Shown here: in pieces, positions 1-64,000 of the stretch
Numbering within the stretch: the stretch's first letter is position 1
Layout of the letters: every line of letters starts with the position of its first letter
Assembly: GCF_001042675.1 (NCBI RefSeq)
Contig: NZ_AP012333.1
Coordinates: 1,364,001 to 1,428,000 of the forward strand
DNA: 64,000 nucleotides
Reading direction: 5' to 3'
From: Parascardovia denticolens DSM 10105 = JCM 12538
Lineage (GTDB): Bacteria > Actinomycetota > Actinomycetes > Actinomycetales > Bifidobacteriaceae
The notes under the pieces: model-generated
Told to the model about the DNA's origin: nothing
The model's database searches: none
The model's input: the letters and a program-made list of their open reading frames with translations, nothing else
Program-made: the position numbers and the translations under genes

Positions 1-251
1 CTGGGATCGGAAACGGATGAGACGAGGACGAACCAGAGAGGATAGATCATGGAGATCACGGTCACGATCAGCAGACCGTAAATGATGATGGTAGCGACCC
101 AATCGGAAGGCTTCTTTTTGTAATGGACCTTCGGATTCCATGGGATGTCGGCCGATTCTGTGGCCGTCGACCTGGCGGCCTGAGGCAGGCGGGAGGGGGC
201 GTCCTTTTCAGGGCCCATCCCCGGTTCCTTCTTTCTTTCGGATGATGTCAT
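1..251 (-). CDS. Carbohydrate ABC transporter permease, MalG/YtcP-like (partial, N-terminus only)
   Basis: Only the first 83 residues are in the window; the 3' end lies left of base 1. The start at 251 follows a GGGAG ribosome site and sits 9 nt after the stop of the preceding permease. The protein begins with about 50 hydrophilic residues and then enters a first membrane segment (TIIIYGLLIVTVISMIYPLW) followed by FVLVSSVSDP, which is typical of MalG/LplC-type permeases. It would pair with the permease at 261-1178 to form the membrane channel of a sugar importer. The family call rests on context plus the first helix. Confidence 0.7.
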   Translation of the reverse strand, partial: MTSSERKKEPGMGPEKDAPSRLPQAARSTATESADIPWNPKVHYKKKPSDWVATIIIYGLLIVTVISMIYPLWFVLVSSVSDP

Positions 252-260
252 TGTTTCTCC

Positions 261-1178
261 CTAGAAAATGCTGGCCTTGGTTACCTTCTTGGACAAGAAG
301 TTCGCCGTGATCAGGAAGAGGAAGTTGATTACCGTGTTGAACAGTCCGATCGCCGTGGAGTAGGAAAACTGACTGTTCAAGATGCCGATCTTGTATGTGT
401 ATGTGGAGATGACTTCCGTGGCAGGCAGGTTCAGGGAATTCTGCATGAGGAAGATCTTGTCGAAGCCCACGCCCAGGACGGAGCCCATGCTCAGTATGAA
501 AAGCACGGTCATGGTGGGCATGATGGCGGGGATGTCGACATACCAGATAAGTTGGAAACGACCGGCCCCGTCGATTTTCGCCGCTTCGTACAAGGAAGTG
601 TCCACGGATGACAGAGCGGCCAGATAGATGATGGAATTCCATCCCACATGCTGCCACACCTCGGAAATCCAGTAGACGGCCGTGATCCAGCGCGTGCTGC
701 CCAGAAGGCTTGTGCTGCCGAAGAATTGCCCGAGGATTCCCGACCCCGGGGTCAGGAAGATGTTGAGCATGGAGACGATCACCACTACCGAGATGAAATG
801 GGGCATATAGGTGATGGTCTGCACAAACCCCTTGATTTTCGCGGAAGCGATCTGGTTGATGAGCAAAGCGAGGATGATCGGGGCTATGAAACTCATGACC
901 AGGGTCCACAGGCTGATGCGGATGGTATTGCCCATGATCTCGCCGAACAGGGGGCTCTGGAAGAATTTCAGGAAGTATTTGAAGCCTGCCCAATCGCCTC
1001 CGGTGAGACCTTTCTCGGGATCGAATTCGCGAAAGGCCAGCTGGATCCCCCACATAGGGATGTAGGAGAAGACAAGGACGAAGACGAGAGCGGGGGCGGC
1101 CATGATCCACAGGTGCCAGTAAAGCCGGAAATGGCGGCCGATCCGCTGTGGTAAAGAGAGTTTGCTTGTGCGTGACAT
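261..1178 (-). CDS. Carbohydrate ABC transporter permease, LplB/YtcQ-like
   Basis: This 305-residue membrane protein has about six helices. It carries the binding-protein-dependent permease EAA loop near residues 200-225 (EAAKIDGAGRFQLIWYVDIP), which contacts the ATPase. The N-terminal YIPMWGIQLAFREFDP segment and overall length match the LplB family that imports oligosaccharides or sugar derivatives. The start has an AAAGGAC ribosome site. It lies between the binding-protein gene and the second permease on the same strand, so the three form one operon. No ATPase gene is visible; such systems commonly share an MsiK-type ATPase encoded elsewhere. Confidence 0.9.
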   Translation of the reverse strand: MSRTSKLSLPQRIGRHFRLYWHLWIMAAPALVFVLVFSYIPMWGIQLAFREFDPEKGLTGGDWAGFKYFLKFFQSPLFGEIMGNTIRISLWTLVMSFIAPIILALLINQIASAKIKGFVQTITYMPHFISVVVIVSMLNIFLTPGSGILGQFFGSTSLLGSTRWITAVYWISEVWQHVGWNSIIYLAALSSVDTSLYEAAKIDGAGRFQLIWYVDIPAIMPTMTVLFILSMGSVLGVGFDKIFLMQNSLNLPATEVISTYTYKIGILNSQFSYSTAIGLFNTVINFLFLITANFLSKKVTKASIF

Positions 1179-1249
1179 TGATGTCCTTTTGGATGAAGGG
1201 ACGGGACGGCGGATTGTCGCGTCCCGTCCCTTCGGCGGCGTTTCAAGGC

Positions 1250-2854
1250 TTATTTGACGGCCTTGTCGTAGGCTTCCTGCCAGATTCTGATATTGTCCTT
1301 AAGCCCGAGAGACGGTTCGGAGACCTTCTTCACGTACTCGTCCCATTCCTTATCGACGTTGCCGTTCTGGAACCATGATGCGATCTTGTTGTTCGCATAG
1401 TTGGAAATGGAAGTGTTGTTGTCGGAGAGGGTGTCCAGCTGGGCGCTGGTAGGCTGGGTGTAGATCGGGATGACGTCCCTGGTGGGATCGACATGCTTCA
1501 AGGCCTCCTCATCGGCCTTATTCGCATCCGTGACCGCATCGGCATTGGTGTCGTTCTTGATGGTGATGGTATCCGGAATCCAGCCGGCGAAACGATCCTG
1601 AGCGGAGATCTCACGGGTGTCCACATACTTTTCGTAAACCTTGTCGGAAATCGTGTACGTGCTGCCGCTCTTATTCACATACTTGCCCAGGTCGCCGTAA
1701 TACTGTTCCACCGAAATCTCCGGGTCGTACATGGCGTTGACCACCTTCCATACGGCCTGCTTATTCGGAGCCTTCCTGGAGACGGTCAAAGCGTAGGCGA
1801 ATTCGGTCCAATTCTGGCTGTAATCCCATTTGACCTGGCTGTCAGGCATGGAGGCGCTTTCCTTCAGGGGAGGAACGGAAACGTATTGGTTGGAGAGTTT
1901 GCCGAAAGCGTTGTTGGCCGTCCAGTCAAAGACGAAACCGGTCAGGGCGGTCTTCCCGTCGCTATTGGTCTGGGCGGTGTACCTGGAACTGTCACGAGTG
2001 AGGGAATCCTTGGGAATCAGCCCTTCGCTCTCCAGCTTATGCAGGTACATGATGCTCTTTTTCAACGCGTCACTGGTGTAATAGCTTTTGACCTTGCCGT
2101 TCTGCACATAGTAGCCCTGACCGGAAGCGGACGACCCCATGAAATTGGTCGCCACTCCGGAGGAGTTCATAAGGGTCAGAGGCGACCAGATGCCGAAGTT
2201 GAGGCCATGGATGTTCATAGGGACCTCGTCCGCTTTGCCGTTGCCGTTGGGGTCTTTGGTCTTGAAGGCCTTGAGCACGTTCTCCAGCTCGTCCCAGGTC
2301 GCAGGCATCTTCAGACCCAGTTTGTCCAGCCATTTCTTGTTGATGAACATATGGGTGGCGGAAACGCGGTATCCTTTGCCTCGATCGGAAGGAAGGATCT
2401 GGATCTTTCCATTATCCTCCACCATCTTGCGCACGATCGGCTTGGCGGCGAAAAACTTCCTGACATTGGGAAGTTTGTTGAGAGAAGGCTCGATGTCTTC
2501 GAATTCCGAAGAATACTTGGAGATATCGGTCTTGTCATAAAGAGCCAGGCCGATATCGGGGAAATCGCCGGCGGCCATCTTGGCGGCTTTCTGCTGGCCC
2601 CAGGCGTTATCGGTGATCTCCGTCCATTGGATATGGCATTTGCAACGGGTTTCCAGCTGCTTCGCCCATGCCGTATCCGCGAGCTTCTGAGTGGTCGTAT
2701 TCCGACGAACGGTGATGCGGACGATAGGCTTGCCGTCCGCATCAGTGGCCGAAGCTCCGGATCCGCCACATGCGGCGAGGCCGATGGTCATGGCGCCCGC
2801 GCAAGCGATCGCGATGAGTCTGCCGATACCACTCTTTCTATGCGTTTGAACCAT
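1250..2854 (-). CDS. Extracellular solute-binding lipoprotein of the sugar ABC importer
   Basis: The 534-residue protein starts with a basic n-region (MVQTHRKSG), a hydrophobic stretch and a lipobox ending IGLAAC, so it should be anchored outside the membrane by the lipid-modified Cys. The body resembles the large LplA/YtcQ-type binding proteins of family 1 and contains a calcium-loop-like DPNGNGKADEVP. I chose the ATG at 2854 because it has GGAAG at the right distance; an in-frame ATG at 2887 lacks one. The gene is first in the importer operon and is expressed from the operator-bearing promoter at 2942-2970. The ligand is unknown. Confidence 0.9.
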   Translation of the reverse strand: MVQTHRKSGIGRLIAIACAGAMTIGLAACGGSGASATDADGKPIVRITVRRNTTTQKLADTAWAKQLETRCKCHIQWTEITDNAWGQQKAAKMAAGDFPDIGLALYDKTDISKYSSEFEDIEPSLNKLPNVRKFFAAKPIVRKMVEDNGKIQILPSDRGKGYRVSATHMFINKKWLDKLGLKMPATWDELENVLKAFKTKDPNGNGKADEVPMNIHGLNFGIWSPLTLMNSSGVATNFMGSSASGQGYYVQNGKVKSYYTSDALKKSIMYLHKLESEGLIPKDSLTRDSSRYTAQTNSDGKTALTGFVFDWTANNAFGKLSNQYVSVPPLKESASMPDSQVKWDYSQNWTEFAYALTVSRKAPNKQAVWKVVNAMYDPEISVEQYYGDLGKYVNKSGSTYTISDKVYEKYVDTREISAQDRFAGWIPDTITIKNDTNADAVTDANKADEEALKHVDPTRDVIPIYTQPTSAQLDTLSDNNTSISNYANNKIASWFQNGNVDKEWDEYVKKVSEPSLGLKDNIRIWQEAYDKAVK

Positions 2855-2941
2855 TTTCTTCCTTTCGTATGACTCCCCGGTCATCACTGACCGGCTCCGT
2901 CATCGATTGACTATTCCGGGCTATTGAACCGCCCGATTGAC

Positions 2942-2970
2942 ATTATCGTGTGTTAAACGTTTAACGTCAA
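2942..2970 (-). promoter_or_regulatory. Sigma-70-type promoter of the sugar importer operon
   Basis: Read on the minus strand: -35 TTGACG (2965-2970), exactly 17 bp spacer, -10 GATAAT (2942-2947). Transcription should start near 2935. A LacI-type operator fills the spacer and a second covers the -35 region, so repressor binding would exclude RNA polymerase. Confidence 0.8.
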
Positions 2971-2979
2971 ACGTTTAAC
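2952..2979. promoter_or_regulatory. Tandem LacI-family operators
   Basis: Two back-to-back 14-bp sites: GTTAAACGTTTAAC (2952-2965), a perfect palindrome with the central CG usual for LacI-family sites, and GTCAAACGTTTAAC (2966-2979), the same with one mismatch. The 14-bp phase places them more than one helical turn apart. They overlap the spacer and -35 of the importer promoter. The cognate regulator is probably outside the window, because the LacI gene at 7758 has a different operator beside it. Confidence 0.75.
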
Positions 2980-3023
2980 ACACGGCGTGTCGTGAAAATG
3001 GCGCAAACGGATGATCAACGTGC

Positions 3024-4298
3024 TCAGGCGCTTGGAAAGGAATCAGCGAAGCTCATCTTCGTTTCCCGGTCGCCTCCGTTTGCCGGCGGGAAAGCCCTTG
3101 GAAAACCCTTGCGCGGAAAAACCTTCCCAACGAAGCGTCGGGCGATTTCCTCATAAGTTTCCGTACTAGGATGAAGGCCATCAACCAGGGCGAGTCTCTC
3201 CACGTCTTCCGGCCCGAAGAGTTCCAGACCGTTTAAATAGGCAATATTCTCACCGCGAATGCGCCGTCTCCGGACGACCCTTTCGACTAAGAAGCGTGAT
3301 TGCCCCAATGTCATGGCTCCTTTGGCTATGTCAGCTTTGTCCCCATAGCAGTAGCAGGTCATGGTTCCGTCCTCATGAAAACGGATGTCAGCGGGCCCTG
3401 GGACATCGTCGCTTCCCGGCCAGTAGATGGATGACACCAGCAGGATCGGAGTATCGGGATGACCCTGCCGTATGATGTCCAGGAAGCCATGAAGCGCAGG
3501 TTCGAAAACCCGCCGGTCCATGGCTCTCTCCCCGACGATGTTGACCCCGCAGGAGATGGAGATGAAATCGGCGTCAGTCTGGGCTATCGCTCGCGCCACA
3601 AATGGATCCAGCATGCATTGACCGGAGAAGCCCAGGTTGGTAACTTCGATGTCCACCTGGCAGGCTGCCGCGACCGGCCAGACGGACAAAGGCGTTTCCG
3701 CCTGGTAGCAGTCGCTGATGGAACTCCCATGATGGATCCATGCAGGGCGACCTGATTCAGGTGCAGGGGAAATGGGAGCATCGACCTGCAGATAAAGAAG
3801 TTCAGTGGAAAAAGACTGGGGCAGCCAAATCGTGACCGTTTTATCCCCCTGTGGTAAATCAGAAAAAACCACACGGGATTCCTCGCTGATCCGCGTCAGA
3901 GAAACCAGATTCCCCTCTTCATTGATAACCCGGATGATGTTGACCGGGGCAGGCACATCAGCGAACTTTCGGCCATCTACTGTGCAGGAAAATCGTTTTT
4001 CCTCCGGAGGCCCGCCTTCGAAATCGGTTCTGGTACAACGGACCCCCAGACTGACCCTTCGCGCTGTTATGCGGAAGGCAAGGCGAATCCCAGATCCGCC
4101 GCAGACCACAGATTTGACGGACTCATACATGAATTCAGCGAATTGGCCGAAAGCCTGTCGAGGAAGGCGGATTGGCATAAGACCAGGCTTGCCGCCATTC
4201 TCCCCTTGAGTCGGGATGACATCCAAGGCGCCAATCAGACGAACCGGGGTTCCATCAGGAAGAGCGATGATTTTGCTTGTTTCCCGCATCTTTCCCAT
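3024..4298 (-). CDS. SGNH/GDSL-type esterase with N-terminal beta-sandwich domain
   Basis: The protein has 424 residues. The C-terminal half carries the SGNH hydrolase blocks: nucleophile block HHGSSIS, glycine block GFSG, GxN block CGVN and the Asp-His pair in DGLHPS. The N-terminal ~190 residues look like the jelly-roll domain that precedes this hydrolase in carbohydrate-esterase-like proteins. No signal peptide is present, so it should act in the cytoplasm. The start at 4298 is set by AGGAGG 6 nt upstream, 10 nt after the stop of the neighbouring hydrolase. A role in deacylating a sugar or glycoside imported by the linked MFS protein is inferred. Confidence 0.8.
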   Translation of the reverse strand: MGKMRETSKIIALPDGTPVRLIGALDVIPTQGENGGKPGLMPIRLPRQAFGQFAEFMYESVKSVVCGGSGIRLAFRITARRVSLGVRCTRTDFEGGPPEEKRFSCTVDGRKFADVPAPVNIIRVINEEGNLVSLTRISEESRVVFSDLPQGDKTVTIWLPQSFSTELLYLQVDAPISPAPESGRPAWIHHGSSISDCYQAETPLSVWPVAAACQVDIEVTNLGFSGQCMLDPFVARAIAQTDADFISISCGVNIVGERAMDRRVFEPALHGFLDIIRQGHPDTPILLVSSIYWPGSDDVPGPADIRFHEDGTMTCYCYGDKADIAKGAMTLGQSRFLVERVVRRRRIRGENIAYLNGLELFGPEDVERLALVDGLHPSTETYEEIARRFVGKVFPRKGFPRAFPPANGGDRETKMSFADSFPSA

Positions 4299-4308
4299 CG
4301 ATTTCCTC

Positions 4309-5091
4309 CTATGCCAACTGTTTTCCGAGAAAATCAGCCGCGTGTTCGGTAACAAACTCCCTGTCAGGGACGGAAGCCCAGCCATGATCGGCGTCTTCAC
4401 GCACCAGCAAAACAGCCTGCTCGCCCCACATGTCTTTATACCTCCGAGCATATGAAAGCGGGACGAAATCCCTGGTCCCATGCATGAGCAGAACTTTCCC
4501 CTTAAACGGCTGCGCACGCCGATAAACATCAATCGAGGATGCGTCATCCACCATGGCAGGGCCCATCTTCATCCCCATGAAATCAAAAGACTCCCCAGCC
4601 TTGAAATTCGGCAATGGTTTACCTTGGATAAAGCCGGAAGCGATTTCATCGACGAAGAAGGCGGCGGTTGAACACATGACCATGGCCTTGACGGGAATCT
4701 CACTTTCGGCAGCCACGATGCTGCAGATGACCGCGCCGAGGCTAAGCCCACCGAGGGCGATTCGATCCTTATCCACATAAGGCAAATCCGCAACAGCTCG
4801 TAAAACCTGGCAACCTTGGCGAACATCCTTGGAAACACTTGTATCAAAGAATTCACCATCGCTCTCCCCATGACCCGCGCGATCGTAGGTCACAACTACC
4901 AATTCGCGAGCAGCGAGTGCCTTAGCCATTTGCACAATGAAACAGGAAACATCCACACGGTTTCCGCCGAATCCATGAAAAAGCACTGCTGCGGGATAAG
5001 ACTGGCCTTCGTCAATGCCTCCTTCTGGCTCATAAACGGCTCCTCGAAGGGTCTCGCCTTCCACTTCACAAGAGAACGGACGCAGCTTCAT
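4309..5091 (-). CDS. Alpha/beta hydrolase resembling cinnamoyl (feruloyl) esterases
   Basis: A 260-residue single-domain hydrolase. Visible motifs are the oxyanion segment LFHGFGGNR, YDRAGHGESDG, the nucleophile elbow GGLSLGA (Ser near residue 120), the acid in HGTRDFVP and the base in DADHGW. This layout and length match the LJ0536-type cinnamoyl esterases of lactobacilli and the bifidobacterial chlorogenate esterases, although the elbow is GLSLG and not GHSQG. Its ATG overlaps the stop of the MFS gene (ATGA), so the two are translationally coupled. Activity on hydroxycinnamate esters is a family-based inference; another acyl ester is possible. Confidence 0.75.
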   Translation of the reverse strand: MKLRPFSCEVEGETLRGAVYEPEGGIDEGQSYPAAVLFHGFGGNRVDVSCFIVQMAKALAARELVVVTYDRAGHGESDGEFFDTSVSKDVRQGCQVLRAVADLPYVDKDRIALGGLSLGAVICSIVAAESEIPVKAMVMCSTAAFFVDEIASGFIQGKPLPNFKAGESFDFMGMKMGPAMVDDASSIDVYRRAQPFKGKVLLMHGTRDFVPLSYARRYKDMWGEQAVLLVREDADHGWASVPDREFVTEHAADFLGKQLA

Positions 5092-6407
5092 TTTTCATCC
5101 TCCTTTCTGGAAATCAGAATATCTTGATCCGCTTCCTTCGCGTTGTCCTTGCGCTCTTCATCGAAAGTGTTGATCGCATCCTTGTGGAATCCGAGCCAGC
5201 CGATGAAGAAGCCGACTGCCGCGAGAACGGTGACGCAGATGTAAAGAGCGTTGATGTTCAGGGCGAGGAGGGCAGGGGTGACAGCGCTCAGAATGGCTGC
5301 TATCAGCCGAGAGACTGCATAGATGGCTCCCTGAGCGCTACCTCGGAGCATGGTTGGGAAGGATTCCTGCGTCCACACCTTCATGATGGTCTCGTAACAG
5401 AAAGCGCCGGCAAAGGTTGCGATATAAGTCAAAGCCGCGAGGGAGTAGATATTGAATCCAAAAATCACGGGAATCGCGATGGAGAAGGTGACCAAGACAG
5501 ATCCAATGACATAATAGGGCATGCGCCATTGAGTATCGGTCACGGCCATGAACCAGGCGGCGCCGACGATGGCGAGAGGCATATCGACCAGGGTGACGGC
5601 AGAATAGGTGGACACAGAGATATGGGCGATATTGTAAGCCACGTAGGTACCAAAGCTGGAAGCGAGAGTGATGGAAATGCCGACTAGGGCGTAATAGATG
5701 ACTAAAGTCAGGAAAGGTTTACGATAAGGCTTCTTGAAAAGATCGGACAAAGCGGCGTTGTCCGCTCGCTCAGTGTGAACGCCAGCGGCCTTCTCCGCAT
5801 GGGCCCGGAGCCAGGAATCGGTTTCTGGAATAGTCAGACGAAGCAGAAGGGTGATGACTGCGACTGCGCCGAAGGCGGCGAAAATGATTTTGCCGCCGAA
5901 TACTCCAGCGTTGCCAAAGAAGATTCCCAGCAGGACTGACATCAGAATGCCAAAGCCGCCAAGCAGGTTGGAGAACACCAGGATCTTTCCACGGTTTTTA
6001 TCTTCAGCGGTCTCCGAAATAGTCGCCAAGGCCACAGGTAGGTCAGCGCCGACACCAATGCCCAGCAACAAAATTGCCGGGAGTAAAAACCCGAAACCGG
6101 TGTTGAACAAAGGAAGGAAAGATCCAATGACGATAATGCCCATAGTGATGGTGAAGATATGACGACGACCAAAGCGATCCCCTAGACGACCTCCGAGGAG
6201 CGAACCGATGGCGACGCCGATAGTCAAAGAAGCGGTCAGGAATCCGACCTGATTACCGGTCAGACCGCCCTTCTGGAAAAGAACAAGAGCAGTGGCCACA
6301 CCAGTGATGGCTGCTTGATCGACGAAAGTAGCCATGCCACAAACGAAACCGACCCACCATGGGTTTGGTTTGCGCTGGATTTGCGCGTTTGGACTAGTAG
6401 AAGACAT
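5088..6407 (-). CDS. MFS transporter, sugar-porter/aromatic-acid-porter type
   Basis: The 439-residue protein has twelve predicted membrane segments. It carries the MFS loop 2-3 signature GGRLGDRFGRRH near residues 80-91 and a charged cytoplasmic loop between helices 6 and 7 (about 195-235). The start at 6407 has GGAGG ahead of it; upstream in-frame ATGs do not. The gene is followed, with an ATGA overlap, by the cinnamoyl-esterase-like hydrolase and then the SGNH esterase. The likely job is uptake of the ester that these enzymes cleave. The substrate cannot be read from sequence. Confidence 0.85.
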   Translation of the reverse strand: MSSTSPNAQIQRKPNPWWVGFVCGMATFVDQAAITGVATALVLFQKGGLTGNQVGFLTASLTIGVAIGSLLGGRLGDRFGRRHIFTITMGIIVIGSFLPLFNTGFGFLLPAILLLGIGVGADLPVALATISETAEDKNRGKILVFSNLLGGFGILMSVLLGIFFGNAGVFGGKIIFAAFGAVAVITLLLRLTIPETDSWLRAHAEKAAGVHTERADNAALSDLFKKPYRKPFLTLVIYYALVGISITLASSFGTYVAYNIAHISVSTYSAVTLVDMPLAIVGAAWFMAVTDTQWRMPYYVIGSVLVTFSIAIPVIFGFNIYSLAALTYIATFAGAFCYETIMKVWTQESFPTMLRGSAQGAIYAVSRLIAAILSAVTPALLALNINALYICVTVLAAVGFFIGWLGFHKDAINTFDEERKDNAKEADQDILISRKEDEK

Positions 6408-6574
6408 CTTTATCCTCCAGATATGTTTTCCCATTCCCCGCATCCATGCGAAGGGAATGACTTGATTCTTGAAATTGAGATTTTGCCTGAATACTTGTTG
6501 AATCGCGCCAACCGTTCATCGTCGATTTTCTGTTTACGGCTACTGCGATTCCCACGTTGATATTTGTAAAAAAG

Positions 6575-7666
6575 CTATCCTTGGGTTGAGGTTGTGGCCG
6601 CCTCCTTCCGTTTGAGCAAGCTCTCCTTGATCCCTTGACACAGGAAATCCAAGGCGTGCAAAGATTCCGGCAGTTCAGGGGTTGGATACCAATTGAAGAA
6701 ACCGTGCAGCATTCCGGCCGCCTGGTACGAGTGCGTTGGAATTCCTTCTGCTTTCAAAGCCCTGTCGAAAGCGAAAGTCATACCCGCAAGGTCATCCCAT
6801 TGGCAAGCTATGAGCCAAGCGGGCGGGAAATTCGACAAATCCCCTTGACCAGGGATAACCAAGCCCCGATCCTTTTCCAAAACCACGGAATCCAACCCAC
6901 AGTAGTCCCGATACATGGTGAGGCAATCCTGGTCCGTGAAGCGCAAAGGGTCTGGAAGCAAAGCAGCCAGTCGGTTTTCATAATCGCCTTCCAGACTGGC
7001 CAATCTGCAGAAGAGCCCATAGACGCTGAAAAAACCCTGCGGACTTTTCAGCCTGGTCTGGCCAGCTAGTCTGTCCTGATTGATTTTCAGACATGCGGCC
7101 GCTGCCAAATTCGCTCCCGCACTTGCCCCTCCAAGAAAGAATGACACCTCTTGGCTCAAGTTGCCAAGCTCATTTTTGCTTAAAGAATCACCAGCCCACA
7201 GCCATGCGGAAACCACTTGCTCCAACGCTTGCGGGAAGAGTCCTTCCTCTGCGTCCAACCGGGACAAGGCGTAGTCAAGATTGAGGCAGCTGATTCCGGT
7301 GCGATCACAAATTTCCGCGCAAACAGCATGAGCTTCCGGCCAGAGTGGCGAGCCTTGGCTGAAGCCACCTCCATGGAGCCATAGCAAAAGGGCGTCTCTC
7401 GACCCCTTGCGTCGCTCATGTACTGGACGGTAAAGTTTCGCAGATACGGATGACAAACCCCTCTCCCCCGGAATACGGATGTCGGATATCTCCACCGACT
7501 CAGGACTGTTCCACTTACCTGCCGACCGCATAAAATCATCAGGAAGACTTCTTCCAGTGGGATCATTCTTATAGATTTCTACCATTTTCCTGGCAAAGAA
7601 AGGCGCGAGACCAAGAGAAATCCAGTCTTGTTCCCTGGAGGTATCCATCACGTCATTCACTGCCAT
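6575..7666 (-). CDS. Alpha/beta hydrolase fold-3 esterase (HSL family)
   Basis: The 363-residue protein shows the hormone-sensitive-lipase signature: oxyanion HGGGF (about residue 105), nucleophile elbow GGASAGAN, catalytic Asp in the CQWDDLAG segment and catalytic His in MLHGF. Such enzymes hydrolyse short-chain acyl or aryl esters in the cytoplasm. I place the start at 7666 (AGGA upstream) because the longer open frame runs back through the operator at 7688-7715. It is the first gene after a consensus promoter and is separated from the MFS gene by about 170 bp. Confidence 0.85.
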   Translation of the reverse strand: MAVNDVMDTSREQDWISLGLAPFFARKMVEIYKNDPTGRSLPDDFMRSAGKWNSPESVEISDIRIPGERGLSSVSAKLYRPVHERRKGSRDALLLWLHGGGFSQGSPLWPEAHAVCAEICDRTGISCLNLDYALSRLDAEEGLFPQALEQVVSAWLWAGDSLSKNELGNLSQEVSFFLGGASAGANLAAAACLKINQDRLAGQTRLKSPQGFFSVYGLFCRLASLEGDYENRLAALLPDPLRFTDQDCLTMYRDYCGLDSVVLEKDRGLVIPGQGDLSNFPPAWLIACQWDDLAGMTFAFDRALKAEGIPTHSYQAAGMLHGFFNWYPTPELPESLHALDFLCQGIKESLLKRKEAATTSTQG

Positions 7667-7687
7667 AGTCCTGACTTTCGTGTCTAC

Positions 7688-7715
7688 AGCTTTGCTAAAT
7701 GCTTTTAGCAAAGCT
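7688..7715. promoter_or_regulatory. 28-bp palindromic operator of the esterase operon
   Basis: Perfect 12-nt arms AGCTTTGCTAAA (7688-7699) and its complement (7704-7715) flank a 4-nt centre TGCT. It begins right at the predicted transcription start (~7716) of the promoter at 7723-7751, a position where a bound repressor blocks initiation. The neighbouring LacI gene is the obvious candidate regulator (inference). Confidence 0.75.
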
Positions 7716-7722
7716 AAGAACC

Positions 7723-7751
7723 ATTATAGCATACATAATTGGAATTGTCAA
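7723..7751 (-). promoter_or_regulatory. Consensus sigma-70 promoter for the esterase-MFS-hydrolase operon
   Basis: Minus-strand -35 TTGACA (7746-7751), 17-bp spacer and -10 TATAAT (7723-7728) match the consensus without a mismatch. It fits into the short gap after the lacI-type gene, whose stop codon is at 7758. Such a strong promoter with an adjoining operator implies tight repression and strong induction. Confidence 0.85.
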
Positions 7752-7757
7752 AAAGAG

Positions 7758-8864
7758 TCACATACGAGGGACCGCGACGGAATTCCCTTCGATCAAAGGC
7801 ATGGAAATCAGAATGCGCCTTCCCGACGAAGATGTCAGCCTTGTCTTGTCTTTCCCCAACAAAGCCCTGACGGCCTCGGTACCGAGCAATTGATGCGGTA
7901 GCTGAAAAGAGGAAATCTGAGGTACCGCGGCCTGGGCCAGCTCACTGCCATCAAAAGAGACAAGTGAGATATCCTCAGGGACGCGAATCCCTTGGGACCA
8001 TAAGGCCTGGAAAACACCCACAGCCAGTTCATCATTCGCGCAAATAATCGCTGTCGGCAGCTGTCTCCACCCGCAAACCTCCCGGCCAATCGTACGCCCG
8101 CTTTTAATATCCCATTCATCACTAGTTATAAGCTTCCACAAAACATGACCAGCTTGCGCCATGCTTTCCTCAATCCCAGCGAGACGTTCCTGTAACGCCA
8201 GGGAATCCATGCCTTTCCAAATCCTCCCCTGGTAAACGCCTCGAGAGAAATTTCCAGCGAAAGCGATGCGATCCGTATGCCCATGGTCAAGTAACAGTCG
8301 CGCAGCATCCCGGCCCGCCTGCTCCTCATCCGGAAGAATCGAGACCAGGCTAGGATGACTATCATCGACACAATTCAGGAGCACCAGAGGAACCGTGGAA
8401 AGAATGTCGGGAACTTTGACTCGCCTTGTGAACATGGTGGCGAAAACAATCCCATCGACCTGCCGATCCAAGAAGGACTGAGCCAGCTGAGTCTCAAGTT
8501 TTTCGTCACCTTTGTAATCCGCAGCCATCAAGAGCTTACGGAATTCCCTTGACTCGTCAATCGCGCCGGAAATCATGGCGTTAGCGTGGGAAGTGGAAAC
8601 TAGGTAATCAGAAAGGAGACCGATGACTTCGGATTTCCCCGTGCGCAACGTCCGAGCAAGAGGATTTGGACGGTAGCCCATTTCCCTTGCGATCTTTTTC
8701 ACCCTGGTCGCTGTTTCTCGCGAAATCCGTTGGTCATCGCGCCCGGACATGATGAAAGACGCTGTAGTCAGGGATACGCCTGCGGCTTGAGCCAGCTGGG
8801 ATAGCGTCACTTTGCCATGCGAAGGCCGCTTATGATGCGTCCCCTTCCCCTTATCCTCCACCAT
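7758..8864 (-). CDS. LacI-family transcriptional regulator
   Basis: The 368-residue protein has an N-terminal helix-turn-helix (about residues 18-70: VTLSQLAQAAGVSLTTASFI ... GYRPNPLARTLRTG) and a periplasmic-binding-protein-like effector domain (AMISGAIDES ... VSFDGSELAQAAVP). The hinge region matches LacI members. Its ATG directly abuts the TAG stop of the gene at 8865, and its ribosome site (AGGAG) lies inside that gene's last codons. It is followed by the operator-controlled esterase promoter, so it probably represses that operon and responds to an imported ester or its product. Base composition falls visibly relative to the upstream gene. Confidence 0.9.
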   Translation of the reverse strand: MVEDKGKGTHHKRPSHGKVTLSQLAQAAGVSLTTASFIMSGRDDQRISRETATRVKKIAREMGYRPNPLARTLRTGKSEVIGLLSDYLVSTSHANAMISGAIDESREFRKLLMAADYKGDEKLETQLAQSFLDRQVDGIVFATMFTRRVKVPDILSTVPLVLLNCVDDSHPSLVSILPDEEQAGRDAARLLLDHGHTDRIAFAGNFSRGVYQGRIWKGMDSLALQERLAGIEESMAQAGHVLWKLITSDEWDIKSGRTIGREVCGWRQLPTAIICANDELAVGVFQALWSQGIRVPEDISLVSFDGSELAQAAVPQISSFQLPHQLLGTEAVRALLGKDKTRLTSSSGRRILISMPLIEGNSVAVPRM

Positions 8865-9893
8865 CTAGCTCCTGGGCGCGATGACGTTGGCGAAGTGGTT
8901 GGCCCCCATCGTCGAGGATTCGGGCAGGAAGGCAGGGTCATCCGGGTCCATCTGGGGATCAGGAACCGTATGGACCTCCACCGGGGTGTCGGGGAAGATC
9001 TCCTTCCCTTTGCCGGCGTTGTCGCGGATCAAGGCTGCGAAGGAAGCGTCGTCATGGAAGACGACCATATTGGAGTCATCCAGGAAGGCGGCGATTTCGC
9101 CGAAAGTCGGATAGTCCAGATTCTCTTTCGCGGCGGTGACGGCGGACGAAAGGGCGGATGAAACCGTGGGAGCATCTCCCCCCATCGTCTTGGCAGAAGG
9201 GCCTCCGGCAGCCAGGACCGGTGCGGCTGGCATAGTGCTCGACCCGCCCAAGTCGCGGGCCAGAGCCTCCCACCCCCGATAGGCCACGAAAGCATCCTTG
9301 CGGCTGTTCGACCGCCCGAAGACCCGGCTGACATACCAGGCCCGGGGATCGCAAGTGACGTCTTTGAAAGCCTGGTTTTTCTTCCAATTGGAAGCCTTAC
9401 GAACTTTGACGATGGGGGTCGCCTGCGGGGTGACGATGCGGTCCAAGACCAGTTTGCGCAGCCTGGTCCACAAATCCCGGGCGTCCTTGAAGCGACGGGC
9501 GTTCCCAGAACCATCGGCGGACCGGCGGGAAGCGTACTGGCACAAAGCGGACAGGTGAACGACGGTCATCTCCCCCGACAGGGAAGCCTTCTGCGAATCC
9601 TGTGGTTCCCGAGAATCCCCCGAATCCGCGGAATCCTGCCAATCCTGCGGAAAATCAGCGAAATCCTCGACCGTTAACCGGTTCCCTTCCAATAAGTCGG
9701 CCACATCAAGGAAGACATTGGGCCGGTCCTTCAGGAAACGGTCGGCGCCCAGGGGGTACTGCTCCTGCGGAGGATAGGTGTGCAAAAGGGCGGCCGGGGA
9801 ATCAGAGCCGACAGTGGAGTCATATACATAAAGCGAGATGGGTTTGCTTCCCTGGCTGGGGGATGTGGGAACGCGCAAGAGATAATGCGTCAT
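8865..9893 (-). CDS. Conserved hypothetical protein, function unknown
   Basis: I do not recognise this 342-residue soluble protein. It has no membrane segment or signal peptide. Residues ~80-105 are a Ser/Asp/Gln-rich low-complexity stretch encoded by GAATCC-like repeats, and ~205-245 is an Ala/Ser/Gly-rich linker. A central basic region (WTRLRKLVLDR ... KASNWKKNQAFKDV) and an Asp-rich C-terminus are the other visible features. The start has AAAGG at a good distance. It shares GC-rich base usage with the folate operon side and not with the LacI gene whose start codon abuts its stop. Confidence 0.6.
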   Translation of the reverse strand: MTHYLLRVPTSPSQGSKPISLYVYDSTVGSDSPAALLHTYPPQEQYPLGADRFLKDRPNVFLDVADLLEGNRLTVEDFADFPQDWQDSADSGDSREPQDSQKASLSGEMTVVHLSALCQYASRRSADGSGNARRFKDARDLWTRLRKLVLDRIVTPQATPIVKVRKASNWKKNQAFKDVTCDPRAWYVSRVFGRSNSRKDAFVAYRGWEALARDLGGSSTMPAAPVLAAGGPSAKTMGGDAPTVSSALSSAVTAAKENLDYPTFGEIAAFLDDSNMVVFHDDASFAALIRDNAGKGKEIFPDTPVEVHTVPDPQMDPDDPAFLPESSTMGANHFANVIAPRS

Positions 9894-9965
9894 AGGGCAC
9901 CTTTCACAACATCGTGGCTTGAATCACCGTCGCCAGCGCAGCCACTTCCAGTGTAGCATGAAGAC

Positions 9966-9983
9966 GCCGCCGGGCCCGGCGGC
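9966..9983 (-). terminator. Possible terminator of the folate operon
   Basis: A perfect 18-bp GC palindrome (GCCGCCGGGCCCGGCGGC) lies 33 bp downstream of the DUF3180 stop. The following bases on the minus strand are GTCTTC, not a full T-tract. A direct GGCGCTTCGG repeat sits beside it. Confidence 0.4.
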
Positions 9984-10016
9984 CTTTGGCGCTTCGGTGG
10001 TTCGGCGCTTCGGCCG

Positions 10017-10547
10017 TCAGCGGTCCCTCCCCTCCTGAGCGGCCACGGGCGGCTGATAGGAACGAAGGGGATCCTTACCCTTCTGAGACGGATTCTCCGG
10101 CCCATCCTCAGGGGGACGCTGGCACCAATGCTCGCCGATGATGCCGAAGACCACATCCAGCAGGCAGACCACCACGGCCGAGGCGCACTGGATGACGGCC
10201 GTCCGGTAATAGTCCAGCTGGATCCGGGGTAAGGCCATGACCAGCTGTCCCGCGTACCAACCAGCCAGGCCGGAGCACGACAGGCTCAAGGCTTTGCTCA
10301 TGATCAAGGCGTTGACGGCGACGTTGGGGTTGATCTCCTTGCGGTCCCCCCGGGTGTAGCGCCGGACCTGGTAGGCGAAGAGAAGGATGACCAGGCCGGT
10401 GACGAAAAGGATGACCAGGATGTACCAGGGCACTCCCAGCAAAGAGACCCCTGACCGTTCGGTGATGAATTCCAGGACCCCTCCCGCCAGAAGACCGATC
10501 AGGAAGATGATGACGAAATACCACCATGGGGTGAAACGCGCTTTCAT
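10017..10547 (-). CDS. DUF3180 family membrane protein
   Basis: A 176-residue protein with about four membrane segments (residues ~8-28, 38-60, ~85-105 and ~118-140) and a hydrophilic C-terminal tail. It belongs to the actinobacterial DUF3180 family, usually found as the last gene of the folate operon, as here. Its ATG overlaps the stop of the folB-folK fusion (ATGA) and is preceded by GGGAGG. No biochemical role is known. Confidence 0.85.
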   Translation of the reverse strand: MKARFTPWWYFVIIFLIGLLAGGVLEFITERSGVSLLGVPWYILVILFVTGLVILLFAYQVRRYTRGDRKEINPNVAVNALIMSKALSLSCSGLAGWYAGQLVMALPRIQLDYYRTAVIQCASAVVVCLLDVVFGIIGEHWCQRPPEDGPENPSQKGKDPLRSYQPPVAAQEGRDR

Positions 10548-11569
10548 GCTGTACCTCCCAGAATCCACACGTCGGAGACCCTCGTGACCGCATCCCGGTC
10601 CGGGGCCCGCCGAAGCAAATCGATGATCGGCCCTCCATGCTCCCCCGGCAAGACGGCCTCGGGAGCGATGTCCGCCCAGGGGGCCAGGACGAAAGCCCGC
10701 TGCCAGGCGCGGGGGTGGGGCAAGGTCAGGTGAGGGTCCTGTCTGACCTGGCCATCGTAATCGATGATGTCCAAATCCAAAGGCCGCGATCCCCAATGCA
10801 CTTCGTGACTGCGCCCATGAGCGGATTCGATCAGCTGGAGGGAAGACAGGAGCGAGTCGGGAGTATGGACGGTCTGCAGCAGGACGATGGCGTTGGCGAA
10901 ATCGGGCGTGCCGTCGGGCATCCCCCAGGGCCGGGTGCCATACAGGGGCGAGATGCCGGTCACCTGATTGCCCGGGATGGCGTCCAGGGCGACCACGGCT
11001 GAGCGCAAAGTCTGTTCTTTGTCCCCCAGATTGGATCCCAGGGAGATGACGGCCTGATGGATTGTCTCCTCTTGATGGCCTTTTCCCCGGTCTTCCTGCC
11101 GGTCCGCCTGGCCATTCCCGCTTGTTGCGCCGCTGGATTCCTCGCCGCCCGCCGCACTGGCCTGACCTCCAGCCTCGCTGGCCGCCGCCTCGCCGGCTTC
11201 GGAGATCCCGGTCCTCTGGTTGCGCTCGATGGTCACGCTGACGTCATCGAAATCCACGGCTATGGGGGCATGCGGCTTATGGACGGTCACGCGGACTCGG
11301 TTCACCCGGTAGGAAAGGAGGACGGAATCGGCTATTTTCTGGGCCAGACGCTCGATCAGATCCACATGCTCCCCTTGGACCACGGACACGATCCGGTTGG
11401 CGATCTGGTCATAGCTGACGGTATCGGCCAAGTCATCGCTGCGGGTGGCGTCGGACAGGTCCAGGTACAGGGTCACGTCGATGATGAATTCCTGGGGCTC
11501 CTCATGCTCGGCTGCCAGAACCCCATGCCGACCCTGAACATGCAATCCGGTGATGGTGATCTTATCCAT
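10544..11569 (-). CDS. folBK: Bifunctional dihydroneopterin aldolase / HPPK (FolB-FolK fusion)
   Basis: A 341-residue fusion. Residues 1-~118 are dihydroneopterin aldolase (MDKITITGLHVQGRHGVL), which releases glycolaldehyde from dihydroneopterin. After a low-complexity linker of about 45 residues rich in Ala, Gly, Ser and Glu, residues ~165-341 are 6-hydroxymethyl-dihydropterin pyrophosphokinase (ISLGSNLGD, TRPWGMPDGTPDFANA, GSRPLDLDII). The two steps are consecutive in folate synthesis. The start at 11569 is chosen for GGGAGGAAC; the longer frame begins inside folP. Confidence 0.93.
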   Translation of the reverse strand: MDKITITGLHVQGRHGVLAAEHEEPQEFIIDVTLYLDLSDATRSDDLADTVSYDQIANRIVSVVQGEHVDLIERLAQKIADSVLLSYRVNRVRVTVHKPHAPIAVDFDDVSVTIERNQRTGISEAGEAAASEAGGQASAAGGEESSGATSGNGQADRQEDRGKGHQEETIHQAVISLGSNLGDKEQTLRSAVVALDAIPGNQVTGISPLYGTRPWGMPDGTPDFANAIVLLQTVHTPDSLLSSLQLIESAHGRSHEVHWGSRPLDLDIIDYDGQVRQDPHLTLPHPRAWQRAFVLAPWADIAPEAVLPGEHGGPIIDLLRRAPDRDAVTRVSDVWILGGTA

Positions 11570-11586
11570 GTTCCTCCCCGCCTCTT

Positions 11587-12627
11587 TCATTTGACTTCGT
11601 TCCGGGTCTTCCGCCGGTCGTATTCCCGCAAACGGGCCCCGGCGATAAGGGCTCCCCGGTTGCCGCTTATTTCATGGACCCGCACGGCCCACGCCCCCCC
11701 TTCGGCGATCAAAGCGGTCAGGCCAGCCGTGACCGCGTCCCTGCCGGCCAGGGTCAGCCCGGTTTCGGGCATGGCTGCGGACCCCCCGAAACGATCAGCC
11801 ATATCGACGATGAAACGTTTACGGGAAGCGCCGACCAGCACCGGATATCCGCTGGCTTGAAAGAGATCCAGAGCGGCGATCAGAGGCAGGTTGGTCCCCT
11901 CTCCGGGTTTGGAGAAGCCCAAACCAGGGTCGATGATGATCTGGTCCTGACGGACGCCTGCGGCGAGGACGGCCTCGACTTCCCGCCTGAGTTCCTCGCG
12001 GACCTGCTGGACCAGGTCGGGCTCGTGGTCAATCCGGACCGGATCCTGGCCGTTCTGGTTCTGGCTCTGGCTCATCCGCCCCTGGACAACCTCCCGCCTG
12101 GCCGAAGACGCGCCGGCACCCGTCGTCAGCCAGCCCCTCCAATCCTGGACGATGTATGGGCACCCGACCTGGGCGACCAAGGCAGGCAGGTCCGGGTCCA
12201 ATTGGCCGCCGGACACATCATTGATCACATCTGCCCCGGCCTCTAAAGCGGCCCTGGCCACCGAAGCCCGGGTGGTGTCGATGGACAAAGGCAGCTCGAA
12301 TCCTTCGGAGCGTAAGGAGGAGACCACAGTCCTGATCCGCTTCTCTTCCAGGTCGGCGGGGACGCGACGGGAGCCAGGACGGGTGGACTCGGCCCCGATA
12401 TCGATGAGGTCCGCCCCCTGCCGCGCCATGTCGAAGGCGTGCTTCACGGCCGCTTGCGGATCCAGCCATAAGCCCCCGTCGGAGAAGGAGTCTTCGGTGA
12501 CGTTGAGCACCCCCATCAGCAGGGTGCGGTCCAGGTCTTCGCCGGCCTTCCCCTTCAGGCCCAAACGGGCGTTCATCGCGGCATTTGCTGACATCCCGTC
12601 GGCCGCCATCTGTGCTGTCTTGACCAT
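11587..12627 (-). CDS. folP: Dihydropteroate synthase
   Basis: The 346-residue enzyme joins p-aminobenzoate to the pterin pyrophosphate made by FolK. It shows the pterin-binding blocks MGVLNVTEDSFSDGG, DIGAESTRPGS, INDVSGG and DPGLGFSKPG. A longer open frame begins at 12810, but it would overlap folE and lacks homology; ATG 12627 has GAGGAACG. An insertion of about 40 Gln/Asn/Arg-rich residues sits around residue 190. It lies third in the ftsH-folE-folP-folBK-DUF3180 run. Confidence 0.93.
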   Translation of the reverse strand: MVKTAQMAADGMSANAAMNARLGLKGKAGEDLDRTLLMGVLNVTEDSFSDGGLWLDPQAAVKHAFDMARQGADLIDIGAESTRPGSRRVPADLEEKRIRTVVSSLRSEGFELPLSIDTTRASVARAALEAGADVINDVSGGQLDPDLPALVAQVGCPYIVQDWRGWLTTGAGASSARREVVQGRMSQSQNQNGQDPVRIDHEPDLVQQVREELRREVEAVLAAGVRQDQIIIDPGLGFSKPGEGTNLPLIAALDLFQASGYPVLVGASRKRFIVDMADRFGGSAAMPETGLTLAGRDAVTAGLTALIAEGGAWAVRVHEISGNRGALIAGARLREYDRRKTRNEVK

Positions 12628-12665
12628 CGTTCCTCGAAATCCTTCCTTCGCGTTCCCTATACCGG

Positions 12666-13293
12666 CTAACGCAGCTGCGGAGCGTCCAGGATAAGCCGCA
12701 GGGCCTCGGCCCGGGTGTCGGATTGACGCAGATAACCGCGCACGGCCGAGGTGACGGTCCGGGCTTGGGATTCTTTGACCCCCCGCATCGACATGCACAT
12801 ATGCTCGCAATCGGTGATGACGATGGCCCCTTTGGCCCCGAGCTCATCCATGAGGGCGTCGGCGATCTGCTGGGTCATGCGTTCCTGGATCTGGGGGCGA
12901 TGGGCGAAGACCTGGACCAGGCGGGCCAGTTTGCTCAGGCCCACCACCCGGTTCTTATCCGGAATGTAGCCGATGTGGGCGAGGCCATGGAAAGGCAGAA
13001 GATGATGTTCGCAGACCGAATAGAATTCGATGTCCCTCACCACGACCAGGTCCTCGGTGGCCACATTGAAACGGGCGCCCAAAACGTCCCGAGGGTTCTG
13101 GCTCATGCCGGAGAAAATCTCCTGACTGGCCCGGGCGATGCGGTCCGGGGTGTCTTTGAGCCCTTCCCGGTCGGGGTCTTCCCCAATGGACTGCAGATAC
13201 AGGCGGACAGCCCGCTTGACCCCGTCCGCGTCAAACGGACGGGATGGACAGGATGGATAGGGAGGACGGGGCGAACGGGATGATTCGATTCCT

Positions 13294-13310
<17 letters not shown>
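12666..13310 (-). CDS. folE: GTP cyclohydrolase I
   Basis: A 214-residue protein that opens GTP to dihydroneopterin triphosphate, the first step of folate synthesis. It contains the zinc and active-site blocks [13 protein letters not shown] and [13 protein letters not shown]. The start region overlaps the ftsH 3' end; of the clustered ATGs I prefer 13310, with AGGA 8 nt upstream (13319 and 13316 are too close to it). The first ~25 residues are Pro/Ser/Arg-rich. Confidence 0.93.
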
Positions 13311-15699
<2,389 letters not shown>

Positions 15700-15775
15700 T
15701 GGCACACTCCTTGACTAGCCGAAAGTCTTCTGACGCGAGGCTCTCGGAAAAACGAATCTTTAATCTACCGTGAAA

Positions 15776-15801
15776 GGCTGAAATCCATCTGAGTTTCAGC
15801 C
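15776..15801 (-). terminator. Weak hairpin between hpt and ftsH
   Basis: Arms GGCTGAAA and TTTCAGCC enclose a 10-nt loop. On the minus strand it follows hpt by about 100 nt, with a short TTTC after the stem. It may be a weak terminator or part of the ftsH leader. Confidence 0.4.
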
Positions 15802-15901
15802 GAAAGCTGTCCTCTCCCTGATGGGTCCGACGGTTTTCTTCCGCGCTTTTCCTGTTTCCTCATTGTTCTGCCTGCTATCGTTCTCTTTGTTCCTGTTTCG
15901 C

Positions 15902-16498
15902 TTATTCAGCCTGGTTCGTCTGGCTCCCGGTCGCCCGCTTCTCCACTTCCTGGTAGACGGAAGGCTTGAGGACGGCGATGGAGTCCAGGTTCCGATACCG
16001 CTCGTCATAATCCAACCCATACCCGACCACGAACTTATCGGGTATTTCGAATCCCTTGTATTTCACCGGGACATCGAACTTCCTACGGGCCGGCTTCCCC
16101 AGCATGGCGAAAATCTCCACCGAGGCCGCTCCCCTGCTTTTGAGCTCGTTCACCAGCCAATCCAAGGTGAAACCTGAATCGATGATGTCCTCGACGATGA
16201 GCACATGACGGCCAGCCACGTCGGTGGACAGGTCCTGACGCACGGTCACCTTGCCGGCAGACCGGGTGCCTGATCCGTATGTGGACAAGCTCATGTAGTC
16301 GATTTCCACCGGGATGGTCATGGCTTGGGAAAAGGTGGTCATCACGTTGGCCGCCCCTTTGAGCACGGCGATCAGCAGAGGATCCTTCCCCTCGTAGTCC
16401 TCGCTGACCTTGACGGCCATCCGCCTGATCTTCCCTTCAAGAGCTTCATGCGAAATGAGCTCTTCCGCGATATCGTCCTGAACGTCTTTGATTTGCAT
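15902..16498 (-). CDS. hpt: Hypoxanthine phosphoribosyltransferase
   Basis: A 198-residue purine-salvage enzyme that makes IMP or GMP from hypoxanthine or guanine and PRPP. The PRPP-binding motif VLIVEDIIDSGFTL is at about residues 96-109. KGFEIPDKFVVGYGLDY is the typical C-terminal block. No ribosome site precedes the ATG; GACAAT ends 6 nt upstream, so it may be leaderless. The gene starts 12 bp after tilS, an association common in Gram-positive bacteria. Confidence 0.95.
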   Translation of the reverse strand: MQIKDVQDDIAEELISHEALEGKIRRMAVKVSEDYEGKDPLLIAVLKGAANVMTTFSQAMTIPVEIDYMSLSTYGSGTRSAGKVTVRQDLSTDVAGRHVLIVEDIIDSGFTLDWLVNELKSRGAASVEIFAMLGKPARRKFDVPVKYKGFEIPDKFVVGYGLDYDERYRNLDSIAVLKPSVYQEVEKRATGSQTNQAE

Positions 16499-16510
16499 GC
16501 GTTCATTGTC

Positions 16511-17737
16511 TCATGACTGACTGACCTTGGAAAGGTAGGCGTAAATGTCGCTCGGGGCCTTCTGCCTGCGCGCTTTGACCAGGGTCAGGCGCCGCCCTTC
16601 GCCTCCCGGCCCAGGCAAGAGGCCCGACCGGCGCGGACCGACCAGAAAGGCGTCAGCCTGAAGGATGAAATTCTCCTTGATAGGGGATCCCGATCTCTCC
16701 AAGAGGCGGTAAAGGATCCGGGTCCGCAAGGCACGGTGGTAGGAGGGGTAATCCACCAGCCTGGCCACGGCACCGGCGCCAGCCCCGGGCAGTTCAGCAA
16801 GTTCGGGCAACTTCGCCTGCTCCGACAGTTCAGTCTGCCCAGTCAGCTCCTCCAATTCAGGCAGATCCGCCAATTTCGCCAGCTCAGCTTGCTTGACCGG
16901 CTGGCAACAGGCCTGGAAGGCGGTATCCGCCTGCGATTCCAGGTAATCGAAGTCCTCCTGATTCCTTTGCGTAGCCCCCGCCCAGACCTTGACCATATCC
17001 GAACCGGCGAAAGCGTTCAAAGCGGGGAAGAAATCCTGCCGGATCCGCGAGCGCAGGGGATAGTCACCAGGAAGCGGCCCCAGTGAGGCTTCCCCGTTGG
17101 CGGGGTCGTCCCACCAGGCCAGACCGGCCGCCCGACAGATGGCCTCTGTATCCTGGCGGGAGATCGCTTTCAGGAAAGGTCGGAGGATGAGGACCGAGTC
17201 TTTCTCGGTCCTCGCGGGGATGCCGGCCAAGGCCCGCAGGTCGGGATGCCGCAAGAGGCCCAAAGCCACCGTTTCCGCCTGGTCCGTAAAGGTGTGGGCC
17301 AGCAGGAGGCAGCGGCTCCCCTCGTGGCGGGCCAAGTCGGTCAAGGCCTGGTATCTCGTTTGGCGGGCTGCGGCCTCCATCCCCTGTCCATGGGGGTCCT
17401 TGACCTGCACCTTCCTCACGACGACGGGGGCCAATCCGAGCTTCCGGCATTGTTCGGCCGTCTGATCAGCCACCTGGCCGGAATCAGCCTGGAGCTGGTG
17501 GTCGATGATCGCGGCCCCGCAGCGGATCCCCCAGGAAGCGCAGACGATCCGGGCCACATAGGCCAAGGCCAAGGAATCCCTGCCGCCGGAGCAGGCGACC
17601 AGGACCAGAGGGGCGTCCGGGGCGGGATTATGCCGCCCATGGGAGGCGAAAAGCCGGGATTGCAGGCCCAATCCGGCGTGAGCCAAGGAATCCTTCACCG
17701 CCCCGATCGCCTTTTTCAACTGTGGGGAATAGACCAT
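16511..17737 (-). CDS. tilS: tRNA(Ile)-lysidine synthetase
   Basis: A 408-residue enzyme that converts C34 of the tRNA-Ile CAU anticodon to lysidine. The PP-loop ATP site is ACSGGRDSLALAY at about residues 47-59. A stretch near residue 280-320 is an imperfect Leu/Pro/Glu repeat (LADLPELEEL, AKLPELAELPG), encoded by degenerate repeats and absent from typical TilS; it probably forms a linker. The ATG has GGAGG upstream and lies 2 nt after the glycosyltransferase stop. Confidence 0.92.
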   Translation of the reverse strand: MVYSPQLKKAIGAVKDSLAHAGLGLQSRLFASHGRHNPAPDAPLVLVACSGGRDSLALAYVARIVCASWGIRCGAAIIDHQLQADSGQVADQTAEQCRKLGLAPVVVRKVQVKDPHGQGMEAAARQTRYQALTDLARHEGSRCLLLAHTFTDQAETVALGLLRHPDLRALAGIPARTEKDSVLILRPFLKAISRQDTEAICRAAGLAWWDDPANGEASLGPLPGDYPLRSRIRQDFFPALNAFAGSDMVKVWAGATQRNQEDFDYLESQADTAFQACCQPVKQAELAKLADLPELEELTGQTELSEQAKLPELAELPGAGAGAVARLVDYPSYHRALRTRILYRLLERSGSPIKENFILQADAFLVGPRRSGLLPGPGGEGRRLTLVKARRQKAPSDIYAYLSKVSQS

Positions 17738-17739
17738 CG

Positions 17740-18996
17740 TCAGGCCTCCATCTTGGCCGCTTGGGAGGTCGGCACCCCCTTATGGGCGATGGGCTTCCAT
17801 TGGGATTTGGCGAAGATGGCCACGAAGGCGATGGGCACGTAAGACAGCATGAAGAAGGGGAAGCTGAGGCAGTAGGCCACCAATTCCTTGTTGCTGGCCT
17901 GGATCCTCTTCCTCTCCAGGATGCAGACGAAGGCGGCCAGGAGGATGAAGCCCACGATGGTCATCAGCAGGGTCAAGCCGTAGGCGGACAAGCTGGCCAC
18001 CTGGCTCTGCCAGGAGACGTAGCCCAAGGCCGAGTAGACGGCGGACAGGCCGTAGCGGATCAGGGAGATGATCATGAAGGGGCAGATGGTCAGGCTGAAG
18101 TCCACGGCCGACAGGTCCCTTTCCCTGACCGTCCAGCGGATCAGGCTGAGGCCGTAGTAGCGGAAGACCTGCAGGAAGCCCTTGCTCCAGCGGACCCGCT
18201 GGTCCCAGCTTTGTTTGAAGGAGACCGGCTGTTCGTCATAGAAGACGGCGGTATGGCAGTAGCCGATGTGGTCCCCGTTGAGGATGCAGTCCATGGTGAA
18301 TTCCACGTCCTCGGTGATCAGATGGAATTTCCAGCCGGCGTTGCGCTCCATGACCTTCCTGGAGAACATGAAGCCGGTGCCGCCGATCCACCCGTTGTTG
18401 CCCAAGACGGAACGGCCGGAGTTGAGCAGGCGGGATTGGAAGATGAACCAGAGGGCCGACCCGGCGGACACCCAGTTCTCGGAGGTATTGGTGGAATTGC
18501 GGTAGGAGGTGACGGCGTCGAAGCCTTGGTTGAAAGCCTTGTTCATCTCGCTGACGTAGTTTTTGTCCACGATGTTGTCCGCGTCGAAGATGAAATAGGC
18601 GTCGTAGACCTGGTCGAGGCCCTCGCCCCGGATATGGTTGAGCATGTATTTAAGGGCGTAGCCTTTGCCCACCTGTTCCTTGTTGAAGCGTTCCAACACA
18701 TGGCATCCCAGGTCCCGGCAGACTTGGGCGGTCTGGTCGGTACAGTTGTCGGCCACCACCCAGATGTCCACCAATCGCGAGGGATAAGTCTGGTTCTTCA
18801 AGGATTTCACTAGGTTGCCGATGACGGCCTGCTCGTTGCGGGCGGAGATGAGGACGGCGTAATGTTTGTCTTCCGGGGCGTCGGGATAAGTGACCGGCTT
18901 GGCCAGGAACCCCACGACGAAATAGAGGGCCTGGTAGCCAAAACTCAGGATTCCGAGGATGAGGATGATGACGTCAAGAAATTGCAGAAGAATCAT
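17740..18996 (-). CDS. Membrane glycosyltransferase family 2 (processive polysaccharide-synthase type)
   Basis: The 418-residue protein has an N-terminal membrane helix and a GT2 catalytic domain with NDP-sugar contacts (ISARNE, DNC, FDADN), an EDVEFT acceptor-site acid and the QRVRW motif of processive beta-glycosyltransferases. Three or four C-terminal membrane helices follow. This is the architecture of hyaluronan- or poly-N-acetylglucosamine-synthase-like enzymes. ATG 18996 overlaps the AI-2E gene stop (ATGA); an in-frame GTG lies 9 nt upstream. The product is unknown. Confidence 0.85.
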   Translation of the reverse strand: MILLQFLDVIILILGILSFGYQALYFVVGFLAKPVTYPDAPEDKHYAVLISARNEQAVIGNLVKSLKNQTYPSRLVDIWVVADNCTDQTAQVCRDLGCHVLERFNKEQVGKGYALKYMLNHIRGEGLDQVYDAYFIFDADNIVDKNYVSEMNKAFNQGFDAVTSYRNSTNTSENWVSAGSALWFIFQSRLLNSGRSVLGNNGWIGGTGFMFSRKVMERNAGWKFHLITEDVEFTMDCILNGDHIGYCHTAVFYDEQPVSFKQSWDQRVRWSKGFLQVFRYYGLSLIRWTVRERDLSAVDFSLTICPFMIISLIRYGLSAVYSALGYVSWQSQVASLSAYGLTLLMTIVGFILLAAFVCILERKRIQASNKELVAYCLSFPFFMLSYVPIAFVAIFAKSQWKPIAHKGVPTSQAAKMEA

Positions 18997-20633
18997 GAGG
19001 TCCACTTCCCCCTCGGCCCGCGGCCGGCCGAGCCCGACGCCTTGTTTTTCCTGGCTTTTGAATCGGCCGGGGCGGATGCCTCTTCCTCGGACGGCTTTCC
19101 CCTGGACGGTTCTGCCTTAGATGGTTCTTCCCCAAGCGACTTTCCCTCGGAAGATTCCGTCGCGGAAGGCTCTTCCTCGACGCCGACGATCTTCTTGCCG
19201 GTCCTTTGAGGCCGGTTCTGCGGGATGGCCACCGTCTGCGACTGGTCTTCCTCGGCCATGGTCTTATAAACCGGATAAGACCCTTCTTCGAAAGACTCCT
19301 TCGAAGAAGCCTCCTCATCCTTGACCTCCACCTTCCGGCGCAGGTCCATGACCCGCTGGGCCATGACATGGGAGGAGGAACCCCGCGAAGTCCGGGGCAG
19401 CTTCTCGGACAAGGGGTTGATCACGTTCTTCTCCAAGGCCTCCGCCCCGGTGACCAGGCCGGACTTCTTGACCGGCTTGGGGTCATCCATGAGGTCGGAA
19501 TCGATGAGGTCATAAGAACGCATGTAAGCCTGAAGCAGAGCCTGGATGCTGGCGGTGATGGGCAGGGCCAGGAAGGCTCCCAAAGCCCCGAACAGGCCGC
19601 CGAAGAAGAAGACGGACAGGAAGGCGACCGCGGGGTTGAGGTCCATCGTGTCTTTGGAGACCCGAGGCTGGAAAAGCATGTTCTCGATCTGCTGGTAGAC
19701 CGTGATGTAAATCAGCAGGTAGACCGCATACTGCCAGCCGTTGGTCCCCCACGCGGAGATGATGGGGATGACCCCGCCCAGGTAGGTCCCGATGGTGGGG
19801 ATGAACTGGGAGACCAGGCCGCACCAGATGGCCAGAGGAAGCCAGTAAGGGATTTTGAGCAGGATCATGAAAAGGGCCAGGAAGGTCCCGTTGAGGATGG
19901 CCAGGATGAAGCGGCTGTAAAGGTAATTGGAGATTTGGCCCTGCACCGTGGTCCAGATCACGATGAACTTGCGCTGGGACCTGCGAGGGATCCATTTGCA
20001 GACGCTGCGCCGGAGCTTGGGCCCAGCCGCGGAAATGTAATAGGCGACCAGGAGAATGGTCAGGATGGCCATCAGGCCCGAGACCACGGACGAAACGGTC
20101 GAATAGAGCTGGCCCAGATAGCCTTGGCCGTGGCGGGAGAGCTCCCGCAAGGCGCTGGTGCTCAAGTCGTTCATCTTCGGCAGCTCATACCCGGTCCAGG
20201 AAGAGATGGAATTGCGGATGTCGTTGTAGGTATTGGGGATGGTGGCGATGAGTTTGGTCGCCTGCTGGACCAGCATGATGCCAAAAACCGAGAAGAAGGC
20301 GATGACCACGACCACGAAGCCGATGATGGTCACCCCGGCCGCGGCCCCCCGCTTCCAACCATGCTTGACCAGGCGGATGATGAGCGGTTCCAAGGCCAGG
20401 GAGATGAAGAGGGCGACGATCACGTAGAAGACCACTCCGGAGATCTTCGGCCAGGAGTTCCAGACGAAGATACCCAGGAAAATGGCGATGACGGTATAGA
20501 ACAAACCCCGCCCCAGCCATTCCGGCGGGCGGCGGGAGTCCCCTTTGGCGGGGAAAATCGTGGCCAGGTCAATCCGTCGGATGGCGCTGGTCTCAGAAAT
20601 GTTGACGGTGTCCTCGTCTTTATCGGCATCCAT
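18993..20633 (-). CDS. AI-2E family transporter
   Basis: A 546-residue protein with about eight membrane segments in residues ~45-385, including the characteristic PRVSKDTMDLNPAVAF segment and a C-terminal FLALPITASI helix. The family includes TqsA-like exporters and Na+/H+ antiporters; the substrate here is unknown. The last ~150 residues are cytoplasmic, highly charged and repetitive (EEPSKAEPSRGKPSEEEAS), with a Lys/Arg-rich end. Start at ATG 20633; a TTG 15 nt earlier is possible. Confidence 0.88.
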   Translation of the reverse strand: MDADKDEDTVNISETSAIRRIDLATIFPAKGDSRRPPEWLGRGLFYTVIAIFLGIFVWNSWPKISGVVFYVIVALFISLALEPLIIRLVKHGWKRGAAAGVTIIGFVVVVIAFFSVFGIMLVQQATKLIATIPNTYNDIRNSISSWTGYELPKMNDLSTSALRELSRHGQGYLGQLYSTVSSVVSGLMAILTILLVAYYISAAGPKLRRSVCKWIPRRSQRKFIVIWTTVQGQISNYLYSRFILAILNGTFLALFMILLKIPYWLPLAIWCGLVSQFIPTIGTYLGGVIPIISAWGTNGWQYAVYLLIYITVYQQIENMLFQPRVSKDTMDLNPAVAFLSVFFFGGLFGALGAFLALPITASIQALLQAYMRSYDLIDSDLMDDPKPVKKSGLVTGAEALEKNVINPLSEKLPRTSRGSSSHVMAQRVMDLRRKVEVKDEEASSKESFEEGSYPVYKTMAEEDQSQTVAIPQNRPQRTGKKIVGVEEEPSATESSEGKSLGEEPSKAEPSRGKPSEEEASAPADSKARKNKASGSAGRGPRGKWTS

Positions 20634-20756
20634 CTGAATCGCCCCCAATGCTTTTTAGTAGGTCCATTATCGCATAGCCATCGAAGAAAGCGGCGGCCAA
20701 GAGCCAAGCGGGGAAACGGCCGACCGAGGGGCGGGGGCCGATGGCGAGGCCCTGCC

Positions 20757-20762
20757 TATAAT
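20757..20762 (+). promoter_or_regulatory. -10 box giving a leaderless start for the glycosyltransferase
   Basis: A perfect TATAAT ends 7 nt before ATG 20770, so the predicted first transcribed base is the A of the start codon. No ribosome site precedes it. Confidence 0.75.
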
Positions 20763-20769
20763 GGGACGC

Positions 20770-21684
20770 ATGGCATCTGTTTCGATTATCATCCCCGCTT
20801 GGAACGAAGCGGATCGCATTGGCCAGTGCCTGCTCAATGCGACCACCCAGACGGTTCCGGCGCATGAGATTCTGGTGGTCGACAACAAATCCACCGACCA
20901 GACCGGTGCCATCGTCGAAGACTTCATCTCCCGCAACCCGGACAGCCGCGTCCGTCTGCTTCACCAAGACCAGGTCCAAGGCCTCATCCCCACCCGCAAT
21001 TTCGGCTTCAATCATGCCACCGGGGACGTTTTGGGCCGTTTCGACGCCGACTGCATGCTCAAGCCGGATTGGGTGGAGGTGGTCGGCCAGCTGTTCGACC
21101 AAGATCCGGAAGTGATGGGGGCCACCGGCCCCTGCACCTACTATGACATGCCCGGCAAAAGCATCAGCCTGGCCGGGGACAACAAGATCCGCAAGCATAT
21201 CTACGTGGCCGACGGCAAAAGGCAGCTCCTGTACGGGTCCAACATGGCCATCCGCCGCAGCGCCTGGGAAGTGATCAAGGACGAGGTCTGCCTGGATCCC
21301 CAGGACGTGATGCATGAGGACATCGACATCTCCCTCCACCTGTTCGACCACGATTTCGAGACCGTCTACAGCCCCCAGATGATCACCGCCTGCTCGGCCC
21401 GCCGCATGGACACCTCCCTGCCTTCCTTCCTCAATTACATGAAGCGCTTCAAGAACACCTTCGAAGCCCATCCCGGGCATTGGCGCACCAGTAAACCCGA
21501 ATACACCCTGACCGCCCTTTACCCGGCCATCCACCTCTTCTACCCCACTTATCAGAAGCATCTGGAAAAGCATGACATCGACGCGGCCGAAGAGATGTGG
21601 ATCAAGGAATGGATCGAGCTGGCCGAGCAAGACAAGATGGACCTGCCCGACCAGGTCTTCCCCGACGACCAAGAGGAAGGCTGA
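20770..21684 (+). CDS. Glycosyltransferase family 2 (soluble)
   Basis: The 304-residue protein starts directly with the GT-A fold (SVSIIIPAWNEADRIGQCL). The metal-binding FDADCM sits near residue 94 and the acid in MHEDIDIS near residue 182. There are no membrane segments, unlike the GT2 at 17740-18996. It is divergently oriented from the AI-2E gene. The start at 20770 is preferred over ATG 20761 because TATAAT overlaps the latter. Acceptor and sugar are unknown. Confidence 0.85.
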   Translation: MASVSIIIPAWNEADRIGQCLLNATTQTVPAHEILVVDNKSTDQTGAIVEDFISRNPDSRVRLLHQDQVQGLIPTRNFGFNHATGDVLGRFDADCMLKPDWVEVVGQLFDQDPEVMGATGPCTYYDMPGKSISLAGDNKIRKHIYVADGKRQLLYGSNMAIRRSAWEVIKDEVCLDPQDVMHEDIDISLHLFDHDFETVYSPQMITACSARRMDTSLPSFLNYMKRFKNTFEAHPGHWRTSKPEYTLTALYPAIHLFYPTYQKHLEKHDIDAAEEMWIKEWIELAEQDKMDLPDQVFPDDQEEG

Positions 21685-21796
21685 CCCCGCGATCAAGAGG
21701 AAGGCTGATACCATCCGGCGGAATACTCGCCCCGACCGACGGAATCCAGCGATGGAATCATCCGTATGTCTTCCATCTGTGGATTACCGGGCGAAT

Positions 21797-21823
21797 CAAA
21801 AAAAGCCGGTCATATGACCGGCT
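21797..21823 (-). terminator. Rho-independent terminator of tRNA-Glu
   Basis: Minus-strand stem AGCCGGTC/GACCGGCT with loop ATAT, followed by a run of seven T. It directly follows the tRNA. Confidence 0.85.
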
Positions 21824-21830
21824 GTATTTG

Positions 21831-21902
21831 TACCCCCGAAGAGAGTCGAACTCTTGTTGTCAGATTGAAAGTCTGGTGTCCTAACCGTTAGACGACGGGG
21901 GC
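21831..21902 (-). tRNA. tRNA-Glu (anticodon TTC)
   Basis: The 72-nt cloverleaf has acceptor arm GCCCCCG paired with CGGGGGT, anticodon loop CTTTCAA and T-arm GAGTTCGACTC. CCA is not encoded. Confidence 0.95.
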
Positions 21903-22034
21903 GCACTTGATTAGAGTATACGAACGGCTGGATTTGCGCAAACGTCGGGACTCCCCGCGTGTTGTGCCGCCCTGTTTGCCATCTATTCGCAAGCCACCCG
22001 CCCTTACTTCCGTAAAGTTGCCCCTATTTGCCAC

Positions 22035-22982
22035 TTACTTGCGGATCCGATAGGTGAAGTCGTGGATGACCCGCCCAGCCTTGATCCCCTTCTTCTCGAA
22101 ATTGGTCAGGATCCGCCCTTCGAACCGGTGCGATTCCTGGAAATCGGCATGGGGCAAAGCATAGGCCTGGTCCGCCGTCCCCTTGCTCACGTGCTCGATG
22201 GGCAGGCTGACGGTCAGGGTGCCGATGTTGGAAAAATCATCCCGCCCATCCATCATCTCATGTACGTGGAGGGCGTAATCGCCGATGTCGGTGGCGATCC
22301 GCCAGACCCCGCCGGACGCCAGGGCCTCGCCCACATGGGAGATGAGGGGCTCCTGGACGATCCTTCTTTTGTGGTGCTTGGTCTTGGGCCAGGGGTCGGG
22401 GAAGAAGGTCCAGACTTCGCTGATGGATCCGGCCTCGGTCCGCGCGAAAAGCTCGGGGGCGTTGACTCGCGCGATGCGCAGGTTGGACAGGCCGTTCTTG
22501 CCGGCGAGGAGGAGGGTATGGGCGACACCGGGCTTGTAAACTTCCAGGGCCAGGTAGTTGACGCCGGGATGGGCAAGGGCGGCGGCGGCCGCGTTCTCCC
22601 CCTGCCCGCTCCCGATCTCCACAATCAGGGGATGGTCGTTCCCCCAGGTCTGACGGATGAGGTCCGCAGAAAAGACGAAATCCTCGGGGACCCCCAGCTC
22701 GTGGTCCGCCTGGCCGAAATCGAGCAGATGGTCAGGGGCGTAATCCTTCCAGGCATGTTCCAAACGCTTATCCAGCCGGGACGACCTGCGCACGAAGGAA
22801 ACGATCCCCCGGCCAACGAAACGGCGGGGAGGTCCTTGCCGGTCATGGTCGTCGGCGCCTCGGCTTTGATCACGGTCTTGGCTTCGACCTTGGTCCTGTT
22901 TGTGGCCTTGGCCTTGGACTCGGCCTTGGCCTTTTCCTTCATCCGAGATCGAGACGGAAGAAGGAGATTCGTCTGTAGTCAT
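22035..22982 (-). CDS. trmB: tRNA (guanine-N7-)-methyltransferase
   Basis: The enzyme (315 residues from this start) methylates G46 of tRNAs. It shows the SAM site [11 protein letters not shown] and the TrmB signature [15 protein letters not shown]. An N-terminal extension (about residues 10-55) of Gly, Gln, Lys, Arg and Asp is built from short DNA repeats and is not part of the fold. The start at 22982 is preferred over ATG 23021 because TAGAAT ends 7 nt upstream, giving a leaderless message; neither start has a ribosome site. Confidence 0.93.
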
Positions 22983-22989
22983 AGGGGGT

Positions 22990-22995
22990 ATTCTA
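22990..22995 (-). promoter_or_regulatory. -10 box giving a leaderless trmB start
   Basis: TAGAAT on the minus strand, 7-nt spacer ACCCCCT, then ATG. Same geometry as at 20757-20762. Confidence 0.65.
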
Positions 22996-23122
22996 GGGGA
23001 TGGAGAGGAAGAGGAAGGCATTTCTTACATTTTCGAACACGTAACGAACATTTTCTAACATTTTTTCGTCAAGGGAGAGTATGATGCGAAGTGTCACTTC
23101 AAGTTCAACGATTGGAAGAATT

Positions 23123-24133
23123 ATGACAGTTCTCGTCACGGGTGGCTGCGGTTACATCGGAGCCCACGTCGTTCACGCTCTCCATCGGGCCGGTCAGGAG
23201 GTCGTCGTCGTCGACGACCTCTCCTACGGTAAGCCCTCCCGCATCGAAGGGGCCCGTCTCTACGGCATGGACATCGCCGCACCCGGCGCAGACAAGCGCA
23301 TGGCCGAAATCATGAAAGAACACGGGGTCGATTCCGTCATCCACTTCGCCGCCCGCAAGCAGGTGGGCGAATCCGTGGAGAAGCCCCTCTGGTACTACCA
23401 GCAGAATCTCAACGGCATGCTGAACGTCCTGTCGGCCATGAAGGAATCCGGGGCCAGCAAGCTGGTCTTCTCCTCCTCCGCCGCCACTTACGGCGTGCCA
23501 CCGGTGGATGTGGTGCCCGAAGACGTGGTCCCCATGCTCCCCATCAACCCTTATGGCCAGACCAAGCTCTTCGGCGAGTGGATGGCCCGGGCCTGCGAGA
23601 AGTCCTTCGGCCTGCGCTTCTGCGCCTTGCGTTACTTCAACGTGGCCGGCTGCGGCCCCGTCGAATTGGAAGACCCGGCCACCCTCAACCTGATCCCCAT
23701 GGTCTTCGACCGCCTCAGGCAGGGCAAGGCCCCCGCCATCTTCGGCGCGGACTACCCCACTCCCGACGGCACCTGCGTGCGCGACTACATCCACGTATCC
23801 GACCTGGCCGACGCCCACCTCGCCGCACTGTCCTACCTGGATCGCGATGAGCGCAAGTACGACGCCTTCAACGTTGGCACCGGCGAAGGCACCTCCGTCC
23901 GCCAGATTGTGGATGAGATCAAGTCCGTGACCGGTCTACCTTTCACCGAGTCCATCGAAAAGCGCCGGGCCGGTGACCCGCCGCACCTGATCGGCTCCCC
24001 CAAGCGCATCAACGAAGAGATGGATTGGCACGCCAAGTACGACGTGCATGACATCGTCGAATCCGCCTGGGCCGCCTGGCAGGCCAATCCCGACCACCAT
24101 ATTGATGTGGCCACTTGGAAGCAGGTCGACTAA
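23123..24133 (+). CDS. galE: UDP-glucose 4-epimerase
   Basis: A 336-residue short-chain dehydrogenase-type enzyme interconverting UDP-glucose and UDP-galactose, needed in the Leloir/lacto-N-biose route. It has the NAD site GGCGYIGAH and catalytic YGQTK, with SSSAATYG providing the active-site Ser. I chose ATG 23123 (GGAAG upstream), where homologues begin. An in-frame ATG at 23081 has an even better AGGGAG site and would add 14 residues, so the start is not settled. Confidence 0.95.
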   Translation: MTVLVTGGCGYIGAHVVHALHRAGQEVVVVDDLSYGKPSRIEGARLYGMDIAAPGADKRMAEIMKEHGVDSVIHFAARKQVGESVEKPLWYYQQNLNGMLNVLSAMKESGASKLVFSSSAATYGVPPVDVVPEDVVPMLPINPYGQTKLFGEWMARACEKSFGLRFCALRYFNVAGCGPVELEDPATLNLIPMVFDRLRQGKAPAIFGADYPTPDGTCVRDYIHVSDLADAHLAALSYLDRDERKYDAFNVGTGEGTSVRQIVDEIKSVTGLPFTESIEKRRAGDPPHLIGSPKRINEEMDWHAKYDVHDIVESAWAAWQANPDHHIDVATWKQVD

Positions 24134-24236
24134 GCCGCCAAGACAGGCTGAAAGGCTGGACCGCCCAGCCGGGCTTCCCGAGCTGTTCCGCTAAGGAAGA
24201 CGGCCAGGCAAGGCAGCCAAGCCATCAAAGCGAATC

Positions 24237-24268
24237 AAAGGGGCTGGAATGTATTTTCCAGCCCCTTT
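24237..24268 (+). terminator. Terminator after galE
   Basis: Stem AAAGGGGCTGGAA paired with TTCCAGCCCCTTT around a short loop, ~100 nt after the galE stop. Confidence 0.7.
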
Positions 24269-24387
24269 CCCTTACTATTCCTTGACTTTTCAAGGTCTCT
24301 CCAAATTCATCGCAAATGCGACATGCCGATACTTGCGCCTGGGCTGGGCCTCCTGTATAGTTTCTTTCTGGTTGCTGATGCGACTGT

Positions 24388-24461
24388 GGCTCCGTAGCTC
24401 AGCTGGTTAGAGCGCCGCCCTGTCACGGCGGAGGTCACCGGTTCAAGTCCGGCCGGAGTCG
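24388..24461 (+). tRNA. tRNA-Asp (anticodon GTC)
   Basis: 74-nt cloverleaf with acceptor GGCTCCG/CGGAGTC, anticodon loop CTGTCAC, and CCA not encoded. A terminator hairpin follows at once. Confidence 0.95.
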
Positions 24462-24470
24462 CTTGGAGTG

Positions 24471-24496
24471 AAAACCCGGTTCATCCGGGTTTTTTT
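24471..24496 (+). terminator. Terminator after tRNA-Asp
   Basis: AACCCGG/CCGGGTT stem with a seven-T tail. Confidence 0.85.
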
Positions 24497-24506
24497 AAAG
24501 CTCCTT

Positions 24507-24582
24507 GGCTCTGTAGCTCAGTTGGTAGAGCGTACGACTGAAAATCGTGAGGTCAGCGGATCGATGCCGCTCGGAGCCACCA
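24507..24582 (+). tRNA. tRNA-Phe (anticodon GAA)
   Basis: 76 nt with encoded CCA; acceptor GGCTCTG/CGGAGCC, anticodon loop CTGAAAA. Confidence 0.95.
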
Positions 24583-24595
24583 GAAAATGACTTTT

Positions 24596-24621
24596 AAGCC
24601 CCGCTAAGGGGCTTTTATTTT
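24596..24621 (+). terminator. Terminator after tRNA-Phe
   Basis: AAGCCCC/GGGGCTT stem with a 4-nt loop and a T-rich tail. Confidence 0.8.
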
Positions 24622-24723
24622 GTGGATTAAGTGGCACAAATCGCAAGTACGAAATGCGATATGGCGGAATTAAGCCACTCTTAATTTTTTTACTTGCGTT
24701 TTGTGTCACTTTCTTCACTAGAC

Positions 24724-25239
24724 TCAGCCCAACTGCCGGCGCACCCAACCCACGATGTAAGGGGCCACCTGCTCGATCTGGTCCATGGCGATCTCGAAAT
24801 CCTCCGGTCCCCCATACCAGGGGTCCACCAGGTCGATCTTATATTCCTGCCCAGGCTGGGGAGTCGGCAGGCTGGGGTCGAACGAGCGGTACATATGAAC
24901 CTGGCCCGCCTTGGACGCCGGGACCTGACGCAGGAGGGAGCGCATGTGCGAGGCGGTCATGGGGAGGAAAAGATCCGTCCGTTTGATTTCGTCAGGCGTG
25001 ATCCGGTGTGCGAAATGGCCGCGGGGCAAGGAGTAGCCCCGGGCCGTCAGAACCCGGCGGGCTCGGGGATCAATGGGATTGCCGTATTCCTCCGAACTGA
25101 TCCCGCTGGACTCCACCTGCACCCGACCGGACAGGCCGGCGTCGTCGAAGAAGGCGCGTAGGACGATCTCCCCCATGGGCGACCGGCAGATGTTCCCCGT
25201 GCAGATAGTGGAAACCGTGTATTTACCGGCTGTGGTCAT
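24724..25239 (-). CDS. Low-molecular-weight protein-tyrosine phosphatase
   Basis: A 171-residue enzyme with the P-loop CTGNICRSP (nucleophile Cys near residue 13) and the general-acid segment DPWYGG near residue 133. It removes phosphate from tyrosine residues, in bacteria often on exopolysaccharide kinases. It follows folA by 3 nt, so it is expressed from the thyA-folA operon. No cognate tyrosine kinase is in the window. Confidence 0.92.
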   Translation of the reverse strand: MTTAGKYTVSTICTGNICRSPMGEIVLRAFFDDAGLSGRVQVESSGISSEEYGNPIDPRARRVLTARGYSLPRGHFAHRITPDEIKRTDLFLPMTASHMRSLLRQVPASKAGQVHMYRSFDPSLPTPQPGQEYKIDLVDPWYGGPEDFEIAMDQIEQVAPYIVGWVRRQLG

Positions 25240-25242
25240 GGG

Positions 25243-25992
25243 TTATTCGCCTTTCAGGCGGTCCGCCCGCGCAGCCTGGTCGTGGTCGCGGTCGCGGTCA
25301 TGATCCCGGTCCCTATCGATCCGGGTCAACGTACGGAAACGGTAACGGGATATCCCTTGGTCCTTCTCGGGCTTCTGCCAACCTCCATCCCAGCTGCATT
25401 CGAAAACGCCTTGGGCCAGGAGGCCATCCACGTCGGGGGCGAAGGCGTCCGCGTCCACGATGGCGTCCACATCGGTCAGATAGATATTCTGGGCGTAAGG
25501 AAGCATGGCCTGGTAGATCCGGGCCCCGCCAATCACCCAAATCTCCCCCCGGCGGATGCCGTCATCCGGGATGGCCGGCTGGGAGGCGATCCTCAGGGCT
25601 TCATCCACGCTGTCGGCCACGGTAGCGCCCGGAGCCTGGTAATCAACCTGGGACGATATGACGATGTTGTCCCTCTGGGCTAGGGGCCGACGTTGGGAGT
25701 TCAGGGACTCCCAAGTCCTGCGGCCCATGATGACCGGGTGGGAGATGGTCAGCTCGCGGAAACGCTTCATGTCTTCGGCCAGATGCCAAGGCATCCCCCC
25801 ATCGATTCCGATGGCCCCAGGCCGGCCGTCAGGCGTATGGGCCTGGGCCCAAATCAGATTGATACAGGGAGAGGAGAAATTGTCGGCATCGTCATCGATG
25901 GCTTCTTCCTCCCATGCCTCCTCGGCGAATTGGAATCCTGCTTCATTGTCAAGAGATTGGTGGTAACCACTGCGACTACTGTCATGCTCCAT
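25243..25992 (-). CDS. folA: Dihydrofolate reductase
   Basis: A 249-residue protein, longer than the usual ~165. The fold spans about residues 40-215 (INLIWAQA, GIDGGMPWHLAEDM, MGRRTWESL, IWVIGGARIY). It regenerates tetrahydrofolate after thymidylate synthesis. The extra N-terminus is acidic and the C-terminus is an Arg/Asp/His repeat (DRDRDHDRDRDHDQ) produced by short DNA repeats. AAGGAG precedes ATG 25992. It lies directly downstream of thyA, the classical pairing. Confidence 0.93.
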   Translation of the reverse strand: MEHDSSRSGYHQSLDNEAGFQFAEEAWEEEAIDDDADNFSSPCINLIWAQAHTPDGRPGAIGIDGGMPWHLAEDMKRFRELTISHPVIMGRRTWESLNSQRRPLAQRDNIVISSQVDYQAPGATVADSVDEALRIASQPAIPDDGIRRGEIWVIGGARIYQAMLPYAQNIYLTDVDAIVDADAFAPDVDGLLAQGVFECSWDGGWQKPEKDQGISRYRFRTLTRIDRDRDHDRDRDHDQAARADRLKGE

Positions 25993-26094
25993 ATCGAACT
26001 AACTCCTTGTAAAACGAATAGTCCCCATCATACACGATGGGGACTGATAAGCCGAGGGGAAAGTCAAGCCGGGGGAAGACCGGCCGACCAGTCT

Positions 26095-26190
26095 AGTAGC
26101 CGAATCCAATTGCCGAATCGGGCGCCTCAATCAAACGGACAAATCAGACGCCAGAATCAGACGGCCGAATCCAACTGCCAGATCAGACGG
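26095..26190. repeat. Degenerate short repeats between thyA and folA
   Basis: Imperfect tandem copies of units such as GCCGAATCCAA and AATCAGACG fill most of the thyA-folA spacer and run into the thyA stop. Similar GAATC-type units occur at 9596-9665, 13320-13560 and 53060-53105. Confidence 0.6.
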
Positions 26191-27058
26191 CCACGGGAGC
26201 GGCGATCTTGGCCCCATGCTGGTAATTCAGCACATGGAAGTCCTCGTACTGGTAGTCGAAGAGGGAATCGGCCTTGTCCATGACCAGCTGGGGGTAAGGA
26301 TAAGGCTGACGGGACAGCTGTTCCAGGAACTGGTCCACATGGTTGTCGTAGATGTGGCAGTCTCCCCCGGTCCAGACGAACTCGCCCGGCTCCAGACCCG
26401 TCTGCTGGGCCATCATGCAGGTCAGCAGGGAGTAGGAGGCGATGTTGAAAGGCACGCCCAGGAACATGTCGGCGGAACGCTGGTAGAGCTGACAGGAAAG
26501 CCTGCCATCGGCCACATAGAACTGGAAGAGGGCGTGGCAGGGAGGCAGGGCCATCCTCTCGACTTCGGCGGGATTCCAGGCGGAGACGATCATACGACGG
26601 GAGTCGGGGTTATCTTTGATCATCTGAAGCACATTGGCGATCTGGTCAATGGTGCGATGGGAGTCGTCCTTGGTCGGCGCCGGCCAAGACCTCCATTGGA
26701 CCCCGTAGACCGGGCCGAGCTCGCCGGTCTCCGGGTCGGCCCATTCATCCCAGATGTGCACCTTGTTCTCCTGCAGCCAGCGCACGTTGCTGGAGCCTTT
26801 GAGGAACCAGAGGAGCTCATAGGACACCCCTTTGAACCAGACGGATTTCGTGGTGATCAGGGGGAAGGAGCGGGAGAGGTCGAAACGCATTTGTTTACCG
26901 AAGAGGGAGATGGTCCCGGTGCCGGTCCTGTCCGATTTGAGACTGCCGGTCATGAGGATCTCCCGGGCCAAGTCTTCGTAAGGGGTGGGGACGTCCGACT
27001 GGGGACGGGCGGGGACGCAGGCGCGGATCGCTTCCAGTTCTTCTTGTGTCAAAGCCAT
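26183..27058 (-). CDS. thyA: Thymidylate synthase
   Basis: A 291-residue enzyme converting dUMP to dTMP with methylene-tetrahydrofolate. The catalytic [10 protein letters not shown] block (Cys near 174), the [12 protein letters not shown] segment and [16 protein letters not shown] are all present. The message seems leaderless: TATGAT ends 6 nt before the ATG, and the only GGAG is 2 nt from the start, too close to serve. Confidence 0.96.
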
Positions 27059-27064
27059 GGCTCC

Positions 27065-27070
27065 ATCATA
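27065..27070 (-). promoter_or_regulatory. -10 box giving a leaderless thyA start
   Basis: TATGAT on the minus strand, 6 nt (GGAGCC) before the ATG. Confidence 0.6.
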
Positions 27071-27214
27071 TGGTCAGTCTGGGATAGAGGACTCGGCCGC
27101 CGCCGACTATTGAGACCGTTCCGCTCTTAGCGACAGGGGCAAATGAATGAGCCTGTTGTAGAGTTGTAGCTGAAAGCCGGCGGAGCCGATGGCTCCGGCC
27201 AAGGCGGCGGTTTC

Positions 27215-27272
27215 GGTTGCTCCGGCAGATCCGTTGCTCCGGTTGCTCCGAGAACCCCGGTTGCTCCGACGA
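27215..27272. repeat. GGTTGCTCCG direct repeats
   Basis: Four copies of a 10-mer GGTTGCTCCG (one with C first) lie in the thyA/osmC divergent spacer at irregular spacing. Too short and too closely packed for a CRISPR array. Confidence 0.55.
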
Positions 27273-27336
27273 AGAATATAAGAATATACGGAAAACACGA
27301 AAGATTCGGAAAACAAAACACGGAAAAGAGGTAACG

Positions 27337-27747
27337 ATGGCACGTTTATGGGTGGACCGCAAGGCTGATGGAACCTGGGTCGGACACAAGGAAGGCGGGG
27401 CCGAAGTGGTCTTCGGGCACGGGGACGACGTCTTCTCCCCCGGCGATCTGATGAAGATCGCCCTGGCCGCCTGCGCTGGGCTGTCCAGCCAATTCGCGGT
27501 CGAATCCACTTTGGGAGAGGGAAAGGGGGCCATCATCGTGGTGGATGGCACCTACGATGACGCCACCGACTCCTACCTCAACTTCAGCGAGCAGGTCGTG
27601 GTGGACGCGACCGACGCCAAGATGGACCAGGCCGCCGCCGATAAGCTCAAGGAGCGGGTCATCCGTCACATCAACAAGGGGTGCACCGTCAAGCACACCT
27701 ATCAGCAGGAGACCCCTGTGCGTATGGATGTGGCCATCCGCCACTGA
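27337..27747 (+). CDS. OsmC/Ohr family peroxidase
   Basis: A 136-residue protein with the two redox Cys of the family, one in ALAACAGLS (near 48) and one in NKGCTVKH (near 114). It should reduce organic hydroperoxides with thiol or lipoyl donors in the cytoplasm. AAGAGG precedes ATG 27337. It stands alone, divergent from thyA, and is closed by a terminator. Confidence 0.88.
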   Translation: MARLWVDRKADGTWVGHKEGGAEVVFGHGDDVFSPGDLMKIALAACAGLSSQFAVESTLGEGKGAIIVVDGTYDDATDSYLNFSEQVVVDATDAKMDQAAADKLKERVIRHINKGCTVKHTYQQETPVRMDVAIRH

Positions 27748-27812
27748 TCACGATGCGGATGCCGCGGCAGGTTCCATTGCGGATGCCACGACCGCTCTGA
27801 CTAGGAAAAACG

Positions 27813-27841
27813 AAAAGCCGGGGGGCTGACCCCGGCCTTTT
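27813..27841 (+). terminator. Terminator after the OsmC gene
   Basis: GCCGGGG/CCCCGGC stem with one bulged C, flanked by A4 and T4. Confidence 0.75.
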
Positions 27842-27914
27842 CCGTATTCCTTTTTTGAGAAGAGGGATCCCAAGAGGTCCTGAAAGATCCCGAGAGTCCC
27901 GAAAAGTCCAAATC

Positions 27915-28994
27915 CTACAGGGACTGGGCGCTTTGCGGGTCGATGGTGGACGCGACGTCGGCCGCCACTCCCTCATCCGGGCTTTCCAGCGACACCTGCC
28001 GCACGCCTTCCACGGTCTCCAAGGGGACGGGGGGCACGTCGGCGGCGGAGCGCGGGTTCTCGTTCATCTCGGTCTCAGCGGCCTCCACATACTTGCGTGG
28101 AACCACGTAAACCGGGCCCACCGCATGCTGAATCAGCCCTTGACTGACCGACCCGAAGATCAGGCCGGTGAATCCTCCTCTGCCGCGGGATCCGACCACG
28201 ACCACGTCGCTGGTCTTGCTGGCCTTAGTCAAAGCGTCCACGGCGGACCCTTCCAAGACCTGTTCCTCGATCTGCAAATCCGGATATTTCTCCCGCAGAG
28301 GCTGGGTCCTCACCTTGAGGTCATCCAGGTAAGAGGCCATGATGTTCTTCTGCTCGTCCTCATCCAGTCCATTGGCCCCCACCGGGGTGATGCCGGTCAT
28401 GGCCGGGACGGCGGAAAGCACGGTCAGCTTCGCCCCCCATTGGTTGGCGAATTCGGCCGCGATCTGGATGGCCCGGACCCCCCACTTGGATTCGTCTGCC
28501 CCCACCACCACGTTCTTGATGGTGTTGCTCAGGTGCATGACATTGCCTTCGTCGTCGGTGTAAGGGATGACCACGACCGGGCAATAGGCCGCCGCCGGCA
28601 GGCTGGAACTGGTGGTCCCCAGCATGCGCTCGGCCAAGCCGCCTTTGCCTCGGTTACCGATGACAATGAGGTTGTAGTTGTGGGAGAGCTCGATGAAGAC
28701 GCTGGCCGTGTCCCCGGTGACGATCAAGGTGGTCGCCTTGACCCCCTGGGCTTCGGCTATGGCCTTGGCCTTCATGAGGATGGTTTGCGCGTCGTTATGC
28801 GCAGCTTTGTCATCCCCCATGGAGGTATAAGTCACATCGAAGGAGACGGCCGCGTAAGACGGCAGGGAATATGCGCAGACGATATGCAGGGTCAGACCGG
28901 CGTGATGGGCGTAATTCGCAGCCCACCACACGGCTTTATAGCTGGCGTCGGAGCCATCGACCCCGACCAGGATGGCTTTGTCGTACTTTGCCAC
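27915..28994 (-). CDS. Universal stress protein with two UspA domains
   Basis: The 359-residue protein contains two tandem Usp folds. Both keep the ATP-binding pattern G-2x-G-9x-G(S/T): GNRGKGGLAERMLGT near residue 128 and GSRGRGGFTGLIFGS near residue 285, so both halves probably bind ATP. It starts at GTG 28994, fixed by AAAGGAGG 5 nt upstream. The C-terminal ~45 residues are a low-complexity tail. Role is general stress or dormancy, by family. Confidence 0.9.
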   Translation of the reverse strand: MAKYDKAILVGVDGSDASYKAVWWAANYAHHAGLTLHIVCAYSLPSYAAVSFDVTYTSMGDDKAAHNDAQTILMKAKAIAEAQGVKATTLIVTGDTASVFIELSHNYNLIVIGNRGKGGLAERMLGTTSSSLPAAAYCPVVVIPYTDDEGNVMHLSNTIKNVVVGADESKWGVRAIQIAAEFANQWGAKLTVLSAVPAMTGITPVGANGLDEDEQKNIMASYLDDLKVRTQPLREKYPDLQIEEQVLEGSAVDALTKASKTSDVVVVGSRGRGGFTGLIFGSVSQGLIQHAVGPVYVVPRKYVEAAETEMNENPRSAADVPPVPLETVEGVRQVSLESPDEGVAADVASTIDPQSAQSL

Positions 28995-29156
28995 GATTCC
29001 TCCTTTGGAACGCACGTCCACTTTCCTTCAATTTTACGCAATTTTCATCGACTTGCATAAATGACAATCAGGAAAGGCGTGTCCCAAGAGGACAACCTGC
29101 AAGAAATCCCCGTGGAAATCCCTATAAAGAAACCCTCTATGGGAATCAGCGGAAAA

Positions 29157-30230
29157 TCAGCTATGGATGAACTGGAAGTTACTCGGATTGCTGATGGTAC
29201 GGATGTGAATCACGCCCTGCCACACGGCCCCGCATTCGGAGATGGTGACGGTCCCATCAGGATTGACGGATTCGACGATGGCCACGTGCCCGTAAGAGGG
29301 GTCGGAGCCTTCCTGGCCAGGGGCGAAGACCATGACATCGCCCACCTGGGGCTTGTTGTCCACGGCGTAACCCATGCCACGGGCAGAAGCGGCCCACTGA
29401 CCGCCGTTGCCGAAGTGGGACCCCACCGGCAGACCCAGCTGGTGGCGGCGCAAGTAGGCCCACCAGGTGCACTGGGAGAATTCGTAGGCATTGCCGGAGT
29501 CCCCGGTCGCATGGTTGACCTTCATGGTCTCGGCGGCGGGGGCGGTGTAAGAGAAGAGGGTGGTCGGCTTGGAAGTGGAGTCAGCCTGGGAAGCGACGAG
29601 GGCGGAAGTGGACGGCTTGACGACGGATTCCACTTTGGCCTTCTGGGTGGAAACGCTCAACTTAGCCGTGTCCACATTGGAGGAGTTCGTATCCAGGTTC
29701 CAGCGGGCGGAAGAATCCTCGGTGACGGAAGCGGTCTCAGTGGCGGAAGGCTGGGATTGGCGGTCTTCATGACGGCTGACGGAGGAGGAGCCCAAGGACT
29801 GGCTCTCCACCACTTGGGAGGAGGAAGAGCCGTGGGCGGCCAAAGTCTGATTGGCGGCCGAGGCGTAAACGGTCCCGATGGTCCCCATGAGCATGGTGGC
29901 TGCTGAGGCGACCATGAATTGCCCGCGACGGGCCGATTTCTGTTCCATCAGGCGCAGGTCTTTGCGGGTGACGGGGGCGGAATTCAGCTTCTCCAGCAGG
30001 GCGAGGTCCAGGTCATGCCGGACGGCGAAACTGGGGGCATGGGCGGGGGTGGTGTCTATGGGGACGGCTGGCGCCAGATGCCGGCCGGGCTTGGGTCTGT
30101 GGGAGGTCACGGAAAGGGAGGATCCACCAGTCGCGAGGTCGACGTGTTTCCCAGCGCCGGAAGCCTTTCGGCCTGCCTGCGAGTGCATGGTATGGCGCGA
30201 CGAGGGGCTGACGTGTGCTCCATGTGACAT
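29157..30230 (-). CDS. CHAP-domain cell-wall hydrolase
   Basis: The 357-residue protein has a ~100-residue hydrophilic N-terminus, a hydrophobic segment (~108-130, ARRGQFMVASAATMLMG) and a Ser/Thr-rich linker. A C-terminal CHAP amidase/endopeptidase domain follows, with catalytic Cys in FSQCTWWAY and His in SYGHVAIVE. The target is peptidoglycan. The start has AAGGAGG. The long leader before the export segment is unusual; an ATG about 13 residues before the segment would give a normal signal peptide but has no ribosome site. Confidence 0.88.
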   Translation of the reverse strand: MSHGAHVSPSSRHTMHSQAGRKASGAGKHVDLATGGSSLSVTSHRPKPGRHLAPAVPIDTTPAHAPSFAVRHDLDLALLEKLNSAPVTRKDLRLMEQKSARRGQFMVASAATMLMGTIGTVYASAANQTLAAHGSSSSQVVESQSLGSSSVSRHEDRQSQPSATETASVTEDSSARWNLDTNSSNVDTAKLSVSTQKAKVESVVKPSTSALVASQADSTSKPTTLFSYTAPAAETMKVNHATGDSGNAYEFSQCTWWAYLRRHQLGLPVGSHFGNGGQWAASARGMGYAVDNKPQVGDVMVFAPGQEGSDPSYGHVAIVESVNPDGTVTISECGAVWQGVIHIRTISNPSNFQFIHS

Positions 30231-30258
30231 AAAAGGTCCTCCTTGATAGACCTCCACC

Positions 30259-30287
30259 ACCATAACAAGGCCGATAGAGAAATTCAA
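30259..30287 (-). promoter_or_regulatory. Promoter of the CHAP hydrolase gene
   Basis: Minus-strand -35 TTGAAT (30282-30287), 17-bp spacer and -10 TATGGT (30259-30264). This leaves a leader of about 20 nt, too short for a riboswitch. Confidence 0.65.
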
Positions 30288-30450
30288 TTTATTTGTGAAG
30301 ATTTCTCCCGAATCGTGGAATCGGACGGAAGAAACACGTCCAAAATTGTCCACCAGTCGCCTGGGAATCGCCTGACGAATCCCCCTGTCAGCGAAAAGCC
30401 CGTCATGGCTCCCGTCGGAACCATCCCTCGCGACCGGCCAGGCAAGGCCA

Positions 30451-31764
30451 TCACAAAGCGCACGAGGCCAGGATGTAGGATCCGGGTGCGGGACTCCCTC
30501 CGCTGACGGTCACCGATTTTTCGCTGGCGGGGATGAAGGCGGCCTCCCCCTGTTTCAGGTCGAGCACCTGGCTGTTGGTCCGGCAGCGGACGATCCCCTC
30601 CAGACAGACGATCACGCGGGGGCCGCCTTGCGAAGCCAGGACATGCTGGGGGCCCACCGCTTGGGCGAAGCGGGCCTGGGCCTGGCGCAGGCGGTCGCTG
30701 ACCGCCCACCAGTGGTCCGGCTCCTGGCAGCGGGGGTCCACATGCCCGTACGCCAACATGAATTCCTGCAAAGTAGGCCGGTAAGTCACCACATCGGCCT
30801 GGAGGATCATCTTGATCAGGCCGGAGGAAGGGTCCAGAGGAGGGGCCGGCCGGCAGTCCATGTTTTCCAGGAAACGCGGCAGGTCTTTGTACTTCCCGGT
30901 CAGACCGGCCCGCAGAACGTTGTCGGAATTGGTCATGATCTCGGCCCCCGTCCCTGACAGGTAGGCGTGCACGATCCCGGTGGGGATGAAAACGGATCCG
31001 CCCTGTTGCAGTTCCACCGGGTTCATCATGGCGATCGCCAAGGCGCTGCGGTCAGCAGGAAAAGCTTCGGCCGCCCGGGCCGCATGGGCCAGGGGACTCC
31101 CCGGGTCGCATCCGAAGGAAGCCCGGATGATGGCCTGGCTGACGGAAGGGTCCCCTTCCCGGCAGGTCCCGTCCTCTTCCCAGCCCAAGGCTATGCGAAA
31201 GGCCTGATTGACGGCGTTCCGGGCCCCGGTCTTGCCTTTATCGGCCCCGGCCAAAACCTCCACCATCCTGTGGGCCAGAGGATGCTCGACCATGCTCAAG
31301 GCCGCGATCTGCTTCCTGAGGGGCAGAAAACCGACCGAAGCGCTGAAATCCTCCAAGGCCACCACCATCTCATGCTTGGCCACAGGGTCTTTGAAAGTCC
31401 GGCAGGGGTCCGACAGGTCCAGGCCCGACTCGCTCTCCCTGGCGAAGCCTTCCCTCGCCCGGTCCAGCGAAGGATGCACCTGCAAAGACAAGGGCACTTG
31501 GGCGGAGATGATTTTGAAAAGGAAAGGCAGGGAGTCCCCCCACCTCTGGACCACCTCGTGCCCCAACATGAATTCAGGAGCCCGGTCGATGGCCTCCGCC
31601 AAATTGATCCGGTCCCCGTCCACATCCAAGACCGAGGGGGATTCGGGATGGCCGCTGAACCATAATTCGGCCAAAGGGCCCGGTTCGTCAAGATGGAAGA
31701 GGCTCTGCAGGCGCTGGGTGGACCCCCAGGCGTAGTTTTTGCGAACCGGCTCAATCCGATACAT
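30451..31764 (-). CDS. manA: Mannose-6-phosphate isomerase, class I
   Basis: A 437-residue zinc enzyme interconverting mannose-6-phosphate and fructose-6-phosphate. It shows the metal-binding QVHPS and the family block FIPTGIVHAYLSGTGAEIMT near residue 255-275. AAGGAGG precedes ATG 31764. It stands as a single gene, divergent from the DUF2530 gene. Confidence 0.94.
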   Translation of the reverse strand: MYRIEPVRKNYAWGSTQRLQSLFHLDEPGPLAELWFSGHPESPSVLDVDGDRINLAEAIDRAPEFMLGHEVVQRWGDSLPFLFKIISAQVPLSLQVHPSLDRAREGFARESESGLDLSDPCRTFKDPVAKHEMVVALEDFSASVGFLPLRKQIAALSMVEHPLAHRMVEVLAGADKGKTGARNAVNQAFRIALGWEEDGTCREGDPSVSQAIIRASFGCDPGSPLAHAARAAEAFPADRSALAIAMMNPVELQQGGSVFIPTGIVHAYLSGTGAEIMTNSDNVLRAGLTGKYKDLPRFLENMDCRPAPPLDPSSGLIKMILQADVVTYRPTLQEFMLAYGHVDPRCQEPDHWWAVSDRLRQAQARFAQAVGPQHVLASQGGPRVIVCLEGIVRCRTNSQVLDLKQGEAAFIPASEKSVTVSGGSPAPGSYILASCAL

Positions 31765-31826
31765 ATGGCCTCCTTAAAGCCCCATCAACATCATAGCAAG
31801 TCCCGTGCGGTTGGCGACCTCATGAG

Positions 31827-31832
31827 TACAAT
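31827..31832 (+). promoter_or_regulatory. -10 box giving a leaderless DUF2530 start
   Basis: TACAAT followed by 7 nt (GGGGGAC) and GTG 31840. Confidence 0.6.
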
Positions 31833-31839
31833 GGGGGAC

Positions 31840-32106
31840 GTGAAACTCGCGCCTATTTACGATCCTGAAGTCCGCAAGCCAGCCCCCCATGCGGCGCAGG
31901 TGGATTTGCGCGTTCTTTTTTGGGTGGGGACCATCCTCTGGGTCATCGCGGCGGTCGTCTACGGCATCCTCATGCTGCTGGGCCATCAGATGCGCAGGGA
32001 ACTCCATATCTGCCTTTTCGGCGTCCTCATCGGGGCCCTTCTGCTGGTTTGGGAATTCCTCAACCGCAAACAGTACCGCCTTTTCGCCCTTTTCCCGCAG
32101 AGTTGA
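31840..32106 (+). CDS. DUF2530 family small membrane protein
   Basis: An 88-residue protein with two membrane helices (about residues 26-48 and 58-76) and short cytoplasmic ends, matching the actinobacterial DUF2530 family. I place the start at GTG 31840: no upstream ATG has a ribosome site, while TACAAT lies 7 nt before the GTG. It is convergent with the histidine-kinase-like gene, whose stop is 9 bp away. Function unknown. Confidence 0.75.
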   Translation: MKLAPIYDPEVRKPAPHAAQVDLRVLFWVGTILWVIAAVVYGILMLLGHQMRRELHICLFGVLIGALLLVWEFLNRKQYRLFALFPQS

Positions 32107-32114
32107 GGGGAGCA

Positions 32115-33626
32115 TCAGGCCAAAGGCAGGGCCACGGTGAAGGTCGATCCTTGGCGAGGGGCCGACCACACACCCACCGACCCGTGATGGGTCAAAGCCA
32201 CATGCTTGACGATGGCCAACCCCAGGCCAACCCCGTCAGCCGTCCTCTCGTTCTGGTTCTTGCCCCGATAGAAGCGCTCGAAGATCCTCTTCTGATCCTC
32301 CTTGTCCATCCCCTGACCGTGGTCGATCACGCGAATGAGGGCGGAACGGCCGTCAGGCGACCGGCTGGAAGTGAGGACCACATCGGAATGGAAGGGCGAA
32401 TACCGGATGGCGTTGTCGACCAGCTTTTCCAAGGCGGCCACCATCTCCTCCTTGTCCGCATGGATGAAAAGGCCTCCCTGGCAGCGGACGTCGATCCTGA
32501 TGTTCTTGGTGGCGGCCGACGCTTTCAAATCGGCCGCGGCTTCCTGCAGCAGAGGAGCGACTTCCATCCGGTTTTCAGGCGATGGGACCAGGTCTTCCTG
32601 GGCCTTGAGCAGAATGAGCAGGTCGGCCACCAGATGGTTGAGATGCTGGCTTTCCTGGGTGACGGTCCGCGCGTCTTTCTGGAGGATGGCCTTGTCCATC
32701 TTGCCCTCTTCGATGTCGCGGTTCAGGTCGGCCCCCAATTTTTCCAAGGCTTGAGCGGGAACTAGGAGCTGCTGGCTGATGTTGGTGACGAAATCATCGC
32801 GGATCCGGGCGAAACGGCGTTCCTGGCTTTTGTCCTGGACCAAGACCAGGACCAGGTGGGCGGAGATCTGGCGCACGGTCACGGTCAGCCAATTGCGCCT
32901 AGCCACAAGCTGCAGCTGCCTGTCTTCCTCGGATAAGTCGGATGGGGCGAGGGCGGCTGGCGAGGCCTCCGCACTGATTGAGGCCGGACCCTTTTCCCCG
33001 CCTATGGCAGGCAATGCAGGCAAGGTGGCTCCCACCCGGGCCGGCAGGGCCATATCGTCCGGCGTATGCGTGACCAGGTCGAAGATCTTCCTCTCCCCGC
33101 TGCCCCTTACCTGATGGATGGCCTCCAGCAGCTCCTCGTTGCAGACAGAGTCATTGCGGGCCAGCCCCAATTGATACACCTGCGGGGAGGAACGGACGAT
33201 GTCGTCGTCTTCATCCACCACCATGGTGGCCGCGTCGATGGTGCTCAAAATGGTGATGGCGGACGGGGCCAGATCGTCTTCCTGCTTTCCTCCCGGCCTC
33301 TCGTCATCATCGGAATCATCGTCGAAGTCATCGGAATCGTCATCAGGGCCATCGCCCCGGCCACTGCCTCCCCCTCCCCTACGGCGATGCTTCCGGTTGT
33401 GCTTCCACCACCAGACGGCGTCGGACAAGCTATGTCGGTTGGTTGGCCGACCGCGGCCTTCCGTCTGCGCCTCCGCCTCCGCCGAGCCCTGTCTCGCCCT
33501 GCCCCGGGCCGAAGCGGCCAAGGAGCGGATCCACCGGATCAGGAAGTAGGCCACCGTCCCCAGGCCGATGGCGAGCATGACCAAGAGGATGGACAAGGCG
33601 GAAAAGGCGAAGGCGTCGAAATGCAT
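32115..33626 (-). CDS. SenX3-like sensor kinase lacking the phospho-accepting histidine
   Basis: The 503-residue protein has one N-terminal membrane helix (~8-30), a charged linker with an Asp-rich run, a PAS-like region (~145-200), a dimerisation helix pair (~275-340) and a C-terminal ATPase domain. The ATP-site boxes are intact (VDNAIRYSP, DHGQGM, GVGLGLAIV). The H-box, normally SHELRTP, reads SQQLLVP with Gln at residue 285 (codon 32772-32774). Autophosphorylation at the usual site is therefore impossible. No response regulator gene is adjacent; phoU lies divergent. Start 33626 is leaderless (CACAAT, 6 nt). Confidence 0.85.
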   Translation of the reverse strand: MHFDAFAFSALSILLVMLAIGLGTVAYFLIRWIRSLAASARGRARQGSAEAEAQTEGRGRPTNRHSLSDAVWWWKHNRKHRRRGGGGSGRGDGPDDDSDDFDDDSDDDERPGGKQEDDLAPSAITILSTIDAATMVVDEDDDIVRSSPQVYQLGLARNDSVCNEELLEAIHQVRGSGERKIFDLVTHTPDDMALPARVGATLPALPAIGGEKGPASISAEASPAALAPSDLSEEDRQLQLVARRNWLTVTVRQISAHLVLVLVQDKSQERRFARIRDDFVTNISQQLLVPAQALEKLGADLNRDIEEGKMDKAILQKDARTVTQESQHLNHLVADLLILLKAQEDLVPSPENRMEVAPLLQEAAADLKASAATKNIRIDVRCQGGLFIHADKEEMVAALEKLVDNAIRYSPFHSDVVLTSSRSPDGRSALIRVIDHGQGMDKEDQKRIFERFYRGKNQNERTADGVGLGLAIVKHVALTHHGSVGVWSAPRQGSTFTVALPLA

Positions 33627-33632
33627 ACTCCC

Positions 33633-33638
33633 ATTGTG
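33633..33638 (-). promoter_or_regulatory. -10 box giving a leaderless start of the SenX3-like gene
   Basis: CACAAT on the minus strand, 6-nt spacer GGGAGT, then ATG 33626. Confidence 0.5.
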
Positions 33639-33745
33639 ACACAGATATGGCAAGTCCGCCGGCCCGGGCCCGGAATTTATGGCCGATGCTTTACCATAGA
33701 GACCATAAGGAACGACAAGGCAGCCGGACAAAGGATGGGACAGCG

Positions 33746-34426
33746 ATGCGAGTTATCTTCACCAAGGAATTGAAAATGGTCGCCGATGACCTGGACCGTC
33801 TGAGCAAGGGCGTGCATCTGGCGATCGACCAAGCCGGCAAGGCCTTGTTGGACAGCGACATAGATACGGCCCAGGCGGTGATTGACGGCGACGCGGCTTT
33901 GGACAAGCTGGAGAACGACATCCTCAACCACTGCGTGACCCTTCTGGCCCAACAAAGCCCGGTGGCCACGGACCTGCGCATGGTCGTCTCCACCCTGCGT
34001 CTGGCGGCCACCTTCGAACGCATGGGCGACCTGGCCCGGCATATCGCGGAAACGGCCCGCCGCGCCTACCCCCAATGCGCCATCGACGATTCCGCCCGCG
34101 AGGTCTTCGAGCAGATGCAGCAGTTCGTCTCCCACGCTTCGGCCCAGCTGACCACTATCCTGGATACCCGGGACGTTCGCATGGCGGAAAGGCTCATCAT
34201 CAATGATGACAAGCTGGATGCCTTGCACGAGAAGACCTTCGAGCTGGCGACCAGCGACGCCTGGCCGGCCAGCCGGCAACAGATCATCGATCTGGTCCTC
34301 CTGGGCCGCTACTATGAACGCTTCGGGGACCACGCCGTTTCCGTGGCCCGGATGCTGGTCTATATGGTCTCAGGATTCGACCCCACCAAAGAGCCTCAGC
34401 TGGAGAGGGACCAGGAAGTCTCCTAG
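33746..34426 (+). CDS. phoU: Phosphate signalling protein PhoU
   Basis: A 226-residue all-helical protein with two three-helix PhoU repeats, each holding the metal-binding E/DxxxD pattern (IDGDAALDKLENDI and INDDKLDALHEKTFEL). PhoU normally links the Pst phosphate importer to the PhoR/SenX3 kinase. No pst genes are in the window, but the divergent SenX3-like gene supports a phosphate link. AAAGGAT lies 10 nt before ATG 33746. Confidence 0.94.
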   Translation: MRVIFTKELKMVADDLDRLSKGVHLAIDQAGKALLDSDIDTAQAVIDGDAALDKLENDILNHCVTLLAQQSPVATDLRMVVSTLRLAATFERMGDLARHIAETARRAYPQCAIDDSAREVFEQMQQFVSHASAQLTTILDTRDVRMAERLIINDDKLDALHEKTFELATSDAWPASRQQIIDLVLLGRYYERFGDHAVSVARMLVYMVSGFDPTKEPQLERDQEVS

Positions 34427-34470
34427 CCTCTTTTCCCCTCTCCCTCACTCCTTCCCCCTATAAATAATAT

Positions 34471-35061
34471 CTATTCCTCGTTCAGAATCCCCCGAATCCT
34501 CTCTTGCAAGAGGGGGATCACTTCCTCCTGGTACCAAGGGTTCTTCTTCAACCAGAGCTGATTGTGCCAAGACGGATGAGCCAAAGGCATGAATTCCGGC
34601 AGGTAGCGGTCATAGTCCCGGATGATGTCCGTCAGCTTGACCGAATTCTTCTGATGCAGATAGGCGTGGACCGCGTACGTTCCAACCAGAAGGCTCAGCT
34701 CGATTTTCGGCATGAGCTTCAGAAGCCGCGGATGCCATTTTTCGGCGAAACCCGGCCTGGGCGGCAGGTCGCCGGATTTTCCGGCTCCGGGGAAATAGAA
34801 ATCCATGGGCATGATGGCTATGCACGGGGAGGTGTAGAAGGTCTCCCGATCCACCCCCATCCATTCCCGCAGTTTGTCTCCGCTGTGGTCGTTCCATGTC
34901 TGCCGGGTCTCTTGGGCTATGCGTCCCGGGGCCTGGCCGATGATGACCAGCCGGGCTTGCTGATTGACTATATATAAGGGATCGATTCCCTGTCTGGTGT
35001 AGTCGGCGTTCTGTTCATCGGCCTTGATGTCTTCGAAGATCTTGGGGAAGGAATCAGTCAT
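34471..35061 (-). CDS. Uracil-DNA glycosylase superfamily protein
   Basis: A 196-residue protein with the water-activating motif GQAPG near residue 41, a central beta strand (ELSLLVGTYA) and the DNA-intercalating HPSWHN motif near residue 160. These are the two hallmark motifs of UDG-superfamily base-excision enzymes. It should excise uracil or a related base from DNA. Base usage is more AT-rich than its neighbours. The start at 35061 has no clear ribosome site. Confidence 0.8.
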   Translation of the reverse strand: MTDSFPKIFEDIKADEQNADYTRQGIDPLYIVNQQARLVIIGQAPGRIAQETRQTWNDHSGDKLREWMGVDRETFYTSPCIAIMPMDFYFPGAGKSGDLPPRPGFAEKWHPRLLKLMPKIELSLLVGTYAVHAYLHQKNSVKLTDIIRDYDRYLPEFMPLAHPSWHNQLWLKKNPWYQEEVIPLLQERIRGILNEE

Positions 35062-35172
35062 GCTCGTTCACCGCCTTGTTCTCGTCTGTCCTCATGGGTC
35101 CTGATTGGCCTGGATTGGCTCTAACCGGCTCTAACCGGAGTTAATCGACACTCTGGCAGGAATCCGGGTACG

Positions 35173-35205
35173 AAAAGGTCCTCTGACCTATCGGACTAGA
35201 GGACC
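35173..35205 (-). terminator. Terminator after gpmA
   Basis: Minus-strand stem GGTCCTCT/AGAGGACC with a 13-nt loop and TTTT tail, ~75 nt after the gpmA stop. Confidence 0.7.
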
Positions 35206-35281
35206 CTGCTGAAAAATCAGCTGCTTTTCGCTTGGCGGCTTTGCTCCGCCGAGCCTTAAGCCTTATTCGGCCTGCTTTAGC

Positions 35282-36022
35282 CTACTTCTGGCCTTGGGCG
35301 GCGACGGCGGCTGCGCCTGCCGCGGCGGCTTCGGGATCCAGGTATTCGCCACGGGGCTTGATGGGCTTGAAGTTCTCATCCAGCTCATACAACAGCGGAA
35401 TGGCAGTGGGGATGTTGACCTTGGAGATCTCTTCCTCGCTCAGGTTATCCAGCATCTTGACGATGGCGCGCAAGGAATTGCCATGAGCGGCGATCAGGAC
35501 GGTCTTGCCGGACTTAAGTTCGGGGACGATGTCGCTCTCCCAGTAAGGGGTGACGCGCTCGACCACGTTGGCCAAGGCCTCGGCTTCGGGAACCTCGGAA
35601 GCGGTGTAACGAGGGTCGTGAGCCTGGGAGTATTCATCGTCAGGGTTGATGTCAGGCGGCGGTGTGCCATAGGAACGGCGCCAGATCATGAACTTCTCGT
35701 CGCCGTACTTTTCGCGGATCTCGGTCTTGTTCTTGCCCTGCAGAGCGCCATAGTGACGCTCGTTCAGACGCCAGCTGCGCTTGACGGGGATCCACAGGCG
35801 GTCTGCCTCATCCAAGGCGTAATTGGCGGTGTTGATGGCACGACGCAGCAAAGAGGTGAAGACGATGTCAGGCAGGACGTTCTTCTCCTTGAGAAGCTGA
35901 CCGCCACGCTTGGCTTCTTCCACGCCCTGCTCAGTCAGAGGGACGTCAACCCAGCCGGTGAACTGGTTTGTCTTATTCCATGCGCTCTGACCATGTCGGA
36001 GCAGTACTAATTTGTAAGTCAT
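35282..36022 (-). CDS. gpmA: 2,3-bisphosphoglycerate-dependent phosphoglycerate mutase
   Basis: A 246-residue glycolytic enzyme converting 3- to 2-phosphoglycerate. The phospho-histidine motif [10 protein letters not shown] is at residues 6-15, and the second His is in AAHGNSLR. It ends in an Ala-rich tail. The message appears leaderless: TAAAAT ends 7 nt before ATG 36022 and no ribosome site is present. A longer open frame upstream is not supported. Confidence 0.95.
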
Positions 36023-36029
36023 GGTCCCG

Positions 36030-36035
36030 ATTTTA
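36030..36035 (-). promoter_or_regulatory. -10 box giving a leaderless gpmA start
   Basis: TAAAAT on the minus strand, 7-nt spacer CGGGACC, ATG 36022. Confidence 0.65.
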
Positions 36036-36072
36036 CCCACCGGCTCAGACGAGGACGGGCGCGCATCAGGCC

Positions 36073-37164
36073 TCAAATCAGAGGCAGGAAGGCGAAAGGA
36101 AGGAAGGAAATGGCGGAAAAGCTGATGGCCGCGGAGACCAAAGTCAAGGCTCGCCGGAAATCCCGTCGATGCAGACGAAGCCAGAGCGAAACGTCCATGA
36201 CCGATTGGATCGATAAGCCGGTCAAGCAACAAACTATCATGGTCGCGAGTGAAGAACGGGGCGGAAGGGGGTGGGTCCCGGATGCGATCAGAGGAATGAA
36301 GGGAGAGGATACAAGCAGGAAAAAGGCTCCGGCCTGGGCAAGGAGAAGGGCCCCGAGGCAGATGGCAAAGACGGCCTCCCCCCTCTTCCTGCCCCAACGA
36401 ACCATGAGCGTCCTTTTGCCATGGAATTCGTCATCATCGATATCGCGCAGATTGTTGACCATCATCAGACAGGCGGAAAAAAGCCCGGGAATCAGGCAGG
36501 CGAGAAAGGTGAAGACGTAGGCGAATATACAGGTACAGGTGAAGACAGGCTGAGCCGATCCGGATCGGACGAATCCGGCCGGAGGGCAAAAGGGCCAAGG
36601 GGAGCCAAGCACGCAGTCCGTCCCCAACACGGCGACAGGGCCGAAGAAAAGAAAGGCGGCGACTTCCCCCCAGCCTGCCATCCCGTAGGGATGCCGGCCA
36701 CTGGAATAGGCCCAGGCCGCGGCCAAGCATACGACGCCCACCGCCATCAGCGCCCACAGGCCGGTAAGGGTCACAACCACCAACCCGGAAAGGCAGGCCA
36801 AAGCCAAAAAGCCCACAGCGACGGCCAGAGCCGCCTTAGGCCTCACTCCGGAAGCGACCAGCCGGACAGGGCCGGAAACGGGGCCATCCTCGCGGTTCGC
36901 CCTTCTGGCCTCATCGCGACCCCTGGTCCCATCGGAGTAATCATTGAGGAAATTCACCCCGATCTGCAGGTTCAGGCTGACCAAAAGACAGAAGGCGGCC
37001 AGCAGCCAGAACCGCGGCCATCCATCGGCAGATCTGGGAAACCCCTGCAGACGGGCCAGGACGGTGGCGGTCACGACGGGGAGGAAGGCCATGGGCAGGG
37101 TCCGCCAGCGAAAGCCGGCCATCCACAAGGCCAGCCTCCGCCGTCGCTCTTTTCGCCCGTCCAT
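36073..37164 (-). CDS. menA: 1,4-dihydroxy-2-naphthoate prenyltransferase-like UbiA protein
   Basis: A 363-residue membrane protein with about nine helices. It has the two Asp-rich prenyl-diphosphate motifs of the UbiA superfamily: [15 protein letters not shown] near residue 74 and [14 protein letters not shown] near residue 240. The sequence around both best fits MenA, which attaches a polyprenyl chain to dihydroxynaphthoate. No other menaquinone gene is present, so the substrate is inferred from family. AAGGAT precedes the ATG. Confidence 0.85.
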
Positions 37165-37216
37165 GGGAATCCTTCCCGCCCGGTCCCGACCATCGAATCG
37201 GCCAGGAACCCTGATT

Positions 37217-38935
37217 TTAAGCCTGAAGAGGTTTGACCAAGGGGAAGGTGATGGTTTCGCGGATGGTGGCGCCGGTCAAGGCGATGAGCAGACGGTCGAT
37301 TCCCATGCCCATGCCGCCGGCCGGGGGCATGCCCACGCCCAAAGCTTCCAGGAAGTCCTCATCGATATCCATGGCTTCGGAGTCTCCGGCCAAAGCCATC
37401 TTGGCCTGGTCCACGAAGCGCTGCCTCTGGACGACCGGATCGTTCAGTTCGGAATAGGCGGTGGCGAGCTCAAAGCCGCGCACATACAGATCCCACTTCT
37501 CCACCTGTCCGGGAATAGACCGGTGGGACTTGGTCAAAGGCGAAGTCTCCACGGGGAAATCGCGCACGAAAGTCGGCTCCCACAACTGGCGGGAATCCTC
37601 CGTATAGAAGTGTTCCCACAGGTGTTCCACCAGTTTGCCGTGGTTCTCCACCTCCTCCCGTTCCACGCCCAGCTTGTCGGCCAAAGCGGCAAGGTGTTCC
37701 ACGGAAGTCTCCGGAGTGATCTCCTCCCCCAGCTTCTCGGACAAGGAACCATACATGGTGATGGACTTCCACTCCCCGCCCACGCTGTAAGGAGTACCGT
37801 CAACCAGAGTCAACTCGGTGGTGCCGAAAGCGTCGATGGCCGCCTGCTGGACCAAGGACTGGGTCAGTTTGGCCATGGTGTCATAAGTGCCGTATGCCTC
37901 GTAGGCTTCGACCATGGTGAATTCAGGCGCATGGGTGCCGTCCGCCCCTTCGTTGCGGAAGTCGCGGTTGATCTCGAAGACCTTATCGATGCCGCCGACC
38001 AGCATGCGCTTGAGGAAAAGCTCAGGAGCGATGCGCATGAAAAGATTGATGTCGAAGGCGTTCATATGCGTTTCAAAAGGACGGGCGGTGGCCCCGCCAT
38101 GATTGGTCTGCAGCATGGGGGTCTCGGCTTCCAGGAAGCCACGCTGATCGAAGTTCCGACGCAGGGAGGCCACCACTTTGGCCCGGTTACGGACCATGTC
38201 GCGGGACTTCTGGTCCACGATCATGCCCAGATAAGGCTTGCGGGTGCGCTGCTCTTCGTTCAGCTCCTTGTGCAGGGCCGGAAGCGGGCGCAAAGACTTG
38301 GAGGCGATCCGCCACTGGTCGACCATGATGGACAGCTCGCCGGTCTTGGAAGCGATCACCCGGCCATGAAGGAAGAGGTGGTCGCCCAAATCCACCAGCT
38401 GCTTGTAAAGCTTGAGGGAGTCAGCTCCGACTTCCCGCTTGGAGACCATACCTTGGATATGGGTGCCATCCCCGGCGGCCAACTGGACGAAGCAGAGACC
38501 ACCGCCGTTGCGCAGGAAAAGCACGCGGCCGGCCAAGCCGACGAAGTCGTCGGTTTCGGCCCCGGCCTCTAGAGTGGATTTGCCTTCCTCATCCGTATAT
38601 TTGGTTACCACTTCCTCGATGGTGGAGGTGATATCCAGCTTGACAGGATAGGGGTTGATGCCTTCTTGCAGCATGAGGGCGCGCTTGGCCACGCGCATCT
38701 GCACCTGTTCGGGATGGGCGCTGGGGCCGAATTCCTTGTTGGAGACGTCGATGGCATCATCCAGGCTGGAGCCGGCATCGATCCTGGCTTGGATGGCCGC
38801 GTCCTGGTCCTGGAGCATCTCCGCATGCTTGATGGTTTCCAGCCCCCGCTCGGCTTGGTCTTGATCGGCCTGCAACTGGGCCTGATCATTGGCGATGGCG
38901 GCGTTGAAAGCCACATCCTCGCTCACGTCTGTCAT
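37217..38935 (-). CDS. lysS: Lysyl-tRNA synthetase, class II
   Basis: A 572-residue enzyme charging tRNA-Lys. An OB-fold anticodon domain (~110-215) precedes the class II catalytic core, with motif 2 FEINRDFRNEGADGTH and motif 3 GMGIDRLLI near the C-terminus. The first ~80 residues (Asp/Gln/Ala-rich, helical) extend beyond the usual N-terminus. GGGGAA stands just before the ATG. Confidence 0.95.
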   Translation of the reverse strand: MTDVSEDVAFNAAIANDQAQLQADQDQAERGLETIKHAEMLQDQDAAIQARIDAGSSLDDAIDVSNKEFGPSAHPEQVQMRVAKRALMLQEGINPYPVKLDITSTIEEVVTKYTDEEGKSTLEAGAETDDFVGLAGRVLFLRNGGGLCFVQLAAGDGTHIQGMVSKREVGADSLKLYKQLVDLGDHLFLHGRVIASKTGELSIMVDQWRIASKSLRPLPALHKELNEEQRTRKPYLGMIVDQKSRDMVRNRAKVVASLRRNFDQRGFLEAETPMLQTNHGGATARPFETHMNAFDINLFMRIAPELFLKRMLVGGIDKVFEINRDFRNEGADGTHAPEFTMVEAYEAYGTYDTMAKLTQSLVQQAAIDAFGTTELTLVDGTPYSVGGEWKSITMYGSLSEKLGEEITPETSVEHLAALADKLGVEREEVENHGKLVEHLWEHFYTEDSRQLWEPTFVRDFPVETSPLTKSHRSIPGQVEKWDLYVRGFELATAYSELNDPVVQRQRFVDQAKMALAGDSEAMDIDEDFLEALGVGMPPAGGMGMGIDRLLIALTGATIRETITFPLVKPLQA

Positions 38936-38991
38936 TTCCCCTGCCTATCTGCTAACTAAAACTTACTCCGCCTTAGTTTACGCAAAGCCCA

Positions 38992-40071
38992 CTACCGCTT
39001 TCCGCCTGACGAATCGGACTGATGACCCCGCCGTTTGACCTTGTCCACAAGCTTGCGCACCACGTGTACAGGCAACCAAATGAAAACGCATATCGCCAGC
39101 GCGGGAAGCACGATCATATAAAAGGGGATGGTGGGGTCGCGCAGGACAGAGCTCGCCACGGCGATGGACAAGCAGTAGACGGAGGCCAGTTTCAGGCCAT
39201 ACCTTTTTACTAGGTGACGCATGCCTGCGGCAAAACCGCCGGAGAACAAGGGCTCCTCCTCATTCCCTTCATCACCATCATCATCCTCTCCTCCGCCCTC
39301 ACCCGCATAATCATACCTGAATTTCCGGCCCCTGAGCCGCATAGTCGCTTCGTAAGAGAACTTCACGAACATCTGTCCAAGCAGATACGAGGACACGGCC
39401 ACCAAGATAATGCCTAATACGCTATAAGTCACTAACCCCATGAGGGCGGTCGCCACGATGCCGATCACGAAGGCGATGTCCTGCTCTTTCATCTGGTCTT
39501 GAAAAGACTTTTGGGCGGGAGGGTCCAACTCCTCATCAGACAGCGTCTTCTTACGTCTGCTCTTACGCTTGAGCCGATGATGCAAAGCGAAAGCGTTCCA
39601 CCCCATGCCAATCACGAAGGCGATGATGGTAAAGACCAGCACCACACGCCACCTATAGGAGGAAAAATAGACTGATAGGTCCGGCTGCGACCGCATGGCT
39701 TCGACAACGCTCAGGCACATCCCTAAAACCACGGAATCAAGATCGATCAGGAAAGTGTAAAAGGCCACCAGGACCCCGGAAAACCGAGGACGCTTGATCA
39801 ACAGGGCCATGATGGGGGTCATCTCAGCGCAGGCCCAGCATAGGGCGAAGAAAACCGTGACCGCGCCGGCGAAATCCCCGAGGAACTTCCACTTCGGCAT
39901 AGCGTCGGTCATATCCATCGCAGCCCAATTATCCAGGGCCCCGATAATAAGGCAGAATGGCGAGAGGGATAAGAAGTTGGGAGAGTCGTCCAAATCGATA
40001 TAGGAGCGAAAATACCAGGGAAGATTCGCGTCCCGAGGATTCGCGCCTCTTGTCTTCTTTTTCCTTGACAT
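38992..40071 (-). CDS. Membrane protein of unknown function
   Basis: I do not recognise this 359-residue protein. It has about eight membrane helices, at ~33-52, 65-92, 98-122, 142-162, 198-218, 220-236, 297-315 and 320-342. There is a basic loop (RLKRKSRRKK) after the fourth helix and an acidic loop (EGGGEDDDGDEGNEEE) before the last two. Both termini are Lys/Arg-rich and probably cytoplasmic. It lies upstream of lysS on the same strand. No ribosome site is evident. Confidence 0.6.
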   Translation of the reverse strand: MSRKKKTRGANPRDANLPWYFRSYIDLDDSPNFLSLSPFCLIIGALDNWAAMDMTDAMPKWKFLGDFAGAVTVFFALCWACAEMTPIMALLIKRPRFSGVLVAFYTFLIDLDSVVLGMCLSVVEAMRSQPDLSVYFSSYRWRVVLVFTIIAFVIGMGWNAFALHHRLKRKSRRKKTLSDEELDPPAQKSFQDQMKEQDIAFVIGIVATALMGLVTYSVLGIILVAVSSYLLGQMFVKFSYEATMRLRGRKFRYDYAGEGGGEDDDGDEGNEEEPLFSGGFAAGMRHLVKRYGLKLASVYCLSIAVASSVLRDPTIPFYMIVLPALAICVFIWLPVHVVRKLVDKVKRRGHQSDSSGGKR

Positions 40072-40203
40072 ACGCTCGCTTGGTTCCTTTTGCTCAGACT
40101 GGAAGGTTGGACAGGTACCATTCTAAGCCCTCTTTCGATACCGTTGGATAGCATGAGAACAGTAATCGGATAATCACCTCCAAGCAGCCACGATAGGATA
40201 GCA

Positions 40204-40515
40204 ATGGCACGACCACTGACAAAAACGCAATTGAAGACTCTGAAAACCATGGCTATGCCTCTGAAGCCCTTGCTCATCATCGGCAAGAACAACGTGACCG
40301 ACGCCGTGGTCAAGCAGGCGTTCGGCCTCTTGGCCCAGAAAGAACTGATCAAGATCCAGGTTCTGGCCGATACCTCGGAGGTTACGGTCAAGGAGGCGGC
40401 GGAAGACCTGGCTGGTCAGCTGGGGGCGACCGTGGTGTCCGCCATGGGCAACCGGGCCGTGCTTTTCAAGCGTTCCAGCCGCAAAGACATTGAGCATATC
40501 AAGCTGGGAGCTTGA
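40204..40515 (+). CDS. yhbY: YhbY-type RNA-binding protein (CRM domain)
   Basis: A 103-residue single CRM-domain protein with the conserved loop IGKNNVTD (residues 25-32) and the C-terminal GNRAVLFKRS. Such proteins bind pre-50S ribosomal particles. AGGA is placed 6-7 nt before the ATG. It is followed by tRNA-Pro on the same strand. Confidence 0.88.
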   Translation: MARPLTKTQLKTLKTMAMPLKPLLIIGKNNVTDAVVKQAFGLLAQKELIKIQVLADTSEVTVKEAAEDLAGQLGATVVSAMGNRAVLFKRSSRKDIEHIKLGA

Positions 40516-40578
40516 CACACGGCTCACCCTGGCCGATTTGATTTCCGAGCCTTGGGCTAGTATCTTCTGTGTTGGTAA

Positions 40579-40655
<77 letters not shown>

Positions 40656-40663
40656 AAAAGGAG

Positions 40664-40686
40664 ACCCCGCTTCATGCGGGGTTTTT
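40664..40686 (+). terminator. Terminator after tRNA-Pro
   Basis: ACCCCGC/GCGGGGT stem, 5-nt loop, T tail. Confidence 0.85.
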
Positions 40687-40788
40687 CTATATTCCGATTA
40701 TATTCCCCTGCTCTGCGGCCGTATCTGGCGGCGAACCCAACGGCTTCCTTCAGCTACGTTCATCAGTCATGCTTTTCACCAGCCATGC

Positions 40789-41370
40789 TCAATCGGCTGG
40801 TTTGGCCTCGGGATGGAAATAATGATGCCGGCAGACGGAGATGTAGGTCTCGTTGCCGCCGATCTGGATCTGCTCCCCCTCATAGACCGGCCGGCCGTCC
40901 TCGGTCCGCAAGACCATGGTCGCCTTTTTGCTGCAGAATTGGCAGATGGTTTTGATCTCCTCAATCTTATCAGCCAATAAAAGCAGATGGTAGGACCCTT
41001 CGAAAAGCTTGTTCTGGAAATCGTTTTTGAGTCCGAAGCACATGACCGGCACTTTAAGGTCATCCACCACCCGGGCCAGGTCATAGACATTCTTCTTCGA
41101 CAGGAACTGGCATTCATCCACCAGAACGCAGTAAGGCTTCGTCTCCAAACCTTGGAGGAAGGCGACGATGTCGGTATCGGGATGGATGGGGACGGCCTGC
41201 CGGGTGAGACCGATGCGGGAGGAGATGTTGCCGTAGCCGGAGCGGGTATCGACGGCCGAAGTCATGAGGACCACCGATTTGCCTTGCTCTTCGTAGTTAT
41301 GCGCGACCTTGAGGATCTCGATGCTTTTGCCTGAGTTCATGGTGCCATAACGGTAATAAAGCTGGGCCAT
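40789..41370 (-). CDS. tdk: Thymidine kinase
   Basis: A 193-residue type II thymidine kinase with Walker A GTMNSGKS, Walker B-like VLVDECQF and the zinc Cys pairs (CQFCS and a C-terminal CRHH). It phosphorylates salvaged thymidine. AAGGAGGAG precedes the ATG. The nucleoside importer and a deoxynucleoside kinase follow nearby, forming a salvage neighbourhood. Confidence 0.95.
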
Positions 41371-41641
41371 TGTTCTCCTCCTTAGGACGACGATCGGAAG
41401 GGCGAGCCGTCATCAATTCTTACCACGAGATGATTACCGGCTTGGGAGGGGCCCGACACACATCGCCGTCGGCCCGTCTCATATAGAGAACGGGCTTCTC
41501 CCTTGATTTTCCTTGTCATTCCACGCCGACGGGCGGTCAAATGGCATCTTTGTGTTTTATCTCACTTTCTCAGGGCTTGCCCTCCATCAGACCCGGCCGA
41601 TACCATGAAGAAGTTGTCTCAAAATGAAGGAGAACTGTTCA

Positions 41642-43081
41642 ATGAGCCCTCTCTACCTAACGCTCAACATAGTGGGAATCCTGGTCTTCGGCTTCGTCGG
41701 CTGGCTTTTCTCCCATGACCGCAAACACATCGCCTGGGGATCGATCGGCATCATGGTCGTCCTCAACATCTTCATCGCCTGGTTCCTCACCTCGTTCTCG
41801 TGGGGGCGGGCGGTCGTCAGCGCGACCGCGGCCGGCTTCACCCAGATGGTCAACGCCGCTTTCAAAGGCATCAACTTCGCCTTCGCGAACTGGGTCGGCC
41901 CCAATGGCATCAACCCTAAGCCGGTGAATTTCGTCGCCTCCTCCCTCCTGCCCATCCTCCTGGTCGTCCCCATGTTCGACATCCTCACCTACATCGGCTT
42001 CCTGCCGTGGATCATCAAGTGGGTCGGCCGCGCCTTGAGCTTCATCACCAGGCAGCCGAAATTCGAGACCTTCTTCTCCGTGGAGATGATGTTCCTGGGC
42101 AACACCGAAGCCCTGGCCGTATCCAAGCTGCAGCTGCAGAAGATGAAGCCGGCACGGAACCTGACTCTGGCCATGATGTCCATGAGCTGCGTGACCGCCT
42201 CCATCCTGGCCTCCTATATTCAGATGGTCCCCGGCGAATTCGTCCTGACCGCCGTCCCCCTGAACTGCATCAACGCTTTGATCGTGGCCAACCTCCTCTA
42301 CCCCGTTGAGGTTTCCAAGGAAGAGGACACCATCGCCACCCTGGCCGATGAGGCCGAATCGCAGGCAGCGGCCGCAGCCTCCGCCGACGCCACCAGCGCC
42401 GAGGCCGCCGCCCCTGCTTCCGCACAGGTCGTGGAGACCGCCGCCGAAACCGAGACCGTGGCCGAAGCGGTCGAGCCCGCCGAAGGCGATCAGACCGAAA
42501 AGTCCGTCTCCTCCTGGTTCTCCAAGGTCTTCAAGCGCGATAAGAAAGACGGCGAGCAGAAGGCCGTCAAGCCCCAGCGTGAGCCCTTCTTCTCCTTCCT
42601 GGGCGATTCCATCCTGGGCGCCGGAAAACTGATCCTCATCATCACCGCCAACGTGATCGCCTTCGTGGCCTTGGCCGCCCTGATCAACATGCTGCTGGGC
42701 CTGATCAACCCCAACCTGACCTTGGAGCGCATCCTGGGCGTCTTCCTCTATATCCCCTCCCTCCTGTTGGGTCTGGACCCCGGCACCGCCTGGAACATGG
42801 CCGGCTATATGGGTATGAAGCTGGTGACCAACGAATTCGTGGTCATGAGCGAAATCACCAAGACCATCGGCACCTTCGCCCCTCATTACAAGGCCGTGCT
42901 GACCGTCTTCCTCACCTCCTTCGCCAACTTCAGCACCATCGGCATGGTGACCGGCTGCTTCAAGGGTCTGGTGGGCAAGGAAAAGAACGACCTGATCGCC
43001 AAGAACGTGGGTCGTTTGCTCTTGTCCGGTATCCTGGTTTCCCTCTTGTCCGCCGGTATGGTCGGCCTCTTCGTCTGGTAA
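41642..43081 (+). CDS. nupC: Concentrative nucleoside transporter (NupC family)
   Basis: The 479-residue membrane protein has CNT family features: AFKGINFAFANWVG near residue 76, and the NTEALAVSKLQ and TNEFVVMSEI substrate-site segments. A cytoplasmic insertion (~225-315) is rich in Ala, Glu and Pro and then in Lys, and is longer than in typical NupC. AAGGAGAAC precedes ATG 41642. It couples nucleoside uptake to a cation gradient and would feed the nearby tdk and deoxynucleoside kinase. Confidence 0.92.
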   Translation: MSPLYLTLNIVGILVFGFVGWLFSHDRKHIAWGSIGIMVVLNIFIAWFLTSFSWGRAVVSATAAGFTQMVNAAFKGINFAFANWVGPNGINPKPVNFVASSLLPILLVVPMFDILTYIGFLPWIIKWVGRALSFITRQPKFETFFSVEMMFLGNTEALAVSKLQLQKMKPARNLTLAMMSMSCVTASILASYIQMVPGEFVLTAVPLNCINALIVANLLYPVEVSKEEDTIATLADEAESQAAAAASADATSAEAAAPASAQVVETAAETETVAEAVEPAEGDQTEKSVSSWFSKVFKRDKKDGEQKAVKPQREPFFSFLGDSILGAGKLILIITANVIAFVALAALINMLLGLINPNLTLERILGVFLYIPSLLLGLDPGTAWNMAGYMGMKLVTNEFVVMSEITKTIGTFAPHYKAVLTVFLTSFANFSTIGMVTGCFKGLVGKEKNDLIAKNVGRLLLSGILVSLLSAGMVGLFVW

Positions 43082-43116
43082 ACCATCAATAAACCAGCCA
43101 ATCACAAGTGAATATC

Positions 43117-43145
43117 AAAAGGCCCGGCGAATGACCGGGCCTTTT
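43117..43145. terminator. Bidirectional terminator between nupC and the deoxynucleoside kinase gene
   Basis: A4-GGCCCGG, 7-nt loop, CCGGGCC-T4; serves both convergent genes. Confidence 0.85.
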
Positions 43146-43203
43146 CCTTACTTTTCCTTATCAATCAAAGGCAAAAGCTAAGCGAGCGAAGTGCGGCGGC
43201 TGG

Positions 43204-43965
43204 CTAGAAAGCCTGGACCCCTTCGTAGCGCTTGCTGCGCAGTCGGTCGAAATCGGACTGGCTGAGGGTGCCCACTTCCACCATGGCGGATTCGATCTTG
43301 TCCAAGACCTGGTTGCGATGGTCCTTGTTCTCGGCGAAGTCGAAATGGTTGCCGTCTATGGTCACCAAAGCGGAAGACTTGTAGTTGTCCTTCCAATCGG
43401 CGTAATAGTCGATCAAAGTGCTGTAGTACTCCTTGAGAGAGGGATCCTCATCCACCTGTTCAAAAGGACGGCCCCTCTTCTTGACCCGGTAGAGCATGGT
43501 TTCCAGGTTCACGTCCACGAAAATCATGAGGTCGGGGGACTTCTTTTTGGCCGCGTAAGGCAGCTCTTCCAGCATGTTGTCCAGCAGGGACTTGTAGATG
43601 TTCCACTCTTCCTCGGTGGCGTGGCCCTGATCGGTGTTCATCTTCATGAAGATGGAATCCTCGTAGATGGACCGGTCCAGGATGTTGTTGTCTTCCTGCA
43701 TGGCCTTCTTGATCATGGCGAAGCGACGGTTGAGGAAGTAGACCTGGAGCAGGAAGGCGTAAGGATTGGTTTCCGCCTTGCCTTCTTCCACCAGCTTGTT
43801 GCCGTGGTAGAAGAGAGGAAGAACGGGATTGTCTTCTACAGGCTCGAAGAAGGCCTTGGTCCCCAGTTCATCGGACAGGATTTGCGTCAGCGTACTTTTT
43901 CCAGCGGAGATGACTCCAGCACAAGTCAACAAAATTCGACTCACCCCTTTGCATGCGGTCTGCAT
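43204..43965 (-). CDS. Deoxynucleoside kinase (dNK/dAK-dGK family)
   Basis: The 253-residue P-loop kinase has GVISAGKST near residue 18, the catalytic DRSIYED near residue 97 and a LID segment with Arg residues (RVKKRGRP). It phosphorylates deoxynucleosides for salvage. It closes a salvage cluster with tdk and nupC. The true start is uncertain: ATG 43965 has no ribosome site, and GTG 43944 would begin closer to the fold. Confidence 0.88.
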   Translation of the reverse strand: MQTACKGVSRILLTCAGVISAGKSTLTQILSDELGTKAFFEPVEDNPVLPLFYHGNKLVEEGKAETNPYAFLLQVYFLNRRFAMIKKAMQEDNNILDRSIYEDSIFMKMNTDQGHATEEEWNIYKSLLDNMLEELPYAAKKKSPDLMIFVDVNLETMLYRVKKRGRPFEQVDEDPSLKEYYSTLIDYYADWKDNYKSSALVTIDGNHFDFAENKDHRNQVLDKIESAMVEVGTLSQSDFDRLRSKRYEGVQAF

Positions 43966-44463
43966 GGTCTTTGAAATTATCGCGTTTTACGGTCAAGGTT
44001 TGCCGGTCTTCCCGGTTCCGACCGGTGGCGAATGACACCGGTGAAACTTGCTCGCTAGGCAAGCCTAGCAGTCGGGCCCCCTCTCGTCCAGCCCTCCGAA
44101 GTCGTGGATCCGGAAGGTTATTTAGGGGGAAGAGGTGGGGTGGAATGACCTTCGTTTCCCTATGACGATGGTCGTGAAAGACCGGTTTCCATCCCGCGAA
44201 TCGGCTTGGGGATGGAGGATGGACTTGCCCTTTTCCGGTTTGGAAGAGGAGGATGCCCCTTTCTGGGATATCCCTATATTTAGGGGGAAGGTCAAGGCAA
44301 GCGTGTCATATCTACCGCTTTTTCTAGAGGAAATGTGGCCTATCTCTCATTTCGACCCATAGCATGTTTCCTCTTTCGCCTTCTCCCCTTTCGCCATCGC
44401 CCCCTCCCCTGAACAGGGATTCCTCAGAGCTGAGATTTCGCTTCTTCCCCATAAGATGGAAGC
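43966..44463. other. Gene-free 498-bp spacer with a 14-bp direct repeat
   Basis: No supportable ORF or RNA gene. TATTTAGGGGGAAG occurs at 44119-44132 and again at 44277-44290. The right end carries the leaderless promoter of the DUF4037 gene; the left end must hold the promoter of the deoxynucleoside kinase gene. Confidence 0.5.
44452..44457 (+). promoter_or_regulatory. -10 box giving a leaderless DUF4037 gene start
   Basis: TAAGAT, 6 nt (GGAAGC), ATG 44464. Confidence 0.6.
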
Positions 44464-46446
44464 ATGACCGACATCACCGATGATGATTCCCCCATAAACA
44501 CCGAAACCTTCCTGACCGATCTGGACGCCATCTACAGTCGCCATACCGGGGCGAGCGAGGCCGAGCCTTACATGCTCGACGCCCTGGAGACCGCCGCGGA
44601 AGCCGGGGATGACGCCGCCCAGCTGACCATCGTCAACGAGCTCATGGGCTTCTACCGGTCCCAAGGCAGGCATGAGGACAACACCCGGCTGGCCCAGGCT
44701 TCCCTGGAGTTGGCCCTGCGGATGGGGCTGGAAGGCAGCGAGGAATGGATGACCGTGCTCATCAACGCGGCCACCGCCATGCGGGCGGCCGGCTATTACG
44801 ACCAGGCCCTGGCCTTGTATCAGCAAGCCCTGCGCGCCAGTCAGGACCTGCCGAACGCCTCTCCAAGGGACAAGGCGGCCTTGCATAACAATCTTTCCAT
44901 GCTCTACTCCGAAACCGGAGACCTGAAAACCGCCTTGAGCGAGCTGAAAACGGCCTTGGACCTGATGACCCAGGCCAGCACGGACCCCGAGAACGACATC
45001 GACCTCGCCACCACCCATACCAACATCGCCCTCCTCCTTCTGCAAACGCCCGCGGAAGAAGACCCCGCCGCCCTGCCGCAGGCCTTGGAAGAAGCCAAAA
45101 AAGCCTTGGATATCTACCACCATGACCCTTCGCTGGACCTGACCAACTCCGCCCATTACGCCTCGGCCCTGGCCGGATACGCCCAAGCCCTCTTGCTCAA
45201 CGGACGTCCGACTGAGGCGGTCTCCTATTACGATCAGGCCCTGGCCTCGATTTCCGAGACCTATGGGACCGACACCGATTATTACCGCACAACGGCGGCG
45301 AACGCCCAGGTGGCCCGCCAGGCAGCGGCAGGCGGGAAGGCAAGCGGGACAAAAGACAAAGCATCGGGCAGGACGATGAACGGGACAAGGAACGAATCGG
45401 CGGACGAATCGGCCGCAGCCTCCCCGGCTAAAACCCGAATGGATCCGCCGTCCGCATCCCCAGCCACGACTTCGGACACTCCCCAGACCCGGATCAAAGG
45501 ACTGGCCTTGGCCCGCAAATACTGGGAAGCCTATGGGAAACCCCTGATCGCCGAAAAATACCCGGCTTACACCGGCCGGATTGCGGCGGGATTGGTCGGC
45601 CACGGGTCCGAATGCTACGGCTTCGACGACCGTTTCTCCCAGGACCACGACTTCGGCCCCCGCTTCTGCCTCTGGCTGACCGAGGAGGACTACCAAAGCA
45701 TCGGCGACGCCCTGCAGGCCGACTACGATTCCTTGCCCTCGGAATTCCTGGGCTACCACATGAAGGCCAAAACCGTCCGCTCCCAAGGGGAGAGGAAAAG
45801 GGCCGGGGTCTTTTCCATCGACTCCTTCTTCGAATCCCTGACCGGCCTGGCCGCTCCCCCAAGCGAAGACGAACTCATCCTCTGGCTCAACCTGCGTGAA
45901 GACACTCTGGCGGCCGCGACGAACGGACGGGTGTTCGCCGACCCTCTCGGCGCCTTCTCCTCCCGCCGGCAGGCTTTCAAAGACATGCCGGATGACATCC
46001 GCTTCTGTCTGATCTCCCGCAGGCTGGGGATGATCAGCCAGGCGGGTCAGTACAACTTCCCCCGCATGCTGGCTCGGAAAGACCGGTCTGCCGCCACCCT
46101 CTGCCTGGCCGAATTCGCCGACGCCGTCTCCTCCTTGGTCTTCCTGATCAATAATCCTCTGATCGTGGGTTACGCGCCATACTATAAGTGGCGCTTCGCC
46201 GCCCTGCGCCAACTTTCCGCCCGGCCGGCCACCCGCCTGAGCCAAGTCTGCCCTTTGGTGGAGGAGATCCTGGCCAACGGGCCGCAGGCGGAGACGACGG
46301 AGCTCATTGACCAAGTCTGCCACTTGATCGTCGCGGAGCTGAAAAACCAAAGCCTGACGACCAGCCCGGAGGAATTCCTGGAATGGCAGCGGCCTTTCAT
46401 CGAAAGGCATATCTCCCCCCGGCATTCCTTCCTGCGCAGCATATGA
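44464..46446 (+). CDS. TPR-DUF4037 protein, nucleotidyltransferase-like
   Basis: The 660-residue protein has TPR helices in residues ~30-285 (for example YDQALALYQQALRAS and LHNNLSMLYSETGDLKTAL), then a low-complexity linker (~285-340). DUF4037 follows, with a nucleotidyltransferase-type block GHGSECYGFDDRFSQDHDF near residue 380 in which GS and the DHD acids could bind nucleotide and metal. A DUF4125 gene follows 106 bp downstream. The biological role is unknown. Confidence 0.8.
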   Translation: MTDITDDDSPINTETFLTDLDAIYSRHTGASEAEPYMLDALETAAEAGDDAAQLTIVNELMGFYRSQGRHEDNTRLAQASLELALRMGLEGSEEWMTVLINAATAMRAAGYYDQALALYQQALRASQDLPNASPRDKAALHNNLSMLYSETGDLKTALSELKTALDLMTQASTDPENDIDLATTHTNIALLLLQTPAEEDPAALPQALEEAKKALDIYHHDPSLDLTNSAHYASALAGYAQALLLNGRPTEAVSYYDQALASISETYGTDTDYYRTTAANAQVARQAAAGGKASGTKDKASGRTMNGTRNESADESAAASPAKTRMDPPSASPATTSDTPQTRIKGLALARKYWEAYGKPLIAEKYPAYTGRIAAGLVGHGSECYGFDDRFSQDHDFGPRFCLWLTEEDYQSIGDALQADYDSLPSEFLGYHMKAKTVRSQGERKRAGVFSIDSFFESLTGLAAPPSEDELILWLNLREDTLAAATNGRVFADPLGAFSSRRQAFKDMPDDIRFCLISRRLGMISQAGQYNFPRMLARKDRSAATLCLAEFADAVSSLVFLINNPLIVGYAPYYKWRFAALRQLSARPATRLSQVCPLVEEILANGPQAETTELIDQVCHLIVAELKNQSLTTSPEEFLEWQRPFIERHISPRHSFLRSI

Positions 46447-46552
46447 ACATCTGAAACAAGGCGAAACGGCCAAGAACCGTTGAACGGGACAAAAGACAAA
46501 GCAAAAATCAGGCGAAGTCGAAGCGGCCGGAAAACGGAAACCGAAAGGAAAG

Positions 46553-47215
46553 ATGATGACCGGGCACAACAGCGACGGGGAACCGGAATTGACGGACAGG
46601 GAGTTCCTGGACCTGGCGGGAAAAGTGGTCAGGCATGAATGGGACCAATTCCAGAAGGTGGATAACGAAGGGGGCCGGGCCTTATGCCAAGGGGATTGGC
46701 CTACCTTCCACCAGATGCGGCTGAGCCAATTCCTCACCTGGACCGCTCCCCTTCTCCTGAGCTATTCCCGGGACCTGGATCAGGCCGACCGCGAAGGCCG
46801 CAATCTTTTGACCGAGAAATACGCCCGGATGATGGAGTCGACCGACCGGGATTACTATCTGGCTCACCTGCGGGCCTTCCTGCCGGTCCTTAGCCAACGG
46901 CGGCTGGACCAGCAAGAGGGAATCATCCGGACCCAAGTCGAGTGGGCCCGCGCTTTCACGCAGGACCATCCCCGACTGGGGTCCCGGATGCGAAGATTGA
47001 CCAGCGCGGAAGACCGGCCGGACAGCACCAGTTTCGAGACTTATCTGCGTGGGGAGCTGGGAACCTATTCCCAGCGCACCCTGGACCTTTACCAGGCCTT
47101 CGTCTCCCATGCGAAAGAGGAGGGGATCAATCTCACCCAGCAAACGGTCGGCTGGACCGTCCGCATGTCCGGATTCTCCAACCTGGCCGAAGCGGAAGCC
47201 AGCCCGGCAGAGTAG
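46553..47215 (+). CDS. DUF4125 family protein
   Basis: A 220-residue helical protein of the DUF4125 family, recognisable by EWDQFQKVDNEGGRALCQ (residues ~28-45) and FHQMRLSQFLTW. DUF4125 and DUF4037 are commonly adjacent or fused in gut bacteria, which suggests a shared function. GGAAAG precedes the ATG; a second ATG 3 nt downstream is equally possible. No catalytic residues are known. Confidence 0.8.
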   Translation: MMTGHNSDGEPELTDREFLDLAGKVVRHEWDQFQKVDNEGGRALCQGDWPTFHQMRLSQFLTWTAPLLLSYSRDLDQADREGRNLLTEKYARMMESTDRDYYLAHLRAFLPVLSQRRLDQQEGIIRTQVEWARAFTQDHPRLGSRMRRLTSAEDRPDSTSFETYLRGELGTYSQRTLDLYQAFVSHAKEEGINLTQQTVGWTVRMSGFSNLAEAEASPAE

Positions 47216-47394
47216 GAAACCAGTCCGTCAGAATCAAAGACTATTCACAGAAATTTAAAATGTGAGACAAATCGTCTTAGTATTCAGACATTGGGATAGA
47301 CTGGAAGCCGGTTTCGCCTTTCGCTTACGCCGACCGAAGCGGCCGTCCGCAGGCGGACGAACCGAGGAAAATCAAATCAAGAGCAGAATCATAG

Positions 47395-48771
<1,377 letters not shown>

Positions 48772-48817
48772 ACCCTCAGGATTTCCTGGAAACATCAGAA
48801 ATCCCGGAAAACATCAC

Positions 48818-48858
48818 AAGGCCCGGCCAGGAGCGATTAACTCCCAACCGGGCCTTTT
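48818..48858. terminator. Bidirectional terminator between gdhA and the HMG-CoA synthase gene
   Basis: AAGGCCCGG/CCGGGCCTT stem with a 21-nt loop and T4 tail; the two genes are convergent. Confidence 0.8.
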
Positions 48859-48889
48859 CATATGTCCCTATGCTCAACTGCCCGGCGAA

Positions 48890-50179
48890 TCACCAGCGGG
48901 GAGAATCCCCCAACCGCCGGTAAATCCGCTCCTGACCTTCCACCCGGTCCAAGATGAAGGGATTGGTCTTGTCAAGTAGCTGCCGGGTCGTGGTGAAATC
49001 CTCCGGCCCATAAGGGACCACGTCTTGGAAGACCCGCTCGTAGGAATCGATGGCGAGCTTGAACCGCTTGTCCAGCATGGCCCGGGTATGGTCGCTATGG
49101 AGAACCTGACGGAAACCCGGGCGCAAGATCCCGGAGAAGAATTCGCCGACAGCACCGGACCCGTAAGAAAAGAGGCCGATCCGATCCCCCTCCTGCAGAC
49201 TGGGGTCGTTATCCAGAAGAGAGAGCAGGCCCAGATACAAGGATCCGGAGTAGATGTTGCCCACCCGCCGGGAATACACGGTACTCAGCCGGTAGCGATC
49301 CCGCAGCCGGTCAGTCGGCTCCTTGCGCAAAGAGCCAGAAGAGCCTTCATCCAGAAGCTCCCAGGCATCCAAAACCGGCTTGAAGGCCTTCATCCCCATC
49401 TTGGTGTAAGGCAGATGGAAGCAGAGGGCGGCGAAATCGGCCAAAGTCCTGCCGGTCTCCTGCCCATAACGCTTCCAGACCTTGCCGAAGAAATCCACGT
49501 ATTGCTCGGTCGAATACTTGCCCCGGGCCAGGGCCATGTCTGTGTAAACCGGTCGCCAGAAGTCGCCGATGCTGGCCGAGTAGGCCGTGCTATGCGGTTC
49601 CAGAACCATCAGTCGCGGGTCCCGGGAGACCACCATGGCCATGGCCCCCGCCCCCTGGGTCACCTCACCGGGTGTATCAAGCCCATATCGGGCTATATCG
49701 GCGGCGATGACCAGGGCCTTCTTATCCGGATGGGCTTTCACATAATCGTAAGCGGTCAGGAGGGCGGCGGTCCCACCAAAGCAGGCCTCTTTGATCTCCA
49801 GGCAGCGGCACCAGGGCGTCAGGCCAATCAGGTCATGGACGAAAAGGGCCGAGGCCTTGCTGGCGTCCACCCCGGATTCCGTCCCCACGATGAGCAGGCC
49901 CACGTCATGGAAACCCGCGGCTTCGGTCTCTCCGGAAAAATAAAGGGCTTTGAGGGCGGCGGCGGCCCCCATGGTGACTATATCCTGGTTGGAAGGAGCC
50001 ACAGCCTGCTGGTCTTGCCCGATACCGTTGGTGAACTTATCCGGGTCCACTCCCCTCTTCCGGGCCAGCTCCACCAGGTCTATGTAAAAAGCGGGGGTGT
50101 AGAGGGCCAGGGAATCGATGCCGACTTCGGCGTTGGCCGCGATGGGATTTTCGGTCACATTCTTAGTCATGTCAGTCAT
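48890..50179 (-). CDS. mvaS: Hydroxymethylglutaryl-CoA synthase
   Basis: A 429-residue enzyme condensing acetyl-CoA with acetoacetyl-CoA. The nucleophilic Cys is in EACFGGTAALL (near residue 129), and FHLPYTKMG supplies the His. AAGGAG precedes the ATG, which overlaps the HMG-CoA reductase stop (ATGA). This is the last gene of the mevalonate operon. Confidence 0.95.
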   Translation of the reverse strand: MTDMTKNVTENPIAANAEVGIDSLALYTPAFYIDLVELARKRGVDPDKFTNGIGQDQQAVAPSNQDIVTMGAAAALKALYFSGETEAAGFHDVGLLIVGTESGVDASKASALFVHDLIGLTPWCRCLEIKEACFGGTAALLTAYDYVKAHPDKKALVIAADIARYGLDTPGEVTQGAGAMAMVVSRDPRLMVLEPHSTAYSASIGDFWRPVYTDMALARGKYSTEQYVDFFGKVWKRYGQETGRTLADFAALCFHLPYTKMGMKAFKPVLDAWELLDEGSSGSLRKEPTDRLRDRYRLSTVYSRRVGNIYSGSLYLGLLSLLDNDPSLQEGDRIGLFSYGSGAVGEFFSGILRPGFRQVLHSDHTRAMLDKRFKLAIDSYERVFQDVVPYGPEDFTTTRQLLDKTNPFILDRVEGQERIYRRLGDSPRW

Positions 50180-51579
50180 GCTTGCTCCTTGTCCTCTCTC
50201 TGATCCTTATACTCGTTCTGGTTCTTACGCTCCCCACGCTCTCTCTGATCCCTCTGGTCCCTGATTCCGGCCAGCAAAACCTTGGCTCGAGCCAGGGATT
50301 TATCATCCTTCTGCAAAAGGTCGGACACTTGTTCGATCTCTTCCCCTTGGGCTCCGGCGGCCATGGCCAAAGACCGGGCCTGCAAGGCCATATGCCCTTC
50401 CTGGATTCCCGGTCCGGCCAGAGCCCGCAAGGCGGCCAGATTCTGCACCAGGCCCAAGGCGGCCAGAAGGCACTGGAATTCATCGGTCGACTGGCAAGCC
50501 AGCATTTTCTTAGCCAGGCCGGCCAGGGGCAGAGAGCTGGTCGCCCCGCCCACCAGACCTACTTGCAGGGGAAGGGTCAGTTGCCCGCACAGTTTCCCTT
50601 GGCCGTTCAGACTCCACTGGCTCAGGGGCAGATAAGTCCCGGTCCTGGCGGCGAAGGCGTGGGCTCCGGCTTCCACCGCTCGGGTGTCGTTGCCGGTGGC
50701 CAGGACGGCGGCGGAGATCCCGTTCATGATGCCCTTGTTATGGGTGACCGCCCGATCCGGGTCGGATTGGGCCAAATCGGATAAGAGGGCTATACGACCG
50801 GCGATCTTCTGGCCAGCCATGGTTTTCGTGGCGAACGTTTCCGGAGCCAACTCCACGTGAGCCGTCACCGCGGCGGCCAGGGGGGAATTGTTGGTCAAAA
50901 TCGCCACCAGCCGGGGCCGGCCCGTCCAGGCTTCAGCGGCGTTCGCCACCGCTTCGGAAATGGTATTGACGATGTTGGCCCCCATGGCGTCGCAAGGGTT
51001 GACCAGCAAAGACAGTTTGACGAAATAGCCGGAGAAGCCGCTTAATCTCGAAGGCCCCAAAGGCTTCAAAGGCGCCGAAGACCCCAAAGGCCCCTGAGCG
51101 GGAATCAGGTCCACCCACAGGTCGGTCAGGCCTCCCCCATAAGAGACGATGGAAGGATGGGCGGCGGCGGCCAGAGAAAAGACATCCTCCCGATGCGATT
51201 CCAGGATGGTCTTGACTTCCTCGGCCTGCGGGCCGGAGTCAGCGCAGAAAACGACCTCGCCGGTGACCAGTCGCTGGGCCGGACTGGCGGCGACCCCTCC
51301 GTTGAGGTTGGCGATGCGGGCCCCGTTGGAAGCGGCGGCCACCACGGACGGCTCCTCAGTGACCATAGGCACCTGGTAGGTCTTGCTATTGACGGTCAGG
51401 TTCCGGGCCACCCCCAGGGGCAGGGAATACTGGCCGATCACGTTCTCAATCAGGTTCCGGGCCACATCCGGGTCCAGGCCACCAGTCCGGCCCAGCTCTT
51501 CCGCTTGCTCAGGCGTCAAGACCCCTTCCGAGACCAAGGTCTCCCGCCGCCGCTCAGGATCCATCTGATGGAACTTCAT
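50176..51579 (-). CDS. mvaA: Hydroxymethylglutaryl-CoA reductase, class II
   Basis: A 467-residue enzyme reducing HMG-CoA to mevalonate. It has ENVIG (residue ~46), the Glu/Lys catalytic segments and DAMGANIVNTI (~218). Length and lack of membrane anchor mark the bacterial class II form. The C-terminal ~35 residues are Arg/Asp/Glu/Gln-rich repeats (RDQRERGERKNQNEYKDQRE). ATGA overlaps link it to the thiolase gene before it and the synthase gene after it. Confidence 0.95.
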   Translation of the reverse strand: MKFHQMDPERRRETLVSEGVLTPEQAEELGRTGGLDPDVARNLIENVIGQYSLPLGVARNLTVNSKTYQVPMVTEEPSVVAAASNGARIANLNGGVAASPAQRLVTGEVVFCADSGPQAEEVKTILESHREDVFSLAAAAHPSIVSYGGGLTDLWVDLIPAQGPLGSSAPLKPLGPSRLSGFSGYFVKLSLLVNPCDAMGANIVNTISEAVANAAEAWTGRPRLVAILTNNSPLAAAVTAHVELAPETFATKTMAGQKIAGRIALLSDLAQSDPDRAVTHNKGIMNGISAAVLATGNDTRAVEAGAHAFAARTGTYLPLSQWSLNGQGKLCGQLTLPLQVGLVGGATSSLPLAGLAKKMLACQSTDEFQCLLAALGLVQNLAALRALAGPGIQEGHMALQARSLAMAAGAQGEEIEQVSDLLQKDDKSLARAKVLLAGIRDQRDQRERGERKNQNEYKDQREDKEQA

Positions 51580-52907
51580 GCGAAAACGCCTTCATCCATG
51601 GCCACTTGCATGGCCACCCCGATCCCTCCGCCTACGCACAGGGCGGCCACCCCGGACCTCTTCCCGCGAGCGCGCATGGCGTAAAGCAAAGTCACCAGGA
51701 TCCGGGCTCCGGAAGCGCCAAGCGGATGGCCGAGGGCGATGGCCCCGCCGTTTACGTTGAGCTTGCCTTCGGGGATCCCCAGCTGTCGGGAGACGGCGAT
51801 GCTCTGCGAAGCGAAGGCTTCATTGATTTCGAAGAGGTCGATCTGGTCGAGCTGGGTGCCGGTGCGGTCCAAGAGCTTTTCGATGACCCGCTTGGGGGCG
51901 TATCCCATGAAATCGGGGTTGATGCCGCCTTCGGCGTAGCCGGAGATCTCGGCCAGGTAATCGATCCCCCGCTCCTGGGCCAGGTCTTTGCACATGAGGA
52001 TCAGGGCCGCGGCCCCGTCGTTGATGCCGGAGGCGTTCCCCGCGGTCACCGTTCCCAAAATCTGGGTGGTGTCTCCGACCGACTCCCCTATATGGCCGCC
52101 GAAAGGATCGTCGGGATCGACACGGTCGACCCCCATGACCTTCCCCCGGTTATCGGGGATGCTGGAAGAAGCGATGTCGGCCGCATCCACCCCGTCGGGC
52201 ACGAAGACGGTCCGCAGGCGACGCAGCTTGTCCAGATTGGTGTCGGCCCGGGGTCCGTCATCCTCGTCGATCAGGATGTCCCCCTTGCGGGTGCGGATGG
52301 TGACGGGGGCTATTTCGTCGTCGAAATTCCCTGATTTCTGGGCCGCCACGGCCTTGACATGGGAGTTGAGGGCGAATTCGTCCTGCTGATGCCGGGTGAT
52401 GCCGAACGTGCGGGCCACGTTCTCGGCCGTCATCCCCATGGGCTGGCCGGTGAAGGCGTCGGACAGGCCGTCCCGGAAGATGCCGTCCACGAATTCCACG
52501 CTCCCGTACTTATGGCCGAACCGCATGCGGGGGGCGTAGTAAGGGGCTCCGGACATGCTTTCGGTCCCTCCGACCAGGACGATGTCGGCGTCCCCCAAGA
52601 TGATGGCGGCCTGCCCCAAGCGGACGGCCTTGAGACCCGAGCCGCAGACCTCGTTGACGGTCATGGCCGTGCTGGAGGTGACAAGCCCGGATCGCAAGGC
52701 GATTTGCCGGGCCACGTTCTGCCCGTTGTTGGCTTGGAGGACATTGCCGATAATGGCCTGGTCGATCTCGGCCGCGTCCAGACCCGACCGGGCGATGGCG
52801 GCCTTGGCGGCGACGGTCCCCAGTTCCACCGCCGTCACGTCTTTCAGCGAGCCCCCCAAGGCCCCGATAGGCGTGCGGGCGGCGCTTACGATTACAACGT
52901 CAGTCAT
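51576..52907 (-). CDS. Acetyl-CoA C-acetyltransferase
   Basis: A 443-residue thiolase making acetoacetyl-CoA, the entry to the mevalonate pathway. The nucleophilic Cys is in NEVCGSGLKAV, the His in ALGHPLGASGARI and the second Cys in LCVGGGIG. It is ~50 residues longer than the norm, with an extra segment near residue 205-260. I chose the second of two adjacent ATGs (52907) for spacing from GAGGGG. First gene of the operon. Confidence 0.94.
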   Translation of the reverse strand: MTDVVIVSAARTPIGALGGSLKDVTAVELGTVAAKAAIARSGLDAAEIDQAIIGNVLQANNGQNVARQIALRSGLVTSSTAMTVNEVCGSGLKAVRLGQAAIILGDADIVLVGGTESMSGAPYYAPRMRFGHKYGSVEFVDGIFRDGLSDAFTGQPMGMTAENVARTFGITRHQQDEFALNSHVKAVAAQKSGNFDDEIAPVTIRTRKGDILIDEDDGPRADTNLDKLRRLRTVFVPDGVDAADIASSSIPDNRGKVMGVDRVDPDDPFGGHIGESVGDTTQILGTVTAGNASGINDGAAALILMCKDLAQERGIDYLAEISGYAEGGINPDFMGYAPKRVIEKLLDRTGTQLDQIDLFEINEAFASQSIAVSRQLGIPEGKLNVNGGAIALGHPLGASGARILVTLLYAMRARGKRSGVAALCVGGGIGVAMQVAMDEGVFA

Positions 52908-53059
52908 CATTTCCCCTCGAAAGAGTCAGAGTACGGCACGAAAATACCATAAATCCCACGGGATTCCCCACTTTATCCCTTTTCCCGCCGATCATTTGGG
53001 CCAAGGGCGCATTGGGCACAATAGTTTTACGGCTGGAAGAGGGCCTGGGCCGCCTCGAT

Positions 53060-53105
53060 CCTCACGCCTGAATCCTCGCCTCAAGCCCGAATCCTCACGT
53101 CTAAA
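53060..53105. repeat. GAATCCTC-like direct repeats downstream of pafA
   Basis: Units such as CCTGAATCCTCG and CCCGAATCCTCACG repeat next to the pafA stop. Same repeat type as at 26095-26190. Confidence 0.5.
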
Positions 53106-54660
53106 GCATGGGGAAAAGATCCGCGGCCGAATCGGCCTCCACCTGCCCGGCCCAGCCGTCCACCGTGGATCTGGCCGTTTCCAAGGCGGCTTCGTCTTGA
53201 TCCCTGAAGGGGTCAAGCAGGTCGACCGTCAGATCGGGGCAGGAAGACAAAGGGGACAGGATGGTGCAATGGGTCCAATCGCAGGACCAGGTCAGGTTAT
53301 GGTCCTGGGCCAGGCGGATGAGGGCCGCCCTCATCCGCGCCCGGGTGGACTGGGGGGCATGGTCGCGGAAGAAGGCGACCTGGTCGTCCTGGGCCTGTCT
53401 GCGGACCACTCCCCGGTCCAGCAAAGACCGGTAGACCAGGTCCTGGGCCAGGTCATGATAGGCCTGGTCCATCTGGATCAGGCGGAGGAGGCCGGGACGG
53501 GACCCTTGCGGGAAATCTTGGACCGGCCGACCGGCGACCTTCTCCAACAGCAGCCTTTTGGCGGCCCAATCGACCCAGGGAACCAGTTTGAGCCAGGCTT
53601 GGGAACCGGGATCCTCCTCCATGCTCAGGAAACGGTCGATGGTCTCTTTCCACAGGTCCAGCAGACGGCGATAGGCGGGCTCCACCCTTTCGATCTCCTC
53701 CTGATGCCTGTCCGCCATCGAGCAGATCCGGTCCCAGTAAAGGCCTTGGATCCGCGCGGCTGTCAGACGCCGCCCATCCTCCAGAAGAATCGGGGTCTGG
53801 CCAAGGCTGTGACTGATCTCCCTCATGGCCGCGGCAGGGTCCGCCAAGGCGAAGGACCGGCGGAGGTCGTCCAATCGACGGTCGCCTTTCCCCTCCCCCT
53901 CTTCGTCCTCTTCCCAAGCCTCCTCGATCAGGCATAGGACCAGGTGGGTGATGGCCGCCTTCATCCAGGTGGCGGTCTGGGAACGGTTGGATTCGCCGGC
54001 GATCACATGCAGACGCCGGTAGAGGCGGGAATCGGCGTGGGTCTCGTCCCTGGTGTTGATCATGGGCCGGGAATGGGTGGTGGCCGAGGAAACCGCCTCA
54101 TCCAGGAAATCGGCCCGGGCGGAAAGCTGGAAACCGTTCTGATCCATGTGACCGGTGCCGGTGAAGATCTGCCGGGTGACCAGGAAAGGGATCAGGGTTT
54201 CCTTCAAAAGCAGCAGGCCCAGGCCCCGATGGATCAGGTAGTTTTCATGACAGCCGAAGGCGTTGCCTTGGCTGTCCACATTGTTTTTGAAAAGATGGAA
54301 GATGGATTGAGGGCCGTAGGACCTTTCCACTTCGGCCTGCGCCTGATGGCAGAGATCTTTCATGAGGGATTCCCCGGCCAGGTCCGCCACGAGCAGGTCA
54401 CGGGGGCGGATGGCCTCGGCCGTGGCGTATTCGGGATGGGCCCCCACGTCCAGGTAGATCCGCGACCCATTGGGCAGGAAGGTGTTCGCCGCCCGGTACC
54501 GCCTTTGGACCGGCCGGAAGAGCAAGGCCGCCAGACTCTCCGCGCTGGGGTCCGGCCTTTCGCAAGCCGCATCCGCCACCTGCCCGGTCAGACCGGCCAG
54601 ACCGGTCAAGCTAAGCCCGTACTCGGTCTCCAGACCCATGATCCGACGGAAGAGGGGCAT
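53101..54660 (-). CDS. pafA: Pup-protein ligase PafA
   Basis: A 519-residue carboxylate-amine ligase that attaches the C-terminal Glu of Pup to substrate lysines. It shows the N-terminal MGLETEYGLSL block with the ATP-site Glu residues, and ARADFLDEAVSSATTHSRPM. It starts 3 nt after pup. At 519 residues it is longer than the ~450 of mycobacterial PafA, with an inserted acidic EEDEEGEGKGD stretch. Confidence 0.93.
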   Translation of the reverse strand: MPLFRRIMGLETEYGLSLTGLAGLTGQVADAACERPDPSAESLAALLFRPVQRRYRAANTFLPNGSRIYLDVGAHPEYATAEAIRPRDLLVADLAGESLMKDLCHQAQAEVERSYGPQSIFHLFKNNVDSQGNAFGCHENYLIHRGLGLLLLKETLIPFLVTRQIFTGTGHMDQNGFQLSARADFLDEAVSSATTHSRPMINTRDETHADSRLYRRLHVIAGESNRSQTATWMKAAITHLVLCLIEEAWEEDEEGEGKGDRRLDDLRRSFALADPAAAMREISHSLGQTPILLEDGRRLTAARIQGLYWDRICSMADRHQEEIERVEPAYRRLLDLWKETIDRFLSMEEDPGSQAWLKLVPWVDWAAKRLLLEKVAGRPVQDFPQGSRPGLLRLIQMDQAYHDLAQDLVYRSLLDRGVVRRQAQDDQVAFFRDHAPQSTRARMRAALIRLAQDHNLTWSCDWTHCTILSPLSSCPDLTVDLLDPFRDQDEAALETARSTVDGWAGQVEADSAADLFPML

Positions 54661-54663
54661 GGC

Positions 54664-54888
54664 TCACTGGCCGCCCTTCTGAACGAAACGGTTGACGTAT
54701 TCCTCCGCGTTCTCTTCGAGGACGGACTGGATGTCATCCAAAACGGCACCCATGGCCTGGTCCAACTGGTCCACCTCTTCCTTGGCCGCGCTATCCACCG
54801 GCTTGAGGTCTTCATCCTGGTCCTTCTTCGCGCTGGCTGAGGCCTCGGCTTGCGAAGCCTGCGAGACGATCCTTCGATGTTCGTTCAT
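54664..54888 (-). CDS. pup: Prokaryotic ubiquitin-like protein Pup
   Basis: A 74-residue, disordered-type acidic protein with a C-terminal helix region and the ending VQKGGQ. The terminal Gln must be deamidated to Glu by Dop before ligation. AGGAGG precedes the ATG. It is followed directly by pafA. Confidence 0.95.
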   Translation of the reverse strand: MNEHRRIVSQASQAEASASAKKDQDEDLKPVDSAAKEEVDQLDQAMGAVLDDIQSVLEENAEEYVNRFVQKGGQ

Positions 54889-54998
54889 CGTAACCTCCTA
54901 TTCACGGCCCACCTGGCCGGCTACTCGTCAGACCAACCAGCCGTCAGGCCGACCAATCACCCGTCGGACCTAGCCGCCGAATCTGGCCGTCGCTTCGG

Positions 54999-55850
54999 TC
55001 ACAAGGCCAGATAAGCCTGCAATTCATCGGTCAGCAGCCCGTTCGTAGCCAAAATGTTGTTCTTCTGATACCAATCGATTTCGGACCCATCCCACTGCCT
55101 CAGGCTGGCCCCGGACTCCCAGACCACGATGCTGCCGGCGGAGACGGCCGGGATGTCCCAATTGTGCAAAGAAGGCTCGAAATAGGCGTCATAGGTACCA
55201 TCGGCCACCTTGCACAGGTCCAGGGAGGTGGGCCCCATTCGCTTGATATCGGCCGGCAGCCCGGCCATGGAAGCGACGGTGGCGATGGCCTGTTTGGACT
55301 CCTCCGGGAAGTAGGACATGCCGAAGGAGACCACGGAACCGCGCAGGTGCTGGGTCATGGAAGGGACGACCGGCTCCCGCTTGAGGCCGACTTTGGAAGG
55401 GCGGATCCGGATGGCCCCCTGTTTGCGGGCGGCCAAATACGTGGTCTGCAAAGCCGGGGCGTGCACGATGCCCAGGATGGGGTAAGCCTGACCCGTTTCG
55501 TTGAGCTCGAACAAGGAAACGGTCAAAGTCCACTCAGCCAGGTTCCGGGTGAAATTGACGGCCCCATCCACCTTGCCCACGGACCAGTAGCGGCCTCCGG
55601 GATGGCGATCGGAACCGACCTCCTCCCAATAGCCGTCGAAGGGGGCGATGGACTCGATCTGGGCATGCAGGAACCTGAGGACGTTGTCGTCGACGGCGGA
55701 TGTGACCAAGGCGCTGTCGACCCCGCGGGAATCCACGTCCAAAGACTCCTTGGAATTCCAAGTACGAGGCGAAATCTGCACCTGCAAGGCATGCTCGCCC
55801 GCCTCCACGACCGCTTCATAGAGATTCTTGGCGATCTCACGCAGCTCCAT
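54999..55850 (-). CDS. Inositol-monophosphatase-like protein with a degenerate metal site
   Basis: The 283-residue protein has the IMPase fold markers GPTSLDLCKVADGTYDAYFE and the metal-site WDIPAVSAG near the C-terminus. The central motif, normally DP(I/L)DGTxNF, reads GKVDGAVNF, so the first metal-binding Asp is Gly. Activity is doubtful. It sits inside the Pup locus between dop and pup. ATG 55850 has AAAGGAG; a longer frame upstream is unsupported. Confidence 0.8.
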   Translation of the reverse strand: MELREIAKNLYEAVVEAGEHALQVQISPRTWNSKESLDVDSRGVDSALVTSAVDDNVLRFLHAQIESIAPFDGYWEEVGSDRHPGGRYWSVGKVDGAVNFTRNLAEWTLTVSLFELNETGQAYPILGIVHAPALQTTYLAARKQGAIRIRPSKVGLKREPVVPSMTQHLRGSVVSFGMSYFPEESKQAIATVASMAGLPADIKRMGPTSLDLCKVADGTYDAYFEPSLHNWDIPAVSAGSIVVWESGASLRQWDGSEIDWYQKNNILATNGLLTDELQAYLAL

Positions 55851-56040
55851 GGCCGCTCCTTTTGATACGTCGTCCGTACGAATGGCCCCTAGCGATGGTC
55901 CATACGAAAATGCTGATTGGAAGTCCACCTATATCCCACCGACAATGCAGGGAATGGACTATGGTCCCGTTTTCAGGTATCTTACCTATGCTCGGAGACG
56001 ATTCAGGGGTGAGAAACGCTGGGATGACCGCTGGGTGAAC

Positions 56041-57630
56041 TCAGCCGATCAAGGACCTGATCTTCTCCTCCAGGTCATGCCCGGTTCCGCCCTCAGGAAG
56101 GAGGGGGTCGGGGAGGCGCAGATGATGAGCCCGTCCTTGAGAATCGACCAAAGTGGCCGACTCCCACGAGAGGGAGGCCAGGTTATGCGGATGGTTTTTG
56201 ATCAGGATGGCGCGCAGGACCGCCCGGGTCCCGGCCGGGGGCTGATTGGAGGCTTGGATGACCTGCTCCGGCGTGGTCCAGGACCAGGCTTGCGGCATGG
56301 CCCGGAAACGCAAGGACTCCGGCCCCAACTGGGCCCACTGCAGGTCCGCGGCCCGCAGACGGCGATCCGACCAAGAGGCCTTCCACCGTCTGCGCAAGGA
56401 TTCCAACAAGCGCCATTTGGCGAACCATTCCAAGCGCCCGGCCGGTCCGTCCAAGGCGGAAGAGAGCCGCTGGCCGTCATCGGCCGTCCGTGCGACCAAG
56501 GCCAGGTCCCGCAAGACCTGCCCCCACAAATCCACCACCTGCCTGGTCTCCTGATCCGGCCACAGGGGCAAGCCGGTCGAATCCGCCCCATACAGGCGGG
56601 CGCCGCAACGACAGACCGCCGACCGCAACCTCACCTGCATCTGCCAAGCGGTCAAGTCCTCCCCCGATTTCAGGCGGATCGGCCGGCGTAGGGTGAGGTC
56701 CCGGGAGACCTGCCGCAAGGCGGCCACAGGGTCGGGCGGAATCAGGGAGTCAAGAAGGAGGCGGACCTGGTCCGGCTCTTCTTCCTCAAGGAGCCAAAAC
56801 AGGAGGCTGCTGGTCCCCAATTTGAGGACTTCCGGGCATTCCATGCAATTGGCGTCGCCGACGATGACATGGAAACGCCGGAAATCATCCCGGTCATGGG
56901 ACTCATCCCTGCTGTTGACGATGGGCCTGTCGAAAGTCGTCTGCAGGCCGACTTCCTCCTGACAGTAATCGGCCCGTTGGCTGATCTGGAAACCGGCTGG
57001 GGAGCCGGGACCGACCTCCTGGCCGAGACCCCAGCGGCCGGAACCGGTGAAGATCTGCCTGCTGACGGCATGGATGAGGAAGATCCGGGCCAGGTCTTCG
57101 AAGGGGACCGCCCTTTTGATCCGATAATTCTCATGCGCTCCCCAGGCCGCTCCCCTCCCGTCGCAATTATTGCGGTAAAGGATCAGGCCCGCCTCCTGGG
57201 CGGCCTCCTGCATGAGCCGGTCGCCCGCCTTGTCGTAAAGCAGGGCCTGAAAGGGATTGGTCGTCTCCGGGGCCGAATATTCGGGATGGGCGTGGTCCAA
57301 GTAGATGCGGCCTCCGTTGGGGGCCATGACGTTGGTGATGTTCAGCCGGGGGTCGTCGGTCAACAGGCCGGGATGGGCCCGGCTCCGGGGGACGTGAAAA
57401 CCGCGGGCGTCCTGGGTCGGATGCTCCGTGGCGTAATCCCAGGTGATGGGAAGGGAACCGGAACCACAACGGCCGGCGGCCTCCACCAGCCGTCGGGAGA
57501 GGAGGACTGGGTCCGGGACCGAATCCGGGGCTAAGGCCGCGGCCGGAGCCGAAGAGGAGGTTGAAGCGGAAGACATGGCAGGGACGATCCCGTACTCCGT
57601 CTCCGTCCCCATCACCCGGCGCACGGTCAC
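56041..57630 (-). CDS. dop: Pup deamidase/depupylase Dop
   Basis: A 529-residue PafA homologue starting TVRRVMGTETEYGI. It deamidates the C-terminal Gln of Pup and removes Pup from proteins. An insertion after the first strand (~20-80) corresponds to the Dop-loop region that distinguishes Dop from PafA. It starts at a GTG overlapping the stop of the ATPase gene (GTGA). Confidence 0.92.
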   Translation of the reverse strand: MTVRRVMGTETEYGIVPAMSSASTSSSAPAAALAPDSVPDPVLLSRRLVEAAGRCGSGSLPITWDYATEHPTQDARGFHVPRSRAHPGLLTDDPRLNITNVMAPNGGRIYLDHAHPEYSAPETTNPFQALLYDKAGDRLMQEAAQEAGLILYRNNCDGRGAAWGAHENYRIKRAVPFEDLARIFLIHAVSRQIFTGSGRWGLGQEVGPGSPAGFQISQRADYCQEEVGLQTTFDRPIVNSRDESHDRDDFRRFHVIVGDANCMECPEVLKLGTSSLLFWLLEEEEPDQVRLLLDSLIPPDPVAALRQVSRDLTLRRPIRLKSGEDLTAWQMQVRLRSAVCRCGARLYGADSTGLPLWPDQETRQVVDLWGQVLRDLALVARTADDGQRLSSALDGPAGRLEWFAKWRLLESLRRRWKASWSDRRLRAADLQWAQLGPESLRFRAMPQAWSWTTPEQVIQASNQPPAGTRAVLRAILIKNHPHNLASLSWESATLVDSQGRAHHLRLPDPLLPEGGTGHDLEEKIRSLIG

Positions 57631-59348
57631 CAGAGTTCCTCCTCCAGGTCGGCCACGCGGGCCCGGCGGTCAGACCCGGTGCGACGCCCATGGGGCGAAG
57701 GCTCGATCCGGCGGATATCGCCCACGGCGATCCCGTTGACCCGGGCCCACTGCTCCACTGTGGTCTGCGAGACGGAATCCACCGTCTCCACGTATTCCTC
57801 TTCCACCGCGTCCATGATCATCTCCCGGGAGATGGCCACGGTCGCCCGCTTGTCTTCCGAGGCCAGGGAAGCCTTGACCGCCTTGGTCTTCACCCGGTCC
57901 ACGATGTTGCGCAGGATGGCCCCGGAAATCAGGTCGCTGAAATAGACGGGGGAAGCGATGCCCTGGGTGTTGATGATGTCGCAGACATGCTTGGAATCGC
58001 TGCGGGCGTAGGCTTCGTCGGCCAGGAGGGCGATCATGTTCTCCGCCTTGTACCCCTTCTCCAGGGGCAGGTCGGCCGTCAGATAGCGGGAGAGGATGGA
58101 TTTGGCTTGGGGCAATTCAGGCCGGGGCACTTTGATCTTCACATCCAAGCGGCCGGGGCGTAGGACGGCCGGGTCGATGATGTCGATCCGGTTGGAGGTC
58201 CCGATGACGATGACGTTGTTCAGCTCGTCTATCCCGTCCAGCTCGGTCAGGAACTGGGGGACGATGGTGGTCTCCATATCGGAGGAGACCCCGGACCCGC
58301 GCGTGCGCAAGAGGGAATCCATCTCGTCGATGAAGACGATGACCGGCACGCCGGACGCCGCCCGTTCCCGGGCCCTATCGAAGACCTCCCGGATGATCCT
58401 TTCGGCCTCGCCCACGTATTTGCTCAGGAGCTCCGGTCCTTTGACCGAAAGGAAGACCCCTCGGGCCCCGGGAATGCCGGGGGCGCTCGGGTCCGTCTGC
58501 TCGTGCTCGTCGGCGAAGCCCTGGGCCAGGGAATGGGCGATGGCCTTGGCGATCATGGTCTTGCCGTTGCCGGGAGGTCCATAAAGGAGCACCCCCTGGG
58601 GCGGCTTCAACCCATACCGCTCGTAAAGCGCCCGGTGGAGGAAGGGAAGCTCGACCGCGTCTTTGATCTCCTCCACCTGCCTTTCCAGGCCGCCGATGTC
58701 CGCGAAGGAGACCCGGGGGACCTCTTCCAAGACCAGTTCCTGTCCATCGGTCGGCTCGACCGCTTCCAAGGCGAAACGTGATGTTGGATCCACCAAAACC
58801 GTGTCTTCGGCGTCCAGCTGGGTGTCCAATAAAGTATGGGCCCTCCTGACCACCATCTTGTTGCCGGCGTTGTCGGCCACGACCAGGCGGGACCCGGGCA
58901 GGGACTGCCTTACGGTGTAGATCTGCCCTTCTGTGGCCACCCCGGTCGCTTTGACCAAAAGATTCCTGTCATTGAGGTAGACCCTCTGCCCCGGCTCCAG
59001 ACGGGCCGCATCCAAGTCGGCGGACACGGGGACGACCAGGCGGCGGGAACCGACGGAAACCAGGACCCGGGCCTCTTGCCTGCGGCTGCGGGCGTCGAAA
59101 AGGGAGGACTCGATCTTCACGAAGACGGCCTCGGTCAACTCCCCTTCCTTCATGCCGGCCAAGGAGGCCTTCATCTTGGTGAGCTCGTCGCTGGCCCTCA
59201 TCAGGGCCTGGCTGAGAAGCTCGTTCTTTTTCTCCAGATCGTCCCGGGACTTCTCGGGGCTCGTTCCCCTGCGCCTTTCCTGGTCCGCTTCCCGCCCCAC
59301 TGTTTGATTCATCCCCTGGCTGCCTGCCCGGGCTTCCTCGTAATCCAT
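57627..59348 (-). CDS. arc: AAA+ ATPase ARC/Mpa
   Basis: A 573-residue ring ATPase with an N-terminal coiled coil that binds Pup (~25-75), an OB region (~80-200) and one AAA domain (Walker A GPPGNGKT, Walker B VIVFIDEMDSLL). The C-terminus ends EEELW, not the GQYL-type tail that docks mycobacterial Mpa on the 20S core, consistent with the absence of proteasome genes here. GGGAGG precedes ATG 59348. Confidence 0.92.
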   Translation of the reverse strand: MDYEEARAGSQGMNQTVGREADQERRRGTSPEKSRDDLEKKNELLSQALMRASDELTKMKASLAGMKEGELTEAVFVKIESSLFDARSRRQEARVLVSVGSRRLVVPVSADLDAARLEPGQRVYLNDRNLLVKATGVATEGQIYTVRQSLPGSRLVVADNAGNKMVVRRAHTLLDTQLDAEDTVLVDPTSRFALEAVEPTDGQELVLEEVPRVSFADIGGLERQVEEIKDAVELPFLHRALYERYGLKPPQGVLLYGPPGNGKTMIAKAIAHSLAQGFADEHEQTDPSAPGIPGARGVFLSVKGPELLSKYVGEAERIIREVFDRARERAASGVPVIVFIDEMDSLLRTRGSGVSSDMETTIVPQFLTELDGIDELNNVIVIGTSNRIDIIDPAVLRPGRLDVKIKVPRPELPQAKSILSRYLTADLPLEKGYKAENMIALLADEAYARSDSKHVCDIINTQGIASPVYFSDLISGAILRNIVDRVKTKAVKASLASEDKRATVAISREMIMDAVEEEYVETVDSVSQTTVEQWARVNGIAVGDIRRIEPSPHGRRTGSDRRARVADLEEELW

Positions 59349-59572
59349 GGAACCTCCCTGCTACGGTGTCAACCGGACCAGCCGATCTGATTCAGCACTT
59401 CCATCTTAGCCAAAGCGCTTATACAGCCGTCCGCAGGCGTTTTGGACCGGCCGCTGCAGGCCCCCTCCCCTTTTTGGGTCCAAAGGTAAGCTTGCCGGGA
59501 AACTCCCCCCAACGAGGCCTTCCTTATCCCTTCGGCTTCGCTATGCTGGGGGAAGCTACAGAAAGGGGCATC

Positions 59573-60556
59573 ATGACCGATCAGACCAAGGACCAGACAA
59601 GCCGGCAGACCGTCTACATAGCTGGAGGCTGTTTCTGGGGGATGCAGGAATACCTGAGACGGATCGACGGGGTCCTGGCCACCGAGGTCGGTTACGCCCA
59701 GTCCCAGATGGCCGACCCTTCCTATGAGGAGGTCTGTTCCGGGGCCACCGACGCGGTGGAAACGGTTAAAGTGGTTTTCGACCCGGCCCGTGTGGCCTTG
59801 ACCACCGTGACCCGGCTCTATTTCGATGTCATCGACCCCTTCTCCCTCAATCGACAAGGAAACGACCAAGGTCGCCAATACCGCACCGGCCTTTATTTCG
59901 ACCCGGCGAGCCCTTGGGCCGGCCAACAGGAAGAGGCTTTCCGCAAGGTCATGGGAGAGGTGGCGAAATATCTTGGATGCACGTCCGTCGTCGAAGTGGA
60001 AGCGCTGAAGAATTTCTACCCCGCCGAGGACTATCACCAGGATTATCTGGAAAAGAATCTGGGCGGCTATTGCCATATCAGCCCGGCCAAAATCGCGAAC
60101 GTCGCCACCCGGCAGAAATTCATCGACCGCGTCTATACCCTCAGCCCCCTGCAATTCTCCGTCACCCAGGAAGCGGATACTGAGCAGCCCTTCGCCAACG
60201 AATACGACCAGACATTCGACCCTGGGATTTACGTGGACATAGTCAGCGGCAAGCCTTTGTTCGCCTCCACAAGCAAGTATGACTCCGGCTGCGGCTGGCC
60301 GGCCTTCGGCAAGCCAATCAATCCCGACGACCTGGTGGAGATTCCCGATCACCAAATCCCCGGGCGACCGCGCACCGAAGTGCGGGTCAAGGATTCAGGC
60401 ATCCACCTGGGGCATGTCTTCACGGATGGACCGGCTGAATTCCACGGAGTCCGCTATTGCATGAACTCCGCTTCCCTCCGTTTCATCCCCCTCGCCCGCA
60501 TGGAGGCCGAAGGCTACGCTGACTACATCAGCCTGGTCACCGGAGCGGAGGGATAG
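59573..60556 (+). CDS. msrAB: Fused peptide methionine sulfoxide reductase MsrA-MsrB
   Basis: A 327-residue fusion. MsrA (residues ~10-170) carries the catalytic GGCFWG. MsrB (~185-325) carries SKYDSGCGWPAF, SGIHLGHVFTDGP and the catalytic Cys in RYCMNSASLRF. The second zinc-type Cys pair of some MsrB is not seen. It repairs both stereoisomers of oxidised methionine in the cytoplasm. AAAGGGG precedes ATG 59573. It ends 32 bp before the AT-rich island begins. Confidence 0.94.
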   Translation: MTDQTKDQTSRQTVYIAGGCFWGMQEYLRRIDGVLATEVGYAQSQMADPSYEEVCSGATDAVETVKVVFDPARVALTTVTRLYFDVIDPFSLNRQGNDQGRQYRTGLYFDPASPWAGQQEEAFRKVMGEVAKYLGCTSVVEVEALKNFYPAEDYHQDYLEKNLGGYCHISPAKIANVATRQKFIDRVYTLSPLQFSVTQEADTEQPFANEYDQTFDPGIYVDIVSGKPLFASTSKYDSGCGWPAFGKPINPDDLVEIPDHQIPGRPRTEVRVKDSGIHLGHVFTDGPAEFHGVRYCMNSASLRFIPLARMEAEGYADYISLVTGAEG

Positions 60557-60588
60557 GCGCGGGACCGCGGAAAATGGTATTCAGAGGT

Positions 60589-61800
60589 TCACGCTTTTGT
60601 TGCAGCAGAAATTTCTCTAAGAAAAATTTCTGCTGCAACTTGCCCTCCAACTCGACTTTTACCACCGATAAATTCCACTAAATCACACCCAATTATCTTT
60701 CGATTATCACTGATGATATTAAGAAGACACTTCAATTGTCGAAGACTAATCCCATCAGGCAAGGGGGTTCCTGTATCTGGCATCACTGATGGATCAAGAA
60801 CATCTATATCAATGGATAGATACCACGGTATATCTTTCCTTAATTCTTTCAGACTATCTAGCGTCTGGCTCTCTTCAATATCTAAAGGGGAATAACTGAT
60901 GATTTTTCTACAATTCACCCTTGGCATCATAATCAGTTGTCGGACACCGATTTGGACTATACTCTCGACCTGATCCAGACCTGCAATGAGGCCCATTACA
61001 TTCCCGTGGTGAAGCTTCCTTTGCCAATCATTCTTAGATAATGGTTCAAGAAAATCACTATGTGCATCAAAATCAATTATACCAATTTGCTTAATACCAG
61101 ACTCTAAAATTCCCAATATCGCAGGATAAGTGATTGAATGATCACCACCCATTATTGCCGGAATGATACTCTTTTGAGATAACTGATGGGTCATTTCAGA
61201 TAGCCCTATCAAAACATCGCCATTTCGAGTCTGCACCTCACTGCCAAGGTCACCTAAATCCACCGCTTTTACTCCGCCTAGGACAATCTCCTTTGTAGCG
61301 GGATCCCACATTCCTTGATTTTTCTTATCATACTGAAAGATGCTACGAGATTCATGTCTTATGGATTCCGGAGCAAAGCGACTTCCACCCTGATACGAGA
61401 CCCCTGCATCATAGGCGACTCCCAACGCCGCAACGCTGATTTCCTCATCATATAGAGTGTCCGCGAGTGTCTGGAAAGGAAAATTAAACACACCTCGGTT
61501 GTATTTTCCCCAATCTCTATTATGCGGCTCCCACAGGTGTATCAGATTCTTTGAGAGGAAAAAGCCAATCAGCCTCTGCGCTCCTTGTCCGTCCAAAGAA
61601 TATTCCCGAATGACCGACTGCACATCTCTAGGAAAAGCAAAAGCATCAAGAATATGAAAGACACTCATCGGTAGATGGATATCTTCTCCTGTTTCGAAGT
61701 CACGCATAACGGCATATTCTGGACTGCCAGATTCTCCTGCGTAATACATTTGTCGGTTAACTACGTATAAGGCCATTCCATCATCAACTTTCACTATCAT
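60589..61800 (-). CDS. Ureohydrolase (arginase family) with N-terminal RRE-like domain
   Basis: The 403-residue protein has two parts. Residues ~1-100 look like a PqqD/RRE-type winged helix (DFETGEDIHLPMSVFHILDA ... PRDVQSVI ... FFLSKNLIHLW). Residues ~110-400 are an arginase fold with all metal motifs: GGDHS, DAHSD and SIDIDVLDPS, plus HHGNVMG and DTGTPLPDG. It is ATGA-coupled to the exporter gene. A free-arginine or agmatine ureohydrolase would not need the N-terminal domain. A peptide arginase making ornithine in a RiPP is the best inference. Codons are AT-rich (ATA, TTA, AGA common), unlike msrAB. Confidence 0.7.
   Translation of the reverse strand: MIVKVDDGMALYVVNRQMYYAGESGSPEYAVMRDFETGEDIHLPMSVFHILDAFAFPRDVQSVIREYSLDGQGAQRLIGFFLSKNLIHLWEPHNRDWGKYNRGVFNFPFQTLADTLYDEEISVAALGVAYDAGVSYQGGSRFAPESIRHESRSIFQYDKKNQGMWDPATKEIVLGGVKAVDLGDLGSEVQTRNGDVLIGLSEMTHQLSQKSIIPAIMGGDHSITYPAILGILESGIKQIGIIDFDAHSDFLEPLSKNDWQRKLHHGNVMGLIAGLDQVESIVQIGVRQLIMMPRVNCRKIISYSPLDIEESQTLDSLKELRKDIPWYLSIDIDVLDPSVMPDTGTPLPDGISLRQLKCLLNIISDNRKIIGCDLVEFIGGKSRVGGQVAAEIFLREISAATKA
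60599..60639. repeat. Perfect 16-bp inverted repeat over the arginase-like gene's 3' end
   Basis: Arms GTTGCAGCAGAAATTT (60599-60614) and its exact complement (60624-60639) enclose a 9-nt loop. The repeat codes for the last residues of the arginase-like protein. No T-run follows on either strand. Confidence 0.8.
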
Positions 61801-63500
61801 TCCTGGATGTCAGGAAAAATTGAATCCAACCGTAACACTTCATCGGCAGCATCAATCGTGTACTGTCTATGCGCAATGGAGAGAATAGTCCTCCCCGGAA
61901 GCTCTTCCTCCACAAGTTTCTGCAAATCGGCACCTTCCTTTTTCGGAAAGATAGCAAACGCCTCATCCATGATATACAGTCGTGCTTTTTGCAGAAGAAG
62001 CCGAGCAAGAGCCAGCTTTTGAACCGTTGCCGGGGAGATTTCGCAGCAATCCATAGGATTGTCGATTCCTCCGATCAGACTTTGCAAACCGAGCAGATTC
62101 AGGGCTCTGTCGATTTCGTCATCTGACCTCTTGGGGCACCCGAGCGTGAGATAAAACCGATAGCTGTCATGAAAAGGCGCATTGACCTGTTCCAAGTAGG
62201 TGATCTCTTGAGGCTTTGGCGCAGTAAGATGTCCGCTGAGCCAAACATTTCCCGCCATTTCATCTTCTTCATTTATAAGCCCGCTGATTATCAGGGCAAG
62301 GCTCGTCTTGCCCGATCCGGAAAGGCCTACGAGGGCGGTATGACTGTTTCTCTTCACCTGCGCCGATAGTCCATCAATCACGTTTTTCCCGAACCTATAG
62401 CGAAACTTCAGTCTCTCCAAACAAATTGAATGAAGGTCCATCGGGTTGCTTTCGCTCCGCTGATATTTTCCCGTTCGTTCATTCCGGTCCTTCCTAGAGC
62501 TTGGAGAATTCCCATTCCCTTGTATACCGAAGATCCGACGCAAGGCGGCCCAAGAAAGTTGGAATTGATCCATCCAATACACCAGATCATCCATAGGATT
62601 AATGATCAGTTGAGCGTTCATCGCGATCGCTACGACCGTACCGATCCTTATCTGCCCGTTGATAGCCATCAACCCGCCAAAAAACGTCACAAGTACGATA
62701 GGCATATAGTATCCCACTTGCACCAAAGGAAACCAGAGATTCTGCAATTGAAGCGTGCGCTCTTCTGTTTTCGCGACATTTTTTGCCGCGCTTCCCAATC
62801 TCTGGAGGATGGCTCCCTCCTCATGGAAAATCTGGATTGATTCACGGGAATCGACTGCATCCGCTATCAAATCGTCAAACTCCCCATGCGCTTCGAGCTC
62901 TCCTATATACGCTTTTTCAGAATGAAATACATACCAATTCGTCCCGAAAAAGATAATTGGCCAGCAGGATAAAAGAATCAGCCCTAGTCGCCAATCAAGA
63001 ACAATCGAGCTCGCCGATATGAAAATCAGATAGAAGATTGCGACCAATACCTCAGGAATACCTATTCTTACGATATCCGCAACAGCGTCCACATCATTGG
63101 TAATGAGGGATAGAACATCGCCACGCTTTATCCGCTCCAAAACGGTAAGCGGAACGTTGAAAGTCTGCTCCACGACATGAGCCCTCAAATCGGAGAAGAC
63201 ATTCTCCCCAAAAATCCATGACTCACGTTGAGCCACCCATGTCGTGAGGAAACGGAAGAAGAGCGCGCCTATAATCATGCCCACTACAACGCCGATCCGT
63301 TGGAGAGAACCGGATGAATTCAAAAGGTCAATAAGCCATCCGAAAAGAATTGAAATGCTGACGGCAAATAACGATGCGATCAAATACGAACAGAGCAGAC
63401 CCCAAAAATATCTACGGTATTTGTGCGCAATCCGGAAGAATTCTCTTCGCGTTAGCCTCGGAGACGCGACAAATGCTTGTCTCATCTCATTCATTTTCAC
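61797..63500 (-). CDS. ABC exporter half-transporter with degenerate signature motif
   Basis: A 567-residue type IV exporter subunit with six membrane helices (~residues 25-310), then a nucleotide-binding domain. Walker A is GLSGSGKTS and Walker B YIMDEAF keeps the catalytic Glu; the switch His is in SIAHRQ. The ABC signature, normally LSGGQ, reads ISPATVQ. The start at GTG 63500 overlaps the preceding ABC gene; ATG 63494 is an alternative. It is coupled to the arginase-like gene. Export of a modified peptide is inferred. Confidence 0.82.
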   Translation of the reverse strand: MKMNEMRQAFVASPRLTRREFFRIAHKYRRYFWGLLCSYLIASLFAVSISILFGWLIDLLNSSGSLQRIGVVVGMIIGALFFRFLTTWVAQRESWIFGENVFSDLRAHVVEQTFNVPLTVLERIKRGDVLSLITNDVDAVADIVRIGIPEVLVAIFYLIFISASSIVLDWRLGLILLSCWPIIFFGTNWYVFHSEKAYIGELEAHGEFDDLIADAVDSRESIQIFHEEGAILQRLGSAAKNVAKTEERTLQLQNLWFPLVQVGYYMPIVLVTFFGGLMAINGQIRIGTVVAIAMNAQLIINPMDDLVYWMDQFQLSWAALRRIFGIQGNGNSPSSRKDRNERTGKYQRSESNPMDLHSICLERLKFRYRFGKNVIDGLSAQVKRNSHTALVGLSGSGKTSLALIISGLINEEDEMAGNVWLSGHLTAPKPQEITYLEQVNAPFHDSYRFYLTLGCPKRSDDEIDRALNLLGLQSLIGGIDNPMDCCEISPATVQKLALARLLLQKARLYIMDEAFAIFPKKEGADLQKLVEEELPGRTILSIAHRQYTIDAADEVLRLDSIFPDIQE

Positions 63501-64000
63501 GCATTCCCTTCATATCGGATAGGGGAGGATTTTCGGGCAAAATTTCCTTCAACTCAAACACACCATCTTTCAGCACAACTTGACTTGTATCCCAAGTATC
63601 GGATAAATCCCAGCCCTCTTCCACGATAATCGTGGTGGCAAGATTAGCCCGGAACAAGATGATCCTTTCGACCATCTCTCTGGCAGTAGCGATATCCAAG
63701 GCTTGCGTCGGGTCAAGGAGTACAAGGGATTGGGGCCGATTTATCAATGCCTTCGCGATAACGAGACGTTGGCGCTGCCCTTCGGAAAGGCTATTCCCAT
63801 TCCGAGTGATTTTAAGATTCACATCACCTGTTTCGCCGAATAATTCGTCAAGGCAGGCGGCTTTCAGAGCATGAAGCTGCTCTTGCTCCGTATGATTCCG
63901 TCCACAAAGTATCTGAGAGACCGAGCCAGCAACAAAGCTCATCCGAGGATCGATGATAAGTGGATCAACTTCGTCTTTTAGAACCTTGAGGGAGGAAGCA
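63487..64000 (-). CDS. ABC exporter half-transporter, C-terminal part (runs off the window)
   Basis: The frame stays open to base 64000, so only the last ~170 residues, the end of a nucleotide-binding domain, are seen. The Q-loop region FVAGSVSQILCG and an intact signature NSLSEGQRQRL are present. Walker B reads LVLLDPTQALD, with Pro in place of the catalytic Glu. It is the complementary partner of the downstream half-transporter: together they make one canonical and one degenerate ATP site. The 5' part must lie right of the window. Confidence 0.8.
   Translation of the reverse strand, partial: ASSLKVLKDEVDPLIIDPRMSFVAGSVSQILCGRNHTEQEQLHALKAACLDELFGETGDVNLKITRNGNSLSEGQRQRLVIAKALINRPQSLVLLDPTQALDIATAREMVERIILFRANLATTIIVEEGWDLSDTWDTSQVVLKDGVFELKEILPENPPLSDMKGMRENE

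What the first reader, a model, noticed from the sequence alone, without database searches (positions are those of the whole stretch)
60589..64000. Candidate RiPP system: RRE-like/arginase fusion coupled to an ABC exporter pair
Sequence shows an arginase fold with every metal ligand motif (GGDHS, DAHSD, SIDIDVLDPS) fused behind a PqqD/RRE-like winged helix, in one overlapping operon with two exporter subunits, all AT-rich. Known: peptide arginases such as OspR convert Arg to ornithine in ribosomal peptides, and RREs recruit leader peptides. Inference: this is a bifidobacterial peptide-arginase pathway with the RRE fused to the ureohydrolase. The precursor is not in the window.
Basis: partly seen in the sequence, partly recalled or inferred. 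Interest (0 to 1): 0.85.

Follow-up and report, generated by a model that had tools for sequence, protein, structure and literature searches.

The report
Ribosomal peptide pathway with peptide arginase
The window ends inside a horizontally acquired gene cluster that appears to make a modified ribosomal peptide: a short peptide carrying the motif MGGSRPR near its end is probably attacked by a peptide arginase and then built up by two vitamin-B6 enzymes, a set of genes I could not find described in print.

Summary
The operon (minus strand) reads: 66-aa ORF ending ...FDVMGGSRPRYQI; fold-III PLP decarboxylase homologue (frameshifted here); cystathionine gamma-synthase/lyase-like PLP enzyme; ABC half-transporter pair; ureohydrolase with an N-terminal RRE-like domain. 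Scardovia wiggsiae has the same operon; a Mammaliicoccus sciuri plasmid has a rearranged version. Each carries a small ORF with MGGSRPR at its head, and all codon differences inside the motif are synonymous. The N-domain resembles PqqD by profile comparison (0 of 200 shuffles as good) and by predicted topology at modest confidence. The arginase is PF00491, not the OspR family (PF12640). The same PLP pair recurs, without arginase, beside ThiF adenylyltransferases on Enterococcus and Lactococcus plasmids. Best mechanism: arginase turns core Arg into ornithine; the gamma-replacement enzyme adds a 3-amino-3-carboxypropyl group to its amine; the decarboxylase trims this to aminopropyl, a spermidine- or hypusine-like side chain (precedents: Mur24/Mur23, MccD/MccE). 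The last two steps are inferred. The decarboxylase-like proteins of the window genome and Scardovia, and one of two in Mammaliicoccus, lack the usual catalytic Cys, which weakens the final step.

The parts
60589..61452 (-). Ureohydrolase (PF00491) catalytic domain, aa 117-403, with complete binuclear metal site
   Evidence: Pfam E 7e-47; six metal ligands invariant in three relatives; AF2 model matches agmatinase/arginase at Z about 30
61516..61800 (-). N-terminal RRE/PqqD-like winged-helix domain, aa 1-95, fused to the ureohydrolase
   Evidence: AF2 topology E-E-E-E-H-H-H-E with modest pLDDT; hhalign to PqqD score 26.76, best of 200 column shuffles 15.92, best of 93 windows of other operon proteins 12.72
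61797..63500 (-). ABC half-transporter 2 (ABC_membrane + ABC_tran; Walker A present, canonical signature absent)
63487..64000 (-). ABC half-transporter 1 (signature LSEGQ, no Walker A pattern), cut by the window end; whole gene L003:4488-6152. The operon continues outside the window on the same strand (L003 = G000:C1:1423000-1442000; window number = L003 number + 58999): gamma-type PLP enzyme L003:6167-7573; decarboxylase homologue L003:7573-8798 in two frames (frameshift near L003:8410-8470); precursor ORF L003:8809-9009 (66 aa, ...FDVMGGSRPRYQI); promoter-like site L003:9040-9068
   Evidence: ABC. PLP enzyme: no Pfam hit, presumed PLP Lys and Asp invariant, Scardovia model matches gamma-lyases/synthases. 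Decarboxylase: unbroken relatives. Precursor. Promoter-like site: one found and one expected by chance
60599..60639 (.). Inverted repeat over the last codons of the arginase, between convergent operon and msrAB
   Evidence: self-complementary match; not called as terminator by the scan

Best explanation
This is a RiPP operon. A 66-aa precursor is recognised through its leader by the RRE-like domain fused to the arginase. The arginase hydrolyses one or both core Arg of SRPR to ornithine. The cystathionine-gamma-synthase-like PLP enzyme then transfers a 3-amino-3-carboxypropyl group (from S-adenosylmethionine or an activated homoserine) to the new ornithine amine, and the LysA/carboxynorspermidine-decarboxylase-like enzyme removes the carboxylate. 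This gives N-delta-(3-aminopropyl)ornithine, a spermidine/hypusine-like side chain on a ribosomal peptide. The heterodimeric ABC exporter secretes the product after leader removal by a host peptidase. Shown by sequence: precursor family, operon, enzyme families; well supported: RRE-like domain. Inferred: substrate of each enzyme, order of steps, product, leader removal. Separate estimates: RiPP operon 0.9; peptide Arg to Orn 0.75; aminopropylation 0.4-0.5.
For: Precursor: three operons (window genome, Scardovia, Mammaliicoccus plasmid) each begin with a small ORF carrying MGGSRPR; among the ORFs of 20-120 aa in the three loci (213, 220, 136) every 5-mer or longer run shared by all three comes from this motif, and all six non-Met codons vary, always synonymously. 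Each has a good SD. RRE. Arginase; it is the only match of this protein in its genome at E<=0.001. Gamma-replacement type: the 50 listed of 803 Foldseek hits (E<=0.001) of the Scardovia model are cystathionine gamma-lyases/synthases or methionine gamma-lyases, 47 by title, E from 4e-13, identity about 13-18%; presumed PLP Lys and Asp invariant in 4 of 4. Decarboxylase: profile hits diaminopimelate decarboxylases 2e-27 and carboxynorspermidine decarboxylase 1e-21. The two PLP genes occur together in 5 of 5 RiPP-like loci seen: 3 with arginase, 2 with ThiF; these loci were found by queries for the arginase or the gamma-type enzyme. Precedents: PLP enzyme Mur24 transfers aminocarboxypropyl from SAM to an amine and Mur23 decarboxylates it (PMC10491745, PMC9814697, passages); MccD/MccE aminopropylate microcin C (PMC12250964, PMC10491745, passages); LolC is proposed to condense proline and homoserine (PMC4274035, PMC10367076, passages).
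Against: No product or activity is known. In the alignment to diaminopimelate decarboxylases, Leu stands at the position of their Cys (3 of 3 alignments shown) in the window, Scardovia and first Mammaliicoccus proteins; only the second Mammaliicoccus copy keeps it. That could mean altered chemistry, for example an aldehyde product. Mur24 is ACC-synthase-like, so it is an analogue, not a homologue. The two ThiF loci have the PLP pair but no arginase hit, so the pair need not act on ornithine. The window genome's decarboxylase gene is frameshifted, so the pathway may be dead or mis-sequenced here. 22 of the 23 genome-scan loci show the gamma-type enzyme with no decarboxylase of this kind by tblastn at 1e-5 (loci of 5-21 kb). 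Pfam does not recognise the RRE-like domain.
Confidence: 0.5

Rival explanations
1. RiPP with peptide ornithine, but the PLP enzymes do other chemistry on it: the ornithine delta-amine forms the aldimine and is oxidised, cyclised or eliminated, or decarboxylation is coupled to transamination giving an aldehyde that cyclises.
For: Loss of the usual decarboxylase Cys in the window, Scardovia and first Mammaliicoccus proteins; a PLP enzyme using gamma-substitution also cyclises an arginine derivative (GntC, PMC10367076, passages).
Against: The fold-I enzyme model falls with cystathionine gamma-type enzymes, and the pair matches known two-step aminopropylation logic.
Confidence: 0.27
2. The PLP enzymes and/or arginase act on free amino acids to make a small amine (polyamine-like) that is later joined to the peptide.
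For: Catalytic domains are closest to enzymes of free agmatine and diaminopimelate; one ThiF enzyme, EnfB, can amidate its peptide with free amines (PMC12250964, passages).
Against: The arginase carries the RRE-like domain; Pfam shows no ligase domain in the window operon's genes, though the 468-aa protein had no Pfam match at all.
Confidence: 0.13
3. Ordinary arginine/agmatine catabolism operon with an exporter; the small ORF is incidental.
For: PF00491 also holds agmatinases and arginases; best NCBIfam models are agmatinases.
Against: Scores fall far under the agmatinase and arginase cut-offs (123 vs 302 bits, 122.5 vs 174.3, 69 vs 227.6); MGGSRPR is conserved by synonymous change in three operons; N-terminal RRE-like domain.
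Confidence: 0.03

Closest known systems
KgrD / enteropeptins (peptide arginase of PF00491, Enterococcus cecorum)
   Same: PF00491 ureohydrolase acting on Arg in a ribosomal peptide (PMC12703449, outline and first of five parts seen)
   Different: Enteropeptin needs a thiomorpholine formed first and an Fe-S-dependent methyltransferase; no gene of the window operon matched such families by Pfam, and there are two PLP enzymes and an RRE-like fusion
OspR-type peptide arginases (PF12640; landornamide, selidamides)
   Same: Arg to Orn in RiPP cores is the proposed reaction
   Different: Different Pfam family; [quoted passage not shown]
Microcin C maturation MccB-MccD-MccE and other ThiF-like (TLAT) RiPPs
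   Same: Aminocarboxypropyl transfer followed by PLP decarboxylation on a ribosomal peptide; RRE in front of a catalytic domain; TLAT clusters with decarboxylases and PLP enzymes are reported in Enterococcus/Streptococcus (PMC12250964, passages)
   Different: Window operon has no ThiF; the presumed transfer enzyme is PLP-dependent instead of the MccD methyltransferase type; proposed acceptor is ornithine, not a phosphate
Mur24/Mur23 of muraymycin (PLP aminobutyryl transfer + PLP decarboxylation)
   Same: PLP-driven gamma-replacement onto an amine, then decarboxylation to an aminopropyl group
   Different: Acts on a nucleoside; Mur24 resembles ACC synthases, not cystathionine gamma-type enzymes
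LolC/LolD of loline alkaloids
   Same: LolC: gamma-substitution enzyme joining proline and homoserine (proposed, PMC4274035, PMC10367076, passages); LolD as an ODC-like decarboxylase is recalled, from no call
   Different: Fungal, free proline substrate

Membership tests
RiPP biosynthetic operon | Short conserved precursor ORF in the same operon as the modifying enzymes | tested here: met
RiPP biosynthetic operon | RiPP recognition element (PqqD-like wHTH) | tested here: met
   hhalign of 3 N-domains vs 21 PqqD-like sequences: prob 65, E 6e-5, above all 200 shuffles and 93 real windows; AF2 topology with two sequences covering the domain. Against: no Pfam PqqD hit at E<=1, none in the genome; fold search did not test this domain
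RiPP biosynthetic operon | Ribosomal peptide product detected | not testable with these tools
   needs mass spectrometry
Ureohydrolase PF00491 | Domain score over gathering cut-off and complete metal ligands | tested here: met
   160.6 bits vs 22; ligands invariant
OspR-type peptide arginase PF12640 | Match to PF12640 and its motifs | tested here: not met
   hmmscan at E<=1 lists only PF00491 and a weak DM10 hit
Agmatinase / arginase models of NCBIfam | Score over curated cut-off | tested here: not met
   122.5 vs 174.3; 123 vs 302; 69 vs 227.6
Enteropeptin (KgrD) system | Thiomorpholine-forming radical SAM enzyme (label recalled) and N-methyltransferase beside the arginase | tested here: not met
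   No such domain in the window operon's genes by Pfam
ThiF-like (TLAT/microcin C) RiPP | ThiF adenylyltransferase in the cluster | tested here: not met
   No ThiF domain in the window operon's genes; present in L036 (E 1e-31) and annotated in L037
Cystathionine gamma-type PLP enzymes | Fold of the transsulfuration gamma-family with PLP Lys and Asp | tested here: met
   Scardovia model, pLDDT 84.7: 50 of the 50 listed of 803 hits, 47 by title; Lys/Asp invariant in 4 of 4. Pfam PF01053 is hit only by the E. faecalis protein, just under its cut-off (26.5 vs 27); PDB profile hits are weak (E 0.002)
LysA/ODC-type fold-III decarboxylase | Sequence family and PLP Lys | tested here: met
   PF02784 over cut-off for Scardovia, Mammaliicoccus A and E. 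faecalis and for the N-terminal piece here; Lys present
LysA/ODC-type fold-III decarboxylase | Conserved C-terminal catalytic Cys (role recalled) | tested here: not met
   Leu in window, Scardovia and Mammaliicoccus A; Cys in Mammaliicoccus B; one residue off in E. faecalis

The most novel reading that the evidence does not exclude
A new RiPP class whose core arginines are rebuilt into polyamine (N-aminopropyl-ornithine, hypusine-like) side chains by an RRE-guided arginase plus a portable PLP gamma-replacement/decarboxylase pair; the same pair is reused in ThiF-type peptide clusters, making it a general aminopropylation module for ribosomal peptides.
Probability: 0.4. Interest if true: 0.87.

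Novelty: new variant of a known kind. Interest (0 to 1): 0.77.

Why it matters
Only one peptide arginase of family PF00491 (KgrD) appeared in the passages I read, and none with a fused recognition domain or an MGGSRPR-type precursor. If the PLP steps hold, this would be the first polyamine-bearing RiPP known to me, would supply enzymes that put spermidine-like side chains on chosen arginines, and would suggest a role for PLP-enzyme and decarboxylase genes in orphan ThiF clusters of lactic acid bacteria. The three-operon precursor alignment makes the idea directly testable in E. coli by mass spectrometry.

Tried and rejected
Ordinary ureohydrolases: the G017 and G048 matches (26% identity) lie without the PLP genes by tblastn (one weak ABC hit near G048) and were set aside. 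In plasmids 455 records match the arginase protein, 4 over 80% of its length; I opened two places, the Mammaliicoccus cluster and a Priestia speB beside speE. tblastn of plasmids with gamma-type enzymes found 3 records each and with the Scardovia decarboxylase 3 records, one of them a Leptospira diaminopimelate decarboxylase. Sequence search of the N-domain against PDB chains gave nothing useful. hhalign of the N-domain against the ThiF N-termini of L036/L037 gave no signal (prob 0.5), nor did those against PqqD (0.3), so I do not claim the two are related (alignments of 3 and 2 sequences). Foldseek and VIA-align lists for the arginase model are filled by the catalytic domain, so absence of RRE chains there says nothing. 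Wider sampling: viral contigs with the gamma-type alignment, none; phages, none; order, 1 of 396 genomes at 1e-8, the window genome itself (Scardovia was not reported in that draw); phylum, 2 of 396 at 1e-6, the window genome and one partial match G657 that I did not examine. The genome-collection scan used two strict peptide patterns, so relatives can have been missed. Insertion-site check: in Scardovia msrAB and the RNase H gene lie about 3.1 kb apart without the operon, which sits elsewhere; in G186 msrAB was not found, so the empty site could not be read there. In print: the searches (MGGSRP, 0 papers; Scardovia with RiPP and biosynthetic gene cluster, 0 papers) listed no description of this system that I recognised; beyond the papers cited, only listed titles and abstract starts were looked at (15 of 39, 15 of 313), and subscription papers are mostly not held.
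Full report
What is in the window. Its start overlaps the stop of an ABC half-transporter (61797-63500), whose start overlaps the stop of a second one (63487 onward). The stretch is poorer in G+C (0.40-0.51) than its surroundings.

Beyond the window. The window is G000:C1:1364001-1428000 of a one-contig genome of 1.89 Mb. I read the next 14 kb (locus L003; window number = L003 number + 58999). The operon continues upstream with a 468-aa protein without Pfam match, a fold-III PLP decarboxylase homologue in two overlapping frames, and, at its head, a 66-aa ORF: MAVSAHSVKKNSTHDVLDSEFFSLVDMLGLGSAEDTMDSGIVVEKTRPVLSMEFDVMGGSRPRYQI. In continued window numbering these lie at 65166-66572, 66572-67797 and 67808-68008. 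The ORF has an AGGAG ribosome site and an extended -10-like promoter upstream (one such site is expected by chance). An RNase H-domain gene and a gene that looks like rpiA (recall) follow on the other strand.

The same operon elsewhere. Among 189 genomes of the family, 4 have a match to the arginase protein; 2 of these, G000 and G187, are full-length and lie in the cluster. Its operon has the same order: 65-aa ORF ending ...DFAAMGGSRPRRMGDFGD, unbroken decarboxylase, gamma-type PLP enzyme, two ABC halves, arginase. A Mammaliicoccus sciuri plasmid (NZ_CP077961.1) has a 27-aa ORF MTENIRNATPSISLDLDLMGGSRPRLK, decarboxylase A, arginase, decarboxylase B, gamma-type PLP enzyme, an ABC ATPase and permease of another type, and a GNAT acetyltransferase. 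Pairwise identities are 28-38% for the arginases and 26-33% for the gamma-type enzymes.

Is the precursor more than chance? Among all ORFs of 20-120 aa in the three loci (213, 220 and 136), the only runs of five or more residues shared by all three come from MGGSRPR, in the ORF at the head of each operon. All six codons after Met differ between at least two of the three, always synonymously. This points to selection on the peptide. Each has a strong ribosome site.

Is the N-domain an RRE? Pfam does not call it, and the PqqD model finds nothing in this genome at E<=0.001. A profile of the three N-domains aligns over 55 columns to 21 PqqD-like sequences with hhalign score 26.76, probability 65, E 6e-5; the best of 200 column shuffles scored 15.92 and the best of 93 windows of other operon proteins 12.72. 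Shuffles destroy the pattern of secondary structure, so this control is a mild one. AlphaFold2 gives strands 12-15, 18-23, 29-34, 40-44, helices 45-52, 60-66, 71-83 and strand 87-90, the layout of PqqD-type domains (recalled); block pLDDT is 58-77 for residues 11-90, only two sequences of the alignment cover this part, and the five models range from 55.8 to 72.6 in mean pLDDT. I take this as good but not final evidence.

What the enzymes are. The arginase model matches agmatinases and arginases at Z near 30, yet its scores are far under the NCBIfam agmatinase and arginase cut-offs, and it is not PF12640. The peptide arginase KgrD of enteropeptins is also PF00491 (PMC12703449, outline and first of five parts seen). 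The gamma-type enzyme keeps a lysine and an aspartate at the presumed PLP positions in 4 of 4 sequences. The Scardovia model (pLDDT 84.7) has 803 Foldseek matches at E<=0.001; the 50 listed are cystathionine gamma-lyases/synthases and methionine gamma-lyases, 47 of them by title. The sequence profile alone reaches the same families only weakly (E 0.002). The decarboxylase profile hits diaminopimelate decarboxylases (2e-27) and carboxynorspermidine decarboxylase (1e-21). Against that, Leu replaces their Cys in the window, Scardovia and Mammaliicoccus A proteins, while Mammaliicoccus B keeps it.

A portable PLP pair. On an Enterococcus faecalis plasmid (LR962333.1) and a Lactococcus lactis plasmid (NZ_CP053672.2) the same two PLP genes lie with a ThiF adenylyltransferase, a transporter that looks MFS-like by eye, an acetyltransferase gene close by, and 25- and 26-aa ORFs ending in -RT (MNEEGKTTEMTFEDLFVEIISVERT; MEENDIITENIDFEEIFSDLEMRVRT); decarboxylase and transporter are each in two ORFs in Lactococcus. 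So the pair occurs in 5 of 5 RiPP-like loci: 3 with arginase, 2 with ThiF. In an unrooted tree of 22 gamma-type proteins the five lie on one side of a branch (96/92), with a warning for long branches. The other 22 of the 23 loci found by the genome scan, mostly Reyranella and Rhodospirillales, show the gamma-type gene without a decarboxylase of this kind at 1e-5; one of them, L014, has a distant ureohydrolase 7 kb away. A 2025 review notes decarboxylases and PLP-dependent enzymes near ThiF genes in Enterococcus and Streptococcus (PMC12250964, passages), so the ThiF version is at least glimpsed in print.

Proposed mechanism. Gamma-type PLP enzymes turn a gamma-functionalised amino acid into a vinylglycine intermediate that nucleophiles attack at the gamma carbon (PMC10367076, passages). 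Mur24 does this with SAM and an amine, giving an aminocarboxypropyl group (PMC10491745, passages), which Mur23 decarboxylates (PMC9814697, passages). MccD and MccE give microcin C its aminopropyl group by comparable logic (PMC12250964 and PMC10491745, passages). In the arginase operons the obvious acceptor amine is ornithine. Hence: Arg, ornithine, N-(3-amino-3-carboxypropyl)ornithine, N-(3-aminopropyl)ornithine. The precursor, the operon and the enzyme families are shown; the RRE is well supported; the substrates and the last two steps are inference. The missing Cys leaves room for a different last step.

State in this genome. The decarboxylase gene is frameshifted, and the genome shows no other match to the lysA model at E<=0.001. 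Either the cluster is decaying here or the base is a sequencing error; I cannot tell. The operon is low in G+C in Scardovia too (0.37-0.47 within 0.53-0.59) and lies at a different place there, which points to horizontal transfer.

Verdict. A RiPP operon with an RRE-fused PF00491 peptide arginase and a recurrent two-PLP-enzyme module, which I did not find in print (searches listed in Tried and rejected). New variant of a known kind, with a testable and unusual chemistry.

Noticed in passing
window 61797-64000 and L003:2798-6152; L010:8504-11919: The exporter pair is split in function: in both species half 1 has the signature motif but no Walker A pattern, half 2 has Walker A and B but no canonical signature, so only one composite ATP site is expected.
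   Followed up: partly
L014-L035: A gamma-type PLP family of unknown role recurs in Reyranella and other Rhodospirillales, without the decarboxylase partner seen here.
   Followed up: partly
L036:4303-12544 (LR962333.1) and L037:6358-13180 (NZ_CP053672.2): ThiF-RiPP clusters, unannotated or mostly hypothetical, on plasmids typed as mobilizable, with the same PLP pair; a 538-aa protein in L036 resembles an M3/PepF-type peptidase by eye but has no Pfam match, and an AAC(3)-family acetyltransferase follows the Lactococcus cluster.
   Followed up: partly
window 53101-59348: Genes that look, from recall only, like a pupylation/proteasome-accessory set: two Dop/PafA-like proteins (53101-54660, 56041-57630), a small protein ending GGQ like Pup (54664-54888) and an ARC-like ATPase (57627-59348) (ORFs).
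   Followed up: no
window 60599-60639: Near-perfect inverted repeat overlapping the last codons of the arginase gene, between it and the convergent gene that looks like msrAB (recall); possibly a bidirectional terminator, though the terminator scan did not call it.
   Followed up: partly
L003:9224-10261: RNase H domain with a long C-terminal extension of unknown role flanks the operon and has relatives in both other genomes of the genus.
   Followed up: no
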